From positions 1 to 46,265 of the IMG/VR virus record IMGVR_UViG_3300042905_003683: DNA of 46,265 nt; one strand, written 5' to 3'. The first letter of the stretch is position 1, and the number at the start of each line of letters is the position of its first letter. Of this stretch, positions 1 through 46,265 are shown piece after piece. The notes beneath the pieces were generated by a model that was given only the letters and a program-made list of their open reading frames with translations, ran no database searches and was not told where the DNA came from. The stretch is from a virus. Both the position numbers and the translations under genes were made by a program.

Positions 1-2767
1 CTGTCAAAGGAAAACTAACATCTTTTATTAGTTTGGTAAAGAAAGTTTTATTTAAATTTGTTACTGCTGAAACTACTACTGTATTTTCTTCAGTAAATAC
101 ACCATAACGGAAATAAATTATTGATTGACCTAAAGTACCAAATGCTGATGGATAAAATTTAATTGCAGGTTCATTATTTTCAACAACGTATTCTGGTATT
201 TCAATAAGACGATCTCCGTAATTAGATACTACTCTGCTAAGTATTTCTCTAACTATTGCTTCTTTACTACCACCAAATTTTACATCTTGCTGGTGTTGTT
301 CCATTTCTGCTTCACTTTCTCGTCTTGGATTAGTTTGAAGAACATTTGCAATTTCTTTTTTATCTTCTTTTATTTGTTCAAGAAGATGTTTGTAAAATGT
401 ATCTTCAATAAGATCAGTATTTTTGCTAATCCAATTAACTAAAGTAGCAAATTGTAGTGTTCCAGTTTCAGTATTTGAAGACAAACAAGAACCTTGAATT
501 ATTAAATTAATACCTTTATTATTGTCGGTAAGAAATGCATCAAAGCTTAATTGTCCACCATTTCCAATTGTAACATTACGGTCCAAATAAACTTCTAATG
601 GTACATTTGCTTGTCCAAGTTCAAATTCGTTATACATAACATTAGTACTAGTACGTCTACGAAGTCGAAAATTTAAGTCTCTACAAGTCAGACCCAGAGC
701 TGTATTCATAATTGTTTTAAATGATTGTGGGTTTAAATTAATTAATTTAGTAGCTTCTTCTGGAAACTTAACAAGAGGATCGCCTTCTTTTTCTATTGCC
801 TTTGCCCCTAAGTTCATAGAAAGTTGAGAGGTAGGACGTAAGGACTTCATACTTGTTAGTGGACCCATAAACCAATTTCTATACCTCATGTTTAAAGCTT
901 CTGGTTGTGTATCGGTATTGTAAATAAAACGGTAATCAGTCTCTGGATCAAACTCAACACTAAACTTTTGGTTTTCTTCTGTTTCAGCAAGTAAATTATA
1001 AATTTTTTGCGACAATAATGGGCTTGGTCTGCTAATACCCATTTCAGTTAGAACTTTTCTCAACAATATTGCCATTTGTTGGTGAGTTTGTATAATGCAG
1101 TTTTGGTCGTAAACATTGAAATCATCTATTGTTGTTAATAGTTTGGTAAAAACAAGCGACAATCCAGTTGTACCATTAATTCTAACGTTTAGTTCTCCAA
1201 ATAATTGTGTGTATGTAGACAAAACATTATTAATTTTTTGCAATTGCTCTTCATTAATTCTTAATTCGCTTTTTTTCTCTTCCACAACATTAAGTGATCT
1301 AAGTTCAAAATTAACTCTTAGTTTAACCCTATAACCAGTAAAAATGTCGTCCTCATTACATTGTGGTATTGTTTCTATCATTGAGAAATTACTATTAAGT
1401 CTAACATGATAAGCTCTTGCACTATAAATTCTTGCATTTCTTTCACAATCGGTTGAATCTTCAAATGGATCTTCAACGCCTTGCCAATCAATGTTTGCCT
1501 TTTCTATTTCTGATTCATCGACTCCCAAAACTTGAGAAACTTTTGTCAATAATGAATAAAATAGTTCTTCAATTTGTGTGTCTTGGTAACTGCCACCAGT
1601 AAGGATTAAAAGTTTTTCTGAAAAATTTAAATTAGGTTTACCATCTGCACCAGCAAACATAAAAGATTGCTTATCAGCACACCATTGCTCTAAAATTTTA
1701 CGAAACTTATAAATTTGTGTACCATACTCTGACTCTTCTGGAACCATGTACTCCATTTGTTTTTCCAAATCAATAACTCTTCTGATCCTTATTCTTGATA
1801 CTGGAACAATTTTATCTATTGATGTTTGTGTTTGTTCTTCTTCATCATCGTCAAAACTCATAGGAGCATTTGGATCATTACTTCTTTGATTGTTGCTTAT
1901 TTGTTTTAAATGTTGTTCATCAAAGAAGATTTCTGGATCTTGTAATCTTCCTTCTTCTTCTAATTTTTTAACGTCTTCATTCTTCACTACATAAGCAACG
2001 GCTCCACCTCTTTTGGCTTCTTCAAGAGCGCAAATGAAGTAAGAGCCTTTTTGACTATGGCAGGAGGTAATGTTTGAAAAGTCCGACATACGAGCAACAT
2101 CAATTGGGCTTCTTGTAACGACAATAGAATAAGACTCTGTGCCGCCACCACCCATAGATCTTATTGATGCTGCGATGTGTTCTGGTGTTGTTACTGGAGT
2201 CATACTTACAAAGTGTTCCAGTTGTCTGCTTAACTGCTCGTTTGTAACCAACCCACTTTGTACTTGTGACCAGTATCTTGCTGCTTCATCCATCTTAAAT
2301 TTATTAAAAGCCCTACCTAATGGAAAAGTTTCTGTTTTTAATTGATTCATTTTATTTAGGTAACGTACAACAATTTGTGGAGTTCTTATTTTAACTTCTT
2401 TGGTTTCTCTTCCACCTTCTATTGATTGTTGTACAGTTTCTTCGGCAACATTAAACGATACTAAATAATCATTAATTGAACCTTCTTTATACTTTTTCTC
2501 ATAAAATTGATTTGCTTTAAGTTTTAATAATGCAACTTGTTCTGTTAATTTTAATGGTACGTTTTCTTCTAATGGAATTACTATTCTAAGTTTATCACCA
2601 AATGCATAATTAAATGGAGTTCTTGTTAAAATATCTAAGGAATCAGAACCAAGATTAGTCATTGTTTTTTCAACATACTTCAACAGTTTCTTTCTATTTG
2701 ATTTGTCTAATTCGCTAAGGATTGTTTTTTGTTGCCAATTCTTCCATAATTTATCGTAGTTTTTCAT
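1..2767 (-). CDS. Large phage protein of unknown function (3' end outside window)
   Basis: An open frame runs from an ATG at 2767 to the left edge without a stop, giving about 922 residues; the C-terminus lies outside. The start is supported by AAGGA about 8 nt upstream. I do not recognise a family. The N-terminus MKNYDKLWKNW followed by TILSE resembles the short leader of T4 capsid-targeted proteins, with an LxE site at residues 17-19. Around residues 205-250 there is a compact, probably conserved block (motifs SIVVTRSPIDVARMSDF, SCHSQKGSYFICA and GGAVAYVV) with Cys and His residues. A Glu/Asp-rich stretch near residues 300-320 looks like a linker. It is the first gene after a terminator and has its own upstream ACTATTTA element. 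A virion or injected protein is plausible from size and leader, but this is inference. Confidence 0.85.
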   Translation of the reverse strand, partial: MKNYDKLWKNWQQKTILSELDKSNRKKLLKYVEKTMTNLGSDSLDILTRTPFNYAFGDKLRIVIPLEENVPLKLTEQVALLKLKANQFYEKKYKEGSINDYLVSFNVAEETVQQSIEGGRETKEVKIRTPQIVVRYLNKMNQLKTETFPLGRAFNKFKMDEAARYWSQVQSGLVTNEQLSRQLEHFVSMTPVTTPEHIAASIRSMGGGGTESYSIVVTRSPIDVARMSDFSNITSCHSQKGSYFICALEEAKRGGAVAYVVKNEDVKKLEEEGRLQDPEIFFDEQHLKQISNNQRSNDPNAPMSFDDDEEEQTQTSIDKIVPVSRIRIRRVIDLEKQMEYMVPEESEYGTQIYKFRKILEQWCADKQSFMFAGADGKPNLNFSEKLLILTGGSYQDTQIEELFYSLLTKVSQVLGVDESEIEKANIDWQGVEDPFEDSTDCERNARIYSARAYHVRLNSNFSMIETIPQCNEDDIFTGYRVKLRVNFELRSLNVVEEKKSELRINEEQLQKINNVLSTYTQLFGELNVRINGTTGLSLVFTKLLTTIDDFNVYDQNCIIQTHQQMAILLRKVLTEMGISRPSPLLSQKIYNLLAETEENQKFSVEFDPETDYRFIYNTDTQPEALNMRYRNWFMGPLTSMKSLRPTSQLSMNLGAKAIEKEGDPLVKFPEEATKLINLNPQSFKTIMNTALGLTCRDLNFRLRRRTSTNVMYNEFELGQANVPLEVYLDRNVTIGNGGQLSFDAFLTDNNKGINLIIQGSCLSSNTETGTLQFATLVNWISKNTDLIEDTFYKHLLEQIKEDKKEIANVLQTNPRRESEAEMEQHQQDVKFGGSKEAIVREILSRVVSNYGDRLIEIPEYVVENNEPAIKFYPSAFGTLGQSIIYFRYGVFTEENTVVVSAVTNLNKTFFTKLIKDVSFPLT

Positions 2768-2785
2768 AGAATTTTCCTTACGATG

Positions 2786-2793
2786 TAAATAGT
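2786..2793 (-). promoter_or_regulatory. ACTATTTA element, candidate phage promoter
   Basis: On the coding strand ACTATTTA lies 18 nt upstream of the ATG at 2767, just downstream of a terminator, so a new transcript must start near here. The same octamer, or a one-mismatch version, occurs at 18-21 nt from the start of several other genes in this window. No good -35 box accompanies it (TTGGCG 16 nt upstream of AACTAT is weak), which would suit a T4-style late promoter. Confidence 0.45.
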
Positions 2794-2799
2794 TTTAGA

Positions 2800-2835
2800 T
2801 AAAAGAAAACCGCCAAGAGAACAAACTCTTGGCGG
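2800..2835 (-). terminator. Rho-independent terminator after the Hsp20 gene
   Basis: A perfect 10-bp stem (2810-2819 with 2826-2835, CCGCCAAGAG) with a 6-nt loop is followed on the minus strand by TTTTCTTTTA. It ends the operon that carries GroEL-proximal small genes, the cupin and Hsp20. Confidence 0.9.
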
Positions 2836-2855
2836 CTTATTTACTAACTAATTAG

Positions 2856-3266
2856 TCAGTTTACTGGAATTGTAGTCGCGTTATGTGCAGAAACTGTAGT
2901 ATTTAGTGTAATAGTAAGTACACCGTCTACGTAGCTTGCATTTGACTCTGAAACTTTGTCCGTTTTACTAAGTGGGAATGAGTAAGTAAACGAACGGCAC
3001 CTAAAACCATCAACTTTTGGATATGAAACTGTAAGAGTACTTCCTACAATCTTTACAACAAATTTGGTCTTATCTGCTCCAGCAGCGTCAATAGTGGTCA
3101 CATAAGTACCAGTTTTAACATCGTAAGTAAAATCTACATTTCCCTGCGATCCTCTTGGGATAGGATAAGATGCGATAGGGTAAGCGTCTGCATAAATACG
3201 GTCAAGTGCTTCAACTAAATTCATTTTAACGTGTTCTCCATAAGGTGTTGTTGTAGGCAAAACCAT
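2856..3266 (-). CDS. Small heat-shock protein (Hsp20/alpha-crystallin type)
   Basis: A 136-aa protein whose C-terminal half reads as an alpha-crystallin domain. Beta strands around KFVVKIVGSTLTVSYPK are followed by RSFTYSFPL and the family's hallmark YVDGVLTITL (about residues 112-121). Hsp20 proteins hold unfolding proteins for refolding by ATP-dependent chaperones, and cyanophages of the T4 group also carry one. I chose the ATG at 3266, which has GAGG at 9 nt and follows the upstream stop; a GTG at 3281 is possible but has no ribosome site. Last gene before a strong terminator. With GroEL and the GroES-like gene it makes a third chaperone-type gene in the window. Confidence 0.75.
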   Translation of the reverse strand: MVLPTTTPYGEHVKMNLVEALDRIYADAYPIASYPIPRGSQGNVDFTYDVKTGTYVTTIDAAGADKTKFVVKIVGSTLTVSYPKVDGFRCRSFTYSFPLSKTDKVSESNASYVDGVLTITLNTTVSAHNATTIPVN

Positions 3267-3267
3267 A

Positions 3268-3555
3268 TCAGCTTGCCTCACGCATACTCATAGACACCAT
3301 TGAAGAAGAGTCAAGGGATTCCTCAAGATTTTCATTAAGAAAATTACGAAGTGCCCTAGCCTCACGAATAGTAAGATGGAAAGTGCTCTCACTACGTCCA
3401 TCTGGAATAGTTACGGATACACGATTGGAAAGACGACGCTTGCTGGTGTTATTGCGAACAATACGAACACCAAAGCTGGAATACGAACGATTAACGTCTA
3501 CCTCGATGTTGTCATCAATGTCGGTAGTCTCAATAGCGTTACGGGCAAAAGTCAT
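3268..3555 (-). CDS. Small phage protein of unknown function
   Basis: A 95-aa protein with AAGGAG 5 nt before its ATG. The middle (VSVTIPDGRSESTFHLTI) predicts beta strands and is followed by a helix, REARALRNFLNENL. The ends are polar and Ser/Asp-rich. It overlaps the cupin stop by 4 nt (ATGA) and nearly abuts Hsp20. No function can be assigned. Confidence 0.7.
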   Translation of the reverse strand: MTFARNAIETTDIDDNIEVDVNRSYSSFGVRIVRNNTSKRRLSNRVSVTIPDGRSESTFHLTIREARALRNFLNENLEESLDSSSMVSMSMREAS

Positions 3556-3935
3556 TCTGTCTCCTTTGTAGTTTCAATACGGTTATAATCATCTTCAAGT
3601 CGAACAACGTCATTAAGTTGTGGTGTAGATACTTCCATTAGGTCAACAGGATAAAACCCTGCCGCAAAACGGTGAATCTGGTTTGGCATGATGTGGAAGG
3701 CTTCTCCATAACGGAGCGTGATCTTCTTTGCCTCTGTATCATTCTCTGAACGCTTTGTCCATACAATTGCTTCTTCTGAAAGGCAATAGATGGTTTCCAT
3801 TTTCTCTTTATGATATTGTAGAGATAAACGTTTACCTGGGGCAATATGAATACGCTTGAAAGCATAATGCTCATTTGCTTGAATAATGCTCTCCCAACCC
3901 CAAGGTTTTTCAATATGCTGTTGATTACATTTCAT
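3552..3935 (-). CDS. Cupin, mannose-6-phosphate isomerase type II-like
   Basis: A 127-aa single-domain cupin. The signature of the C-terminal isomerase domain of AlgA/ManC-type proteins is visible: KPWGWE near residue 10, SLQYHKEKMETIYCL (residues 38-52), GEAFHIMPNQIHRF, then STPQLNDVVRLEDDYNR at the end. Family members bind a metal through His/Glu of the cupin motifs and interconvert fructose-6-P and mannose-6-P or act on nucleotide sugars. Only the isomerase-type domain is present; the GDP-mannose pyrophosphorylase part is missing. AAGGAG precedes the ATG by 7 nt. A role in glycan or sugar-nucleotide supply is inferred. It could equally be a non-catalytic sugar-binding cupin. Confidence 0.8.
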   Translation of the reverse strand: MKCNQQHIEKPWGWESIIQANEHYAFKRIHIAPGKRLSLQYHKEKMETIYCLSEEAIVWTKRSENDTEAKKITLRYGEAFHIMPNQIHRFAAGFYPVDLMEVSTPQLNDVVRLEDDYNRIETTKETE

Positions 3936-4525
3936 CTAATAACTCCTTCTGACCAAAAATTCTTATTCTTTCTATCATCGGTCACGAAAGTAGCAATAAT
4001 CTTATCTTCCTTAATTGAAAAGGTATAGGGGAATAGATTACCATACTTCTTTTTCTTACCTGCCGTTATACCAGACAGGTAGTTGATGCAACCAGCGTAG
4101 ATTGTCTTATCATCATAACCTGCTTCACGGTACTTATCAAGGTCAGTCTTGATGTAAGCGAGAACAGGCCAAACAGTTTGATTGCATCCTTTTACTGGAA
4201 AATGCGAACCAGAATAACGCCCACCCCTTGTTTCGGAACCAGTTTCTGGAATAAGGCCCATCCATTGAGTTAGATGAACAAATTCACATTCAATCTTATC
4301 AATTGTGATTGGTATAAATGGGTCAAGGGTGTGTTCATCAAGTTTTCTACGAATTTCTACAGTCTCTTCGTCAACTGCATAAGAAACTTCTTCTTTCTTT
4401 TCTTTTGCGACTCTTGGCTTTCGCTCTTTCTTTGGTGCTTCCGCTTTTACTTCTGTTTCTGTTGTTTGTGGTTTGGTTTCAGTATCTACTTTCTTTTTAC
4501 GAGGGACGCCTTTAGGCCATGCCAT
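3932..4525 (-). CDS. Phage protein with Lys-rich N-terminus
   Basis: A 197-aa protein. It starts MAWPKGVPRKKK, and the first 50 residues are a Lys/Glu/Thr-rich, probably disordered linker. The remaining 140 residues look folded, with the stretch ECEFVHLTQWMGL, GRYSGSHFPVKGCNQTVWP and a C-terminal strand-rich part. The PKGVPRKKK start resembles basic DNA-contacting tails of phage proteins, but no known domain is recognised. AGGAG lies 5 nt before the ATG. It overlaps the cupin gene by 4 nt. Confidence 0.7.
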   Translation of the reverse strand: MAWPKGVPRKKKVDTETKPQTTETEVKAEAPKKERKPRVAKEKKEEVSYAVDEETVEIRRKLDEHTLDPFIPITIDKIECEFVHLTQWMGLIPETGSETRGGRYSGSHFPVKGCNQTVWPVLAYIKTDLDKYREAGYDDKTIYAGCINYLSGITAGKKKKYGNLFPYTFSIKEDKIIATFVTDDRKNKNFWSEGVIR

Positions 4526-4533
4526 AAATACTC

Positions 4534-4740
4534 CTATTTGTGATTTTTAATGTAAGTTGATGTTTTGTGGTCGCCAGCTACAACTGCAACAACCATAACT
4601 TTATTCTCTTTAAACAATCTTGTGGCATCTTCAATAGCTTTCATACCATCATGAGAGCCATAAAAAGTTTTTGTAAAAGGAAATTCTTTCAAAGTTTTAT
4701 CATCTAACTCTAGTCTGTATCCTATCACAGTCCATAACAT
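4534..4740 (-). CDS. Small phage protein of unknown function
   Basis: A 68-aa protein with a GGGGTG ribosome site. It has an alternating strand-helix pattern (LWTVIGYRLEL, then a helix DGMKAIEDATRLFKEN, then the strand VMVVAVVAG). Size and layout suggest a small alpha/beta accessory protein. No function is recognised. Confidence 0.6.
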   Translation of the reverse strand: MLWTVIGYRLELDDKTLKEFPFTKTFYGSHDGMKAIEDATRLFKENKVMVVAVVAGDHKTSTYIKNHK

Positions 4741-4743
4741 CTG

Positions 4744-5028
4744 TCACCCCTTTAGTAGTGTTTTAGTTGAAGTCTGAATCTTCTCGTAAACCATTTCGGA
4801 AGAACCCATAACCGTAATCTCGTAGTTTCCAGAACCACCACGAACAGTAATCCTGCTAAACTGCATGTTTGGGTCTACGCCAAGATGTGAAAGCTTGCCT
4901 TCAACAAGAAGTCCCCTAATTCTACTATCATCCCTCACCATAACAACGTGGGAAGGATTAACAAAAACTGACCTAACGTTAAAATATGTAACCATGTTCT
5001 CTTCAACAATTTCGGTTAGTCGTATCAT
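4744..5028 (-). CDS. Small beta-rich phage protein, faintly FlbD-like
   Basis: A 94-aa protein beginning MIRLTEIVEENMVTYFNV. I chose the ATG at 5028 because GGAG stands 8 nt before it; a longer frame from 5124 runs deep into the upstream gene with no ribosome site. The arrangement MIRLT..., strands, then MGSSEMVYEKI loosely recalls FlbD-type small proteins, but the similarity is weak and the function unknown. It overlaps the upstream gene by 26 nt. Confidence 0.65.
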   Translation of the reverse strand: MIRLTEIVEENMVTYFNVRSVFVNPSHVVMVRDDSRIRGLLVEGKLSHLGVDPNMQFSRITVRGGSGNYEITVMGSSEMVYEKIQTSTKTLLKG

Positions 5029-5266
5029 CTTTATCTCCGTATGTGTAAATGTTAAGTTTATCTGTGTCCCATACAATGTTATCGTTTGTAAGGACTTTGA
5101 TGTGTGTATAACTATCTTCGACAACCCAACCTATCTCTGGTGCTTCGGTTCGTCTATAGTCATAAGCAGAATCGATTGAAGGATGAAAAAGCTCTACAGA
5201 AGCGGGAATCTTAACAGGCTCACCAACTTCGTATTTACTCTTTCTGTACATCTTGGTTCTCTTCAT
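5003..5266 (-). CDS. Small phage protein, probable SH3-like barrel
   Basis: An 87-aa protein (82 aa if it starts at the ATG at 5251, which has a slightly better upstream GAAGAG). It contains KYEVGEPVKIP, then IGWVVEDSYTHIKVL and a C-terminal strand. A VG(E/D)xV turn followed by GWVVED is common in small SH3-like or KOW-type phage proteins. Function unknown. It overlaps both neighbours. Confidence 0.6.
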   Translation of the reverse strand: MKRTKMYRKSKYEVGEPVKIPASVELFHPSIDSAYDYRRTEAPEIGWVVEDSYTHIKVLTNDNIVWDTDKLNIYTYGDKDDTTNRNC

Positions 5267-5525
5267 TCATGCTAGAACCATAACGTGCTCTCATGTACCC
5301 GTCAAGGATAGATTGTGCATCATCTAACTTTTGGTCAATTGATGCTAGATTACGCCTAAATATATCAATTTCGTGAAGAGCTTGGTCAATACTAGAATCA
5401 TTAATAAGTTTTAGGAGATTATCGTATTCTCTTGGTATTGTAGAAACATCTTCATCAATTAAAAACATACGAACTTGTCTTGGTACATCATCAAGTTGTA
5501 CTGTATAGGAAATTTTAACTTTCAA
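5235..5525 (-). CDS. Small coiled-coil phage protein
   Basis: A 96-aa protein with an N-terminal strand (MKVKISYTVQLDDVP) followed by a long helical region (residues about 35-80, DNLLKLINDSSIDQAL and RRNLASIDQKLDDAQSIL) that looks like a helical hairpin or coiled coil. Similar small proteins beginning MKVKISYTV are familiar from T4-like marine phages, but I cannot name a function. Confidence 0.7.
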   Translation of the reverse strand: MKVKISYTVQLDDVPRQVRMFLIDEDVSTIPREYDNLLKLINDSSIDQALHEIDIFRRNLASIDQKLDDAQSILDGYMRARYGSSMNEENQDVQKE

Positions 5526-5534
5526 TTAACACCT

Positions 5535-5825
5535 CTAGTGTTGTATTAATAAATCCCAAAGCTGCTTCACAGCAAGACCCATAATTGCAGTTATTGCAAT
5601 CCAAGTTGCTTTTGTTTGATTTTCTTTCCAAGTTTCAATAACTTTAAGTCTTGCATAAATACCATCATCTGGGTGGTATACCGCTTCTTTTATCTTGGTA
5701 ATGTCTTTGGCTACGTCGTCCTGTTTCTCTTTGAGATTATCGATAGAGCTTAACATTCTATCTACTTTCTTGTCAAGGGCCGTTATGGCTTCCTTTAACT
5801 CGTTAAGTTCAGCACCAGTAGCCAT
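5535..5825 (-). CDS. Coiled-coil membrane protein, XhlA/holin-accessory-like
   Basis: A 96-aa protein. Residues 5-50 form a heptad-rich coiled coil (LKEAITALDKKVDRML, then LKEKQDDVAKDITKIKEAV). The C-terminus is one membrane segment, TWIAITAIMGLAVKQLWDLL. This layout, with short Glu/Lys coiled coil, a DDGIYARLKVIETW block and then a single hydrophobic helix, resembles XhlA-type haemolysin/holin-associated proteins. Start: the ATG at 5825 has GGAGGG at 8 nt, while the in-frame TTG at 5831 is too close to it. It follows groEL directly. A lysis role is inference. Confidence 0.65.
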   Translation of the reverse strand: MATGAELNELKEAITALDKKVDRMLSSIDNLKEKQDDVAKDITKIKEAVYHPDDGIYARLKVIETWKENQTKATWIAITAIMGLAVKQLWDLLIQH

Positions 5826-5873
5826 AGACAAAACCCTCCATTTACAAAGCGTAGTTGTATACCTTAATTAGTA

Positions 5874-7445
5874 TTAACTTTGCACAATGGAGTAATTAGT
5901 TGTAATTAAAGTTCCTGCCGCTGATGCCGCATTTTGTATAGCACATCTTGTAACTTTTGCAGGATCAATAATACCGTTCTTGACCATCATAATAACATCA
6001 CGTTTCAAGAAATCGTATCCAGCCTCAAATACTTCTGACTTAATCAAACTTACTATAAGGTCTGGGGATTCGCCAGCGTTCATTGCCATTTGTCTAACAG
6101 GCTCTTCTGCTGCCTTCAACACTATCTTGACTCCTAATGCTTGCTCCTCGTTGTCTGTAGCCACTTCAAGACGTTGTGTGGCTCTAATGAGGGCTACACC
6201 ACCACCTGGAACTATGCCTTCTTGTTGGGCACTACGGACGGCTTCTAGAGCATCTTCAATACGGTGTTTCTTCTCGATCATTTCTACTTCTGTTGCTGCA
6301 CCTACACGAATAATTGCAATACCAGAAGCAAGACGAGTGATTCTTTCTTGTAGTCTCTCACATTCATAAATTGATTCGGTTTGTTGTAGTTCTGCTTTGA
6401 TAATGTCGATTTGTCTATCAACATCTTCCATAGAGCCATGACCACCTACAATAGTAGTCAAACCTTTAGCAATTTCAATCTTCTTTGCACGACCAAAATC
6501 TTTGAGTTTTACATCAGACATTTTGGTGCCATTCTCTGTAGCAATGAATGTAGCCCCAACAGAGATTGCAAGGTCTTTCATGATGTTGCGGCGTTCTTCA
6601 CCATAACGTGGAGCCTTTACAGCAGCAACCTTCATTGTTCCTCTCATTGCATTCATAATAAGAGCAGCAAGGGCTTGACCTTCAATTTCGTCTGCAACAA
6701 TTACAAATGGTTTACCCTCTCTTGCAATAAGTTCAAGAACAGGAAGCATATCTTGTACTGAATCAAATTTACGGTCTGTTACAAGAATGTAAGGGTCTTC
6801 GTATTTTACTACACCCCGTCTTTCGTCATTGATGAACGCACCAGCGAGGTATCCCGAATCGAAACGGAAACCTTCAACAATGTCAAGAGAAGTATCGACA
6901 GACCGTGCTTCTTCAATAGTGATCGAACCATCTTTACCTACCTTATCTACCGCAGTAGCAATTAACTTACCAATTGTTCTATCGTTGTTTGCAGAGATAG
7001 ATGCAACGTGTTCAATATCTTCTTCTGAGGAAATTGGTTTTGCAATTTCTCCAATTCTCTCAACGATTGCTTCAACAGCTTTATCGATGCCTCTCTTAAG
7101 TTCAATAGGAGAAACGCCAGAAGTTAAATACCGTTGTGCTTCACGAAGAATGGCACGGGAAAGAACAACCGATGTAGTAGTTCCGTCACCAGCAAGAGCA
7201 GCAGTTTGTTGTGATGCTTGCTTTATTACTTGTGCTCCCAAATTCTCAAATGGGTCAGACAACTCAACAAAATTTGCTACAGTTACACCATCTTTTGTAA
7301 TGATTGGTGTTTTTCCTTTTTCTTGAAGAATTACATTTCTTCCTCTTGGGCCTAATGTGGAAGATACATTATCTGCCAATACATTAGCACCCTTCAATAA
7401 TGCTTCGGACAAGGAGCGTCCATCACAATACTGTTTACTCATCAA
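5874..7445 (-). CDS. groEL: GroEL-type chaperonin (Cpn60)
   Basis: A 523-aa group I chaperonin, readable from end to end. The ATP-site residues are intact: ITKDGVTV (Asp52), AGDGTTTS (residues 85-92, the GDGTTT motif), and RIEDALEAVR...EGIVPGGGVAL. It refolds proteins in a double-ring ATP-driven cage. Compared with E. coli GroEL (548 aa) it lacks the flexible GGM-repeat tail, ending GTLITTNYSIVQS. There is no adjacent groES; a GroES-like gene lies at 24814-25095. GGAG precedes the tandem ATGs. A near-perfect sigma70 promoter lies just upstream, so expression probably begins with host RNA polymerase. Phage chaperonins usually serve capsid or other virion-protein folding. Confidence 0.98.
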   Translation of the reverse strand: MMSKQYCDGRSLSEALLKGANVLADNVSSTLGPRGRNVILQEKGKTPIITKDGVTVANFVELSDPFENLGAQVIKQASQQTAALAGDGTTTSVVLSRAILREAQRYLTSGVSPIELKRGIDKAVEAIVERIGEIAKPISSEEDIEHVASISANNDRTIGKLIATAVDKVGKDGSITIEEARSVDTSLDIVEGFRFDSGYLAGAFINDERRGVVKYEDPYILVTDRKFDSVQDMLPVLELIAREGKPFVIVADEIEGQALAALIMNAMRGTMKVAAVKAPRYGEERRNIMKDLAISVGATFIATENGTKMSDVKLKDFGRAKKIEIAKGLTTIVGGHGSMEDVDRQIDIIKAELQQTESIYECERLQERITRLASGIAIIRVGAATEVEMIEKKHRIEDALEAVRSAQQEGIVPGGGVALIRATQRLEVATDNEEQALGVKIVLKAAEEPVRQMAMNAGESPDLIVSLIKSEVFEAGYDFLKRDVIMMVKNGIIDPAKVTRCAIQNAASAAGTLITTNYSIVQS

Positions 7446-7463
7446 AACTCCGTATGTAGGGAT

Positions 7464-7491
7464 ATTATAATCTTATATTGGTTATTGTCAA
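7464..7491 (-). promoter_or_regulatory. Sigma70-type promoter of groEL
   Basis: On the minus strand TTGACA (7491-7486), a 16-nt spacer and TATAAT (7469-7464) match both consensus hexamers exactly. The -35 box overlaps the stop codon of the upstream gene (ACT TGA). It gives a leader of roughly 10-15 nt containing the GGAG ribosome site of groEL. Confidence 0.85.
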
Positions 7492-8918
7492 GTCTTTAAA
7501 CCAATTTTAGAACCAAGATTAGTTTCTAATTGTTTTGCAGAAGAATAAGCTTCATTACCTAATTTTGTAACTTGTTGCTCATCTATTTCTTCGTTGTTCA
7601 AAGATAAGAAGTAATTATTAACTTTGTAGTTAATTAAACCAGCTTCTTTTAATATTGATTCAATTTTTTCATCAAAGATCTTTTTATTTTTATTCAAAAT
7701 AGTATCACGCTCATTTGGACGCATTGATAATGTTAAACCTTCTTTTGATTTAGAATTAGCTTTTAATGTTTCTACATTAAAACTAAATTGCAAAGAGGCT
7801 GCTGTAGAACCAGAACCTACATCTTCTTCTGATATTTTAACATATTCTGCGTTTAAAGCAGCCAGTTTATTATAAAGAACCTCTATTTTATCTCTTGTTG
7901 AGGAAACGGCAGCTTGATTATAGCTTTTTTCATATTCTTCAACATCAGATTCTTCACTTGCTGTATCGAAAAATGATTCTGTTGTTTCTTCTCTGTTAAT
8001 TTCTGCTTCTATTTCTTCTATTTTGTCTTTTAGTTGTTTGAGTTTGTTTTTAATAAATGCAGGATTTTTTAAATAATTGTTATATTTTTCTGCTCTATCC
8101 TTTCCTAACATATTAAGAAATTGTTGAAAATTAAATTCAAACATATTAAAAATAATAACATTTTTTGAAACTTCACCTCTTGTTTCAACAGCTTTATTTG
8201 CAACAATATAAATAATTTTCTTATCTAAAGGAGAATTTGATGTTGTTGGGTTTCCTTGTTCATCAAAATTAACTAAAGAAAATTTATGATTTCCTGCTGA
8301 GTATAGCTGGGTGTATTTGTTTTCAAAAAACTTCAACATATTACCGATTGAACCTGTAACATTTTTACTTTTAACAAGTTTTAAAGATAAGTAATAAGGT
8401 TTACCTTCCATTTCTACTTCTATATCTTGAATAGGAAATGGATTAATAGAATTTTCAGTTGATACAGTTCCAGTTTTAAACAATAAATTAATAAACTTTT
8501 CAAAGAAAAAACCAGCAGAAGAAGGAGTATCTGGCAGGAAATCTTCTATCATCTTGTGTAATGAAGTAGTAAATAATATAGTTGCTAAAGCATAAGATAA
8601 GTTTGTTGGCTGTTCTGATGGTTCTTCTTTCTTTAATTCATTTACAAAATTTACAAAGTTTGTAATCTTATCTATTGGATCTGTACCAGAAGATACTTTA
8701 GTAGCTAAAACATCATTGTATATCTGATAAAATAATTCAATACTTGATTCTTCTCTTTCGTATCCTTTTTGTTTACCAGAAGGATAAACAGGCTGCAATT
8801 GTACTTCAGTAAGTTTTAATTCATCAAATAGAGCAAAAAGCTCTTTAAGCTCCATAGTTTTTGATTTCTTTGGAGTTAAAAAGCTTTCTACTAGATTGTC
8901 TAATTCATTATTGTTCAT
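7488..8918 (-). CDS. Unknown 476-aa protein with a possible nuclease-like segment
   Basis: Not recognised as a named family. The N-terminus (MNNNELDNLVESFL) carries an LxE site like the other leader-bearing proteins here. Residues about 130-190 read SSAGFFFEKFINLLF, then PIQDIEVEME and YYLSLKLVKSKNVTGSIGNM. The order Glu (FFFEKF), Asp (PIQD), then x-Leu-Lys (SLK) resembles a PD-(D/E)XK nuclease core, but an acidic residue expected before the Lys is replaced by Ser or Leu. Residues 275-370 are helical and Glu-rich. The ATG lacks a clear Shine-Dalgarno; ACTATTTA lies only 5 nt before it. Its neighbour is a ClpP-type protease. Possibly an internal head protein. Confidence 0.75.
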   Translation of the reverse strand: MNNNELDNLVESFLTPKKSKTMELKELFALFDELKLTEVQLQPVYPSGKQKGYEREESSIELFYQIYNDVLATKVSSGTDPIDKITNFVNFVNELKKEEPSEQPTNLSYALATILFTTSLHKMIEDFLPDTPSSAGFFFEKFINLLFKTGTVSTENSINPFPIQDIEVEMEGKPYYLSLKLVKSKNVTGSIGNMLKFFENKYTQLYSAGNHKFSLVNFDEQGNPTTSNSPLDKKIIYIVANKAVETRGEVSKNVIIFNMFEFNFQQFLNMLGKDRAEKYNNYLKNPAFIKNKLKQLKDKIEEIEAEINREETTESFFDTASEESDVEEYEKSYNQAAVSSTRDKIEVLYNKLAALNAEYVKISEEDVGSGSTAASLQFSFNVETLKANSKSKEGLTLSMRPNERDTILNKNKKIFDEKIESILKEAGLINYKVNNYFLSLNNEEIDEQQVTKLGNEAYSSAKQLETNLGSKIGLKT

Positions 8919-8935
8919 GTTATTAAATAGTCTTA

Positions 8936-9637
8936 TTAAACAATAATGTCAGCAATTCCAAGCTTTACTGCTTCTTCTGCTGAAAGATAAACATTTACTT
9001 TCTTATCAATCATTTTCTTGAGTTGGCGGAATGACATATTGGTTTCTGCTGCAAGTGCTTTTAGATAAGCATTTTGAACGTATCTAATCTCATCCATTTC
9101 GTTTTCAAGGTTATGAAGAGGACCAGCATTACCACCAATTACTGAATGAATCATTACTCGACAATTCTTTCCAATTCTACGCTGTCCTTTAGTTCCTGCC
9201 GCAAGTAGAAGAACACCAGCAGACATTACCTTACCAACACCAAATGTTACAATATCACATTTGTTCTTAATAACACGCATAATATCATAAAGAGCAAACA
9301 TATCATCAGCAGAACCACCTGGAGTATTTAAAATAAACTCAATTGGTTCGTTTTCTGTTTCAATCTCTGAATTTGGATCATCTGGATTTACTGGATAATC
9401 TACTTCGCAATTTTCAGCAAGTTCAAGCATTACTCCAACAATCTGAGAAATCTTAGCCTCTTCAACTTCACCAAACAGACCAATAGTTCTTGAATCTGGT
9501 TTGTCTCCACCAGCGGGAGGCATAAATAGCGTCATTGGCATAGGTGTTTTAGTAGAACCAGCTTCTGCTACTTCTTCTGTCTCATCATCGTGATCGTGTT
9601 CGTCGTTTACTTTCTTACGAGATTTATTGAATAGCAT
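8936..9637 (-). CDS. ClpP-type serine protease (family S14)
   Basis: A 233-aa ClpP-fold protease. Visible motifs are NTPGGSADDMFALYDIM (oxyanion loop), VMSAGVLLLAAG with the nucleophile Ser139, and RVMIHSV with His164. The third triad residue, Asp in E. coli ClpP (ERDRFLSA), aligns with Asn215 (KKVNVYLSA); Listeria ClpP1 is a known Asn variant. A 45-residue acidic, His/Asp-rich N-terminal extension replaces the usual propeptide. GAGG lies 5 nt before ATG. It sits between a leader-bearing protein (7488-8918) and an acidic scaffold-like protein. It could therefore be the head-maturation protease, as S14 enzymes are in some siphophages, or a Clp subunit using host ATPases. Confidence 0.9.
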   Translation of the reverse strand: MLFNKSRKKVNDEHDHDDETEEVAEAGSTKTPMPMTLFMPPAGGDKPDSRTIGLFGEVEEAKISQIVGVMLELAENCEVDYPVNPDDPNSEIETENEPIEFILNTPGGSADDMFALYDIMRVIKNKCDIVTFGVGKVMSAGVLLLAAGTKGQRRIGKNCRVMIHSVIGGNAGPLHNLENEMDEIRYVQNAYLKALAAETNMSFRQLKKMIDKKVNVYLSAEEAVKLGIADIIV

Positions 9638-9650
9638 TTATACCTCTTTG

Positions 9651-10034
9651 TTAAATTCTTTTTTCTTTTATAATTTTCTCAACATATTTTGTCATAGAAA
9701 CCCAATCGTGAAATTGCAAGTCTTTCTTGTAAGGTTCTGGGTAGGCAGCAATGAAATTAATTATAACCGCTTCTTTCCAATGTGTAAACCATTTATCAAA
9801 TAAAGATAATTGGAATTCAATTTGTTCATCTGTGCAGCCTTTTTCTTTAAGAACCTGTATCCTTAACTCTCTTAAGTATACTAACTCCTCTGTCAGCATA
9901 AGCAAGGACACAAGTATCCTATCTGAGATTTTTCTTGCAAATACTAGAATAAGACCAAGATCAACAAAACCAGATGCTATTTTAGAAAATAAAATACCAG
10001 CCAAGAAAAATAAAGCCCATGATAAATAAGTCAT
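9651..10034 (-). CDS. Small membrane protein
   Basis: A 127-aa protein with one or two N-terminal membrane segments (LSWALFFLAGILFSK, then VDLGLILVF) followed by a mostly helical soluble part (TEELVYLRELRIQVLKEKG, then the WFTHWKEA helix). No signal-peptidase site is visible. GGAG precedes the ATG by 4 nt. It has its own promoter nested in the terminator just upstream. Function unknown. Confidence 0.7.
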   Translation of the reverse strand: MTYLSWALFFLAGILFSKIASGFVDLGLILVFARKISDRILVSLLMLTEELVYLRELRIQVLKEKGCTDEQIEFQLSLFDKWFTHWKEAVIINFIAAYPEPYKKDLQFHDWVSMTKYVEKIIKEKRI

Positions 10035-10046
10035 GCTTCTCCAAAT

Positions 10047-10081
10047 AAAAAACTACGCAGGATCATTATAACCCTGCGTAG
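10047..10081 (-). terminator. Terminator hairpin with a promoter -10 box in its loop
   Basis: A 9-bp perfect stem, CTACGCAGG (10073-10081 with 10053-10061 on the minus strand), is followed by TTTTTT. It terminates transcription of the acidic protein gene. The 11-nt loop contains TATAAT (10070-10065). Confidence 0.88.
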
Positions 10082-10093
10082 CCAAAAGAGCAA
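10065..10093 (-). promoter_or_regulatory. Promoter nested in terminator, for the small membrane protein
   Basis: The minus strand reads TTGCTC (10093-10088), 17 nt, TATAAT (10070-10065). The -10 is perfect; the -35 matches only TTG. The predicted start falls inside the 3' arm of the terminator, so this transcript cannot form the hairpin. Confidence 0.6.
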
Positions 10094-10116
10094 CCTTTAT
10101 TATATTGTTTTAATTA

Positions 10117-10680
10117 TCAGACTAATCTACGAATAACACGTTTGAGGACTTCATTGATTACTTCATCATCTGTAAGGACTTCTATGTCCTCTTGTAAAGC
10201 GGGTCCAGCGGGTTCATCACCTCCCTCATCGCCTTCGCCTTCGCTTTCTTCATCACCTTCATCTTCCAAATCTGGGAGTTCGGTTTCTTCCTCTTCTTCA
10301 CCGCCCATCTCATCAGCAAGACCAAGCTCACTGAGGGCGTCCATTACTGCATCTTTAATAACTGTTTTTAAATCTTCAACTGAATCAAATTCAACTTCGC
10401 CTTCATCTGCTCCCATATCTTCGCCAACATCTTCCATTGGTTCTTCAACTGAAAGGTCAGCACCCATTGAACCATCGCCCATTTCACCAGCATCACCAAG
10501 ATCTAACTCTTCACCACCACCCATTTCATCTTCACGGGCATATGACATATTTTCTTTAACTAATTTTTTACTATTTTTTTTATTTTCTGAAAGGAAATTC
10601 TGTGTTGCATTTTGGTCAATGTTAGCAAGTTTCATCCACTTTGCTACTTGACTCTCAGATAATAAAGGTTTTTTGCTCAT
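10117..10680 (-). CDS. Highly acidic protein, possible prohead scaffold or core protein
   Basis: A 187-aa protein, strongly acidic. Residues 50-170 are dominated by Glu, Asp and Gly, interrupted by a helix VEDLKTVIKDAVMDALSELG. It ends in a basic helix, EVINEVLKRVIRRLV. The N-terminus MSKKPLLSESQVAKWMKLANI is a leader found on several proteins here, with LSE as a potential prohead-protease site. Acidic, low-complexity, helical proteins with such leaders are typical of T4-type prohead core components, but no sequence family is recognised. AGGAG lies 8 nt before ATG, and ACTATTTA 20 nt before it. Neighbours are a ClpP-type protease and membrane protein downstream. Confidence 0.8.
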   Translation of the reverse strand: MSKKPLLSESQVAKWMKLANIDQNATQNFLSENKKNSKKLVKENMSYAREDEMGGGEELDLGDAGEMGDGSMGADLSVEEPMEDVGEDMGADEGEVEFDSVEDLKTVIKDAVMDALSELGLADEMGGEEEEETELPDLEDEGDEESEGEGDEGGDEPAGPALQEDIEVLTDDEVINEVLKRVIRRLV

Positions 10681-10700
10681 TTGTATTGCTCCTACACGAA

Positions 10701-10708
10701 TAAATAGT
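10701..10708 (-). promoter_or_regulatory. ACTATTTA element upstream of the acidic protein
   Basis: The coding strand has CACTATTTATTCGTG 20 nt before the ATG at 10680, preceded by A/T tracts and no -35 box. It is one of the recurrent ACTATTTA sites. A 4-bp ACAC/GTGT stem brackets it. Confidence 0.45.
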
Positions 10709-10730
10709 GTGTTTTTTTTAAAAATACTTT

Positions 10731-11039
10731 TTAGTCCTCAAAATTTTCTAAAATATCAAAAATATTTTCTATTTCATCCTCATTAAGAGCAAAGTCTTTT
10801 TCAAGTTCTTTGCCTTCATTAATTAGTTGTATTTTTGCATTTAATCTAGTTTTAGGAATTTTAATGGTTTTTAAGCTTTTATGCCACCACTCTAAAAATT
10901 CTTTATCATCTGAGAGATAAGCACTCACAACAGTTTCTAAAAATTGTTGTTTTCTTACATTATCATTTTTCATTTTTACTGCGAGTTCCGCACACTTTAC
11001 TGTAGGCAGTTTAAATGAAACTTTTGAAATTTCACTCAT
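10731..11039 (-). CDS. Small phage protein of unknown function
   Basis: A 102-aa, mostly helical protein (SEISKVSFKLPTVKCAELAV at the start; FLEWWHKSLKTIKIP in the middle; an acidic C-terminus ending DILENFED). Its ATG shares one base with the stop of the IMPDH-family gene (TAATG), implying translational coupling. No function is recognised. Confidence 0.7.
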   Translation of the reverse strand: MSEISKVSFKLPTVKCAELAVKMKNDNVRKQQFLETVVSAYLSDDKEFLEWWHKSLKTIKIPKTRLNAKIQLINEGKELEKDFALNEDEIENIFDILENFED

Positions 11040-12073
11040 TATTTTCTGTGTAGAATATGTGTATCGGATTCTCTTGCTGCTGCTGAAGTTTGTCTAATGA
11101 ATTGGGCTTTACTCCATAGTTGTGTAATAGTTCTAGCTCCAGAGTAAGAAAACCCAGAACGAATGCCTGTCTCCAATTGTTCGATAATGTCTTTTGTATT
11201 TCCTTTGTATGGAACAGTTGTGGAGATTCCTTCAAGAGAAGATGTTTTGCCTCTCCAATCCATCTGTGCTTCTTTTGATGCCATTCCACGATAAGTTTTA
11301 GAAGCTTCTCCTGTCCTTGGATTAACATATGTTTCACCTGGCGTTGCACTGCTTCCAGCGAGAATTGAACCCAGCATGACAAAATCAGCCCCCACAGCAA
11401 GAGCTTTAACAATATCACCAGAATTTCTAATACCACCATCAGCAATAATCGAAACATTATGATTTACCTTAGAACAATTCATAACAGAATCCAAAGAAGG
11501 AATTCCGTGACCAGTTTGAATACGAGTAGAGCAGATGCTACCCCCACCAATACCAACACGAACTGAATCAGCACCCCAAATAGCAAGATAAGTAGCTCCT
11601 TCAAGAGTAGCAACATTTCCCGCCATAAGGTGAGGTCCATTTCCTAATTTTTCTCTCAAACTAATTAGGGCTTTTTTTACTAAAACATGATCACCATGAG
11701 CAACATCTAGACATAAAATTTTAACATTTGACTGTACTAGTGCTGTAGCCCTTTCAAGATAATCACCTGTAACGCCAATAGCACATCCAAACTTTTCGGA
11801 ACCTATTTGTTCTACAATTTGATCTGCTAATTGACATTGTTTTTCTATAGTATTGTATCTATGAACGATACCAAGACCACCCATTTTACCAATCTCTATA
11901 GCCATTTCTGCTCCACACACAGTATCCATTGGAGAAGCAATAATTGGAAGATTAAACCACAAACCTCTACTTTCATCTAACCAATTACCAATATTAACCT
12001 CTTTTCTACTTTCAATATCACTATGTTGTGGAACTAAAAGTACATCATCATATGTTAAGGCTTCACGGAACAT
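11039..12073 (-). CDS. IMP dehydrogenase/GMP reductase family enzyme, no CBS domains
   Basis: A 344-aa TIM-barrel enzyme. LTYDDVLLVP near the start and GGLGIVHR look IMPDH-like. VGIGGGSICSTR carries the catalytic Cys181, and ADGGIRNSGDIVKALAVGAD is the phosphate site. There are no CBS domains, and the length equals GuaC (about 347 aa). In IMPDH the flap reads EGRVPYKG, its Arg being the base that activates water; here residues 281-291 read EGISTTVPYKG with no Arg, closer to the GMP-reductase EGKTVEVPYKG. The C-terminus (QFIRQTSA, ESDTH) is IMPDH-like again. It makes XMP from IMP, or IMP from GMP; I cannot decide. GGAGG lies 4 nt before ATG. Confidence 0.93.
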   Translation of the reverse strand: MFREALTYDDVLLVPQHSDIESRKEVNIGNWLDESRGLWFNLPIIASPMDTVCGAEMAIEIGKMGGLGIVHRYNTIEKQCQLADQIVEQIGSEKFGCAIGVTGDYLERATALVQSNVKILCLDVAHGDHVLVKKALISLREKLGNGPHLMAGNVATLEGATYLAIWGADSVRVGIGGGSICSTRIQTGHGIPSLDSVMNCSKVNHNVSIIADGGIRNSGDIVKALAVGADFVMLGSILAGSSATPGETYVNPRTGEASKTYRGMASKEAQMDWRGKTSSLEGISTTVPYKGNTKDIIEQLETGIRSGFSYSGARTITQLWSKAQFIRQTSAAARESDTHILHRK

Positions 12074-12261
12074 TAATCCTCCACTTCGTTTACAACCTTT
12101 ACAAGATAATCTAATACTCTTTTGTCGTCAACGTAATAGTTATCACTAGCAGGAAAACCGTTACCAAGAAGTTGCATCAAACGAAGTTCTGGATTTTTCT
12201 TCCATGCCATATGTAAAAATTCAATTGTATTATTTATTTCAACAAGTCTTTCTATTTTCAT
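12073..12261 (-). CDS. Small conserved protein of unknown function
   Basis: A 62-aa protein reading IEFLHMAWKKNPELRLMQLLGN followed by SDNYYVDDKRVLDYL. The W..NP.LRL.QLL.N pattern with an aromatic-Asp stretch after it occurs in small proteins of many phages and bacteria. No activity is known to me. The ATG overlaps the out-of-frame continuation of the thioredoxin gene, and the stop touches the IMPDH-family start. Confidence 0.65.
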   Translation of the reverse strand: MKIERLVEINNTIEFLHMAWKKNPELRLMQLLGNGFPASDNYYVDDKRVLDYLVKVVNEVED

Positions 12262-12337
12262 AATAATTTTCCAAATTTTGAATTATATAATCTTTTGAAT
12301 AACCAGATTTTTTATCTGGATTTTCTGTAGGGTATAT
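12239..12337 (-). other. Out-of-frame continuation of the thioredoxin gene
   Basis: An open frame from 12337 down to TGA at 12241-12239 encodes a plausible thioredoxin C-terminus (YSKDYIIQNLENYYENRKTC). It would overlap the next gene by 23 nt, the same style of overlap as other gene pairs here. Removing one A at 12337-12339 joins it to the upstream frame. Confidence 0.65.
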
Positions 12338-12617
12338 TTATCACACTATCATTGTCTACTATAAAAATTTCTGGCACTCCATCAATACCAAACATACTAA
12401 AGAGCTTTCTTTGAGTAGAAGAATTAATATTTGCAAATTTAAATTCATTTTTATATTTTTCAGCAATTTCTTCAAATATTGGCTTTAGAGCTTTACATAG
12501 ATGGCAAGTCGTACTTGTAAATTTAAGTACGTATGGTTTGTCAGATTTTGTTATTTCTTCAAAATCATCAAATCCAAGTTCTTTAACGATTGAATTATTT
12601 TTTATTATTATTTTCAT
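12312..12617 (-). CDS. Thioredoxin-like protein, apparently frameshifted near its end
   Basis: A 101-aa thioredoxin fold. The strand YVLKFTSTTCHLCKAL contains the redox motif Cys38-His-Leu-Cys41, and GVPEIFIV contains the cis-Pro (Pro82). Such proteins reduce disulfides and could feed electrons to ribonucleotide reductase. The annotated frame stops after NIPYRKSR, before the last strand and helix. The +1 frame continues as IYPTENPDKKSGYSKDY and IIQNLENYYENRKTC, which is what a thioredoxin end should look like. One extra A in the AAA at 12337-12339 explains it. It is either a real mutation or a sequence error. The start overlaps the DUF3310 gene by 23 nt. Confidence 0.85.
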   Translation of the reverse strand: MKIIIKNNSIVKELGFDDFEEITKSDKPYVLKFTSTTCHLCKALKPIFEEIAEKYKNEFKFANINSSTQRKLFSMFGIDGVPEIFIVDNDSVINIPYRKSR

Positions 12618-12876
12618 AATAACTAATTAGCCTCTCTGTATACCATTTTACTTTTTTAAGATCTTCTAATGAAGTACCTTTATGCTTATATCTCATAATA
12701 TATTTTATTACATTAGCAGCACAAAATGCTTCACCTAAACCTTGATCTTCAATAACATCAATAGCTTCAATTTCACCAAAATTATAATGATCTGGGTGAT
12801 CTATCATTTCTCTTGAAGCTTTAGTAATTGCTGCTTTATACATTTCTGCCCTTGGAAAATAATCATAGTTACTCAT
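12595..12876 (-). CDS. DUF3310 family protein
   Basis: A 93-aa protein with the DUF3310 pattern: DHPDHYNFGEIEAIDVIEDQ, then FCAANVIKYIMRYKHKG and LEDLKKVKWYTERLI. The family is common in phages, and a related domain occurs in T7 gp1.7, a nucleotide kinase; activity here is unproven. I chose the ATG at 12876 because GGAGG is 7 nt before it; a longer frame from 12963 runs back into the zinc-finger gene and lacks a ribosome site. It overlaps the upstream gene by 8 nt. It sits among nucleotide-metabolism genes, which fits. Confidence 0.85.
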   Translation of the reverse strand: MSNYDYFPRAEMYKAAITKASREMIDHPDHYNFGEIEAIDVIEDQGLGEAFCAANVIKYIMRYKHKGTSLEDLKKVKWYTERLISYYENNNKK

Positions 12877-13117
12877 TGTCAGCCTCCTTGACTGTATCCT
12901 CTGCCCATGCTTGTACATCTTTATAGCAAGTAGGACAAAAGAGTTTGACTTGCTTACTTTCATTAAACACCATTACTGACCAAGAAAAAGCTTGCTCTCT
13001 ATTATTTTTATCATAAGACACATTACAACCAGTACATTTTTGTGGTAGGGCATCAAATAATAGTGTTTTTTCTTGTATTAATTTATTTTGCTTTCTAATT
13101 TTGCGTGCAGAACTCAT
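12869..13117 (-). CDS. Small zinc-ribbon protein
   Basis: An 82-aa protein with two Cys pairs, CTGC (about residues 28-31) and CPTC (about 61-64), spaced as a zinc ribbon. It has a basic N-terminal helix (SSARKIRKQNKLIQEK) and an acidic end. It could bind nucleic acid or protein. AAGGG lies 8 nt before ATG. It overlaps purA by 4 nt. Confidence 0.7.
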   Translation of the reverse strand: MSSARKIRKQNKLIQEKTLLFDALPQKCTGCNVSYDKNNREQAFSWSVMVFNESKQVKLFCPTCYKDVQAWAEDTVKEADNE

Positions 13118-14133
13118 GCGTTAAACCCTTCGATAGTTTCTGGATTGCTACTATAGTAAATGTACTCTAGCAAATCAGAACTATTATAACAAACAAAATC
13201 AATAAAGTCTTGTAATTCATCAAATGTTTTGAACTCAATTAGTTTACCTTCATGGAAAGTTTTATAAATTCCAATTTGTTTGATAATGTCACACTTGTTT
13301 ATTACCAAATGTGTAGCACCACCAATTTTAAGTGCTTCAATTAGCTTATCTAAGTTAAGCCAATTTACTTTTCTTCTACGTCCTGTTGTTGTACCGTATT
13401 CTTTTCCAGCATCAGCAATACTTAAAAGAACAGGATCTTCAAGTAAAGTTTCTGGGAATAGAGGGTCTGTACCAGAGCGAGTATCATATATTTTAGCACA
13501 AGCAAAAATATTCTTAATTTTTTGTGGTGGAAATCCTAATGAACAAGCACCATATGGTAAACATTCACTTGATGTAATAAATGGATAATTGCCATAATTA
13601 ATATCAAGGTGGTATCCCTGTGCGCCTTCACAAAGAATGTTACCATATAGCTGTTCATTTAAAATGTAAGATTTATCTATTGTGCTATCTTTGGCAAGTA
13701 GACCCTTTCTGGCGGCTTTGTCTCGATATGCTGGTGCTATACCTTGCGAAGTTGTTCCAAGATGCCCTAGCTTAGCTTTATCTTCTTCAATATGCTCGTT
13801 AGTAACAATGTGTGCTAATGGATGAATCTTAATAAGCGAGGTATTAAGACCACCAAGAGCAAGTTCATTAACTTCTTTGTAGAAGGAATCAATATTTACT
13901 ACACAATTAGGTCCAATAACAGACTTGATACCATAAAAAATTCCAGATGGAACAATGTGGGTAGCAAACTTTTTACCATTATGAAAAATGGTATGACCCG
14001 CATTGCTTCCACCGTTCCATCTGCAAACAAAATTATAATAGTTTGGTTTTGATGCTAAGAAATGTGTAATTTTTCCTTTGCCTTCATCACCCCAAGAGGC
14101 ACCATAAACAACGTCAACATTTTCTATTCTCAT
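13114..14133 (-). CDS. purA: Adenylosuccinate synthetase (PurA family, short form)
   Basis: A 339-aa GTP-dependent ligase that adds Asp to IMP on the way to AMP. GDEGKGK (residues 15-21) keeps the catalytic Asp16, and NAGHT keeps the His. GTTSQGIAPAY is the IMP loop (GTTGRGIGPAY in bacteria), CEGAQGYHLDI follows, and GTTTGRRRKVNW is the Asp-binding loop. It is about 90 aa shorter than E. coli PurA, as archaeal enzymes and the phage 2-aminoadenine synthetases PurZ are. PurZ proteins replace the catalytic Asp by Ser; this one does not, so PurA is the better call. The FPTE-type loop is altered (RSGTDPLFPETL). It lies near the IMPDH/GMPR-family gene. Confidence 0.93.
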   Translation of the reverse strand: MRIENVDVVYGASWGDEGKGKITHFLASKPNYYNFVCRWNGGSNAGHTIFHNGKKFATHIVPSGIFYGIKSVIGPNCVVNIDSFYKEVNELALGGLNTSLIKIHPLAHIVTNEHIEEDKAKLGHLGTTSQGIAPAYRDKAARKGLLAKDSTIDKSYILNEQLYGNILCEGAQGYHLDINYGNYPFITSSECLPYGACSLGFPPQKIKNIFACAKIYDTRSGTDPLFPETLLEDPVLLSIADAGKEYGTTTGRRRKVNWLNLDKLIEALKIGGATHLVINKCDIIKQIGIYKTFHEGKLIEFKTFDELQDFIDFVCYNSSDLLEYIYYSSNPETIEGFNA

Positions 14134-14369
14134 AATTCTAAAACTCCACGTAATTCAAAAGCAAAGAATCTTTCTAGTTGGCCTGTTTCAAACACAAAAA
14201 CTTCGTGAAATTCTACAGACTCTTTAGTATCAAAACCCCTATCATCAAAAAAACTTGTAATATACATGCCGTCGAAATCCATATTATCAACGTGATATCT
14301 TACAATGTCTCCTTCTTGTGGTTCAGCGTCCCGACGAACCGAAACCACCATTTCCTCTATCAGTCTCAC
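14130..14369 (-). CDS. Small phage protein of unknown function
   Basis: A 79-aa protein with GDIVRYHV and an alternating strand pattern, possibly SH3-like. The GTG start at 14369 has GGAG at 7 nt; the ATG at 14351 has GAGG only 2 nt away, so GTG is preferred. It overlaps dUTPase by 47 nt, unusually long for this genome, and purA by 4 nt. Confidence 0.55.
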   Translation of the reverse strand: MRLIEEMVVSVRRDAEPQEGDIVRYHVDNMDFDGMYITSFFDDRGFDTKESVEFHEVFVFETGQLERFFAFELRGVLEL

Positions 14370-14748
14370 TTAATGACTCCACAAACTCAAATTGGTCAGT
14401 AGAAATCTTCTCTGGAATTGCTTGTGCAATTCTGTCACCAATTTCCCAATCGTAATGGAGATTTGATGTGTTGTGAAGAATCACTTTCCATTCTCCTCTG
14501 TAACTTGAATCAATAACTCCAGCAAGAACATTGATACCATTCTTAGCAGCAAGACCAGAACGAGGAGCGACACGCATATAATACTCTGGATTAAAAGACG
14601 TAGAAATGCCAACTGGCACTGCTACTCTTTCACCTGGAGCTAAAATGCCTTCTTCCGTAGCATAAAGATCAAATCCTGCATTTCCTTCTGCACGTTGAGT
14701 AAGATTTACAAATCCACTCATTTTAACAACTTTAAGATTAAGACTCAT
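14323..14748 (-). CDS. dut: dUTPase
   Basis: A 141-aa trimeric-type dUTPase that hydrolyses dUTP to dUMP, keeping uracil out of DNA and feeding thymidylate synthase. The five motifs are present: AGFDLYA (I), PRSGLA (II), GVIDSSYRGEWKV with the catalytic Asp (III), GDRIAQ (IV), and RGNGGFGSSG (V, the C-terminal P-loop-like arm). GAGG lies 6 nt before ATG. With ThyX and the deaminase-like gene it forms a dTMP supply route. Confidence 0.97.
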   Translation of the reverse strand: MSLNLKVVKMSGFVNLTQRAEGNAGFDLYATEEGILAPGERVAVPVGISTSFNPEYYMRVAPRSGLAAKNGINVLAGVIDSSYRGEWKVILHNTSNLHYDWEIGDRIAQAIPEKISTDQFEFVESLSETDRGNGGFGSSGR

Positions 14749-14762
14749 TTTTTACCTCTTTA

Positions 14763-15392
14763 TTAAATTTCTATAACTATAGGTTCATTTTTATATTTAT
14801 AATCTTCATCAAGACAACAAGAGTTAATAAACGTAGTATCACCAAACTTTAGCTTTAGTCTTGCTTCATGAATATGCCCAAAAGCGTGAATCATAGGTTT
14901 AACACGTTTCAAAATATTCATCTTCAAGATTTCACAACCAACATTTCTATTATCATAAGTAAGATCAAGAAGTTTGTGTGGTGGACCATGAGTTAAAAGA
15001 ATATCAGTATTTCCTGGTATTTTCTCCCACAATTCATAAAGATGTGAATTATCTGCATTAAAAGCCCAATCACAAAAACGTGGTTGCCAAGGAGAACCAT
15101 AGATTCTTAGGTTATTAATTACAACAGTTTGGTCTTGAAGGTAGGTAATGTTTGGGTACTCTTCAAGAAGAAGTTTAGCCATGTTTGGGTCTTTTGCAAA
15201 TAACCAATCATGATTACCAGCAATTAAAATTTTGTGTTCTGCTGGTTGCTTACTGAACCAATGAAGAAATGCTTTTACCTCTGGTAGTTTACCTCTAGAA
15301 GTAGCATCACCAGTATGAACCAAAATATCAGTTTCTTCAATAGTAACTTGGTTATGTTTGTTGTGTGTATCAGAGATAAAAGTAAGTTTCAT
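14763..15392 (-). CDS. Calcineurin-like metallophosphoesterase
   Basis: A 209-aa protein with every motif of the two-metal phosphoesterase fold in order: ISDTHN, HTGDAT, AGNHDW, LTHGPPH and FGHIHE. It resembles the MPPED/239AB type of small cytoplasmic phosphoesterase. The substrate is unknown; phage relatives include nucleotide and RNA-2',3'-cyclic phosphodiesterases. The ATG at 15392 shares a base with the lipoprotein stop (TAATG); an in-frame upstream extension lies inside that gene and is rejected. Confidence 0.9.
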   Translation of the reverse strand: MKLTFISDTHNKHNQVTIEETDILVHTGDATSRGKLPEVKAFLHWFSKQPAEHKILIAGNHDWLFAKDPNMAKLLLEEYPNITYLQDQTVVINNLRIYGSPWQPRFCDWAFNADNSHLYELWEKIPGNTDILLTHGPPHKLLDLTYDNRNVGCEILKMNILKRVKPMIHAFGHIHEARLKLKFGDTTFINSCCLDEDYKYKNEPIVIEI

Positions 15393-16267
15393 TAGATTCC
15401 CGTTACAGTAGTTGCTGACCCTCTCCAATTAATTTCACAAATTGGCTCATACCATCCTTCATTATTAATGTTAGAAGTATCAGTCCATTCCAAAACACCA
15501 CCTACATAAATGTTGACCGTCACATCATTTCTGCCATTATAAACAGAACCTGGGTAATCGTGAACGTACACAGTATAAATTCCTGCGTATGGAGAATCAA
15601 TATTTATGTTTTCTGGTCCTGTACCTGGAATATCGTCAAGATCAAGTATTGGATTATCAGATGGTCCAGAAGAACCCCATTCTAAACCGCTTGTACAATT
15701 AGCATAATAACAATCTGAATAATAATCAGCAATTGTACCATATGGAGCTACAAGATGCAAGTCCATATCGTCACCAGAATTAGTCCAGAACATTTCAACC
15801 CAAAGACCATCACCAGCAAGTGAGTTGAGAGTAACATAACAAGGTTCTGAAACTTGTCCTACCTCATTTGTAACAATTAATTGTCCTACATACTCACCAG
15901 CTAATTGAGGCATAAAGTTTCTTCTATTAGCTCCTCCTGTTGGCATATCTACTGCGTTACCGTCTGGAGCAGAAACTAAAGTCCAATTATAGTCAGTAAT
16001 TGCGTATCCAGCAGTATCGTATGAAGTATTACCAATCCAATCTGCTGAACCGTAAATAGCATCAATGTTTTCTGGGTCTACAGAACATAGTGCAATTGGC
16101 TGTCCTAGTGGTGGTGAAGTATCCTCAACATAAGTATCAACAGGCTCAGAAGAGTCTGCCGTATCTTCATATGGTGGAATAAAACCAGTTTCAATCAAAG
16201 GATCATATGGATCTGGCTTTTTATTTACCTCGTATTCGGTACAAGCCAACATTAAAAGTGTAATCAT
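15392..16267 (-). CDS. Outer-membrane-type lipoprotein with PKD-like and DMDLH domains
   Basis: A 291-aa exported protein. The ATG at 16267 has GGGAG at 9 nt and gives MITLLMLAC, a very short signal with a lipobox ending at Cys9; an in-frame TTG at 16282 would overlap the ribosome site. A linker rich in Asp, Thr and Ser (DTADSSEPVDTYVEDT) leads to a PKD-like domain (residues about 60-148). The second domain contains GDDMDLHLVAP (165-175), DLDDIPGTGPENI and YTVYVHDYP. Such proteins are typical of myxobacterial and Bdellovibrio-like cell surfaces. A phage copy may be an acquired host gene used for surface change or superinfection exclusion. Function is inferred. Confidence 0.8.
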   Translation of the reverse strand: MITLLMLACTEYEVNKKPDPYDPLIETGFIPPYEDTADSSEPVDTYVEDTSPPLGQPIALCSVDPENIDAIYGSADWIGNTSYDTAGYAITDYNWTLVSAPDGNAVDMPTGGANRRNFMPQLAGEYVGQLIVTNEVGQVSEPCYVTLNSLAGDGLWVEMFWTNSGDDMDLHLVAPYGTIADYYSDCYYANCTSGLEWGSSGPSDNPILDLDDIPGTGPENINIDSPYAGIYTVYVHDYPGSVYNGRNDVTVNIYVGGVLEWTDTSNINNEGWYEPICEINWRGSATTVTGI

Positions 16268-16285
16268 TTTATTTTCTCCCAATCA

Positions 16286-17206
16286 CTAAATAGAATGAAG
16301 TTCGCGATACTTGAAAAGTGCCAGCTCTTTCATTTTTGCTTCAATCATAATGTCTACATCGTGACCATAAGTGTCAATACGCTTGTAAACATAATCAGAG
16401 TGCGCTTGAGCAGGACACTTTATACCTTGCTCCTCACTACGAGATTCAGAGTAATGTACCACAGGCTTGATGTTTTGCCAAGTAGAGATTGCAATTTCAA
16501 GTGCATCCTTTTCTGGCATACCGCCGTTATTCAGCTTGTGATGATGGTAGTCAAAAACAATAGGAATATTGGTATGTTTGTAGACAAGATTGTAAAGTTC
16601 CTCAGTAGTATACAGAGATTCCTTATCATCGTTCTCAAGAGTAAAACGACTTCTAATCTTATCTTCAAGAAGCTCAAAATTACGAAGAAACTGTTCTACT
16701 GCCATAGGCTTGTTCTTGTAAGTTGCTCCAACGTGAATGTTGATTTTGTTGTAGTGAGTGCGAGAAAGACCCATCAAATCCATAATGTCTGCATGAACCG
16801 TCAAATCCTTGATAGTATTTTTGGTTACAGAAGGATTAGAAGATGTGAGCTTGTTGAATGGGCCAGGATGGAAAGAAAGTCGCTGGTTGTTAGCAGTAGC
16901 ATATTCCCCACACTTACGAAGCAAATCTGCAACACGCTCAATGTTCGGGAGATTAGCGACACCGTATTCGGATGCCCAAGGAAACATATCGGAGGACATA
17001 CGATAGAACCCAATTCCGTTTGCTGTATTCCATTGTAGGATTGTATACAGGTCATTGAGATTCTGCTCGATAAGTTCTCCAGCATAGCTGATTCCCTTTG
17101 CGTCGAATGTCTTACGAATCATTGTACGATTTGTAGTGATTCGGGACTTTGCTGGACGCTCAGAAAATCCTAGATTGATGCACGCATAGCCAAGATTGAT
17201 AGACAA
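16286..17206 (-). CDS. uvsE: UV damage endonuclease (UvdE/UvsE)
   Basis: A 306-aa TIM-barrel endonuclease that nicks 5' of UV photoproducts and other lesions. Recognisable parts are MSINLGYACIN at the start, FYRMSSDMFPWASEYG, LSFHPGPFN, INIHVGATYKNK, FTLENDDK, IVFDYHHHK and VVHYSESR, which supply the His, Glu and Asp metal ligands. Length agrees with the family. It starts at a TTG (17206) with GGAGGG 6 nt upstream; no ATG is better placed. Its ribosome site is inside the 3' arm of a hairpin with a nested promoter. DNA repair by the phage suggests life in sunlit water. Confidence 0.95.
   Translation of the reverse strand: MSINLGYACINLGFSERPAKSRITTNRTMIRKTFDAKGISYAGELIEQNLNDLYTILQWNTANGIGFYRMSSDMFPWASEYGVANLPNIERVADLLRKCGEYATANNQRLSFHPGPFNKLTSSNPSVTKNTIKDLTVHADIMDLMGLSRTHYNKINIHVGATYKNKPMAVEQFLRNFELLEDKIRSRFTLENDDKESLYTTEELYNLVYKHTNIPIVFDYHHHKLNNGGMPEKDALEIAISTWQNIKPVVHYSESRSEEQGIKCPAQAHSDYVYKRIDTYGHDVDIMIEAKMKELALFKYRELHSI
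16287..16293 (-). promoter_or_regulatory. CTATTTA element upstream of the lipoprotein gene
   Basis: TCTATTTA lies 19 nt before the ATG at 16267, the same spacing as the ACTATTTA sites elsewhere. It overlaps the end of the UV endonuclease gene (HSI stop), so coding could explain it. Confidence 0.3.
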
Positions 17207-17210
17207 GAGA

Positions 17211-17243
17211 AACCCTCCAGAGACATACTATCTAAGGAGGGTT
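17211..17243 (-). terminator. Hairpin that holds the uvsE ribosome site
   Basis: The 8-bp stem AACCCTCC/GGAGGGTT (17236-17243 with 17211-17218) has a 17-nt loop and is followed on the minus strand by TTTCTCTTGTCT. It can terminate read-through from the upstream gene, and it pairs the GGAGGG used by uvsE. The U-tract is moderate. Confidence 0.65.
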
Positions 17244-17253
17244 AAGGTGTCAA
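17225..17253 (-). promoter_or_regulatory. Promoter nested in hairpin, for uvsE
   Basis: TTGACA (17253-17248), 17 nt, TAGTAT (17230-17225). The -35 is perfect and overlaps the upstream stop codon; the -10 is in the hairpin loop. The expected start at about 17218 leaves only the 3' arm, so GGAGGG is free. Confidence 0.65.
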
Positions 17254-17732
17254 GCTGACATAATTTTATCAAATAAGTTTTGTGGTAGTTCAACGTATTC
17301 AAACTGTTCTGTTTCAGATGGGTTTGGAATTTTTAAAAACATTTTACCATTTTGATCTATAACATAAGCTTTAACAGTATCCTCATCATACTTTGATCTG
17401 AATTGTCTTGGCATTGTATCATAATTAATCTTTAAAATTGCAACTTTTCTGCCATATTGATTTAACAATTGATCATCTCTTAAATCTTTTAACATATCAA
17501 AAAATTGTTTAGCTGGAAATTTTTTAAGAGCGTTTTCTGGTTTAGATCTAAATTTAGGGTCCACAACTGGAGCAGTTGGATCATAACTGAATTGAGGAGC
17601 AAAATCTGCTCTTAATTCTTGTGGTGTTCTTTTTACGCCTACACCATATGGACCTTTTTCATAGGCCCTAATTTCATTTAAGATCTCTTCTCTAATAATT
17701 TGTCTTATTTGCGATTCTGTTATTCTTTTCAT
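17250..17732 (-). CDS. Leader-bearing protein of unknown function
   Basis: A 160-aa protein. It begins MKRITESQIRQIIREEILNE, a leader shared in form with the gene at 32796-33419; ITE and IRE fit the (I/L)xE cleavage rule of T4-type prohead protease. The rest has a Pro-rich linker and a strand-rich C-terminal part (VAILKINYD, KAYVIDQNGKMFLKIP). I chose the ATG at 17732, directly after the terminator's T-run, with AAGGA in the hairpin arm 10 nt upstream; the in-frame extension to 17771 lies in the hairpin. Confidence 0.75.
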   Translation of the reverse strand: MKRITESQIRQIIREEILNEIRAYEKGPYGVGVKRTPQELRADFAPQFSYDPTAPVVDPKFRSKPENALKKFPAKQFFDMLKDLRDDQLLNQYGRKVAILKINYDTMPRQFRSKYDEDTVKAYVIDQNGKMFLKIPNPSETEQFEYVELPQNLFDKIMSA

Positions 17733-17771
17733 AAAAAATGGTTCCTTACCAATTAAATAGTAAGGAACCAT
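17733..17771 (-). terminator. Terminator of dnaE, with ACTATTTA and the next gene's ribosome site inside
   Basis: A perfect 12-bp stem, ATGGTTCCTTAC/GTAAGGAACCAT (17760-17771 with 17738-17749), with a 10-nt loop is followed by TTTTT and at once the ATG of the next gene. ACTATTTA (17761-17754) spans arm and loop, and AAGGA is in the 3' arm. A weak -35 (TTGCTG, 18 nt before TACTAT) lies at the end of dnaE. Confidence 0.85.
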
Positions 17772-17774
17772 TAA

Positions 17775-20700
17775 TTATGCCAGCAATCTAAGTTGTTTGG
17801 CTACATTATTGACACTAAAACCCCAATCATCATAATTTGGTTTAACCATGTAAGGACGATTAGTGAACACAATGTCTTTCTCTTTTATGCCCCAGCATTT
17901 AATTTTAACTTCGGTATTTGTACTGTCAATTGTATTAAGAACCCAATAATCTTTACCAGTTGCTGTTTTCTTCTTTTCAATATCTCGTACAACAAACCAA
18001 GCAAGCCCCAATTCTTCATCGTACTCAGAAATTGGTGGGATCATCTTCTCTTGAAGTCTAATCATAATCTCTGGAGATACAACAAGGTTCATTGGATAAA
18101 CGCCAGTTAGTTCTGTAAGATACTCAATTTTCTCTTCATTTGAGAATTCACCTTCTGGTTTATAGGTTTCAATGTTCTCGATAAGATTTTTGAGTTTACG
18201 AGGTCTATCAACTGCCACTGCTGACCAGAAATGTTTGGCACCTGTAAATCTTTCGTCTATCAAAGTACTACAAGCACCAGAACGAATCAGAACATCAAGA
18301 GCTTTTTTATTGAGTTTGCTGTAAACAATGTTCTCATTGAAAATAAAGTCCTCAACTGTCTTGAATGGTCGATTATTGAAGATTTGTTGAATTGCTACTT
18401 CTCCAAGACCTTTAATCGAAGAAAGTGGCTGAATTAGTGTTTCTCCATCTTCTGAAATCTCCCAAACCATACCAGAAGTATTGATGTTTAGAGGTTCAAT
18501 TTTGAAACCCATAGATTTTGCAAGATTAATTGCATACTCTTTATTCTTTGCATCCTCTTTATCCAAAAATGCTGCCATCCATTCTGCTTTGTAGTAAGTC
18601 AAAAGCCAAGCACATTGATATGAAAGAATCGAATAGCAAACGGCATGAGACTTATTGAAGCCGTAACCCGAAAAATACTCAAATGTTTCCCAAAGTTTCT
18701 GCGCTTCTTTCTTATCAATACCCTTTTCCACACAACCTTCGATAAATTTGTGATGAATCTTGTCTTTTTCCTCAAATCCTTTACCTGTTCCTTTCTTGGT
18801 AAGAAGTTTACGAAGTTTATTTCCTTCATCTAGGTCAACATCTTTACCAAGTTTGTGAGCAAGAATAGCAATTTGTTCTTGAAAGATCAAAAAGCCATGA
18901 GTTTGCTTCGTGACTTCTTTAATTATTGGATGAATATACTTAATGCTTTCTGGGTCTTCTACTGCTGCAATGTAAAGTTTATCTACATCTGCTCCAAGAG
19001 GGCCAGGACGGTAAATAGAAGTAATTGCTGATACATCGATAATGTTGTTTGGTTTTACTTTCTTGCAGAACTCTTGAACTGGAGCTTCTGTAAATTGAAA
19101 GACGCCAGCAAAATTACCTTTATGAAAGACATTCTTGTAAACTTTCTTATCGTTCATGTTCATTTTATCTGGATGTAGGTTTTCATTATAGAAAGCCTTA
19201 ACATCTTCAAATGTTGGGTTTTTAATTGCCTTTGTACGCTTAAGAATGTGTCGAATTGCACCTTCAATCATTCGCAAAGAAGCAATACCAAGAATATCAA
19301 ATTTGATAAATCCCATTGGTTCAAGGTGGCGAACGTTTTGACCCTCTGACCAAGGAGTTTGACGTACACCATCAGAATTAATGAGAGGCATGTATTGATC
19401 AAGATTTTCACCAACTACAACACCACCAGCATGACGGGAACAAGAGCGAACTTGCCCATAAAGAGCATTAATGTGGTTTGCAATGTGTGGATATTTTTTG
19501 AGGAATCCCTGTAGTGTTGCAGAATACTCTTTTACCTCCTCAAATGTTGGCGTATAAACACCAGATTTGATTCCATGCTTTTGTTTGGCAAGTGGTGTAG
19601 CCTCAAGCATCATTTTAGAAGTGACTTCATTTACTTCTTTAAATTCAATGTTGTAAAACTTGCTAATGTCTTTAACAAGAGACTTAAGTTGTAGAGTATT
19701 CCAGTTAGAAATTGGAACTACAGTTGTGTCTCCCCACTCTTTGATTAAAACGTCTTTAAGAACCATTGGGTCAGAAACGTCATAGTCAATGTCTGGGAAC
19801 CCATCTTGATTCTTTGTCATAAAACGTTCAAACAGGAGTTCATGTTTGATTGGGTCTACTTGAGTGATTCCAAGTACATAAGAGACAAGTGAACCAGCAG
19901 CAGAACCACGTCCTGGTCCAACTAGTTGCATTGCTTGTGCTTTATCTGAAATCGCCTTCATTGTGAGGAAGTACTTGCTAAATCCTCTATCTTCAATAAC
20001 ATCAAGTTCTTGGTCAAGTTGCTTAATGTAATTTGGCTTATCAAGCAGACCAAGACTACGCATACCTTCCATAGAATAATGTCGTAGAGCCTCGCCAGCA
20101 GTATAGCCAGCAGGTACTACAAAGTTAGGAAGTCGAACGGTATTATCTGGCATAAAGCTTTCAATACGTTCGTGTGCAATCTTGTAGCTATTTGTAATAC
20201 TATCAAGAACTAGACTCTGCTGATAGTGAACGCCACATTCTTTTGAATATTTTTGAAAAGACTCAAATACTTGTTGACCATTCTTTGGATAAAGTTCGTA
20301 TCCAATTTCATCAACACCAGCAGGAAGTTCAGAATTACCTTCTGCCCACTCTGGCTTGCCCTTACCTAGCCAACCAAGACGCTTGTAAAGCTCACGGTCC
20401 TTCCAAGCATCTGGATTTGGATAATGACTATCACAAGTAGTTACAAGTTGAATACCAAATTCTTCGTGCATCTTGATGATGTATTTATTTAGAATGTGCT
20501 GCTCTGGCACATTGTTCCATTGAAGTTCGCCATACCAACGATCTCCAAAAATGCTCGTCATACGCTTTGTAGCATCGCGGAAAGCAGTAAGGATTGCTTC
20601 CTCACCCTTATCCTTATTCTCCCAATAACAACCAGCGTAAACACCGCCAAGACAAGCAGAAAGCGCAATTACACCCTCATTGTACTTTTGCAGCATTTCA

Positions 20701-21194
20701 TAATCCATTCGTGGGTATCGGTAATAATTCTCAGTCTTGTAACTTTCAGAAACAAGCTTGAAAATATTATTTAGACCCTGCTGATTCATAGCAAGAAGAA
20801 CAAGGTGACGACGACGATTAAGAAGAGATTTAATTTCTTTCTTAGACGCACCTTCATCCTCAACAATTGCACCTGTTACGGATTCATCTTCCGTTTTATT
20901 CTTTTTATCTTCCTTGTGCTTTTCATACTCTGCACGCCAATCGTTAAGAGAAGGAAGAAAATAAGCCTCAACACCGAAAATAGGTTTGAAGTCCTTACCC
21001 TCTTTCTTCATCTTTTTTGCGTGCAGAACTTGCCACGAAAGACCATTCATGTTTCCGTGGTCAGTCAAAGCAAGGGCATCCATTCCGTTAGAATAAGCAA
21101 AATCCATGTGGTCTGGTGGATAACCCATACCATCAAAGATTGAACCTGCTACAGAATGTGCGTGAAGTCCAACAAACTTAATTTCCTTATTCAT
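17775..21194 (-). CDS. dnaE: DNA polymerase III alpha subunit, DnaE type
   Basis: A 1139-aa family C replicative polymerase. The N-terminal PHP domain shows HAHS (11-14), ALTDHGNM (42-49) and FGVEAYF (73-79). Then GPGRGSAAGSLVSYVLG (427-443) and PDIDYD (467-472), the metal-binding Asp pair of the palm, are followed by CSRHAGGVVVG, IYRPGPL and YGFNKSHAVCYS. Near the C-terminus an OB-fold-like stretch (WFVVRDIEKKKTATGKDYW) is visible. Length is close to bacterial DnaE (about 1160). The PHP motif differs in detail, so proofreading activity is unsure. Phages rarely carry this family. A second, compact family A polymerase lies at 38348-39487. Confidence 0.97.
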   Translation of the reverse strand: MNKEIKFVGLHAHSVAGSIFDGMGYPPDHMDFAYSNGMDALALTDHGNMNGLSWQVLHAKKMKKEGKDFKPIFGVEAYFLPSLNDWRAEYEKHKEDKKNKTEDESVTGAIVEDEGASKKEIKSLLNRRRHLVLLAMNQQGLNNIFKLVSESYKTENYYRYPRMDYEMLQKYNEGVIALSACLGGVYAGCYWENKDKGEEAILTAFRDATKRMTSIFGDRWYGELQWNNVPEQHILNKYIIKMHEEFGIQLVTTCDSHYPNPDAWKDRELYKRLGWLGKGKPEWAEGNSELPAGVDEIGYELYPKNGQQVFESFQKYSKECGVHYQQSLVLDSITNSYKIAHERIESFMPDNTVRLPNFVVPAGYTAGEALRHYSMEGMRSLGLLDKPNYIKQLDQELDVIEDRGFSKYFLTMKAISDKAQAMQLVGPGRGSAAGSLVSYVLGITQVDPIKHELLFERFMTKNQDGFPDIDYDVSDPMVLKDVLIKEWGDTTVVPISNWNTLQLKSLVKDISKFYNIEFKEVNEVTSKMMLEATPLAKQKHGIKSGVYTPTFEEVKEYSATLQGFLKKYPHIANHINALYGQVRSCSRHAGGVVVGENLDQYMPLINSDGVRQTPWSEGQNVRHLEPMGFIKFDILGIASLRMIEGAIRHILKRTKAIKNPTFEDVKAFYNENLHPDKMNMNDKKVYKNVFHKGNFAGVFQFTEAPVQEFCKKVKPNNIIDVSAITSIYRPGPLGADVDKLYIAAVEDPESIKYIHPIIKEVTKQTHGFLIFQEQIAILAHKLGKDVDLDEGNKLRKLLTKKGTGKGFEEKDKIHHKFIEGCVEKGIDKKEAQKLWETFEYFSGYGFNKSHAVCYSILSYQCAWLLTYYKAEWMAAFLDKEDAKNKEYAINLAKSMGFKIEPLNINTSGMVWEISEDGETLIQPLSSIKGLGEVAIQQIFNNRPFKTVEDFIFNENIVYSKLNKKALDVLIRSGACSTLIDERFTGAKHFWSAVAVDRPRKLKNLIENIETYKPEGEFSNEEKIEYLTELTGVYPMNLVVSPEIMIRLQEKMIPPISEYDEELGLAWFVVRDIEKKKTATGKDYWVLNTIDSTNTEVKIKCWGIKEKDIVFTNRPYMVKPNYDDWGFSVNNVAKQLRLLA

Positions 21195-21641
21195 TTACCC
21201 CTCGTAGTCGTCATAGTCTGGTTCTGGAACATAACCATCACCCTTCCAATGTGCAACTACTTCTTCAGTATCATCTTGACAATCTTCGCCTACAGTACCA
21301 GTAATTGGCGTTGTATCGGGATCATGTGCTACAAAAATACTTTTCATAAGTTCTCCATCTGTAAATTTAAGTTTCCAAGTTGTGTAAGGACCGTACATTT
21401 CAAACCATCCATGAAAATTAATGTCCACTGTTTCCTCTTCAACAGAACGAAACATACCAAGTACAGGATGTTTTCTTTCAGCCTCTGGCACAACTTCAAT
21501 TCTACGTTTAATCAACCAAAGTCTATTATCTTTTATAAAATAATTATCTAAGTAAGAACCAAGATCTTTAGTTTGGTACTCACCAGCATCTGGACCATCT
21601 TTAATGTCTTCAATAACTTCAATAGTATCAAACATCCCCAT
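21195..21641 (-). CDS. Conserved phage protein of unknown function
   Basis: A 148-aa protein starting MGMFDTIEVIEDIKD with YQTKDLGSYLDNYFI, a beginning I associate with small conserved phage proteins. A strand-rich middle (WLIKRRIEVVPE, then HGWFEMYGPYTTWKLKF) and a very acidic tail follow. A purine-rich GAGGAGGAAGAG ribosome site precedes the ATG. It lies just upstream of dnaE, 0 nt apart. Confidence 0.75.
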   Translation of the reverse strand: MGMFDTIEVIEDIKDGPDAGEYQTKDLGSYLDNYFIKDNRLWLIKRRIEVVPEAERKHPVLGMFRSVEEETVDINFHGWFEMYGPYTTWKLKFTDGELMKSIFVAHDPDTTPITGTVGEDCQDDTEEVVAHWKGDGYVPEPDYDDYEG

Positions 21642-22521
21642 CTTGCTCTTCCTCCTCTGGTTCGTCTATCCTACCATACAACGTAAATGGTTTATCAACA
21701 AAGTATTTATTTATAGTATTAGTAGTATAATATTTAGTTTGGTCAGATGCCAAAAAATTACAGTAACCATTCCAATTTGAAATGTTATGATAATTATTAA
21801 CTTTTATTGGTTCGTATTCACTTACAATAACTCGATTAAAAACATCGTCAAGTTCATAATCAATCCAATCTTTATTAACTTTTTTCTTAGTTATTACGTT
21901 TCTAAATTCTTTGTATTGCTGCCTTGAAAATGTAAAACCTAGATACTCCCCATCTAGTACTGATTTGCCTTCTCTGTTTGTTATAAGATAGTTTACATAA
22001 GTTGATAATCTTTCTCTATTTTTTGAAACAAGTTTAGGTGAATATACACCATATGGAAAAGCTACATAATACATCGCTGGAAGCATCCATTTAGACAATA
22101 CCCAACTTGCGTGGTAAGCATTATAAGCACCTTGTATAACTGAATAAGCAAGACTTAATTTTGCTCTATTCTTTGTGAATACAGGAACATAATAGATTGG
22201 TATTTTTTTAAACATAGTTTTTATGTGACCATCTGGCATTTTATGTTTAAAATAACTTCTAACTGGGTCGTACACAAACTCACCAATTTTACTCTTTATA
22301 ACTCTTGCTATATCTTGATTACAAACAACCCAAATAGTTTCACAACCAGCCCAAGCACACTCAAGTATTGCTCTCTCTGCTGCTATATAGTTTGGCGCAA
22401 TTGGCATCATAGCATCGGGCCAAGGCATTTGAAAATCTAAGGCTTTACCCGCAATCGGTACGATCCCTGCAAGGTGTGCGATTTTCGGCGTTGTGTACTG
22501 ATCTTCAATAATTTCTCGCAT
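21628..22521 (-). CDS. Possible nucleotidyltransferase-fold protein
   Basis: A 297-aa protein. The opening (AHLAGIVPIAGKALDF, MPWPDAMMPIAPNYIAAERA, then CAWAGCETIWVV) reads like a sugar-nucleotidyltransferase: a Gly-containing turn after strand one, a Pro before the substrate helix, and AG...IWVV for strand two. The middle has an aromatic-rich part and the end is acidic. The Arg/Lys of the true signature is not clear, so activity is unproven. The ATG at 22521 overlaps the upstream gene by 85 nt; starting at the ATG at 22428 would remove the overlap but also the best motif. Confidence 0.65.
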   Translation of the reverse strand: MREIIEDQYTTPKIAHLAGIVPIAGKALDFQMPWPDAMMPIAPNYIAAERAILECAWAGCETIWVVCNQDIARVIKSKIGEFVYDPVRSYFKHKMPDGHIKTMFKKIPIYYVPVFTKNRAKLSLAYSVIQGAYNAYHASWVLSKWMLPAMYYVAFPYGVYSPKLVSKNRERLSTYVNYLITNREGKSVLDGEYLGFTFSRQQYKEFRNVITKKKVNKDWIDYELDDVFNRVIVSEYEPIKVNNYHNISNWNGYCNFLASDQTKYYTTNTINKYFVDKPFTLYGRIDEPEEEEQDGDV

Positions 22522-23387
22522 AGCATGTACTCTCTGTATGGTATTTTATCAAACATAATCATAATTTCTTGAACAGAATAATTCATAAATGTAACATACT
22601 TTGTATTTTCGTAAACATTACATTTTTCTTTTTGTATGATTCTATCAGAAAACTCGTATGCAACTGGTCTATGCTTTTTCTTACCTGTAGAAGTGTACCC
22701 GTTTTCTTTGCCTTTTAGATTGTATTTGCTAAACTGTTCTTTTAAAATAAATTTAATGTTGTAATCAGTTAAATTATCTTGAAGATCTTGCAAACTTTCA
22801 CAATAAGAAATTAAACAACCGTCAAACTTTCTTCTTTTATCTTTTGATTTTAAAAACCAAATCTCATTTACTACATCATAATCTGTATAAATTACATCGT
22901 ATTCTTTATCCATAAATTTTAAATTATTAAATTTTATGTAATCTTTTACAATATAACGAGTATTTTCTACAGTAGGAATATCAAGACCTTCAATACCATC
23001 ATCATCAAACAATAGAATCTTATCAGTTTGTAAGGTAATTAATCTTGAATTTTCTGTAGTTAATTTAACAACATTATCTTCAATTCTTATTGCTTGTAAA
23101 TTAGATGCTGGCATAAGCCCTATCATTGATAACAAAAAAACTAATCTACCCCAAATTGTTTCTTTTTGAGGTCTGATTAGTTTTTTATCTTTGTTTGATA
23201 CAATTTCTTGTAATTCTGGATAAATTTTAAGTATTTTATAATTTGTGCCAATTGTGACTGTATCAAATTGTGTTGGTATTTTAGGAACAACATAAAATAC
23301 TGGTGTTCTTGTAAACAAAGCATATAATAGGGACTCAACTGTAGCCCCTATTATTATCTTGTCGTATTTATGAACTATGCCTTTCAT
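22437..23387 (-). CDS. Unknown protein with a Rossmann-like N-terminus
   Basis: A 316-aa protein. It starts with a dinucleotide-type beta-alpha-beta (YDKIIIGATVESLLYALF, then TPVFYVVP), loosely GxxxExxxxA. There follow IWGRLVFLLSMIGLMP, IWFLKSKDKRRKFDGCLISYC and a Lys-rich segment. No named family is recognised. The last 28 codons overlap the next gene in another frame, which is long for this genome; the true end could be earlier if a base is wrong. It overlaps thyX by 20 nt. The pairing with the nucleotidyltransferase-like gene suggests a shared task. Confidence 0.65.
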   Translation of the reverse strand: MKGIVHKYDKIIIGATVESLLYALFTRTPVFYVVPKIPTQFDTVTIGTNYKILKIYPELQEIVSNKDKKLIRPQKETIWGRLVFLLSMIGLMPASNLQAIRIEDNVVKLTTENSRLITLQTDKILLFDDDGIEGLDIPTVENTRYIVKDYIKFNNLKFMDKEYDVIYTDYDVVNEIWFLKSKDKRRKFDGCLISYCESLQDLQDNLTDYNIKFILKEQFSKYNLKGKENGYTSTGKKKHRPVAYEFSDRIIQKEKCNVYENTKYVTFMNYSVQEIMIMFDKIPYREYMLCEKLLKISTQRRKSHTLQGSYRLRVKP

Positions 23388-24078
23388 CTAGGATCTTTCT
23401 ATAAGCTGCAACTGTCTTTGGATAAAGATCACTTGCAATTTCTAGACAAGCTTCTGCAACTTTTTGAATTTCCCATTGGGCACCTTCATGACTTCTTAGA
23501 TCAATAAATTTAAGTAGATTTGAAAGGTTTACAGTACCATAATACTCAGTATACATGGCTTGTGGCAAAACCATTCTTGCTTGTTCTCTACACACGCCAT
23601 TCTCGATTAACTTATTGAAAAGAGTAAGACTGTGCTTGAAGTGTCCAGCAACAATTGAAGTTGCTGAGTGTTCGATGCCAAACCCATCATTGTAGAATTT
23701 TGGGTTAAATGTCTCATTAGTTGAAGCTTGACGATTTGAAGCATGTTGTAGTCTGTATTCCTTTGGCTCATAAAACTCAATATTAAAATCTGTATACCTT
23801 CTGCTTATTTCGTTATAAGACCAAGTACGATGCCTATGGTGTTGTGAACGAACAAACAAAGGAACTTTAAATCTAAAAGTAATTAGGTTGTGTTCCAAAA
23901 CAGAAGTATGCTTATGACGAATAAGATAATCAATAAGCTTTTCATCTTTATCGTCTAACTCTTCTTTATGCTTACCAAATGATACTCTTGCAGAATTTAC
24001 AACAGTTAAATCAGAACCCATGTAATCAATAAGTTCTACTTTACCTATACCATCACCATAAAGCTCAATAGATTTCAT
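23368..24078 (-). CDS. thyX: Flavin-dependent thymidylate synthase ThyX
   Basis: A 236-aa FAD enzyme converting dUMP to dTMP with methylene-folate and NADPH. The ThyX motif is complete: RHRTWSYNEISRRY (residues 82-95). SVLEHNLITFRFKVP precedes it and REQARMVLPQAMYTEYYGTV with LRSHEGAQWEIQ follows; these hold the FAD and dUMP contacts. GAGG lies about 6 nt before ATG. Together with dut and the deaminase-like gene it makes the phage independent for dTMP. Confidence 0.98.
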   Translation of the reverse strand: MKSIELYGDGIGKVELIDYMGSDLTVVNSARVSFGKHKEELDDKDEKLIDYLIRHKHTSVLEHNLITFRFKVPLFVRSQHHRHRTWSYNEISRRYTDFNIEFYEPKEYRLQHASNRQASTNETFNPKFYNDGFGIEHSATSIVAGHFKHSLTLFNKLIENGVCREQARMVLPQAMYTEYYGTVNLSNLLKFIDLRSHEGAQWEIQKVAEACLEIASDLYPKTVAAYRKILDERHSS

Positions 24079-24552
24079 TTATTCCTCTTTGTGAAGTGGT
24101 CCATCTTTTGGTGGTTGTGCTTTAGTACCAAAGTAATAAGCAAATACCATTAAACAAGTTTGTTGAATAAACTCAAGTATTTTAAGAGACTCTTGACCGT
24201 GAAGTAGTTGCGTTGATGGACCAGCAACAATCTTATCTGCTACGAAAATACCAGCAATTAATGCAAACATTGTAGTAACAAATTGTGTCAATGCAGAATG
24301 GTCTGATGCTGCTTTACGATAAATATACTGAACAATACCAATAACAGCAGTAACAATTGCAACTGCAAATACAATTGCAATCATGGTTGAACCATAAGAA
24401 TCATAAAGACTTGGATACTGTCTTACACCATTTATTTGTTCATAAGTTGAAGCAGTTGTGGTTTGTTCTGTTATAACTAGTGCTTCAACTGCTGGTGCCT
24501 CATCTTCGTTTACTAATGGTGGTGCATTTTCTTCTAAAATCTCTGGTTCCAT
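24079..24552 (-). CDS. Three-helix membrane protein, possible holin
   Basis: A 157-aa protein. The first 55 residues are acidic and soluble, followed by membrane segments MIAIVFAVAIVTAVIGIV, FVTTMFALIAGIFVADK and IQQTCLMVFAYYFGTKA, and a short charged tail. Three segments and small size suit a class I holin, but many phage membrane proteins look alike and no lysin is adjacent. GAGG precedes the ATG. Confidence 0.7.
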   Translation of the reverse strand: MEPEILEENAPPLVNEDEAPAVEALVITEQTTTASTYEQINGVRQYPSLYDSYGSTMIAIVFAVAIVTAVIGIVQYIYRKAASDHSALTQFVTTMFALIAGIFVADKIVAGPSTQLLHGQESLKILEFIQQTCLMVFAYYFGTKAQPPKDGPLHKEE

Positions 24553-24553
24553 A

Positions 24554-24814
24554 TTATTCCTCGCTACTGATTACAAATTTACTTACAAGGGTATTGTGGC
24601 TTTCTACAAGCTCATCAATATTAACTTTAGCCTTTGAAAGACGATAAGCTTTTACAGCCATTTTAATATCCTCTTTGGTAAGCCAAGCATTATCAACATA
24701 CTCTTTACGAAGATCCTTCATTTGATCTTTAAATGGTTGAATGGCATCTTCAATAGTTGCAAGATTACGAACGTAATTTGCAATATGCTCTTCACGGCTT
24801 AGTGCGTCTGACAT
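24554..24814 (-). CDS. Small helical protein of unknown function
   Basis: An 86-aa, almost all-helical protein (YVRNLATIEDAIQPFKDQMK, then LTKEDIKMAVKAYRLSKAKV). The pattern of a helix followed by a basic helix loosely recalls DUF2312/GapR-type small proteins, but the similarity is weak. AAGGAGG gives a strong ribosome site. Its ATG shares a base with the stop of the GroES-like gene (TAATG). Confidence 0.65.
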   Translation of the reverse strand: MSDALSREEHIANYVRNLATIEDAIQPFKDQMKDLRKEYVDNAWLTKEDIKMAVKAYRLSKAKVNIDELVESHNTLVSKFVISSEE

Positions 24815-25095
24815 TAACCCTCCTTGGTTACGGTTGCTAATACATAGTTCTCTTGAATTAAATAATGCTTTTCACCATCTAATTCAATTTCTTCTAACAT
24901 ATGAGTAGGAACAAGAATTAAACTTTCTGGTTCATACTGCTCTGTCGAATCTTCTATAACACGAACGACCTTATGTGGCTTGTCCTTTTGTTTGTAATCT
25001 TCTGGAAGGAGAAAAGCCCTTTCTGGTTGTTCTACAACTTTAACATCGGTACTCTCAACAAGCAAGTACTTATTTCTTGGAGACAAATAATACAT
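24814..25095 (-). CDS. GroES-like co-chaperonin, divergent
   Basis: A 93-aa protein, the usual Cpn10 length. The order of parts matches GroES: strand NKYLLVE, a loop (QPERAFLLPEDYKQKDKP) where the mobile loop with its hydrophobic triplet is expected (FLL, residues 28-30), strand KVVRVIEDS, ESLILVPTHMLEEIELDGE, then HYLIQENYVLATV, equal to the GroES ending EYLIMRE.DILAVIE. Such proteins cap GroEL; T4 gp31 is a diverged phage example. It is 17 kb from groEL. The basis is motif order, not a strong match. If wrong it is a small beta-barrel protein. Confidence 0.6.
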   Translation of the reverse strand: MYYLSPRNKYLLVESTDVKVVEQPERAFLLPEDYKQKDKPHKVVRVIEDSTEQYEPESLILVPTHMLEEIELDGEKHYLIQENYVLATVTKEG

Positions 25096-25322
25096 TATAC
25101 ACCTAAAACCTTTTTATTTAATTCGTATTCTTCTTTAGTAAAAAAATTTGTTGTTCTTGAATTACAGTATTTACAATAAAAATCAACTTGAATAGAGTTG
25201 TTAAATTTTGTTTCTACATTTCCAGTAGGCAACCAAAAATGAGTCTTACTATCTATAGAATATGGAAAACATTTTTTATCTTGATCATGCCTTGGGACTA
25301 AATGATTGCATTTAATAGACAT
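25095..25322 (-). CDS. Small putative zinc-binding protein
   Basis: A 75-aa protein with CNHLVPRH near the start and CKYCNSRTTNFFTKEEYEL in the second half; two Cys/His pairs could bind zinc. The ATG at 25322 follows AGGAGG-TTTTTT, where the T-run of a terminator acts as spacer; an upstream in-frame start at 25340 lies in the hairpin and is unlikely. It heads a short operon with the GroES-like gene. Confidence 0.65.
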   Translation of the reverse strand: MSIKCNHLVPRHDQDKKCFPYSIDSKTHFWLPTGNVETKFNNSIQVDFYCKYCNSRTTNFFTKEEYELNKKVLGV

Positions 25323-25370
25323 AAAAAACCTCCTAATCAATTATTAATAAAATAATCAATTAGGAGGTTT
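25323..25370 (-). terminator. Terminator of nrdJ carrying the next ribosome site
   Basis: A perfect 12-bp stem, AAACCTCCTAAT/ATTAGGAGGTTT (25359-25370 with 25326-25337), has an AT-rich 21-nt loop with a small inner stem, followed by a T6 run and immediately ATG. The AGGAGG in the 3' arm is the ribosome site of the following gene. Confidence 0.88.
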
Positions 25371-25377
25371 ATGTCAA
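25349..25377 (-). promoter_or_regulatory. Promoter nested in the nrdJ terminator
   Basis: TTGACA (25377-25372), 17 nt, TATTTT (25354-25349). The -35 is perfect, and the -10 (4 of 6) is in the hairpin loop. A start near 25342 would leave the 3' arm unpaired and AGGAGG accessible. Confidence 0.6.
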
Positions 25378-25383
25378 GCTATT

Positions 25384-27789
25384 TTAGCCACATTTTGAAT
25401 TACCACAGTCAGAGCAAGTAACGCATCCATCTTGGTAAATTAAATTAGTTGAACCACAATCACCACAAGTTTTCTGTCCTGTTGCTTTGGTACCGTCTGG
25501 AACGTATTGTTTTAGGACTCTAGCAATTGAACGTGCAAATGAGAACATATCTGAATCTTGTTCCTTCTGCATTTGTTCAACAACGTAGTTAATTGGCGCA
25601 CCATGACGCAATGAAAGAGAAAGAAGTCTTGTAAAAGCAGATTGATTTGCATTATCAAAAACTTTAACAACATCACGAATGGTTAAATCATCAACAATCA
25701 AGTCATAACGTGATTGTGTCTTGTTTGTTGTTGTTTTTAGTAGTTGTCCTTTCTTAGCATTCTTTGGAAGATCAACAAGTTTATTGGCTCCACCAAGAAT
25801 CTCATAAGGTTTACCATCCATTAGACCAACAAGAATGGTCCATTTCTCACCTTTAATTGTAACGTTGTGAATATCAGCTTCAAGAGTAGTTGGACGTTTT
25901 GGAGCATTATGTTGTGGGAAGGTTTCTTTCTTAGTTTCTGTGATAAGAACACCATCACGGGAACCATCAACATAAACAGTAATACCTTTAAGTCCAAGTT
26001 TCCAACCAAGACGGTAAAGTTCTGAAACTACTTCTGGTTCTGTACCTTTTGGAAGATTGATTGTTGATGAAATAGAATGGTCAATGTGTTTTTGAATTAC
26101 ACCTTGAATCTCTACACGACGTTTCCAATCAATTTTGTCCGATTCAGTAAAGAACGCTGGTATTTCATCTGTTTCAAACTTCTTTAGATATTCTTGGACA
26201 TTGTGATGATAAACTTTGTATTCTGTCCATTTATCTCCCATAACGTCTATAAAGGCTGCTGCTTGGTCTTGCTCGTTATGAGAAAGTTTACGACGGCGAA
26301 TGTAGAAGTTGCGGAATACTGGCTCAAGACCAGATGAAGTTTGTGACATAATTGAAACAGAACCAGTTGGAGCATTTGTTAGGATGCTGATGTTTCTGCG
26401 TCCAAATGTCTTAATTGCATTTTGAAGTGGTGATGAAAGAGACTTAATAAAAGCATTATCTTTTTCAAGTTCCCAATCAAACACAACAAACGGACCACGT
26501 TCTCTTGCGAGCCAAACTGACTCTGTATAAGCAGCTTCTTTAAGCGTATTGTATATTTTATCAATCGTGACGAGTGCATCTGCCGAATCGTATGGCATTC
26601 CAAGACAAGCAAGAGCATCTGCAAGACCATGAGTTCCAAGACCTGTACGACGACCATCTACACAAGCTCTTAGTAGGTTTGTCCAAAGTTCTTTTTCATC
26701 CTGTGTGTCAGAAGCAGTAATTATTTTTGTAAGTTTTTCAATTTCAAGTTCTACAAGATCGTCAGAAAGACGCATTGCACGTTTTACAACACTTTCAAAC
26801 TTTTCAAAGTGGAAGTATGAATTTGATTCAAATTGATTTACTACAAATGATTTAAGATTTACTGAAATCAAACGGCAGGAGTCATAGGCAGAAAGTGGAA
26901 TTTCACCACAAGGATTAGTTGTTAGTGTTTTGAAACCTTCATTGGCATAGCTTTGTGCTGGTAGATACTTCTCAATATTTCCCCACATCAAGAGTCCTGG
27001 TTCTGCCGTCCTTGTTGCTGAGTCAACGATTTCTTTCCATAGTTCTCTGGCTCTAATAGTTTTAGAGTAAGAAGGAGTGTTGGAATCAACAGGAAATCTA
27101 AGAACAAAATTTTGATCTTGTTCCACAGCTTGCATAAAATCATCTGAAATTTTGATTGATACATTTGCACCTGTAACCTTTGTTAGATCATGCTTCATTC
27201 TTGTAAATTTCTCAATGTCTGGGTGTCGAACATCAAGAGAAATCATTAATGCCCCGCGACGACCATTCTGACCAATCATACGGCATACATAAGAATAGAA
27301 ATCGGCAAACGACCAAGCACCTGTAGTAGTTCCTGCTGAATTATTTACTGTCATTCCCTCTGGGCGAAGATTGGAAATATCAAGACCTACACCACAACGA
27401 CGCTTAAATAAATTTGCAAGGTGTTTACCAGAATCCATAATTGAAGAAACATTATCTTCTGGAGAGGCAACTACAACACAATTAGATAATGATGCAATTG
27501 TTTCGTTATTACCAATCCCGTACATTGGCGAACCTTGTGGGACAATGTAACCAAAATTAACAATATCATTATAAATTGTTTCATAGCTTAGAGCATTATC
27601 GCCACCAAATTTTGCTTCAATACGAGCAAATTCAGCAGCAATACGTTTATGCATTTGCTCTGGATTTGTTTCTAGATACTTGCCATCTTTTGATTTTAAA
27701 GCATACTTTGTTGCAAATACGTTTGCAGCGAGTTCATCACCCTTAAAATATTCTAAACTTGATTTGTTTACTTCTTCTCTACTATACAT
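25384..27789 (-). CDS. nrdJ: Class II (B12-dependent) ribonucleotide reductase
   Basis: An 801-aa single-chain reductase making deoxyribonucleotides. SLSNCVVV holds the first redox Cys (104). NPCGE (292-296) holds catalytic Cys294 with Asn292 and Glu296, and Cys304 is the partner. RTGLGTHGLADAL and NAPTGSVSIMSQTSSGLEP follow. The C-terminus has a zinc-ribbon-like CGDCGSTNLI and CVTCSDCGNSKCG, typical of bacterial NrdJ. No small subunit (NrdB) is nearby, which fits class II. It works without oxygen but needs host adenosylcobalamin. A thioredoxin-like gene at 12.3 kb could be its reductant. It ends at a terminator and overlaps the helicase by 8 nt. Confidence 0.96.
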   Translation of the reverse strand: MYSREEVNKSSLEYFKGDELAANVFATKYALKSKDGKYLETNPEQMHKRIAAEFARIEAKFGGDNALSYETIYNDIVNFGYIVPQGSPMYGIGNNETIASLSNCVVVASPEDNVSSIMDSGKHLANLFKRRCGVGLDISNLRPEGMTVNNSAGTTTGAWSFADFYSYVCRMIGQNGRRGALMISLDVRHPDIEKFTRMKHDLTKVTGANVSIKISDDFMQAVEQDQNFVLRFPVDSNTPSYSKTIRARELWKEIVDSATRTAEPGLLMWGNIEKYLPAQSYANEGFKTLTTNPCGEIPLSAYDSCRLISVNLKSFVVNQFESNSYFHFEKFESVVKRAMRLSDDLVELEIEKLTKIITASDTQDEKELWTNLLRACVDGRRTGLGTHGLADALACLGMPYDSADALVTIDKIYNTLKEAAYTESVWLARERGPFVVFDWELEKDNAFIKSLSSPLQNAIKTFGRRNISILTNAPTGSVSIMSQTSSGLEPVFRNFYIRRRKLSHNEQDQAAAFIDVMGDKWTEYKVYHHNVQEYLKKFETDEIPAFFTESDKIDWKRRVEIQGVIQKHIDHSISSTINLPKGTEPEVVSELYRLGWKLGLKGITVYVDGSRDGVLITETKKETFPQHNAPKRPTTLEADIHNVTIKGEKWTILVGLMDGKPYEILGGANKLVDLPKNAKKGQLLKTTTNKTQSRYDLIVDDLTIRDVVKVFDNANQSAFTRLLSLSLRHGAPINYVVEQMQKEQDSDMFSFARSIARVLKQYVPDGTKATGQKTCGDCGSTNLIYQDGCVTCSDCGNSKCG

Positions 27790-29164
27790 CGCCGTTCTCC
27801 GTTTTTTTCTTTTTGTATTTTGAGTATTTCTTCTTCAGATTATCTTCTTGCTCTTTAGAAGTTCTTACCATTATGTCCGATGGAGTCTCACCTGTCGAGG
27901 GTAAAACTTTAATTTTTACATTACTTGTATCCATGAAGATTGGATAGACAAGACCATCTGGACCATTACGATTTTTTGCAACAAAGATTCTACCAGAGTT
28001 TGAAGCTTTATCTTCAACCGTTCTTGATACAGAAAAAATAAAATCAGCAACAAAGCACTTATTGAATGCCTCTGAAATTGATTCCATCGTAATTACTTCT
28101 GCATTTAGACCAGAGCGATTTGTTTGTGATGCCGTCCAAACAGGGCAAGTATACTCTTGTGCTAGTCCTCGCAACTCTTCATAAATAGTTTCAAGTTCCT
28201 GTCTCTTCTCTTTCTGATTAGAAATAGGACGAAGAAGATCACCATAGTCTACGATAATCATATCTGGTTTAATACCCTTAATCTTTAACTTCTCAAGATG
28301 CAGTTTAAGAGTATTAGTAGATGCAGATTTAGTTGGATATTCCTTGACAATAAGCTTACCAGCCAAATCCTGCACTGATTGAAAAATTTGCTCTTTATAA
28401 GTAAACAAGTCTTTCAATTCAATGCCAGTAAGGCAACTATCATAACGCGAAGCAACAACAGAATCAGCAAGCTCAAGTGTGTAATGAACTACAGTCTTGC
28501 CAAGCTTTAGTGCTTCTGTGCCAAGATGTACGAGTACCATTGATTTACCAGCACCAGTAGGAGCAATAACTACTCCAAGTTCACCAGTACCAAGACCACC
28601 TTTGCAAATACCATCAACCTCAGACCAACCCATACTAACTGGATTGCGAGCCTTAATTTGGAATCGCTTTTCAAAGTCTACAAGATAATCATAACCAAAA
28701 TCAGATGTTGTTCCAAGTTTAAGGGCTTCATTGATTGTCTTAGAAATTTCATCAAAAGAAGCAGATTGAAGAAGTTTAACAGACTTCAACATTGCTTCTT
28801 TTAGTTTCTGCTTCTTGCAAAAATCAAGAGAGGTTTCCTTGATAAATTGAGCACCATCTGGCTCTGCATCCTGCATACGAGCAAAGAAATCACGAACCTG
28901 TTTTTGCACGGTTTCGTTTTGATCCTCAAGACCAGACCTAACAAGAGTGGTCATAATGTCGAATGTAGGATGGATCTTATATTTATCTTTATAATTGAAT
29001 ACAATTTGTACAAACGCTTGGAGATACTTTAGCTCAAGAAACTCAACAGAAAACACCTCACGGATTTGGTCACAGAAAGGACGATCCATAAGGATAAGTT
29101 GTACGAGATTTTCTTGAAAAGTTTTCCCAAAGCGGCTAAAGTCGCTTCTTTCAACTGTGGTCAT
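27782..29164 (-). CDS. Replicative DNA helicase, DnaB/gp41 type
   Basis: A 460-aa RecA-fold ring helicase. The N-terminal helical domain (about 1-150) recruits primase in relatives. The motor shows APTGAGKS (Walker A, 201-208), HYTLELADSVVASR (motif 1a), MIIVDYGDL (Walker B, 302-310) and WTASQTNRSG (sensor). A Lys-rich tail closes it. AGG lies 8 nt before the ATG. It sits between the reductase and other replication genes. No primase domain is fused and none is visible in the window. Confidence 0.95.
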   Translation of the reverse strand: MTTVERSDFSRFGKTFQENLVQLILMDRPFCDQIREVFSVEFLELKYLQAFVQIVFNYKDKYKIHPTFDIMTTLVRSGLEDQNETVQKQVRDFFARMQDAEPDGAQFIKETSLDFCKKQKLKEAMLKSVKLLQSASFDEISKTINEALKLGTTSDFGYDYLVDFEKRFQIKARNPVSMGWSEVDGICKGGLGTGELGVVIAPTGAGKSMVLVHLGTEALKLGKTVVHYTLELADSVVASRYDSCLTGIELKDLFTYKEQIFQSVQDLAGKLIVKEYPTKSASTNTLKLHLEKLKIKGIKPDMIIVDYGDLLRPISNQKEKRQELETIYEELRGLAQEYTCPVWTASQTNRSGLNAEVITMESISEAFNKCFVADFIFSVSRTVEDKASNSGRIFVAKNRNGPDGLVYPIFMDTSNVKIKVLPSTGETPSDIMVRTSKEQEDNLKKKYSKYKKKKTENGDV

Positions 29165-29199
29165 TAGACACCTATTTGGAAGTTATAGAGTAATACGGT

Positions 29200-29613
29200 C
29201 TACCAAGCTTTGCAAGACCAATAACGTGCTTTAGTTTTGGGGCCTGGATTTTCACAATTATGGCGTGCTCTGAAAGATTTACGTCTTTTTGGATTAGATT
29301 TTTTAATCTTCATTTTCTTATCGCCAAAATTAACTTTCTTTATGTTACCAGTTTGTGGGTCTTTAACATAAACTTTTGATTTCTTTACATCACCTTTCAT
29401 TGGTTTGTTCAATGTAACTGTTCTACCTTGATATTTAGCCTCTTGTATAATGGTTCTTTCACTTTCAAGAAGCTCTTCAAGGCAACCAGCGCACACAAGA
29501 GTTCCATCATCCAAAACTGCATCGTCATATTCAGTTTCTTCAGTTTCAATAAAATTTTTAAAATTTTCAGTTAATAGTTGAAAATCTTTAAATGATGTAA
29601 GTTTATCGCTCAT
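29200..29613 (-). CDS. Basic protein with a C-terminal RARHxC...ARYWSCKxW module
   Basis: A 137-aa protein. Its first part, FKDFQLLTENFKNFIETEE, resembles a T4-type capsid leader with LTE as an LxE site. CAGC (about residues 41-44) may bind metal with later Cys residues. The C-terminal 50 residues (KVNFGDKKMKIKKSNP, then RRKSFRARHNC and KTKARYWSCKAW) form a compact basic Cys module that I have seen repeatedly at the ends of marine phage proteins, function unknown. A packaged, DNA-contacting virion protein is my inference. Confidence 0.75.
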   Translation of the reverse strand: MSDKLTSFKDFQLLTENFKNFIETEETEYDDAVLDDGTLVCAGCLEELLESERTIIQEAKYQGRTVTLNKPMKGDVKKSKVYVKDPQTGNIKKVNFGDKKMKIKKSNPKRRKSFRARHNCENPGPKTKARYWSCKAW

Positions 29614-29621
29614 GTTTTTAA

Positions 29622-30473
29622 TTAGTCCTTCTTTTTCTTTTTAGTCCAAGAGATTGCTTTGGAAGATTTCTTTTTTCTTAGCGGTCCTTTACCAGCAGAT
29701 TTACATTGTGCTTTAGTTGGTCTGCAAGCTGGATACTTACCGCCACTATCGGCAGAATCACGACCACAAGGACCACCAGTTCTACAATTTACCCAACCTT
29801 TACCGTCATTTCTAGCAAACCACCCGTGAAGACCTTGTTCTTTTTCTTTAGAGAAGTTTGGCTTATAATCTTTTTTTTTAGCTTCTTCAACTAACTCATC
29901 ATTAAGTTCAAGTTCTTCGTTTTTGTTTCTTCCTTGACAATGAGCTTTTTGTGAGAAGCCTTTTGGATTTTTACAATTAATAGAACGTTTATATTTTTCA
30001 GACCATTTCTCTTCAATTATATTTGTTTCTTCAATTTCTTCAAGAAGCAAAGCATAATCAATTTCTTCGTCTGTTGCACTTTCGCTTATGCCTTTCCAAA
30101 TCTTTCCTTGACGGCATTTAACAACAGCACCAGAAGCATAAGCAGAAGGCCAAACATCGTATTTACGTTTAGCTATTCTTGTGCAACGATCACCAGATTT
30201 CTTCTTTTTAGCTTCTTGGAGATTATTTATGAGTTGTATTAACTTTGGCTTTATATCGTTAGCGGTCATACCTTTTAGTTTTACACTAGCAATAACATTT
30301 TTTATATCACTTTCTAAAGCACCAACAGCAATATCTATTTCGTTTTGTTTTTGTTCTGCTGGTGATTGTGTCTGTGGATTAACTGTTTCAGCTCCTTGCT
30401 CTTCTGTGGAAGAAGATGTTTCTTCCTCAACAAGAAATTTCTTCCAGTTCTCTAAAATTAAATTGTACTTCAT
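29622..30473 (-). CDS. Leader-bearing protein with three Cys-rich basic modules
   Basis: A 283-aa protein. It starts MKYNLILENWKKFLVEEE (LVE is an LxE site). After an acidic linker come three separate small modules: CTRIAKRKYDVWPSAYASGA with VVKCRQG, then INCKNPKGFSQKAHCQGR, then GLHGWFARNDGKGWVNCR with GGPCGR and PACRPTKAQC. The end is Lys-rich. These short Cys modules occur in shuffled combinations in marine phage proteins; none has a known activity that I can cite. A basic, leader-tagged protein suits an internal head protein that meets DNA. It ends 4 nt before the exonuclease-linked neighbour region and precedes a second protein of the same style. Confidence 0.8.
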   Translation of the reverse strand: MKYNLILENWKKFLVEEETSSSTEEQGAETVNPQTQSPAEQKQNEIDIAVGALESDIKNVIASVKLKGMTANDIKPKLIQLINNLQEAKKKKSGDRCTRIAKRKYDVWPSAYASGAVVKCRQGKIWKGISESATDEEIDYALLLEEIEETNIIEEKWSEKYKRSINCKNPKGFSQKAHCQGRNKNEELELNDELVEEAKKKDYKPNFSKEKEQGLHGWFARNDGKGWVNCRTGGPCGRDSADSGGKYPACRPTKAQCKSAGKGPLRKKKSSKAISWTKKKKKD

Positions 30474-30477
30474 ACAT

Positions 30478-31434
30478 CTAAGTAGTATTGTTTGCTACAA
30501 TTTTCTTAAAACAAGTCATTAAAGAAGTAAAATCTACAACACCAAAACCATCTTGCATAGACATACGTTTAAACTCAAGTTGATTTAACTGTGGTTCAAA
30601 GTTTTCAATAAGCTCATCAATTGATTGTTTTGTTTGAAAAGAAATCTGTGGAGAAGAAAGCTGCATGATGCGATAGTTATCTTTAATCACATCAAAAGAT
30701 GAGGCGATACTTTCAAAAGCTTTTCCTTCTTTATCTTTAGAAAACTCAACAACATCATTTGGTAGATAGCTTTTTTCTTCAATAAGCATAGGAATTCGCT
30801 TAGCTACAGTAGCCATACCAACCCCACGCACACCTTTTAGATTATCGCTATCATCACCAGTAATTGCTCTTGCTAGTGCAAAATTATTTGGATGAACACC
30901 ATACTTCTCAACAATTTTAGCAACATTTAGCAGTTCTTCTTGGATAGGACGATAAAGAATAGTCTTATCGTTAATAAGTTGGATAAAATCTTTATCTGAG
31001 GACACAATTACTTTTTGCCAACGCTTATAATGTTGGTGGCTAACAACATAAGAAATAAGATCATCAGCTTCAACATTTGGATAAAGAAGTTGAATGATAG
31101 GCATTTGATTGAAATATTCAGCAACTCTTGTTTGTTGCCAAATTCTATTAGAAATCTCCTCGTTTTCTGTAAGATTACGAACATCGCGATTAAGACGAAG
31201 AGGATTTCGACCTTCTTTATAGTTTGAGTTCATAAGCTTACGTTTCTTAGAACCACCTTCACCATCCCAACAGACATAAATAAGATCTGGGTTTATAGTG
31301 TTACATAGCTTTTGCATAATTTTAAGAAATCCAACTACACCACCAACAGGTTGACCATTAGGTGAAAGAGTTGGATTTGTAATATACGCACGAAGATACT
31401 GATTATTAGCATCAACAACCATCATTCTTGGCAT
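30478..31434 (-). CDS. 5'-3' exonuclease (T4 RNase H/FEN type)
   Basis: A 318-aa PIN-like nuclease that removes RNA primers and 5' flaps. Metal-binding motifs are MVVDANNQYLRA, YVCWDGEGGSKKRK, NVEADDLISY and VSSDKDFIQL, then the helix-hairpin-helix GDDSDNLKGVRGVGMATVAK. Length is near T4 RNase H (305 aa). GAGG lies 9 nt before ATG. The compact polymerase at 38.3 kb lacks any 5' nuclease domain, so this enzyme could be its partner in lagging-strand repair. Confidence 0.95.
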   Translation of the reverse strand: MPRMMVVDANNQYLRAYITNPTLSPNGQPVGGVVGFLKIMQKLCNTINPDLIYVCWDGEGGSKKRKLMNSNYKEGRNPLRLNRDVRNLTENEEISNRIWQQTRVAEYFNQMPIIQLLYPNVEADDLISYVVSHQHYKRWQKVIVSSDKDFIQLINDKTILYRPIQEELLNVAKIVEKYGVHPNNFALARAITGDDSDNLKGVRGVGMATVAKRIPMLIEEKSYLPNDVVEFSKDKEGKAFESIASSFDVIKDNYRIMQLSSPQISFQTKQSIDELIENFEPQLNQLEFKRMSMQDGFGVVDFTSLMTCFKKIVANNTT

Positions 31435-31649
31435 AGTTTTACATCCTCATAGTAATAATAATGTTCTTTATTGTCTTCAACATTCCAAACAACATACATT
31501 TCTGGGTATGCTCTAATAACTACTCCCAAAATGCTGAAGTCTGCATTTAACGCTCTTACTTGATCTAATTTTTTCATAACAAGCATGGAACCAGCAATAC
31601 TGTTTCTATTGACCCATACTAGATCACCCTGCTTAATGTCTGTGTTCAT
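31422..31649 (-). CDS. Small SH3-like phage protein
   Basis: A 75-aa protein starting MNTDIKQGDLVWVNRNS; the QGDLVWV turn and later GVVIRAYPEMYVVWNVED suggest a small SH3-like barrel. The ATG at 31649 was chosen over a longer frame (31700) because it overlaps the upstream gene by only 17 nt; no strong ribosome site is seen for either. Function unknown. Confidence 0.6.
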   Translation of the reverse strand: MNTDIKQGDLVWVNRNSIAGSMLVMKKLDQVRALNADFSILGVVIRAYPEMYVVWNVEDNKEHYYYYEDVKLCQE

Positions 31650-31986
31650 CGCAAAGTGTAGACCAACGAGTAGATTTTGCAGGATTACCGCAAACTTCAC
31701 ACATAGTAAATGAGTCTTTTTCAGCTTGATTGATTACATCATAGATTGCTTGTATGTTTTGTTCGGATGCGTTTGTAATGTATGAAATATAAAATCTAAG
31801 ACCACCAAACTTTTGCTTAACTTGTGTTGCAACAACGTGGTCCTCAACATTATCAATCTTGTTGTTGTATTCTTCAATGAAGTTTGCAACCCTATCAATA
31901 ATTGAATACCAACCTTTATCACACTCAAAATACTTAAGTGAAGCAAACGTTTTTGGATACTTGTTGATTATTTTAGTTTCCCACAT
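31633..31986 (-). CDS. Conserved zinc-finger-like phage protein
   Basis: A 117-aa protein with a familiar pattern: YPKTFA, then DKGWYSIIDRVANFIEEY, VKQKFGGLRFYI, and a C-terminal CEVCGNPAK with LCDEHRH that can bind one zinc. Such proteins are widespread in phages and bacteria without a known role. AGGAGG lies before the ATG and it overlaps its neighbours by 14-17 nt. Confidence 0.75.
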   Translation of the reverse strand: MWETKIINKYPKTFASLKYFECDKGWYSIIDRVANFIEEYNNKIDNVEDHVVATQVKQKFGGLRFYISYITNASEQNIQAIYDVINQAEKDSFTMCEVCGNPAKSTRWSTLCDEHRH

Positions 31987-32287
31987 TGTTCCTCCTTTCG
32001 TTTACAATTTTTCCAATAGCATTAATAGTATTTATAGCTATGTCGGAAAGAGAATAGGGCTTTCCATTATTAACAGTATTTGAAATTTCATTTACCATAA
32101 TATCATAACTAATAGCCATAGCATAATGAAAAGCTTCAAGTTCTTGAGTTCCTTCTTCTGGATTTACCTTTCTCATTGAAGTAGAGCCATCCCTTTTATA
32201 GATGATCCAAAATCCTTCTTTCTGCTCTTCCCAAGGATTACGATAATTATCGGCATACTTAGTTTCTACATATTTCTTATTACTCAT
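31973..32287 (-). CDS. Small protein of unknown function
   Basis: A 104-aa protein with a polar start (MSNKKYVETKYADNYRNPW), a short strand pair (GFWIIYKRDGSTSM) and a helical end (ISYDIMVNEISNTVNN). No family is recognised. It overlaps the deaminase-like gene by 8 nt and the next gene by 14 nt. Confidence 0.65.
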   Translation of the reverse strand: MSNKKYVETKYADNYRNPWEEQKEGFWIIYKRDGSTSMRKVNPEEGTQELEAFHYAMAISYDIMVNEISNTVNNGKPYSLSDIAINTINAIGKIVNERRNNVGN

Positions 32288-32705
32288 TATAAATCCTCAT
32301 AGATTCAATACCACCATTCTCGTTAGAGTAAACAACCTTCTTTACCCCAACAAACTGCATAGCAGCCTCGCACATAGGGCAGGGCTTAGAATTACGAAGA
32401 CAACCATCACGACCAACGCGAACAACATAAACAGTAGAACCCTCAGTAATAGAGCGGTCAAGACCAAGAATAGCACCAATCTCAGCGTGAACAGTAGCAT
32501 GACCACGCTGCTTCTTACTGTCGCGGAATCGATTAGCCCAAGCCTTGTACTTATTCTTGTTACAAGAGGTATTCAGAACAGTACCACCGCGAACGAGTAC
32601 AGCACCATGCTTGTACTCACGAAACTCAGTCTGTCCTGCAATACGCATGGCAAGCTCAATATAACGCTGCTTCTTCTTAGAAAGCTTACTCGGGTCATTC
32701 TCCAT
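32280..32705 (-). CDS. Cytidine/deoxycytidylate deaminase family enzyme
   Basis: A 141-aa zinc deaminase. VHAEIGAIL (HAE, 73-75) and KPCPMCEAAM (PCxxC, 108-112) form the zinc site, with Glu as proton shuttle. It could deaminate dCMP to dUMP, feeding ThyX, as in T4; the sequence alone does not exclude a free-cytidine or tRNA-type substrate. I chose the ATG at 32705 (GGAG at 11 nt); an in-frame ATG at 32747 lies inside a hairpin. A promoter with its -35 in the hairpin loop precedes it. Confidence 0.88.
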   Translation of the reverse strand: MENDPSKLSKKKQRYIELAMRIAGQTEFREYKHGAVLVRGGTVLNTSCNKNKYKAWANRFRDSKKQRGHATVHAEIGAILGLDRSITEGSTVYVVRVGRDGCLRNSKPCPMCEAAMQFVGVKKVVYSNENGGIESMRIYNE

Positions 32706-32729
32706 AGTGTTCTTCGCTCCAACAGATAG

Positions 32730-32758
32730 ATAGTAACAAAGCCCCATAGGGAAGTCAA
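32730..32758 (-). promoter_or_regulatory. Promoter of the deaminase gene, overlapping a terminator
   Basis: TTGACT (32758-32753), 17 nt, TACTAT (32735-32730). Here the -35 is in the terminator loop and the -10 just after the T-run. ACTATCTA (32734-32727) is a one-mismatch ACTATTTA 21 nt before the ATG. Confidence 0.6.
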
Positions 32759-32769
32759 CCCTATGGAGC
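32735..32769 (-). terminator. Terminator after the leader-bearing coiled-coil gene
   Basis: An 11-bp stem with one mismatch, GCTCCATAGGG/CCCTATGGGGC (32759-32769 with 32741-32751), has a loop TTGACTT and is followed by TTTGTT on the minus strand. Confidence 0.8.
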
Positions 32770-32795
32770 CTGTTTCTTTTACAATACTAAACTAT

Positions 32796-33419
32796 CTAAA
32801 TACCATAAGTTTTACGTCTAGCTTTTCTAGCTGCTTCTGCCTCTTCTTCGCGGGTACGTACTCCTGGTCTTCTTGTGGTCGAATACTCAAGTCTTCCAGT
32901 ATTTGGGTTTTCCATAGCTGTTGTTTGGTAGACCCTTTCAGCTTCTTCTCTATCAGCTATCTCTCTTCTTTCTTTTTCGCTTCTTGCAAGTGTATCTTTT
33001 TCAGCTTGTCTAGCTGCATAACTTTTGTTAGCTTTTTGATCTCTAACATACTTATCATCTTCTGCTGCTTTTGTATCTCTTTGTTCTTGAGCTTTAGTAG
33101 TTAAATACTTTTCATAAAATTCTTCAACAGGGCCTAAATATCTTCTACCACCACTAGCAGCCTCGTTATCACCCATTGCAATTATTTTTTTGAGCGAGCG
33201 TTCTTGAGAAGGAAACATTTTTATAAAGCCTTCATCATCTAATAATTTTTTTGCTGCATTTTTAATTTCAAATCCAGTTTGGTTACCAACACCAAAAAAA
33301 TCTTGTACTGTACTAAGACCTCTTTCTACAAATCCTGGTTGGTAGCCAGCTTCGTTTAATACAGAATACAATTCTTCTTTTATTATTGTTCTTAACTGTG
33401 ATTCAGATAGTTTTTTCAT
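32796..33419 (-). CDS. Leader-bearing coiled-coil protein
   Basis: A 207-aa protein. It begins MKKLSESQLRTIIKEELYSV, nearly the same leader as the gene at 17250-17732, with LSE and IKE as possible prohead-protease sites. Residues 110-180 are a long charged helix (RSEKERREIADREEAERVY). The end is basic. It is probably a virion or head-core protein by leader and composition; no family is recognised. GAGG lies 10 nt before ATG, and ACTATTTA 18 nt before it. Confidence 0.75.
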   Translation of the reverse strand: MKKLSESQLRTIIKEELYSVLNEAGYQPGFVERGLSTVQDFFGVGNQTGFEIKNAAKKLLDDEGFIKMFPSQERSLKKIIAMGDNEAASGGRRYLGPVEEFYEKYLTTKAQEQRDTKAAEDDKYVRDQKANKSYAARQAEKDTLARSEKERREIADREEAERVYQTTAMENPNTGRLEYSTTRRPGVRTREEEAEAARKARRKTYGI

Positions 33420-33420
33420 G

Positions 33421-33452
33421 TAATTGTACCTCGTTTATAAATAGTACAATTA
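33421..33452 (-). promoter_or_regulatory. ACTATTTA element in a small hairpin
   Basis: TAATTGTAC/GTACAATTA brackets TATTTATAAACGAG, which includes the GAGG ribosome site. ACTATTTA is at 33445-33438, 18 nt before ATG. No T-run follows, so this is not a terminator; a promoter or mRNA-leader role is likelier. A TTTATA 17 nt upstream of TACTAT is a poor -35. Confidence 0.45.
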
Positions 33453-33473
33453 TATGAAAAAAGTATAAAACTG

Positions 33474-34598
33474 TTAGTCTTCGCTTTCTATATTATAGTA
33501 GTTAGAAGCATTACCCGTTTGTTTATCAAATTTAGTAATAAGTTCTTCTTCTACAATACTTAAAACAGCATTTCTAAAATCTTGGTTTTGAAGTTCATTA
33601 GAAAAGTCTGCTGATCTAAATTGCTTGGTAGTTCCATCAAGAAGAGTAAGCTTCCACCATGCTCCACTTGTGGCTCTATCGGATTTAGAAAGAACATCAA
33701 GCCAAGCTTCATGATCGGATACTTCAATCTTTTCTCCACCCCACAAAAGTTTAAGCGAACATTCTCTTCCTTCTGTACCAAAACGAGATTTCTTTAGTAC
33801 ACATTTAGTCTCTGACCCAATTCTAAACCCTGTTGGAGATACAACATAACTTGCTTTGCTCTTTTTGGGAGTAAGCCAAATTCTAAGTGAGTAAGCATAA
33901 GATAGTGCTTTACCACCAGGAGTTATAAATGGGTTTACAAGCATTTCTGTATGTGCTGTTGGTCCCATCACAATGTTTTGTTTTAGTTGGTTAAGAACAA
34001 GGAATGTACTTCTTTTGTTTGCAATTGGTTGAATAAGTTTTGCAAGACCTTTTGACATAATTCTTGGTTTTACTGCCATTGAAGATTGAGGATTAAAGTC
34101 TCCTTCAAGATCTGCAAGGGATGGAGTGAAAGCAAACGAATCAAGAATAAACAAGAAGTGGTCACCTTCTCCAAGAAGCTGCTCAATAGTTTCAAGCACA
34201 AACTCAATGTTTACTGCTTGAGTATAAATAATCTCTCCTACATTACAACCAGCTTTACTAAGGAAAGAAGGGTCTAGTGCAGATTCTGAATCAAAATAAA
34301 CTACGGTCATTCCCATCTTTTGGGCATTAGCAGCAATCTGAGCAGCAAAATAAGACTTACCAGAGGCTTCAATACCTGCAAGCTCTGTAATACGCCCAAC
34401 TGGAATTCCTGCTTTCTTTCCTCTACAGATAATAGAGTCTAGTACATCTGAGCCTGTTGGAATCCATTCTGTTACTTCTGATGGGTTTTGTTCTAATAGA
34501 TCGAAAGAAACTTCAATTCCTGCTTTTTTATTAATTGCATCTCTCATTTGTGCAATAGATAATTTACCATTTGTCGTTGTTTGAGTTTTTTTAGCCAT
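33474..34598 (-). CDS. RecA/UvsX-type recombinase
   Basis: A 374-aa strand-exchange ATPase. Motifs: ELAGIEASGKS (Walker A, 75-82), VYFDSESALDP, FLFILDS (Walker B, 148-154), FLVLNQLKQN (sensor/L2 region) and TPGGKALSYAYSLRI. Size and the Ser/Asn details are closer to T4 UvsX than to bacterial RecA. It forms filaments on ssDNA for recombination-dependent replication and repair. AAGGA lies 7 nt before ATG. It has its own nested promoter and lies next to the gp32-like gene, its usual partner. Confidence 0.95.
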   Translation of the reverse strand: MAKKTQTTTNGKLSIAQMRDAINKKAGIEVSFDLLEQNPSEVTEWIPTGSDVLDSIICRGKKAGIPVGRITELAGIEASGKSYFAAQIAANAQKMGMTVVYFDSESALDPSFLSKAGCNVGEIIYTQAVNIEFVLETIEQLLGEGDHFLFILDSFAFTPSLADLEGDFNPQSSMAVKPRIMSKGLAKLIQPIANKRSTFLVLNQLKQNIVMGPTAHTEMLVNPFITPGGKALSYAYSLRIWLTPKKSKASYVVSPTGFRIGSETKCVLKKSRFGTEGRECSLKLLWGGEKIEVSDHEAWLDVLSKSDRATSGAWWKLTLLDGTTKQFRSADFSNELQNQDFRNAVLSIVEEELITKFDKQTGNASNYYNIESED

Positions 34599-34618
34599 TT
34601 GGTTCCTTTGTGATAAAT

Positions 34619-34648
34619 GAAAACGGGTGTACCATAAAGATACACCCG
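34619..34648 (-). terminator. Terminator of the gp32-like gene
   Basis: An 8-bp perfect stem, CGGGTGTA/TACACCCG (34641-34648 with 34624-34631), with a 9-nt loop is followed by TTTTC on the minus strand. Confidence 0.82.
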
Positions 34649-34665
34649 CCTCATTAGTTTGTCAA
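34637..34665 (-). promoter_or_regulatory. Promoter nested in the terminator, for the recombinase
   Basis: TTGACA (34665-34660), 17 nt, TATCTT (34642-34637). The -35 is perfect; the -10 (4 of 6) covers the loop. The predicted start, about 34630, removes the 5' arm from the new transcript. Confidence 0.62.
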
Positions 34666-34669
34666 CAGA

Positions 34670-35464
34670 TTAGTCGTCTGTACCAGTGAAATCTGCGAAT
34701 GCCTCATCAACTGCGGAGGAGGTTTTCTTAGACTTAGTGCCGCCTTTTACAATCTCGCGGGACTCTGTTTCAGCAGATTCATCGGAAGCAAGGGCAGCAT
34801 CAAGGATCTTCTGAACCTCTTGTGTGCTCTGACGTGGATAAAGTGCTCCAAAGTCTGGAATAGTATCGAGAAGTTCCTTACACTTTGCTGCTCCACCATA
34901 AGATGGGTCACAAAGTGGTGAGGACTTACGGCGTGGTGTAATTTTAGTCTCTGGAAACTGGTCTTTTGCACCAGCAGGAGGCTTAGTGTAGTCAATTACG
35001 AGGTCAAGACCATCCTGTGGATCAGTAATATCGCCATACTCTGGATTGAGAACAAGACCAATCATAGTCTCGTAGGCACGCTTACCATATTCCCATACCT
35101 GTACACCCTTTGCCTCTTCTCCGCGAACGAGAACAGGAGACATAAAACGCTGCTTGGGGAATAGCTCTTTTGCCATCTTCTGGCTTGCCTTATCCTCATT
35201 TGCTACACCATCACGCCAAAGCTGTGATGCGAAATTACACACAGGACAATCATCAGAGAAGTTCTTTTTGGGACAAAGAACAGTTTTTCCACCTACCTTG
35301 TAATGGAAGAAAAGCTCCTTGAATGGATCACCATCTTCTGTTGGAACGATACGAACAGAATGCTGTCCTTCTTCCATCTTCCACTTAACAGAATTATTGC
35401 TCTCCTTACCGTTATTAGCAAGCTTCTCAAGCTTGTTCTTCATTTTGCTCATATCAATAGCCAT
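34670..35464 (-). CDS. Single-stranded DNA-binding protein, T4 gp32-like
   Basis: A 264-aa protein. It has a basic N-terminal start (MSKMKNKLEKLANNGK), then the core with a probable zinc site His54, Cys64, Cys73 and Cys76 (FHYKVGGKTVLC, DDCPVCNF), matching the His-Cys-Cys-Cys arrangement of gp32. There is an acidic, Ser-rich tail ending AFADFTGTDD, used in relatives to recruit partner proteins. It coats ssDNA during replication and recombination. AAGGAG lies 9 nt before ATG. The leader carries a hairpin downstream of a promoter, which might give autoregulation. Confidence 0.93.
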   Translation of the reverse strand: MAIDMSKMKNKLEKLANNGKESNNSVKWKMEEGQHSVRIVPTEDGDPFKELFFHYKVGGKTVLCPKKNFSDDCPVCNFASQLWRDGVANEDKASQKMAKELFPKQRFMSPVLVRGEEAKGVQVWEYGKRAYETMIGLVLNPEYGDITDPQDGLDLVIDYTKPPAGAKDQFPETKITPRRKSSPLCDPSYGGAAKCKELLDTIPDFGALYPRQSTQEVQKILDAALASDESAETESREIVKGGTKSKKTSSAVDEAFADFTGTDD

Positions 35465-35483
35465 TTTATTGTCTCCTTGTTGT

Positions 35484-35513
35484 TAAGAACGGTTGAACAA
35501 ATCTCTTCAACCG
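35484..35513 (-). terminator. Hairpin in the leader of the gp32-like gene
   Basis: The 8-bp stem CGGTTGAA/TTCAACCG (35506-35513 with 35490-35497) is followed by TTCTTAA. Because a promoter lies upstream of it (35524-35552), transcripts for the gp32-like gene would carry it whole, so it may be an attenuator or a protein-binding leader element rather than a plain terminator. Confidence 0.6.
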
Positions 35514-35523
35514 CCACGTTTCT

Positions 35524-35552
35524 ATCTTATCCCTCTAGGGTGCTTTCGTCAA
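35524..35552 (-). promoter_or_regulatory. Promoter upstream of the gp32-like gene
   Basis: TTGACG (35552-35547), 17 nt, TAAGAT (35529-35524). It overlaps the end of the 83-aa gene. The spacer holds a CCCTAGAGGG palindrome. Fair match only. Confidence 0.5.
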
Positions 35553-35778
35553 GATCCATTTCAAGAATCTCTCCTACTAGCGTTTTATGATTGAAGATTC
35601 GGAATTCCTTAGCCTCAACATCATAAACTGTTTCGGAACCATCGGCAAGAGTTCTTACCTTTCCTGTTCCTTTTATCTTAGCCTCAACCATTCGTTTTGG
35701 CAAGTCATTAATTTTTACAAAGTGCATAGTCCTTTGCGAACCATCTTTCTTAAGAAATGTACCCTTATAAGACTTCAT
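35527..35778 (-). CDS. Small conserved phage protein
   Basis: An 83-aa, beta-rich protein: KGTFLKKDGSQRTMHFVKI, DLPKRM, KGTGKVRTLADGSETVYDV and EFRIFNHKTLVGEI. This pattern of a K-x-DGS-R-T-M start and a W/F-R-x-FN end occurs in small phage proteins with an unknown, perhaps SH3-like, fold. It lies directly upstream of the gp32-like gene. Confidence 0.7.
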   Translation of the reverse strand: MKSYKGTFLKKDGSQRTMHFVKINDLPKRMVEAKIKGTGKVRTLADGSETVYDVEAKEFRIFNHKTLVGEILEMDLDESTLEG

Positions 35779-35779
35779 A

Positions 35780-36211
35780 TTACCTCTGTATGTGTGGAGA
35801 TTTTTTTACAACATAGCAATAGTTTTTTCCAAATGAATTAGAATAAACTCCAAAGCTATTCTTTACAAAATCTTGTGTTTTACTATCTATTTGATTTGAA
35901 ATAGTATCAAAAAGATCACCATCAGTTTCTAACTGTTTCTCATCGATAGAGTAATAGTATCTTTTCTCCCTAAACTCGTCAAGTCCATAAAACATACTTT
36001 CATCACCAGAATTAAAATCCATAATTCCTATAGTATTTATACAATACGTTGGTGAGGATTCAAACTCATTACCTATAACAGATTCATTGTGATCAAAAAA
36101 ATTAATCATGTGAATAGTGTCTGCAATTACAGTATTTAATTTATCATAATAACCTAAAATTGGTATTTTACCAACAGTTTTTGCAACATCTTCGTATGTT
36201 ATTATATACAT
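35780..36211 (-). CDS. C-terminal part of a split Rossmann/tubulin-like protein
   Basis: A 143-aa frame from the first ATG, but the same frame is open back to 36346 and clearly coding (IRIFYIKPSQKFL, then DRIVYNVLQEYTRSKKF), with no ATG, GTG or TTG before 36211. Joined to the upstream 77-aa gene through one inserted base it makes about 264 residues. The pattern MYIITYEDVAKTVGKIPILG, then YYDKLNTVIADTIHMINFF, could be the second half of an FtsZ/tubulin-type or related GTPase fold; this is low-confidence. No ribosome site precedes the ATG at 36211, which argues that it is not a true start. Confidence 0.6.
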   Translation of the reverse strand: MYIITYEDVAKTVGKIPILGYYDKLNTVIADTIHMINFFDHNESVIGNEFESSPTYCINTIGIMDFNSGDESMFYGLDEFREKRYYYSIDEKQLETDGDLFDTISNQIDSKTQDFVKNSFGVYSNSFGKNYCYVVKKSPHIQR

Positions 36212-36346
36212 TGAATCAAATTTTTTAGATCTTGTATACTCTTGTAAAACGTTATAGACAATTCTATCTGTTGTTTTTTGTAAATCTGTTAGGAACTTTT
36301 GACTTGGTTTAATATAAAAAATTCTAATGTTACAATCTTTATATTT
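36212..36346 (-). other. Open coding frame without a start codon
   Basis: The frame of 35780-36211 extends upstream to a TAG at 36349-36347. It encodes KDCNIRIFYIKPSQKFLTDL and on to RSKKFDS without a standard start; ATT at 36328 or 36322 would be the only near-start codons. It joins smoothly to the previous gene's LKVLEI if one base near 36341 is removed. Confidence 0.7.
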
Positions 36347-36572
36347 CTAAAACTTTTAAAGAAGCAGAACATACAATTTCATCACCACTTACAAAAAAAT
36401 CTAAATCACTATTATTATCTATAGAATCTATTCTAATATGATCTGTTTTTTCTTCATACTTTTCTGGATGGTCTTGTTCTTGTACGTCTACTTTGTATAT
36501 TTTATATTGTGGGTATTTACAAAATTTATCAACAATAGAACAACCAGTTTTACCTAATCCTAATATGTTCAT
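36339..36572 (-). CDS. N-terminal part of a split Rossmann/tubulin-like protein
   Basis: A 77-aa frame. MNILGLGKTGCSIVDKFC is a nucleotide-binding first strand, turn and helix; YKIYKVDV is strand two; SGDEIVCSASLKVLEI looks like a Gly/Ser loop plus helix. It stops abruptly (ATA TAA) while coding continues in another frame. The FtsZ/tubulin comparison rests on the order G-x-G-x-x-G, strand, then S/G loop, not on a clear signature. ATGA overlap with the Nudix gene. Confidence 0.65.
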   Translation of the reverse strand: MNILGLGKTGCSIVDKFCKYPQYKIYKVDVQEQDHPEKYEEKTDHIRIDSIDNNSDLDFFVSGDEIVCSASLKVLEI

Positions 36573-36973
36573 TCATAACCCATTGGAATCTCTAATGCAG
36601 TAGCAATAATTTCTTTTACATAAGGGGTTTTGTTCTCAAGATCATCAATATCTTTGTACTCAATCCATTTATGGTCACAATGTTCATAATTTAATTCAAT
36701 ATCATTTTTGAATTCATCACAAAAATAAATATACATTTTACCTGTTTTTGTTTTACGAAGACCAGCATACGTCACTTTACCATCGAGATTTGTTTCCTCT
36801 TTTAACTCTCGTTTAGCAGCTTTGTATGGTGGTTCTCCCTTTTCTATATGCCCACCTGGAAATGACCAGTGAAGTGGCATCCACTCATCTGTTTTGGATC
36901 TTTTAATTAAAAGTATTTTATTTTTATCTGTAACAACAATAACAACAGAATCGTGAGTATCTTTTTCTTCCAT
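36569..36973 (-). CDS. Nudix hydrolase
   Basis: A 134-aa protein with a full Nudix box, GGHIEKGEPPYKAAKRELKE (residues 40-59) followed by ETNL, fitting GX5EX7REUXEEXGU except the final positions. The substrate could be an oxidised or non-canonical NTP, NADH-type dinucleotide or capped RNA; the sequence does not decide. HWSFPGG and the YIYFCDEF strand suit an MutT-like member. Confidence 0.93.
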   Translation of the reverse strand: MEEKDTHDSVVIVVTDKNKILLIKRSKTDEWMPLHWSFPGGHIEKGEPPYKAAKRELKEETNLDGKVTYAGLRKTKTGKMYIYFCDEFKNDIELNYEHCDHKWIEYKDIDDLENKTPYVKEIIATALEIPMGYE

Positions 36974-36979
36974 GAGTAC

Positions 36980-37966
36980 CTACTTTACTATTTCTTTTAT
37001 AACCTCTTTAATGGTTTGTTCAAGTAAACTTTCTTTCATGTGTTTAAAATATTGTACTTGTCTTTCTCTTTTTTCAACACCTTTTTTTGAAGAATAACAA
37101 CCAAGATTTTTATTGCCTTTTTTTGATTTCAAACACCATTTTGAACCTTGTCTAACTATACGTTCATTTATAGCTGTTGTTTTTTTTGTACCATACATAA
37201 TAAAATCAATAAAAGCTTGGTGTGGAGTACCATGTAAAGCTCTTTCTTCTCTATTGGTTCTCATATCATATTTTAAAACACCAGGAGAACCCATTGTAAT
37301 TGCAGGAGTTCTGCTTTCTATTACAGAATTAATAATTTCATTTACTTTTTGTTTTTCTTGTTCGTTTTGTACAGAAATGATACCAGATTTTAAAACTAAA
37401 GCTCTTGCTGCAATTGCTGCTGATCTATTCATACCTGCTTTACAAGAAACAAGAACAAAAGCACTATCTGGTTCATTAGCAATATTTTGTGCTACTTGTT
37501 CCATTTTAGATAATTGTTCTTCTGTTGGATTACTTGTGTCTTGTGTAGGACAAGCAACAACTTTTCCTTTTTGACTTTCCATTTCTTGTGGGGTTAGTTG
37601 ATTTATTGTTTCTTCGGCAACAAGATAAACTTTGGTAAATCTATCAACTATATCTGTCATTAGCTTAGAACCCATAACAGGTTGCTCACCAACATAAATG
37701 TTAGAGCTTCCTATTTGATTGTATCTATCGCTTTCAGAAGGTTTCATGCCAACTGATTTTTTTAATTTATCAAATATACCCTCACCCATAGGAGGAGCAG
37801 ATTTGGAACGTTCCATAGAAGGTTTGATAGAGTAAGGAGGACCAGCTTTTTGTCCTCCGTGTCCAATTACTCTTTTTTTAAGACGACTATGCTTAGCCTT
37901 CATTTTTCTCTGATAAGGCTCAGTCTGTTCCAATAAATCTCTAAGTTCTTTTACTAAAGGGTCCAT
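36980..37966 (-). CDS. Dual-specificity-phosphatase-like protein with a Cys-rich basic module
   Basis: A 328-aa protein. Its N-terminus is basic (RKMKAKHSRLKKRVIGHG) and has LLEQTE near residue 11. Residues 170-190, FVLVSCKAGMNRSAAIAARA, carry the C-x5-R loop (Cys175 to Arg181) of protein-tyrosine and dual-specificity phosphatases, with the usual Ser after Arg; the His before Cys is replaced by Ser. An upstream Asp for acid catalysis is not obvious. Residues about 275-305 (KWCLKSKKGNKNLGC, then KRERQVQYFKH) form a small Cys module seen on other marine phage proteins, and the C-terminal helix MKESLLEQTIKEVIKEI resembles the leaders elsewhere. Substrate unknown. Confidence 0.8.
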   Translation of the reverse strand: MDPLVKELRDLLEQTEPYQRKMKAKHSRLKKRVIGHGGQKAGPPYSIKPSMERSKSAPPMGEGIFDKLKKSVGMKPSESDRYNQIGSSNIYVGEQPVMGSKLMTDIVDRFTKVYLVAEETINQLTPQEMESQKGKVVACPTQDTSNPTEEQLSKMEQVAQNIANEPDSAFVLVSCKAGMNRSAAIAARALVLKSGIISVQNEQEKQKVNEIINSVIESRTPAITMGSPGVLKYDMRTNREERALHGTPHQAFIDFIMYGTKKTTAINERIVRQGSKWCLKSKKGNKNLGCYSSKKGVEKRERQVQYFKHMKESLLEQTIKEVIKEIVK

Positions 37967-38322
37967 TATTTAAGTGTCAACAGGTACTTGAGTTTATTAA
38001 ACTCTCCAAGAATTTCATCACGAATGTTTAAAAGATCTGTATCTCTTTGTGCATCAAGCACATTTGTAAGACCAATCAAAAATTCAATATAGCCATCAAC
38101 AATACCTTCTACATCACCGCCAAGGTTCTGTAATTCAATTGGACCAGCAACACGAACTCTTCCGTTTCTTCCCATCCAAGCTTCTGCAAATGTGTCAATA
38201 AGATCGCCAAGCGTACCATAAATTCCACCAAAAGCTGAATGTCTGGCGAATGATTTTGTTTGCCAATGGAAGATTCTCATTTGTTGTTCCATTTGGACTA
38301 GTTGCATTATTACTTGGTCCAT
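37966..38322 (-). CDS. Ferritin/Dps-like four-helix protein
   Basis: A 118-aa protein, nearly all helix: MEQQMRIFHWQTKSFARHSA, then GTLGDLIDTFAEAWMG and TDLLNIRDEILGEFNKLKYL. FHWQTKSxARHxAF recalls the first helix of Dps and of a viral ferritin-like family. Iron-binding residues of true ferritins are not complete, so DNA protection is only a guess. AGGAG lies 7 nt before ATG, and ACTACTTA, a near match of the recurrent element, is 18 nt before it. Confidence 0.75.
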   Translation of the reverse strand: MDQVIMQLVQMEQQMRIFHWQTKSFARHSAFGGIYGTLGDLIDTFAEAWMGRNGRVRVAGPIELQNLGGDVEGIVDGYIEFLIGLTNVLDAQRDTDLLNIRDEILGEFNKLKYLLTLK

Positions 38323-38340
38323 TTTTATCTCCTAACACTA

Positions 38341-38348
38341 TAAGTAGT
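38341..38348 (-). promoter_or_regulatory. ACTACTTA, near match of the ACTATTTA element
   Basis: The coding strand reads GACTACTTATAG 18 nt before the ATG at 38322, just after the polymerase stop. One mismatch to ACTATTTA at the common spacing. Confidence 0.3.
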
Positions 38349-39487
38349 CAAATCTTATGCATTTCTCCATAATTATTACCTGCTTTCACATTAACCTTAA
38401 ATATTCCAAGGTCTGTTGATGAATAAATCTTGATAATTTCTTTTAGATCTTTTTTATCTTCTTCTGCCAAATCAATAACAATGTTGTCATGAATTGTAAA
38501 AGCTATGTATGATTTACGACCTTTTAAAAACTCAAACACTTTAATCATCTGACGAAGAGCGAGTTGAGCAAAAGAAGACTGAATAAGGTAAGACAAAGCG
38601 TGCTTAGAATCTGCCAATATTTCTTTGCCGTAGAAATTAGTAATCTTCTCTCCATCCCAATACTTGCCAAGGACTTTTTCTTTATTGTAAATGACTTCAG
38701 CCTTTTCATTTTTTGTATCTCCATAAAGCCAAGCAAGAAATGAGACTTTTGCTTCATCTCTTGTTTTATTTCCGTCAAAGATATGTTTTGCATTCCAATC
38801 GTGAATGTCAACGTTTGGTTGTTCAACACCAGCAAGAGCCAAGAATGTACGAAGCTCTGCACCGTTGTAATCAAGTTCAATAAACCAATCATTATTTGGA
38901 TTTAGAATTGTTCTGTGGTTCTTGTCCATCTGCATAATAGGGAATGAACGCTTATGAGTTGAGAGTCTGCCAGTTTTAGTTCCAAAGATGTTGTAGTTGA
39001 TGTAGGGACTAAGATTGGAATACTTGTCGATAATTTTATCTTCTGAAAGACAAGAAGTATCAATGTTTAGTTTTCTACTTCTAATGTCCCAAACAACCTC
39101 TGAAAGAGCCACAAGATAATCATAATCATGTGGCTTCTGTTTTGTTTCAAGAACTTCTTTTACAATCTTGGTTTTTGCATCGTAATAGTCAACCAAAAAA
39201 TGTTGAGGAATTAGATCAAACAAACAATTATCATCAAGATTAATTTTAGAGTTTTGAAAGGACTTAAAAAATGCTTTCATCTTGTCATTAAGCATCTTCC
39301 AATCTTCTTTGTTGTTGGAAACAGCATCATTAATCTCGCCTTGAAAATACAGGTAAGCATACTCTCCGTTTTGGAAAGAAGGATGATAATTCCAAGAACG
39401 AGCAAATTGTGGAGCTTTGTCAGTTATTACGCCATTACAAAAATAACCAACACACTCACCTTTGTTGTCGAGTGGTTCAACATACAT
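38348..39487 (-). CDS. Compact family A DNA polymerase
   Basis: A 379-aa polymerase core without 5' or 3' exonuclease domains. Motif A, ELDYNGAELRTFLALAG, has Asp206 and the ELR triad. The O-helix RDEAKVSFLAWLYG has Arg243, Lys247 and Tyr255. Motif C reads FTIHDNIVID, with Asn in place of the usual Glu of HDE. The position equal to E. coli Phe762 is Leu251; in viral PolA, Leu762 has been linked to temperate or slowly replicating phages. The thumb region is short and unusual. With DnaE elsewhere, the phage has two polymerases; this one may do gap filling with the exonuclease. AGGAGG lies 4 nt before ATG. Confidence 0.9.
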   Translation of the reverse strand: MYVEPLDNKGECVGYFCNGVITDKAPQFARSWNYHPSFQNGEYAYLYFQGEINDAVSNNKEDWKMLNDKMKAFFKSFQNSKINLDDNCLFDLIPQHFLVDYYDAKTKIVKEVLETKQKPHDYDYLVALSEVVWDIRSRKLNIDTSCLSEDKIIDKYSNLSPYINYNIFGTKTGRLSTHKRSFPIMQMDKNHRTILNPNNDWFIELDYNGAELRTFLALAGVEQPNVDIHDWNAKHIFDGNKTRDEAKVSFLAWLYGDTKNEKAEVIYNKEKVLGKYWDGEKITNFYGKEILADSKHALSYLIQSSFAQLALRQMIKVFEFLKGRKSYIAFTIHDNIVIDLAEEDKKDLKEIIKIYSSTDLGIFKVNVKAGNNYGEMHKI

Positions 39488-39495
39488 CCTACCTC

Positions 39496-40728
39496 CTAGA
39501 AATAAAGCTTATAGGTGTCATTAGGTAGTATAGTAGCTCTCTCATCAGAAGTCAAGAACAAAGCTGGGTCTGTATTTAACCCATTTGCTGGAATCTTTTT
39601 TATACTACAACACAAGGTTTGTAAAAATTTAATAGCATTTGACTCGGACATATTATAAAACATTTGTACCGTGTTTAAAATAGAATCAAATCGTTGTTGT
39701 GTTAGTTTTACTTTGTTTTCTTTCATAAAAATATAAAGATATATTTTCATCCAAAATAAATTCTTGTATTTTTTATTTTTATAATCACCACATATTTTGT
39801 AACTTTGAGTATAATTTTTATTTTTAACTAATTGATTATAACACTTTAAAGTCAATTTTTTAAAATTAATAAAATCATTTAAAAATAACTTATTATATCG
39901 TTTATCAAACAAATCTGCTAAACTAGTAATTTCATACTTTTCTAAGTATTTTGCTGATTGTGGTAATGATGGTTGAAACACCATTCTAGATGGTATATTT
40001 TTATCTAAAATAAAACCATATTTGTAACAAGTTCTTTGGAAGTACAAAAAATTTTCATCAACAAAAAAGTTTTCATATTTTTTAAGATCATCATTTGGAT
40101 TATTATTGGATAGTTCAATAACTAAGCCACTAACATTAATTGGAGTTTTATAAGAAAGTAAATGATTTGCTTTTGTTATTCTTTCATTTGGAAGCACAGA
40201 TAAAACATCAATAAATATTTTTATAAAACTATTATAATCTTTAATTTTACTATCAAGTTTATTTGAAGGTGTTATTTTGCTTAAAAATGTATCAATAATA
40301 AATTTTTCTCTTGTTTTGTAAGAAACATCTAATTGTTCAAAATTACCTTTTGCAATTAAATTTAATATTGGAGTTTTTTTAATTTTACCAAACTTTATTT
40401 TTTGTTCTACTTCTTTTCGCATATCAGCATAAGCATCTGCAACAAAGTCTAAAACATAATAATTTGCAGATGAAACAATATTATTTGTTGTTAAATTTTT
40501 TAAGAACTCTTTTTTAGCTTCAATTGGTTCTCCAATATGATTTAATTTACCATACATTGTTGAATTATACCAAGTATCTATTACTGGTAAAGATTTATCA
40601 AAATAGATATCATATTGAAATAAATAATTTTTTCGTCCTTCAAAAAGAACTCTAGTATCTCTGGTGGTTGCCGTTACTAACGGTGCTTCACCTATTATTA
40701 ATTTTAGATTTGTTTTTTTATTTGGCAT
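39496..40728 (-). CDS. Unknown protein in the tail gene cluster
   Basis: A 410-aa, Lys/Asn/Tyr-rich protein with no membrane segment and no recognised domain. Segments such as NYLFQYDIYFDKSLPVIDTW and a helical C-terminal third (RFDSILNTVQMFYNMSESNA) suggest a folded structural or assembly protein. Its ATG lies 1 nt after the stop of the 1049-aa gene, so the two are co-translated; a tail or baseplate role follows from context only. Confidence 0.75.
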   Translation of the reverse strand: MPNKKTNLKLIIGEAPLVTATTRDTRVLFEGRKNYLFQYDIYFDKSLPVIDTWYNSTMYGKLNHIGEPIEAKKEFLKNLTTNNIVSSANYYVLDFVADAYADMRKEVEQKIKFGKIKKTPILNLIAKGNFEQLDVSYKTREKFIIDTFLSKITPSNKLDSKIKDYNSFIKIFIDVLSVLPNERITKANHLLSYKTPINVSGLVIELSNNNPNDDLKKYENFFVDENFLYFQRTCYKYGFILDKNIPSRMVFQPSLPQSAKYLEKYEITSLADLFDKRYNKLFLNDFINFKKLTLKCYNQLVKNKNYTQSYKICGDYKNKKYKNLFWMKIYLYIFMKENKVKLTQQRFDSILNTVQMFYNMSESNAIKFLQTLCCSIKKIPANGLNTDPALFLTSDERATILPNDTYKLYF

Positions 40729-40729
40729 T

Positions 40730-43700
40730 TTAGTTTATTTGTAATCTAGCCTTTTCTAGATCTTGTTGTTTTCTTGCTATTTCGTTTCCAATTTGAGATT
40801 CTATACCTTGAAGAGTTATTAAGTCTTGTCCAAGTAATAAAACATCATTTCCTTTAAGATCTTTTACTAGTCTACCAACACCAGTTTGTTTAGTACTTTC
40901 AGTACTTATACTTGTAACTCTAGTTTGTGTAGTTTGTCCAGTTGTTGGATCTAAAACAGGAACTTGAATAGGAATACTGTCCGCTGCTGCTTGAGAAAGT
41001 AAAGAATTATATGCTTTGACTTTTTTTTGTAAATCTTCATTTAATTTTGTATAAGTTGTAGGATCTAAATTATTCAGAACTAATCCAGCCTGCAATTCAC
41101 TGTTTGATCTTAAAATAGAAGAATTTAAAGTTTTTATTAATTTTAATTTTGCTAATTCAGATTGTAGTTTTTGTTCTGGGCTTTTATTTGGAACATCAAC
41201 ACATGGCTCTTTACAATTTGGCGAAGTTAAATATACACATTCTAATGTAGTTTCAAATCCTTCCAAACTTAATGAAGATTGTACTTTTATAACAGAATAG
41301 TATCCACCAATACCCAACAAATAAGAAAAAGTATTTTCGTTACTAGTAACGCCCATTTCTATAGGTGGATGAATGTAAATTATCATACCAGGGTGAAATA
41401 TCGTATTACCAACCATAACTATATCTGCATTATATACTTCTCTTAGCTGTCCCAAAACAAATGAGTCTTCTTTTGTTGCTCTCGCTTCTTTTAAATATGG
41501 TTGATCAATTCTTTTAAATTTTATTGATTTTTGTATACCTTCTGTTTGTCCTATAAAAAAATGATAGATTCCTTTATCTATATCTTCAAATATGTTTCCC
41601 TTTAATTCACATGGTAATTGTTTTGCATACACATATAAATAATTTGTATTTTCAATACCTTTAACATTATTACTTGTTGGAATTATAGAGTTTGTATATA
41701 AATCTTTTATGTTTTTGACACCAAAATTAATATAACCAGTTGGTGTGTTGTTGGTTGTAAGTTCAGATACTTCACAAGGTTCATTTCCAACATTGTGTTG
41801 TAAAGAGTATGTCGAAAATCCTAATGAAATTTTCTTTTCTAAGTCAGCACCCGTGACACAAGAAGCACCTAATGATTTTGCAACTATATCATTAACCATA
41901 CTATAAACAAAATCTCTAAATGTATAATTAACTCTATTTGGTTTTGCAATGTTGTTTGTGTACCACTCATTGAAAGTTTGAAGATGAATTGGTATTTCTC
42001 CTATGTTTACAATATCACCAGTATCTCTATCTTGATAATCACCAAGAACAACTTTAAATCTTTTTAATTCTGTTAACAACTCTGATCTTTTAACACCATC
42101 TTGTTGATATTCTGTATTTATATGCTCAACTAATACATTATAAAATGTTGTTAATAAATCATATAAATAAATAAAAGATATGATTCTATCATTTGATCCA
42201 AAATCATATAAAAACTCACCAAACTTTGCTATACCTTCTACAACTCCTTGTAATGCTGTTTCTGCTTTAGCAATTACTGTATCGGTAGTGCTTGTAGATT
42301 GTGCATCTACCTCAGTTCTTTGTTGTGTAATATCAGCAGCATCATCTCTGTTAACACCAACTTGAACCGCATTTGATTTTAAAGAAGGTGGATCTAAAGT
42401 GGCACTTTTATTACCAGAATTTATTTCTTTTATATAATTTATGTAATTTTCTACATCTTTATCGGATACAGTTACGGAATAAATTGTTAAGCTATTATTA
42501 CTGTTAGTGCCTGTTCCTGTAGTCCCTTGAACAGCACCAGCAGCCCCTGCGCCACCAACAACAGTACCAGCCACACCACCAACAACTGTGGATACACCAG
42601 CAACAGGTGCAGCTACAACGCCAAGAGCACCAACAACAACACCGCCTAAAAGGATTCCAGATACCCAGTCTGATGCTGTTGTAATTGATTCTGTTGCACT
42701 TAAATGTCTTGTTAATGATTGTTTAGCTTCAATTTCTAATTGTTTTAAAGTATCTTCTTGTTGTTCAATAGCTTCTTGAATTTCTTTATCTTTTTCAACT
42801 AAGACTAATTCTTTTAGTGCTGTTTTTTCATCTTCTGTTAAAGTAATACAATCATCAGTTATTGCTGATTGTAAAGCTTCTTTTTCTTGTCTTAATTGAT
42901 CTAATGTAGAACCTGGACTGTCCAATCTTTGTTTTTTTAACGAATGTCTATAAAATAGATCAAATATATCTGCGTCTGTAGCTTGTTCTAAACTTGCTTG
43001 ATATTTTGCTTGTAAAGATATAGAACCTTCTTCTGTTAATTCAAAAGAATGAGATATTAAATTTAATATCAAAGTCATTGATTGTGTAGATAAGGCAGCA
43101 GAGAGAGCTTCTGCAACAGCAGCATCATAACCTATTTGTTGTAGTATTTCACTATCAACTCTTTGCCAACCTAGTTTTGCTTTTATTCTATAAAATTTTC
43201 CGTTGTATTCGTTTCTTTTACCTTGAGGATGTAATATTAAAGATAGAAAATTTATTGTTGTATTATCTGTATCTGTTTCATTAAAAGGAAAACCTTTACC
43301 ACCTATATAATTTATTAAAATTTCATCTAATGTATTAGGAGAAAGTTCATAAGAATTTGCAAATTCTAAATTTAATTCTAAATCAATTAATTTTTCTGCT
43401 GCTGCTGGGTTAGAACCTGCTAATGTCCAGTTAAGGTTTTTAATACCAGCACCAGCCACTTTTGTGTTCACGTTGTCAAAAGAATTATATAATTCATTAG
43501 CTTCATGAGGAATTAAAAATAATCTTTCTGTTGCTTCTTGTTTCCCAGCTTCATAATCAATTCTGTATAATTCTAATTTTGGATATAACAAAGAAAATAA
43601 AGCTGGTTTTGCATATACAAAATCTTGTAATGCAATTTTATTCATTAATGTTGCTGTTATAGAAGAATTTATACTAGTAGGATTGGTTAAATCAGTAGCC

Positions 43701-43879
43701 ATATAAACTGCTGGAAATCTATCAGTTCGTTTATTTGGGTTATCATTTCTGTACCAATTTGAAAAAAAATTTGATTGTACTGCTAAATAACAAATTTCAT
43801 CAAACTCTTCTTCTAACTTGCCACCTTCTTCTTTTGGTTTAGTTGGATCTTCTGGTTCGTCTTTTCCAATTCCAAACAT
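40730..43879 (-). CDS. Large tail/baseplate structural protein
   Basis: A 1049-aa protein. The N-terminus is acidic (MFGIGKDEPEDPTKPKEEGG). Residues 300-390 are a Gln/Glu/Leu-rich coiled coil. Residues about 400-455 are a hydrophobic Gly/Ala/Val segment (SGILLGGVVVGALGVVAAPV, then GGVAGTVVGGAGAAGAV) like a membrane-active or fibre segment. The C-terminal 100 residues are coiled again. Strand-rich parts in the second half (PPIEMGVTSNENTFSYLLG) fit a hub-like domain. It lies between a LysM baseplate protein and an unknown tail gene, so a baseplate hub or central tail protein is likely; the exact role is not readable. Confidence 0.75.
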   Translation of the reverse strand: MFGIGKDEPEDPTKPKEEGGKLEEEFDEICYLAVQSNFFSNWYRNDNPNKRTDRFPAVYMATDLTNPTSINSSITATLMNKIALQDFVYAKPALFSLLYPKLELYRIDYEAGKQEATERLFLIPHEANELYNSFDNVNTKVAGAGIKNLNWTLAGSNPAAAEKLIDLELNLEFANSYELSPNTLDEILINYIGGKGFPFNETDTDNTTINFLSLILHPQGKRNEYNGKFYRIKAKLGWQRVDSEILQQIGYDAAVAEALSAALSTQSMTLILNLISHSFELTEEGSISLQAKYQASLEQATDADIFDLFYRHSLKKQRLDSPGSTLDQLRQEKEALQSAITDDCITLTEDEKTALKELVLVEKDKEIQEAIEQQEDTLKQLEIEAKQSLTRHLSATESITTASDWVSGILLGGVVVGALGVVAAPVAGVSTVVGGVAGTVVGGAGAAGAVQGTTGTGTNSNNSLTIYSVTVSDKDVENYINYIKEINSGNKSATLDPPSLKSNAVQVGVNRDDAADITQQRTEVDAQSTSTTDTVIAKAETALQGVVEGIAKFGEFLYDFGSNDRIISFIYLYDLLTTFYNVLVEHINTEYQQDGVKRSELLTELKRFKVVLGDYQDRDTGDIVNIGEIPIHLQTFNEWYTNNIAKPNRVNYTFRDFVYSMVNDIVAKSLGASCVTGADLEKKISLGFSTYSLQHNVGNEPCEVSELTTNNTPTGYINFGVKNIKDLYTNSIIPTSNNVKGIENTNYLYVYAKQLPCELKGNIFEDIDKGIYHFFIGQTEGIQKSIKFKRIDQPYLKEARATKEDSFVLGQLREVYNADIVMVGNTIFHPGMIIYIHPPIEMGVTSNENTFSYLLGIGGYYSVIKVQSSLSLEGFETTLECVYLTSPNCKEPCVDVPNKSPEQKLQSELAKLKLIKTLNSSILRSNSELQAGLVLNNLDPTTYTKLNEDLQKKVKAYNSLLSQAAADSIPIQVPVLDPTTGQTTQTRVTSISTESTKQTGVGRLVKDLKGNDVLLLGQDLITLQGIESQIGNEIARKQQDLEKARLQIN

Positions 43880-43880
43880 A

Positions 43881-44213
43881 CTAGGCTCCTAACACGTTTA
43901 ATACAGCTTGAATTGGTTTTGGTATATATATGGTATCTCCAAGTTGAATCATATTTTCTGTTGGTGTTTTATTAAATAACGCTATTACCCACCAATATTG
44001 TGGAGTACCATAATACCTAATTGACAACTTATAATATCTATCACTAAAGCCCCAAGTATGTTCTTCTATCAATAATTGTGACATATCTTGTGGAGATGGA
44101 TATTTAAAGTTTGGTGTGGAATAATGTGCTATTCCATTTACATTTCTATTTTCAAATAAATCTTTATAATTTTCATTTGAATTATCATATGTTTTTCTAT
44201 TGATAAATCTCAT
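43881..44213 (-). CDS. LysM-type baseplate protein (T4 gp53-like)
   Basis: A 110-aa protein. The second half, DRYYKLSIRYYGTPQYWWVI, then ALFNKTPTENMIQLGDTIYI, is a LysM-like fold: a start-up 'time and again' segment, a YW core, and GDTIYIP as last strand. T4 gp53 and related baseplate wedge proteins carry this. It lies between two tail genes, which supports a baseplate place. AAGG precedes ATG. Confidence 0.85.
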   Translation of the reverse strand: MRFINRKTYDNSNENYKDLFENRNVNGIAHYSTPNFKYPSPQDMSQLLIEEHTWGFSDRYYKLSIRYYGTPQYWWVIALFNKTPTENMIQLGDTIYIPKPIQAVLNVLGA

Positions 44214-44226
44214 TTAGTTTTACCTT

Positions 44227-44270
44227 GGGGGTTAAGGGGTTACACCATCTGGGGGGGCGGGGGCGGGGGG
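44227..44270 (+). repeat. G-run tract, potential G-quadruplex
   Basis: The plus strand has five G-runs within 44 nt: G5 (44227-44231), G4 (44236-44239), G7 (44251-44257), G5 (44259-44263) and G6 (44265-44270), with one-base C loops between the last three. It covers the end of the neighbouring gene, where the coding strand is C-rich and encodes Pro (PPAPAPP). Very unlike the AT-rich background. Confidence 0.85.
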
Positions 44271-45203
44271 CTTATCCACACTAGGAGTACCAGCAGCAGG
44301 AGCAGGAGTACCAGCAGCAGTACCAGCAGCAGTAGCGGCAGGAGTAGCAGGAACAGGAGCAGCAGCAGCAGTAGCGGCAGGAGCAGGAGTTGAAGTTATT
44401 GTTGCATTAGAAAATGTAAAAAATTCATCAAGTTTTGCATTTTTTAATCTAACTTGAGCAGCATTATCAGATACTCGCGAATCTGTATCAAATGAACCAC
44501 GATATGGAAAATTCTTTCTAAAATTTTCATCTTGTCTATCTAACAAGTTTTGATGTAGAGGAGTAAAAACAAAACTTACTTTGTAAGATTTACTATCATT
44601 TTGAACTGAACTTACCCCAGATACGCCATCCACACTGAAATATTCAACTCCAGGTTGGCGAAAACCACCTTTTAAACTTTCTATTTTAAGATCTTTTATA
44701 TATCCTAAAAGACCATTATCTTTGGCAACTCCTTCTGATGTTTCTCCTGGCTCTCCTTTAGTAAAATCATATAAAAAAGTATTATGAAAAATTTTTAAAA
44801 CTGGTACGTTAAAAACTAATCCAAATCTTTGTCTAGCAGTTTCTGCACTTATCCCACCACCAGTTGAAGATTGTTTTGTTTTTATAAAAGATGGATACAT
44901 TAATTGATTTAAAATATTTAAATTGTTATAAGCGTTTGTTGCTATTACAAAACCTATTTGAAAAGATCTTTTTGTTCCTTTATAAGTAGATATTGGGTCC
45001 ATCTTTCCAAAAGTATAAGCCTCATTCCATTCAGCATCTATCGTTTGTTGCACAACAAGACCAACAACATTAATTCTGTATTCAACATCAGATATTAAGT
45101 CATAAATATAGAAACCTTCACCAGAAACGGTTGGGGCTGCTTCTTGACCAGCACCCCATTTAAAAGGTTGACCATTTGCATTAAAGATTCTTCTTGCTGG
45201 CAT
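44232..45203 (-). CDS. Tail protein with a Pro/Ala-rich tail
   Basis: A 323-aa protein. The first 260 residues are beta-rich and look folded (EGFYIYDLISDVEYRINVVG, then TYKGTKRSFQIGFVIATNAY), with VNVPVLKIFHN and SYKVSFVFTPLHQ; this suits a T4-like tail-tube or baseplate initiator but no family is proven. The last 60 residues are Ala, Pro, Thr and Gly repeats encoded by a GC-rich repeat and a C-run tract. The ATG at 45203 lies shortly after the tape-measure-like gene. Confidence 0.75.
   Translation of the reverse strand: MPARRIFNANGQPFKWGAGQEAAPTVSGEGFYIYDLISDVEYRINVVGLVVQQTIDAEWNEAYTFGKMDPISTYKGTKRSFQIGFVIATNAYNNLNILNQLMYPSFIKTKQSSTGGGISAETARQRFGLVFNVPVLKIFHNTFLYDFTKGEPGETSEGVAKDNGLLGYIKDLKIESLKGGFRQPGVEYFSVDGVSGVSSVQNDSKSYKVSFVFTPLHQNLLDRQDENFRKNFPYRGSFDTDSRVSDNAAQVRLKNAKLDEFFTFSNATITSTPAPAATAAAAPVPATPAATAAGTAAGTPAPAAGTPSVDKPPAPAPPDGVTP
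44284..44391 (-). repeat. Degenerate GCAGTAG/GGAGCA-type tandem repeat
   Basis: Plus-strand units of GCAGCAG, GTAGCGGCAGGAG and AGCAGGAGTA recur across about 110 nt and encode an Ala/Pro/Thr/Gly tail (PAATAAGTAAGTPAPAAG). Units are imperfect but could slip and change tail length. Confidence 0.7.
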
Positions 45204-45222
45204 CTATATCACTTTCCTATGA

Positions 45223-46265
45223 TTATGTTGGTCTTGATATGTTAAGACCCATTTTATCTTCCATAATATCAAACATTGCTTTACCTAATTTAAGCTTATC
45301 TAATGCTATACTTACATTTACAGGTGTTGAGGTTCTTGAACCGCCACCAGTACCTACATTATTAATTAGAGTAGTTAGTAAATTGTTTGTTTCATTCTTA
45401 GTAGTATTTACAACATTTCTATATCTTTCGGCTTGATCAACAAGATTGGATACATTTGTTATATTTTCTGGTGTCAATTTGATTGATGCTTCTCCAAGAT
45501 CGGATAAGCTATTCAAAGCAGAAGATAAGGCATTGCCAGAATCAGAATTTAATTCATTTATTTTCTCAATTATTGCGCCAATTATCTCAACAAGAGGCTC
45601 TAATCTACTTGCAATTCCATCTGGTATATTTGATATAGCATTTATAAATTCAACAAATGCTGGAACAGAAGCAGAGATTGTTCCCATTATGTTACTTAAT
45701 GCTGTCAAAGATGTAACCAATATACCAATACCAATTAAGCCAATAGGATTAGCAACAACAGAAATCATAGAAAGCATGGCAGAACTTATTAAGTATAGTG
45801 AAGCACCTAACATTAGTAAGTTTGATCCTTGAGAAGCAGCTTTAGCCATTGAATCAAATATCATTGATATACCTAAACCTACAAGTGCTATACCTCCACC
45901 AAACATTAGGAAAGATGCTCCAACCATTAGTAATGCTGCACCTATAGCTAGTAAGACAGGTATTGCTGGTGTTGCAGTAAGAACTAGATACAATGCTCCA
46001 ACAAACACAATTAATGCAGCACTAAACACTAGTAATTGAGGTCCATTTAGTTTAGCAAGAGAATCAGCTAATGCAGCCATACCATAGAACAAAGCAAATG
46101 CAAAAGCTGCCATACCAGCCATAGCAACACCTAAAGCATACAACTGTTTAGAAGATACTTCTGAAGCTATACCAATAGCTACTATGGAAGCTGCCATTGT
46201 AAAACCAATAACATACAACATTGGAGAGCCACTCATATGGTATAATGAAAAGATAAGTAAAAATG
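45223..46265 (-). CDS. Tape-measure-like protein, C-terminal part (5' end outside window)
   Basis: At least 347 residues; the frame is open to the right edge, so the first internal ATG at 46236 is probably not the start. The N-terminal 190 residues contain a row of hydrophobic segments (FTMAASIVAIGIASEV, FALFYGMAALADSL, LLVFSAALIVFVGALYLVL, LLMVGASFLMFGGGIALVG), as in the membrane-spanning region of tape-measure proteins. The end, PVNVSIALDKLKLGKAMFDI, is like the conserved C-terminal strand and helix of that family. It sits at the head of the tail cluster, as expected. Confidence 0.7.
   Translation of the reverse strand, partial: FLLIFSLYHMSGSPMLYVIGFTMAASIVAIGIASEVSSKQLYALGVAMAGMAAFAFALFYGMAALADSLAKLNGPQLLVFSAALIVFVGALYLVLTATPAIPVLLAIGAALLMVGASFLMFGGGIALVGLGISMIFDSMAKAASQGSNLLMLGASLYLISSAMLSMISVVANPIGLIGIGILVTSLTALSNIMGTISASVPAFVEFINAISNIPDGIASRLEPLVEIIGAIIEKINELNSDSGNALSSALNSLSDLGEASIKLTPENITNVSNLVDQAERYRNVVNTTKNETNNLLTTLINNVGTGGGSRTSTPVNVSIALDKLKLGKAMFDIMEDKMGLNISRPT

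Follow-up and report, generated by a model that had tools for sequence, protein, structure and literature searches.

What might a phage gain from a phosphatase domain that is set between a short leader helix, a basic block and a small basic domain at the C-terminus? This question is raised by a gene of a marine T4-like phage, which lies in a 46,265-nucleotide stretch of viral DNA (IMG/VR record IMGVR_UViG_3300042905_003683, called the window here in its whole length). A first-pass annotation had reported a C-x5-R phosphatase loop in this basic, virion-like protein. The open reading frame and its coordinates agree with that annotation, and the translation contains VLVSCKAGMNRSAAIAARA. The residue borders of the leader, block, phosphatase, C-terminal module and tail (Table 1) were set by comparison of relatives.

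From sequence comparison and from analogy with phage T4, it seems probable that the dual-specificity-type phosphatase (DSP) is made as a head precursor, which would be targeted by its leader, trimmed by a gp21-type protease and injected with the DNA to act on a phosphate of a protein, an RNA or a nucleotide.

Table 1. Positions in the window of the parts of the gene, its conserved neighbors and a second leadered protein. Slashes mark predicted cleavage points.
Feature	Residues	Position	Strand	Properties or basis
Whole gene		36980-37966	-	328-aa mosaic of leader, basic block, DSP, beta-beta-beta-alpha module and C-terminal helix
Leader helix	1-13	37928-37966	-	MDPLVKELRDLLE, ending L-L-E/Q, as at sites of the T4 prohead protease gp21
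Basic block	14-62	37781-37927	-	QTEPYQRKMKAKHSRLKKRVIGHGGQKAGPPYSIKPSMERSKSAPPMGE; pI 10.6
Linker and dual-specificity-type phosphatase domain (exchangeable cargo)	63-268	37163-37780	-	pI 6.2
Asp143, candidate general acid	143	37538-37540	-	invariant, 11 homologues
Catalytic P-loop CKAGMNRS	175-182	37421-37444	-	C, G, N, R and S invariant, 11 homologues
C-module (so-called Cys module)	269-312	37031-37162	-	basic beta-beta-beta-alpha domain; pI 10.3
C-terminal amphipathic helix	313-328	36983-37030	-	LLE/Q and IKE sites; sequence, AF2
DUF5856, conserved upstream neighbor		37966-38322	-	marks the syntenic locus; Pfam, synteny
NUDIX hydrolase, conserved downstream neighbor		36569-36973	-	kept whatever the cargo; Pfam, synteny
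Second leadered protein of the window		29622-30473	-	MKYNLILENWKKFLVE/E; canonical ENW leader, LxE site at fixed register

An active-looking phosphatase domain

The assignment of the C-x5-R loop to a phosphatase is borne out by Pfam, PHROG, a homologue profile and structure prediction alike. The window protein matches PF22741 (PTP-NADK) with 30 bits, above the cutoff of 27 (E 4e-7), PF00782 (DSPc) with 25.4 bits, under the curated cutoff of 33.5 (E about 1.3e-5), and PHROG 10650, ‘dual specificity phosphatase’, with an E of 5e-8. A PDB search with the single sequence is weak (best E 0.13, ShufPTP), and a profile of eight divergent homologues retrieves ShufPTP (3.9e-7), Tk-PTP (1.8e-5) and VHR (about 3e-5). 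An AF2 model of the 328-residue protein, built from nine sequences only, has a mean pLDDT of 64, with most of the DSP core at 70-89. When compared with the PDB by Foldseek, this model matches PTP and DSP structures at E 2.4e-6 with probability 1.0, and 88 matches are found at E<=0.001. Matches in a viral structure library are mostly to DSPs of giant viruses, baculovirus and poxvirus. By both profile and fold, the nearest solved structures are the archaeal-type Tk-PTP and ShufPTP (5z5b, 9e9l), which share about 16-19% identity with the window domain and carry neither leader nor tag modules.

The residues expected of a working enzyme are also in place. Cys175, the first Cys of CKAGMNRS, is followed by Arg181 and Ser182 in the C-x5-R-(S/T) arrangement, and the predicted general acid, Asp143, lies within ‘TQDTSNP’ about 30 residues upstream of Cys175, a spacing like that of DSPs. 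All 11 divergent homologues, whose identity in this domain falls to about 28%, share D143, C175, G178, N180, R181 and S182. Because C175, R181, S182 and D143 are retained at such low identity, purifying selection on catalysis is indicated. Both sequence and model support the view that the gene encodes an active-looking phosphatase of the DSP/PTP fold.

A fixed locus with an exchangeable middle

Relatives in IMG/VR share an order of genes in which a DNA polymerase A fragment and DUF5856 precede the gene, and NUDIX followed by gp32- and RecA-like genes come after it. Comparison of relatives L003 and L007 yields amino acid identities of 98% for the N part, 98% for the C part and 35% for the DSP. 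At the nucleotide level the gene ends are 92-100% identical (82% in a transition bin) and the flanking genes 95-99.8%, whereas the core is at about 50%, the level expected by chance. Ends and flanks that are nearly identical on either side of such a core indicate that the middle was replaced, rather than that the gene diverged uniformly.

Other alleles extend this picture. Some carry no cargo (122 aa in L008/L009 and 84 aa in L026/L164), and in L004 the C-module has been relocated ahead of the DSP. The cargo is DUF5661 alone in L180, DUF5661 with the DSP in L168, a PNK-like HAD (PHROG 415, E 1.5e-10) with the DSP in L172, and a 2H phosphoesterase with the DSP in one frame in L021. As judged by these sequence comparisons, the window protein is mosaic and occupies a fixed locus, and its conserved termini flank an exchangeable enzyme core. 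The locus is polymorphic with a variable mature domain, as are those of T4-type internal proteins, and the rapid exchange of the middle, together with the intact catalytic residues, would fit an arms race.

The persistence of cargo-free versions at this locus suggests that the tags have a function independent of the cargo, as might be expected if the protein were structural or served as a scaffold and its DSP were catalytically unimportant or degenerate. This explanation appears very improbable when set against the invariant catalytic residues of the 11 divergent sequences.

Predicted prohead protease sites around the phosphatase

The T4 prohead protease gp21 cleaves after L/I-x-E; in IPIII, residues 1 to 10 make up the capsid-targeting sequence (CTS), whereas Alt is trimmed at both termini (PMC9026906). 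In the window protein, [LI]xE sites end at residues 13, 268, 316, 321 and 325, and none occurs in residues 14-265. The leader reads DLLE/Q, and P3 is L or I in every homologue of the DUF5856-NUDIX locus. Syntenic homologues carry the leader MDKILQNWDKFLNE/Q, and homologous leaders include MDKILQNWDKFLNEQ; the window leader is without the ENW signature of its homologues. The C-terminal site of L003 and L007 reads SAVE and is thus without L/I.

Similar sites recur at predicted boundaries in a wider set of proteins. Of 20 distinct basic-block boundaries, 15 have L or I at P3 (binomial 4e-8 versus 0.18), a position that lay outside the search query, and other positions are not enriched. For proteins with (N/S)W leaders, [LI]xE falls exactly at W+4 to W+6 in 32 of 56 distinct N-termini, and other offsets have 0-4. 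Outside the DSP core of the 11 DSP homologues there are 46 [LI]xE occurrences, compared to 16.0 +/- 3.7 after shuffling (0 of 2000 shuffles reach 46), a significance that is overstated by shuffling since the sequences are related; inside the core there are 11 versus 16.2 expected. Amphipathic helices can also give [LI]xE spacing without cleavage. Therefore, these counts are supportive and do not amount to proof.

The leader-like helix that had been noted at the C-terminus is predicted by AF2 to span residues 294-327, although confidence is low past residue 309. By analogy with the second, C-terminal propeptide of T4 Alt, residues 313-328 could possibly be a propeptide.

A gp21-type protease (PF03420) is present in 8 of 13 and 6 of 16 records tested. 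It occurs in G001, which has the DSP locus, in G003, which has the cargo-free locus, and in each of the seven records of 100 kb or more that carry the basic block; it is missing from fragments and from several records that carry the C-module only. Neither head genes nor a gp21-type protease were found in the 46-kb window contig, and so the protease is seen only in relatives. The likely major capsid protein of G001 and G003 has the sequence ELLRE/SN, which we take to correspond to the cleavage site of T4 gp23.

Tag modules shared with enzymes and head proteins

The basic N-terminus described in the first-pass annotation is evident in the composition of residues 14-62. This basic block is placed at the N-terminus, internally or at the C-terminus of other phage proteins, which include RNA-ligase/nucleotidyltransferase-like, HAD, nucleotidyltransferase and unknown proteins, with several of these names based on visible motifs rather than on Pfam. 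No isolate with the basic block was found among 50,697 phage records, and no relative of the L172-type DSP was found among isolated phages. Searches of bacterial and archaeal genomes gave no confirmed relative of the window protein, and PADLOC and NCBIfam gave nothing useful.

The ‘Cys module’ of the annotation is real and widespread, as it is found at no fewer than 410 viral loci, but its name is a misnomer. In many relatives K/R/E and T/K/E stand in place of its two Cys, and the module is therefore not a metal site, which eliminates a zinc-finger reading. The predicted fold consists of three strands and a helix (pLDDT 87, AF2), a topology that led us to suspect an AP2 domain or integrase arm; we do not claim this identity, as lambda integrase (1z1g) appeared at E 2.5 and TMq 0.55. 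Foldseek comparison of the C-module with the PDB gave nothing significant, and a PDB profile search with the module gave chance matches only.

Pfam assignments in 49 carriers of either module comprise CTP_transf_like (7), NT5C (2) and one instance each of PARP, ART-PolyVal, DUF3990, NUDIX, HD, nucleotidyltransferase, GH19 and DSPc. The C-module also forms the C-terminus of RB43-type gp57B, which is Acb1 (PF23474, E 2.8e-48), and most matches of the single sequence among isolated phages were to this copy. A check of the frame placed these matches in gp57B and not in a neighboring hypothetical gene. Furthermore, the C-module is the N-terminus of a protein of ~470 residues that adjoins capsid genes in ~46-kb siphoviruses and has weak matches to head-maturation proteases, and PA5oct encodes a 64-residue C-module protein beside two structural proteins confirmed by mass spectrometry. 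No Peptidase_S77 was detected in the C-module phages G021, G023, G025, G026 and W02, and thus the C-module by itself does not establish that gp21 processing takes place. Siphoviruses of enterobacteria that encode the longer C-module protein are represented by L023:2648-4060 and L213:2498-3898 (PHROG 760).

The window gene lies outside the head cluster, among genes for gp32-like and RecA-like proteins, a DNA polymerase A fragment, NUDIX and a deaminase. This setting would suit an ordinary early or middle phosphatase that takes part in host takeover in the cytoplasm, whose leader, basic block and C-module would be tags for binding nucleic acid or the replisome rather than for reaching the head. 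It would also be in keeping with Acb1, which is not known to be a virion protein. However, the T4 genes for Alt and the IPs likewise lie outside the head cluster. Moreover, a cytoplasmic role leaves unexplained the [LI]xE sites at fixed register, the protease site that is built into the basic-block boundary even within large proteins, and the presence of the C-module on siphovirus proteins that resemble head-maturation proteases. We consider such a role to be unlikely.

Proposed delivery and possible substrates

Relatives swap the enzyme yet keep the tags, which suggests that the enzyme is probably injected with the phage DNA. Based on sequence and on the T4 precedent, we infer that the DSP would be packaged in the capsid, cleaved and injected. 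Its short N-terminal leader would serve as a T4-type capsid-targeting sequence and draw the protein into the prohead core, where a gp21-type protease would cut after L/I-x-E at the leader and probably also at the borders of the basic block and the C-terminus. Once trimmed, the enzyme would enter the host with the DNA, perhaps joined by the basic blocks as peptides associated with DNA, and would strip phosphates ahead of any phage gene expression, most likely as a countermeasure to a host response. The earlier suggestion that the phosphatase is delivered with the DNA is thus well supported, though only indirectly, by the boundary L/I-x-E sites, the protease of large relatives, the exchanged core and the modules shared with enzymes and head proteins.

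Host signaling and phage phosphoproteins had been named as targets, and RNA or nucleotide phosphates are at least as plausible because of the company that the domain keeps: a 2H phosphoesterase, a PNK-like HAD, RNA ligase, nucleotidyltransferases, NUDIX and Acb1. An alternative to the broader proposal, which differs from it in substrate only and has the packaging mechanism in common, is that the enzyme acts on RNA ends or nucleotide signals and not on proteins, as one among several packaged enzymes for RNA or nucleotide processing that undo host tRNA cleavage or immune second messengers. The fusions of the DSP to the 2H phosphoesterase (L021) and to the PNK-like HAD (L172) are consistent with this alternative, as is the occurrence of the modules on RNA ligase/nucleotidyltransferase-like, CTP_transf-like, NUDIX, NT5C, ART/PARP and Acb1 proteins. 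The P-loop has an invariant Asn before the Arg (GxNRS), as in DSPs of the RNA 5′-triphosphatase type, and the Foldseek matches include the baculovirus RNA 5′-phosphatase 1yn9 and capping-enzyme triphosphatases. However, VH1 also has an NRS loop, ordinary DSPs and Tk-PTP/ShufPTP outscore RNA phosphatases in both Foldseek and profile searches, and guilt by association is weak at a promiscuous cargo locus. The companion enzymes therefore point to RNA or nucleotide phosphates and the best structural matches to protein phosphatases, and we hold action on RNA or nucleotides to the exclusion of proteins to be a tentative prospect that falls somewhat short of likely.

Comparison with known packaged proteins

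The proposed packaged precursor resembles T4 IPI, IPII, IPIII and Alt, which also have a short N-terminal leader, the CTS, ending in L/I-x-E (PMC9026906), with conserved leaders followed by a mature part that varies at a polymorphic locus (PMC9026906, PMC12373910). These proteins are processed by gp21, and the large relatives of the window gene encode a gp21-type protease. Ip1-3 are injected, variable anti-restriction proteins, and the type IV restriction enzymes that they block differ from one to the next (PMC12373910). Unlike the T4 proteins, the cargo in the window is a DSP phosphatase flanked by an additional conserved basic block and C-module, the leaders of its group are of the ENW or LLxE type rather than copies of the T4 leader, and its packaging is a prediction.

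Polyvalent proteins (Iyer et al., 2017, PMC5512222) are multidomain, exchangeable effectors that are predicted to be packaged and injected. L021 (2H with DSP) and L172 (HAD with DSP) likewise combine enzymes, whereas the window protein has one enzyme domain only. Pfam gave no match to a metallopeptidase domain, a trait of polyvalent proteins, in the window protein, L172 or L021, and separation of domains here would instead use the prohead protease. The word ‘phosphatase’ is absent from the main text of the polyvalent-protein paper (PMC5512222).

Vaccinia VH1/H1L is a virion-packaged DSP that, once released, dephosphorylates STAT1 before early gene expression (PMC9282662). It has in common with the window protein the DSP fold and, as proposed here, delivery by the virion and action before viral gene expression. 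However, VH1 comes from an unrelated virus with another packaging route, and sequence kinship is not claimed. Packaged NAD+/ADP-ribose enzymes of myoviruses (ART, Macro, NADAR and Nudix; PMC9503650) represent the same idea in contractile-tailed phages, and several of these enzyme domains also carry our tag modules; DSP cargo and shared tag modules are not described in the passages considered.

The component parts of the window gene are of known kinds. Our literature search found no paper that reports a packaged phage DSP, nor one in which a DSP is described as a cargo that is exchangeable, probably packaged in the head and set between shared tags. If our proposal is correct, the internal-protein strategy of T4 would reach beyond small restriction inhibitors and take in a catalogue of enzymes of uncultured marine phages, and a phosphatase would join the virion-delivered phage enzymes as a phage parallel to the packaged poxvirus VH1. 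Sequence tags might also predict injected effectors without proteomics. Since one locus offers natural variants both without cargo and with swapped cargo, the idea can be tested directly.

A wider generalization, which we advance with reserve as it strikes us as rather less than probable, is that large marine T4-like phages possess a plug-in delivery system. Whatever enzyme stands behind an LxE leader with a basic block, a beta-beta-beta-alpha module or both would be loaded into the head, freed by the prohead protease and injected. The resulting, rapidly exchanged arsenal against host immunity could include DSP, 2H, PNK-like, RNA ligase, nucleotidyltransferase, ART and NUDIX enzymes, with the DSP as a counterpart of VH1 that acts on an immune phospho-signal.

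Other leadered proteins and neighboring genes

The window encodes leadered proteins at 29200-29613 and 29622-30473, both of which have basic, Cys-containing C-terminal blocks (RARHNCENPGPKTKARYWSCKAW; GLHGWFARNDGKGWVNCRTGGPCGR) and gave no Pfam match. These proteins are likely to be further head cargo. A second leader type, TESQ[LI]R.II[KR]EE...LNE, is found at the N-termini of the window proteins at 17250-17771 and 32796-33419 and at the C-terminus of that at 10117-10680, and it also starts G003 proteins that adjoin the gp21-type protease (e.g. 27356, 28516, 28924 and 29996). This sequence is probably another head-targeting leader.

Two adjacent ENW-leader proteins, L148:14924-15778 and L148:15791-16747 (G001 74924-76747), have protein-kinase-like motifs (G.G.FR...VIKVD). 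Pfam gave no confirmation of kinase identity for this pair and was uninformative for the leadered proteins of G001. If the motifs are real, kinase-like enzymes would share the leader in a phage that also has a leadered phosphatase. RB43 gp57B (L022:1533-2156), the anti-CBASS enzyme Acb1, carries the C-module, which raises the question of whether Acb1 is packaged in the virion.

At 35780-36572 on the minus strand, the window has open reading frames of 77 and 143 aa where relatives have one gene of 262-268 aa (e.g. L002 2966-3760), a split that suggests a frameshift, an assembly error or a decayed gene. A DnaE-like (Pol III alpha) protein of 1139 aa is encoded at 17775-21194, and a C-terminal-type DNA polymerase A fragment of 379 aa at 38348-39487.
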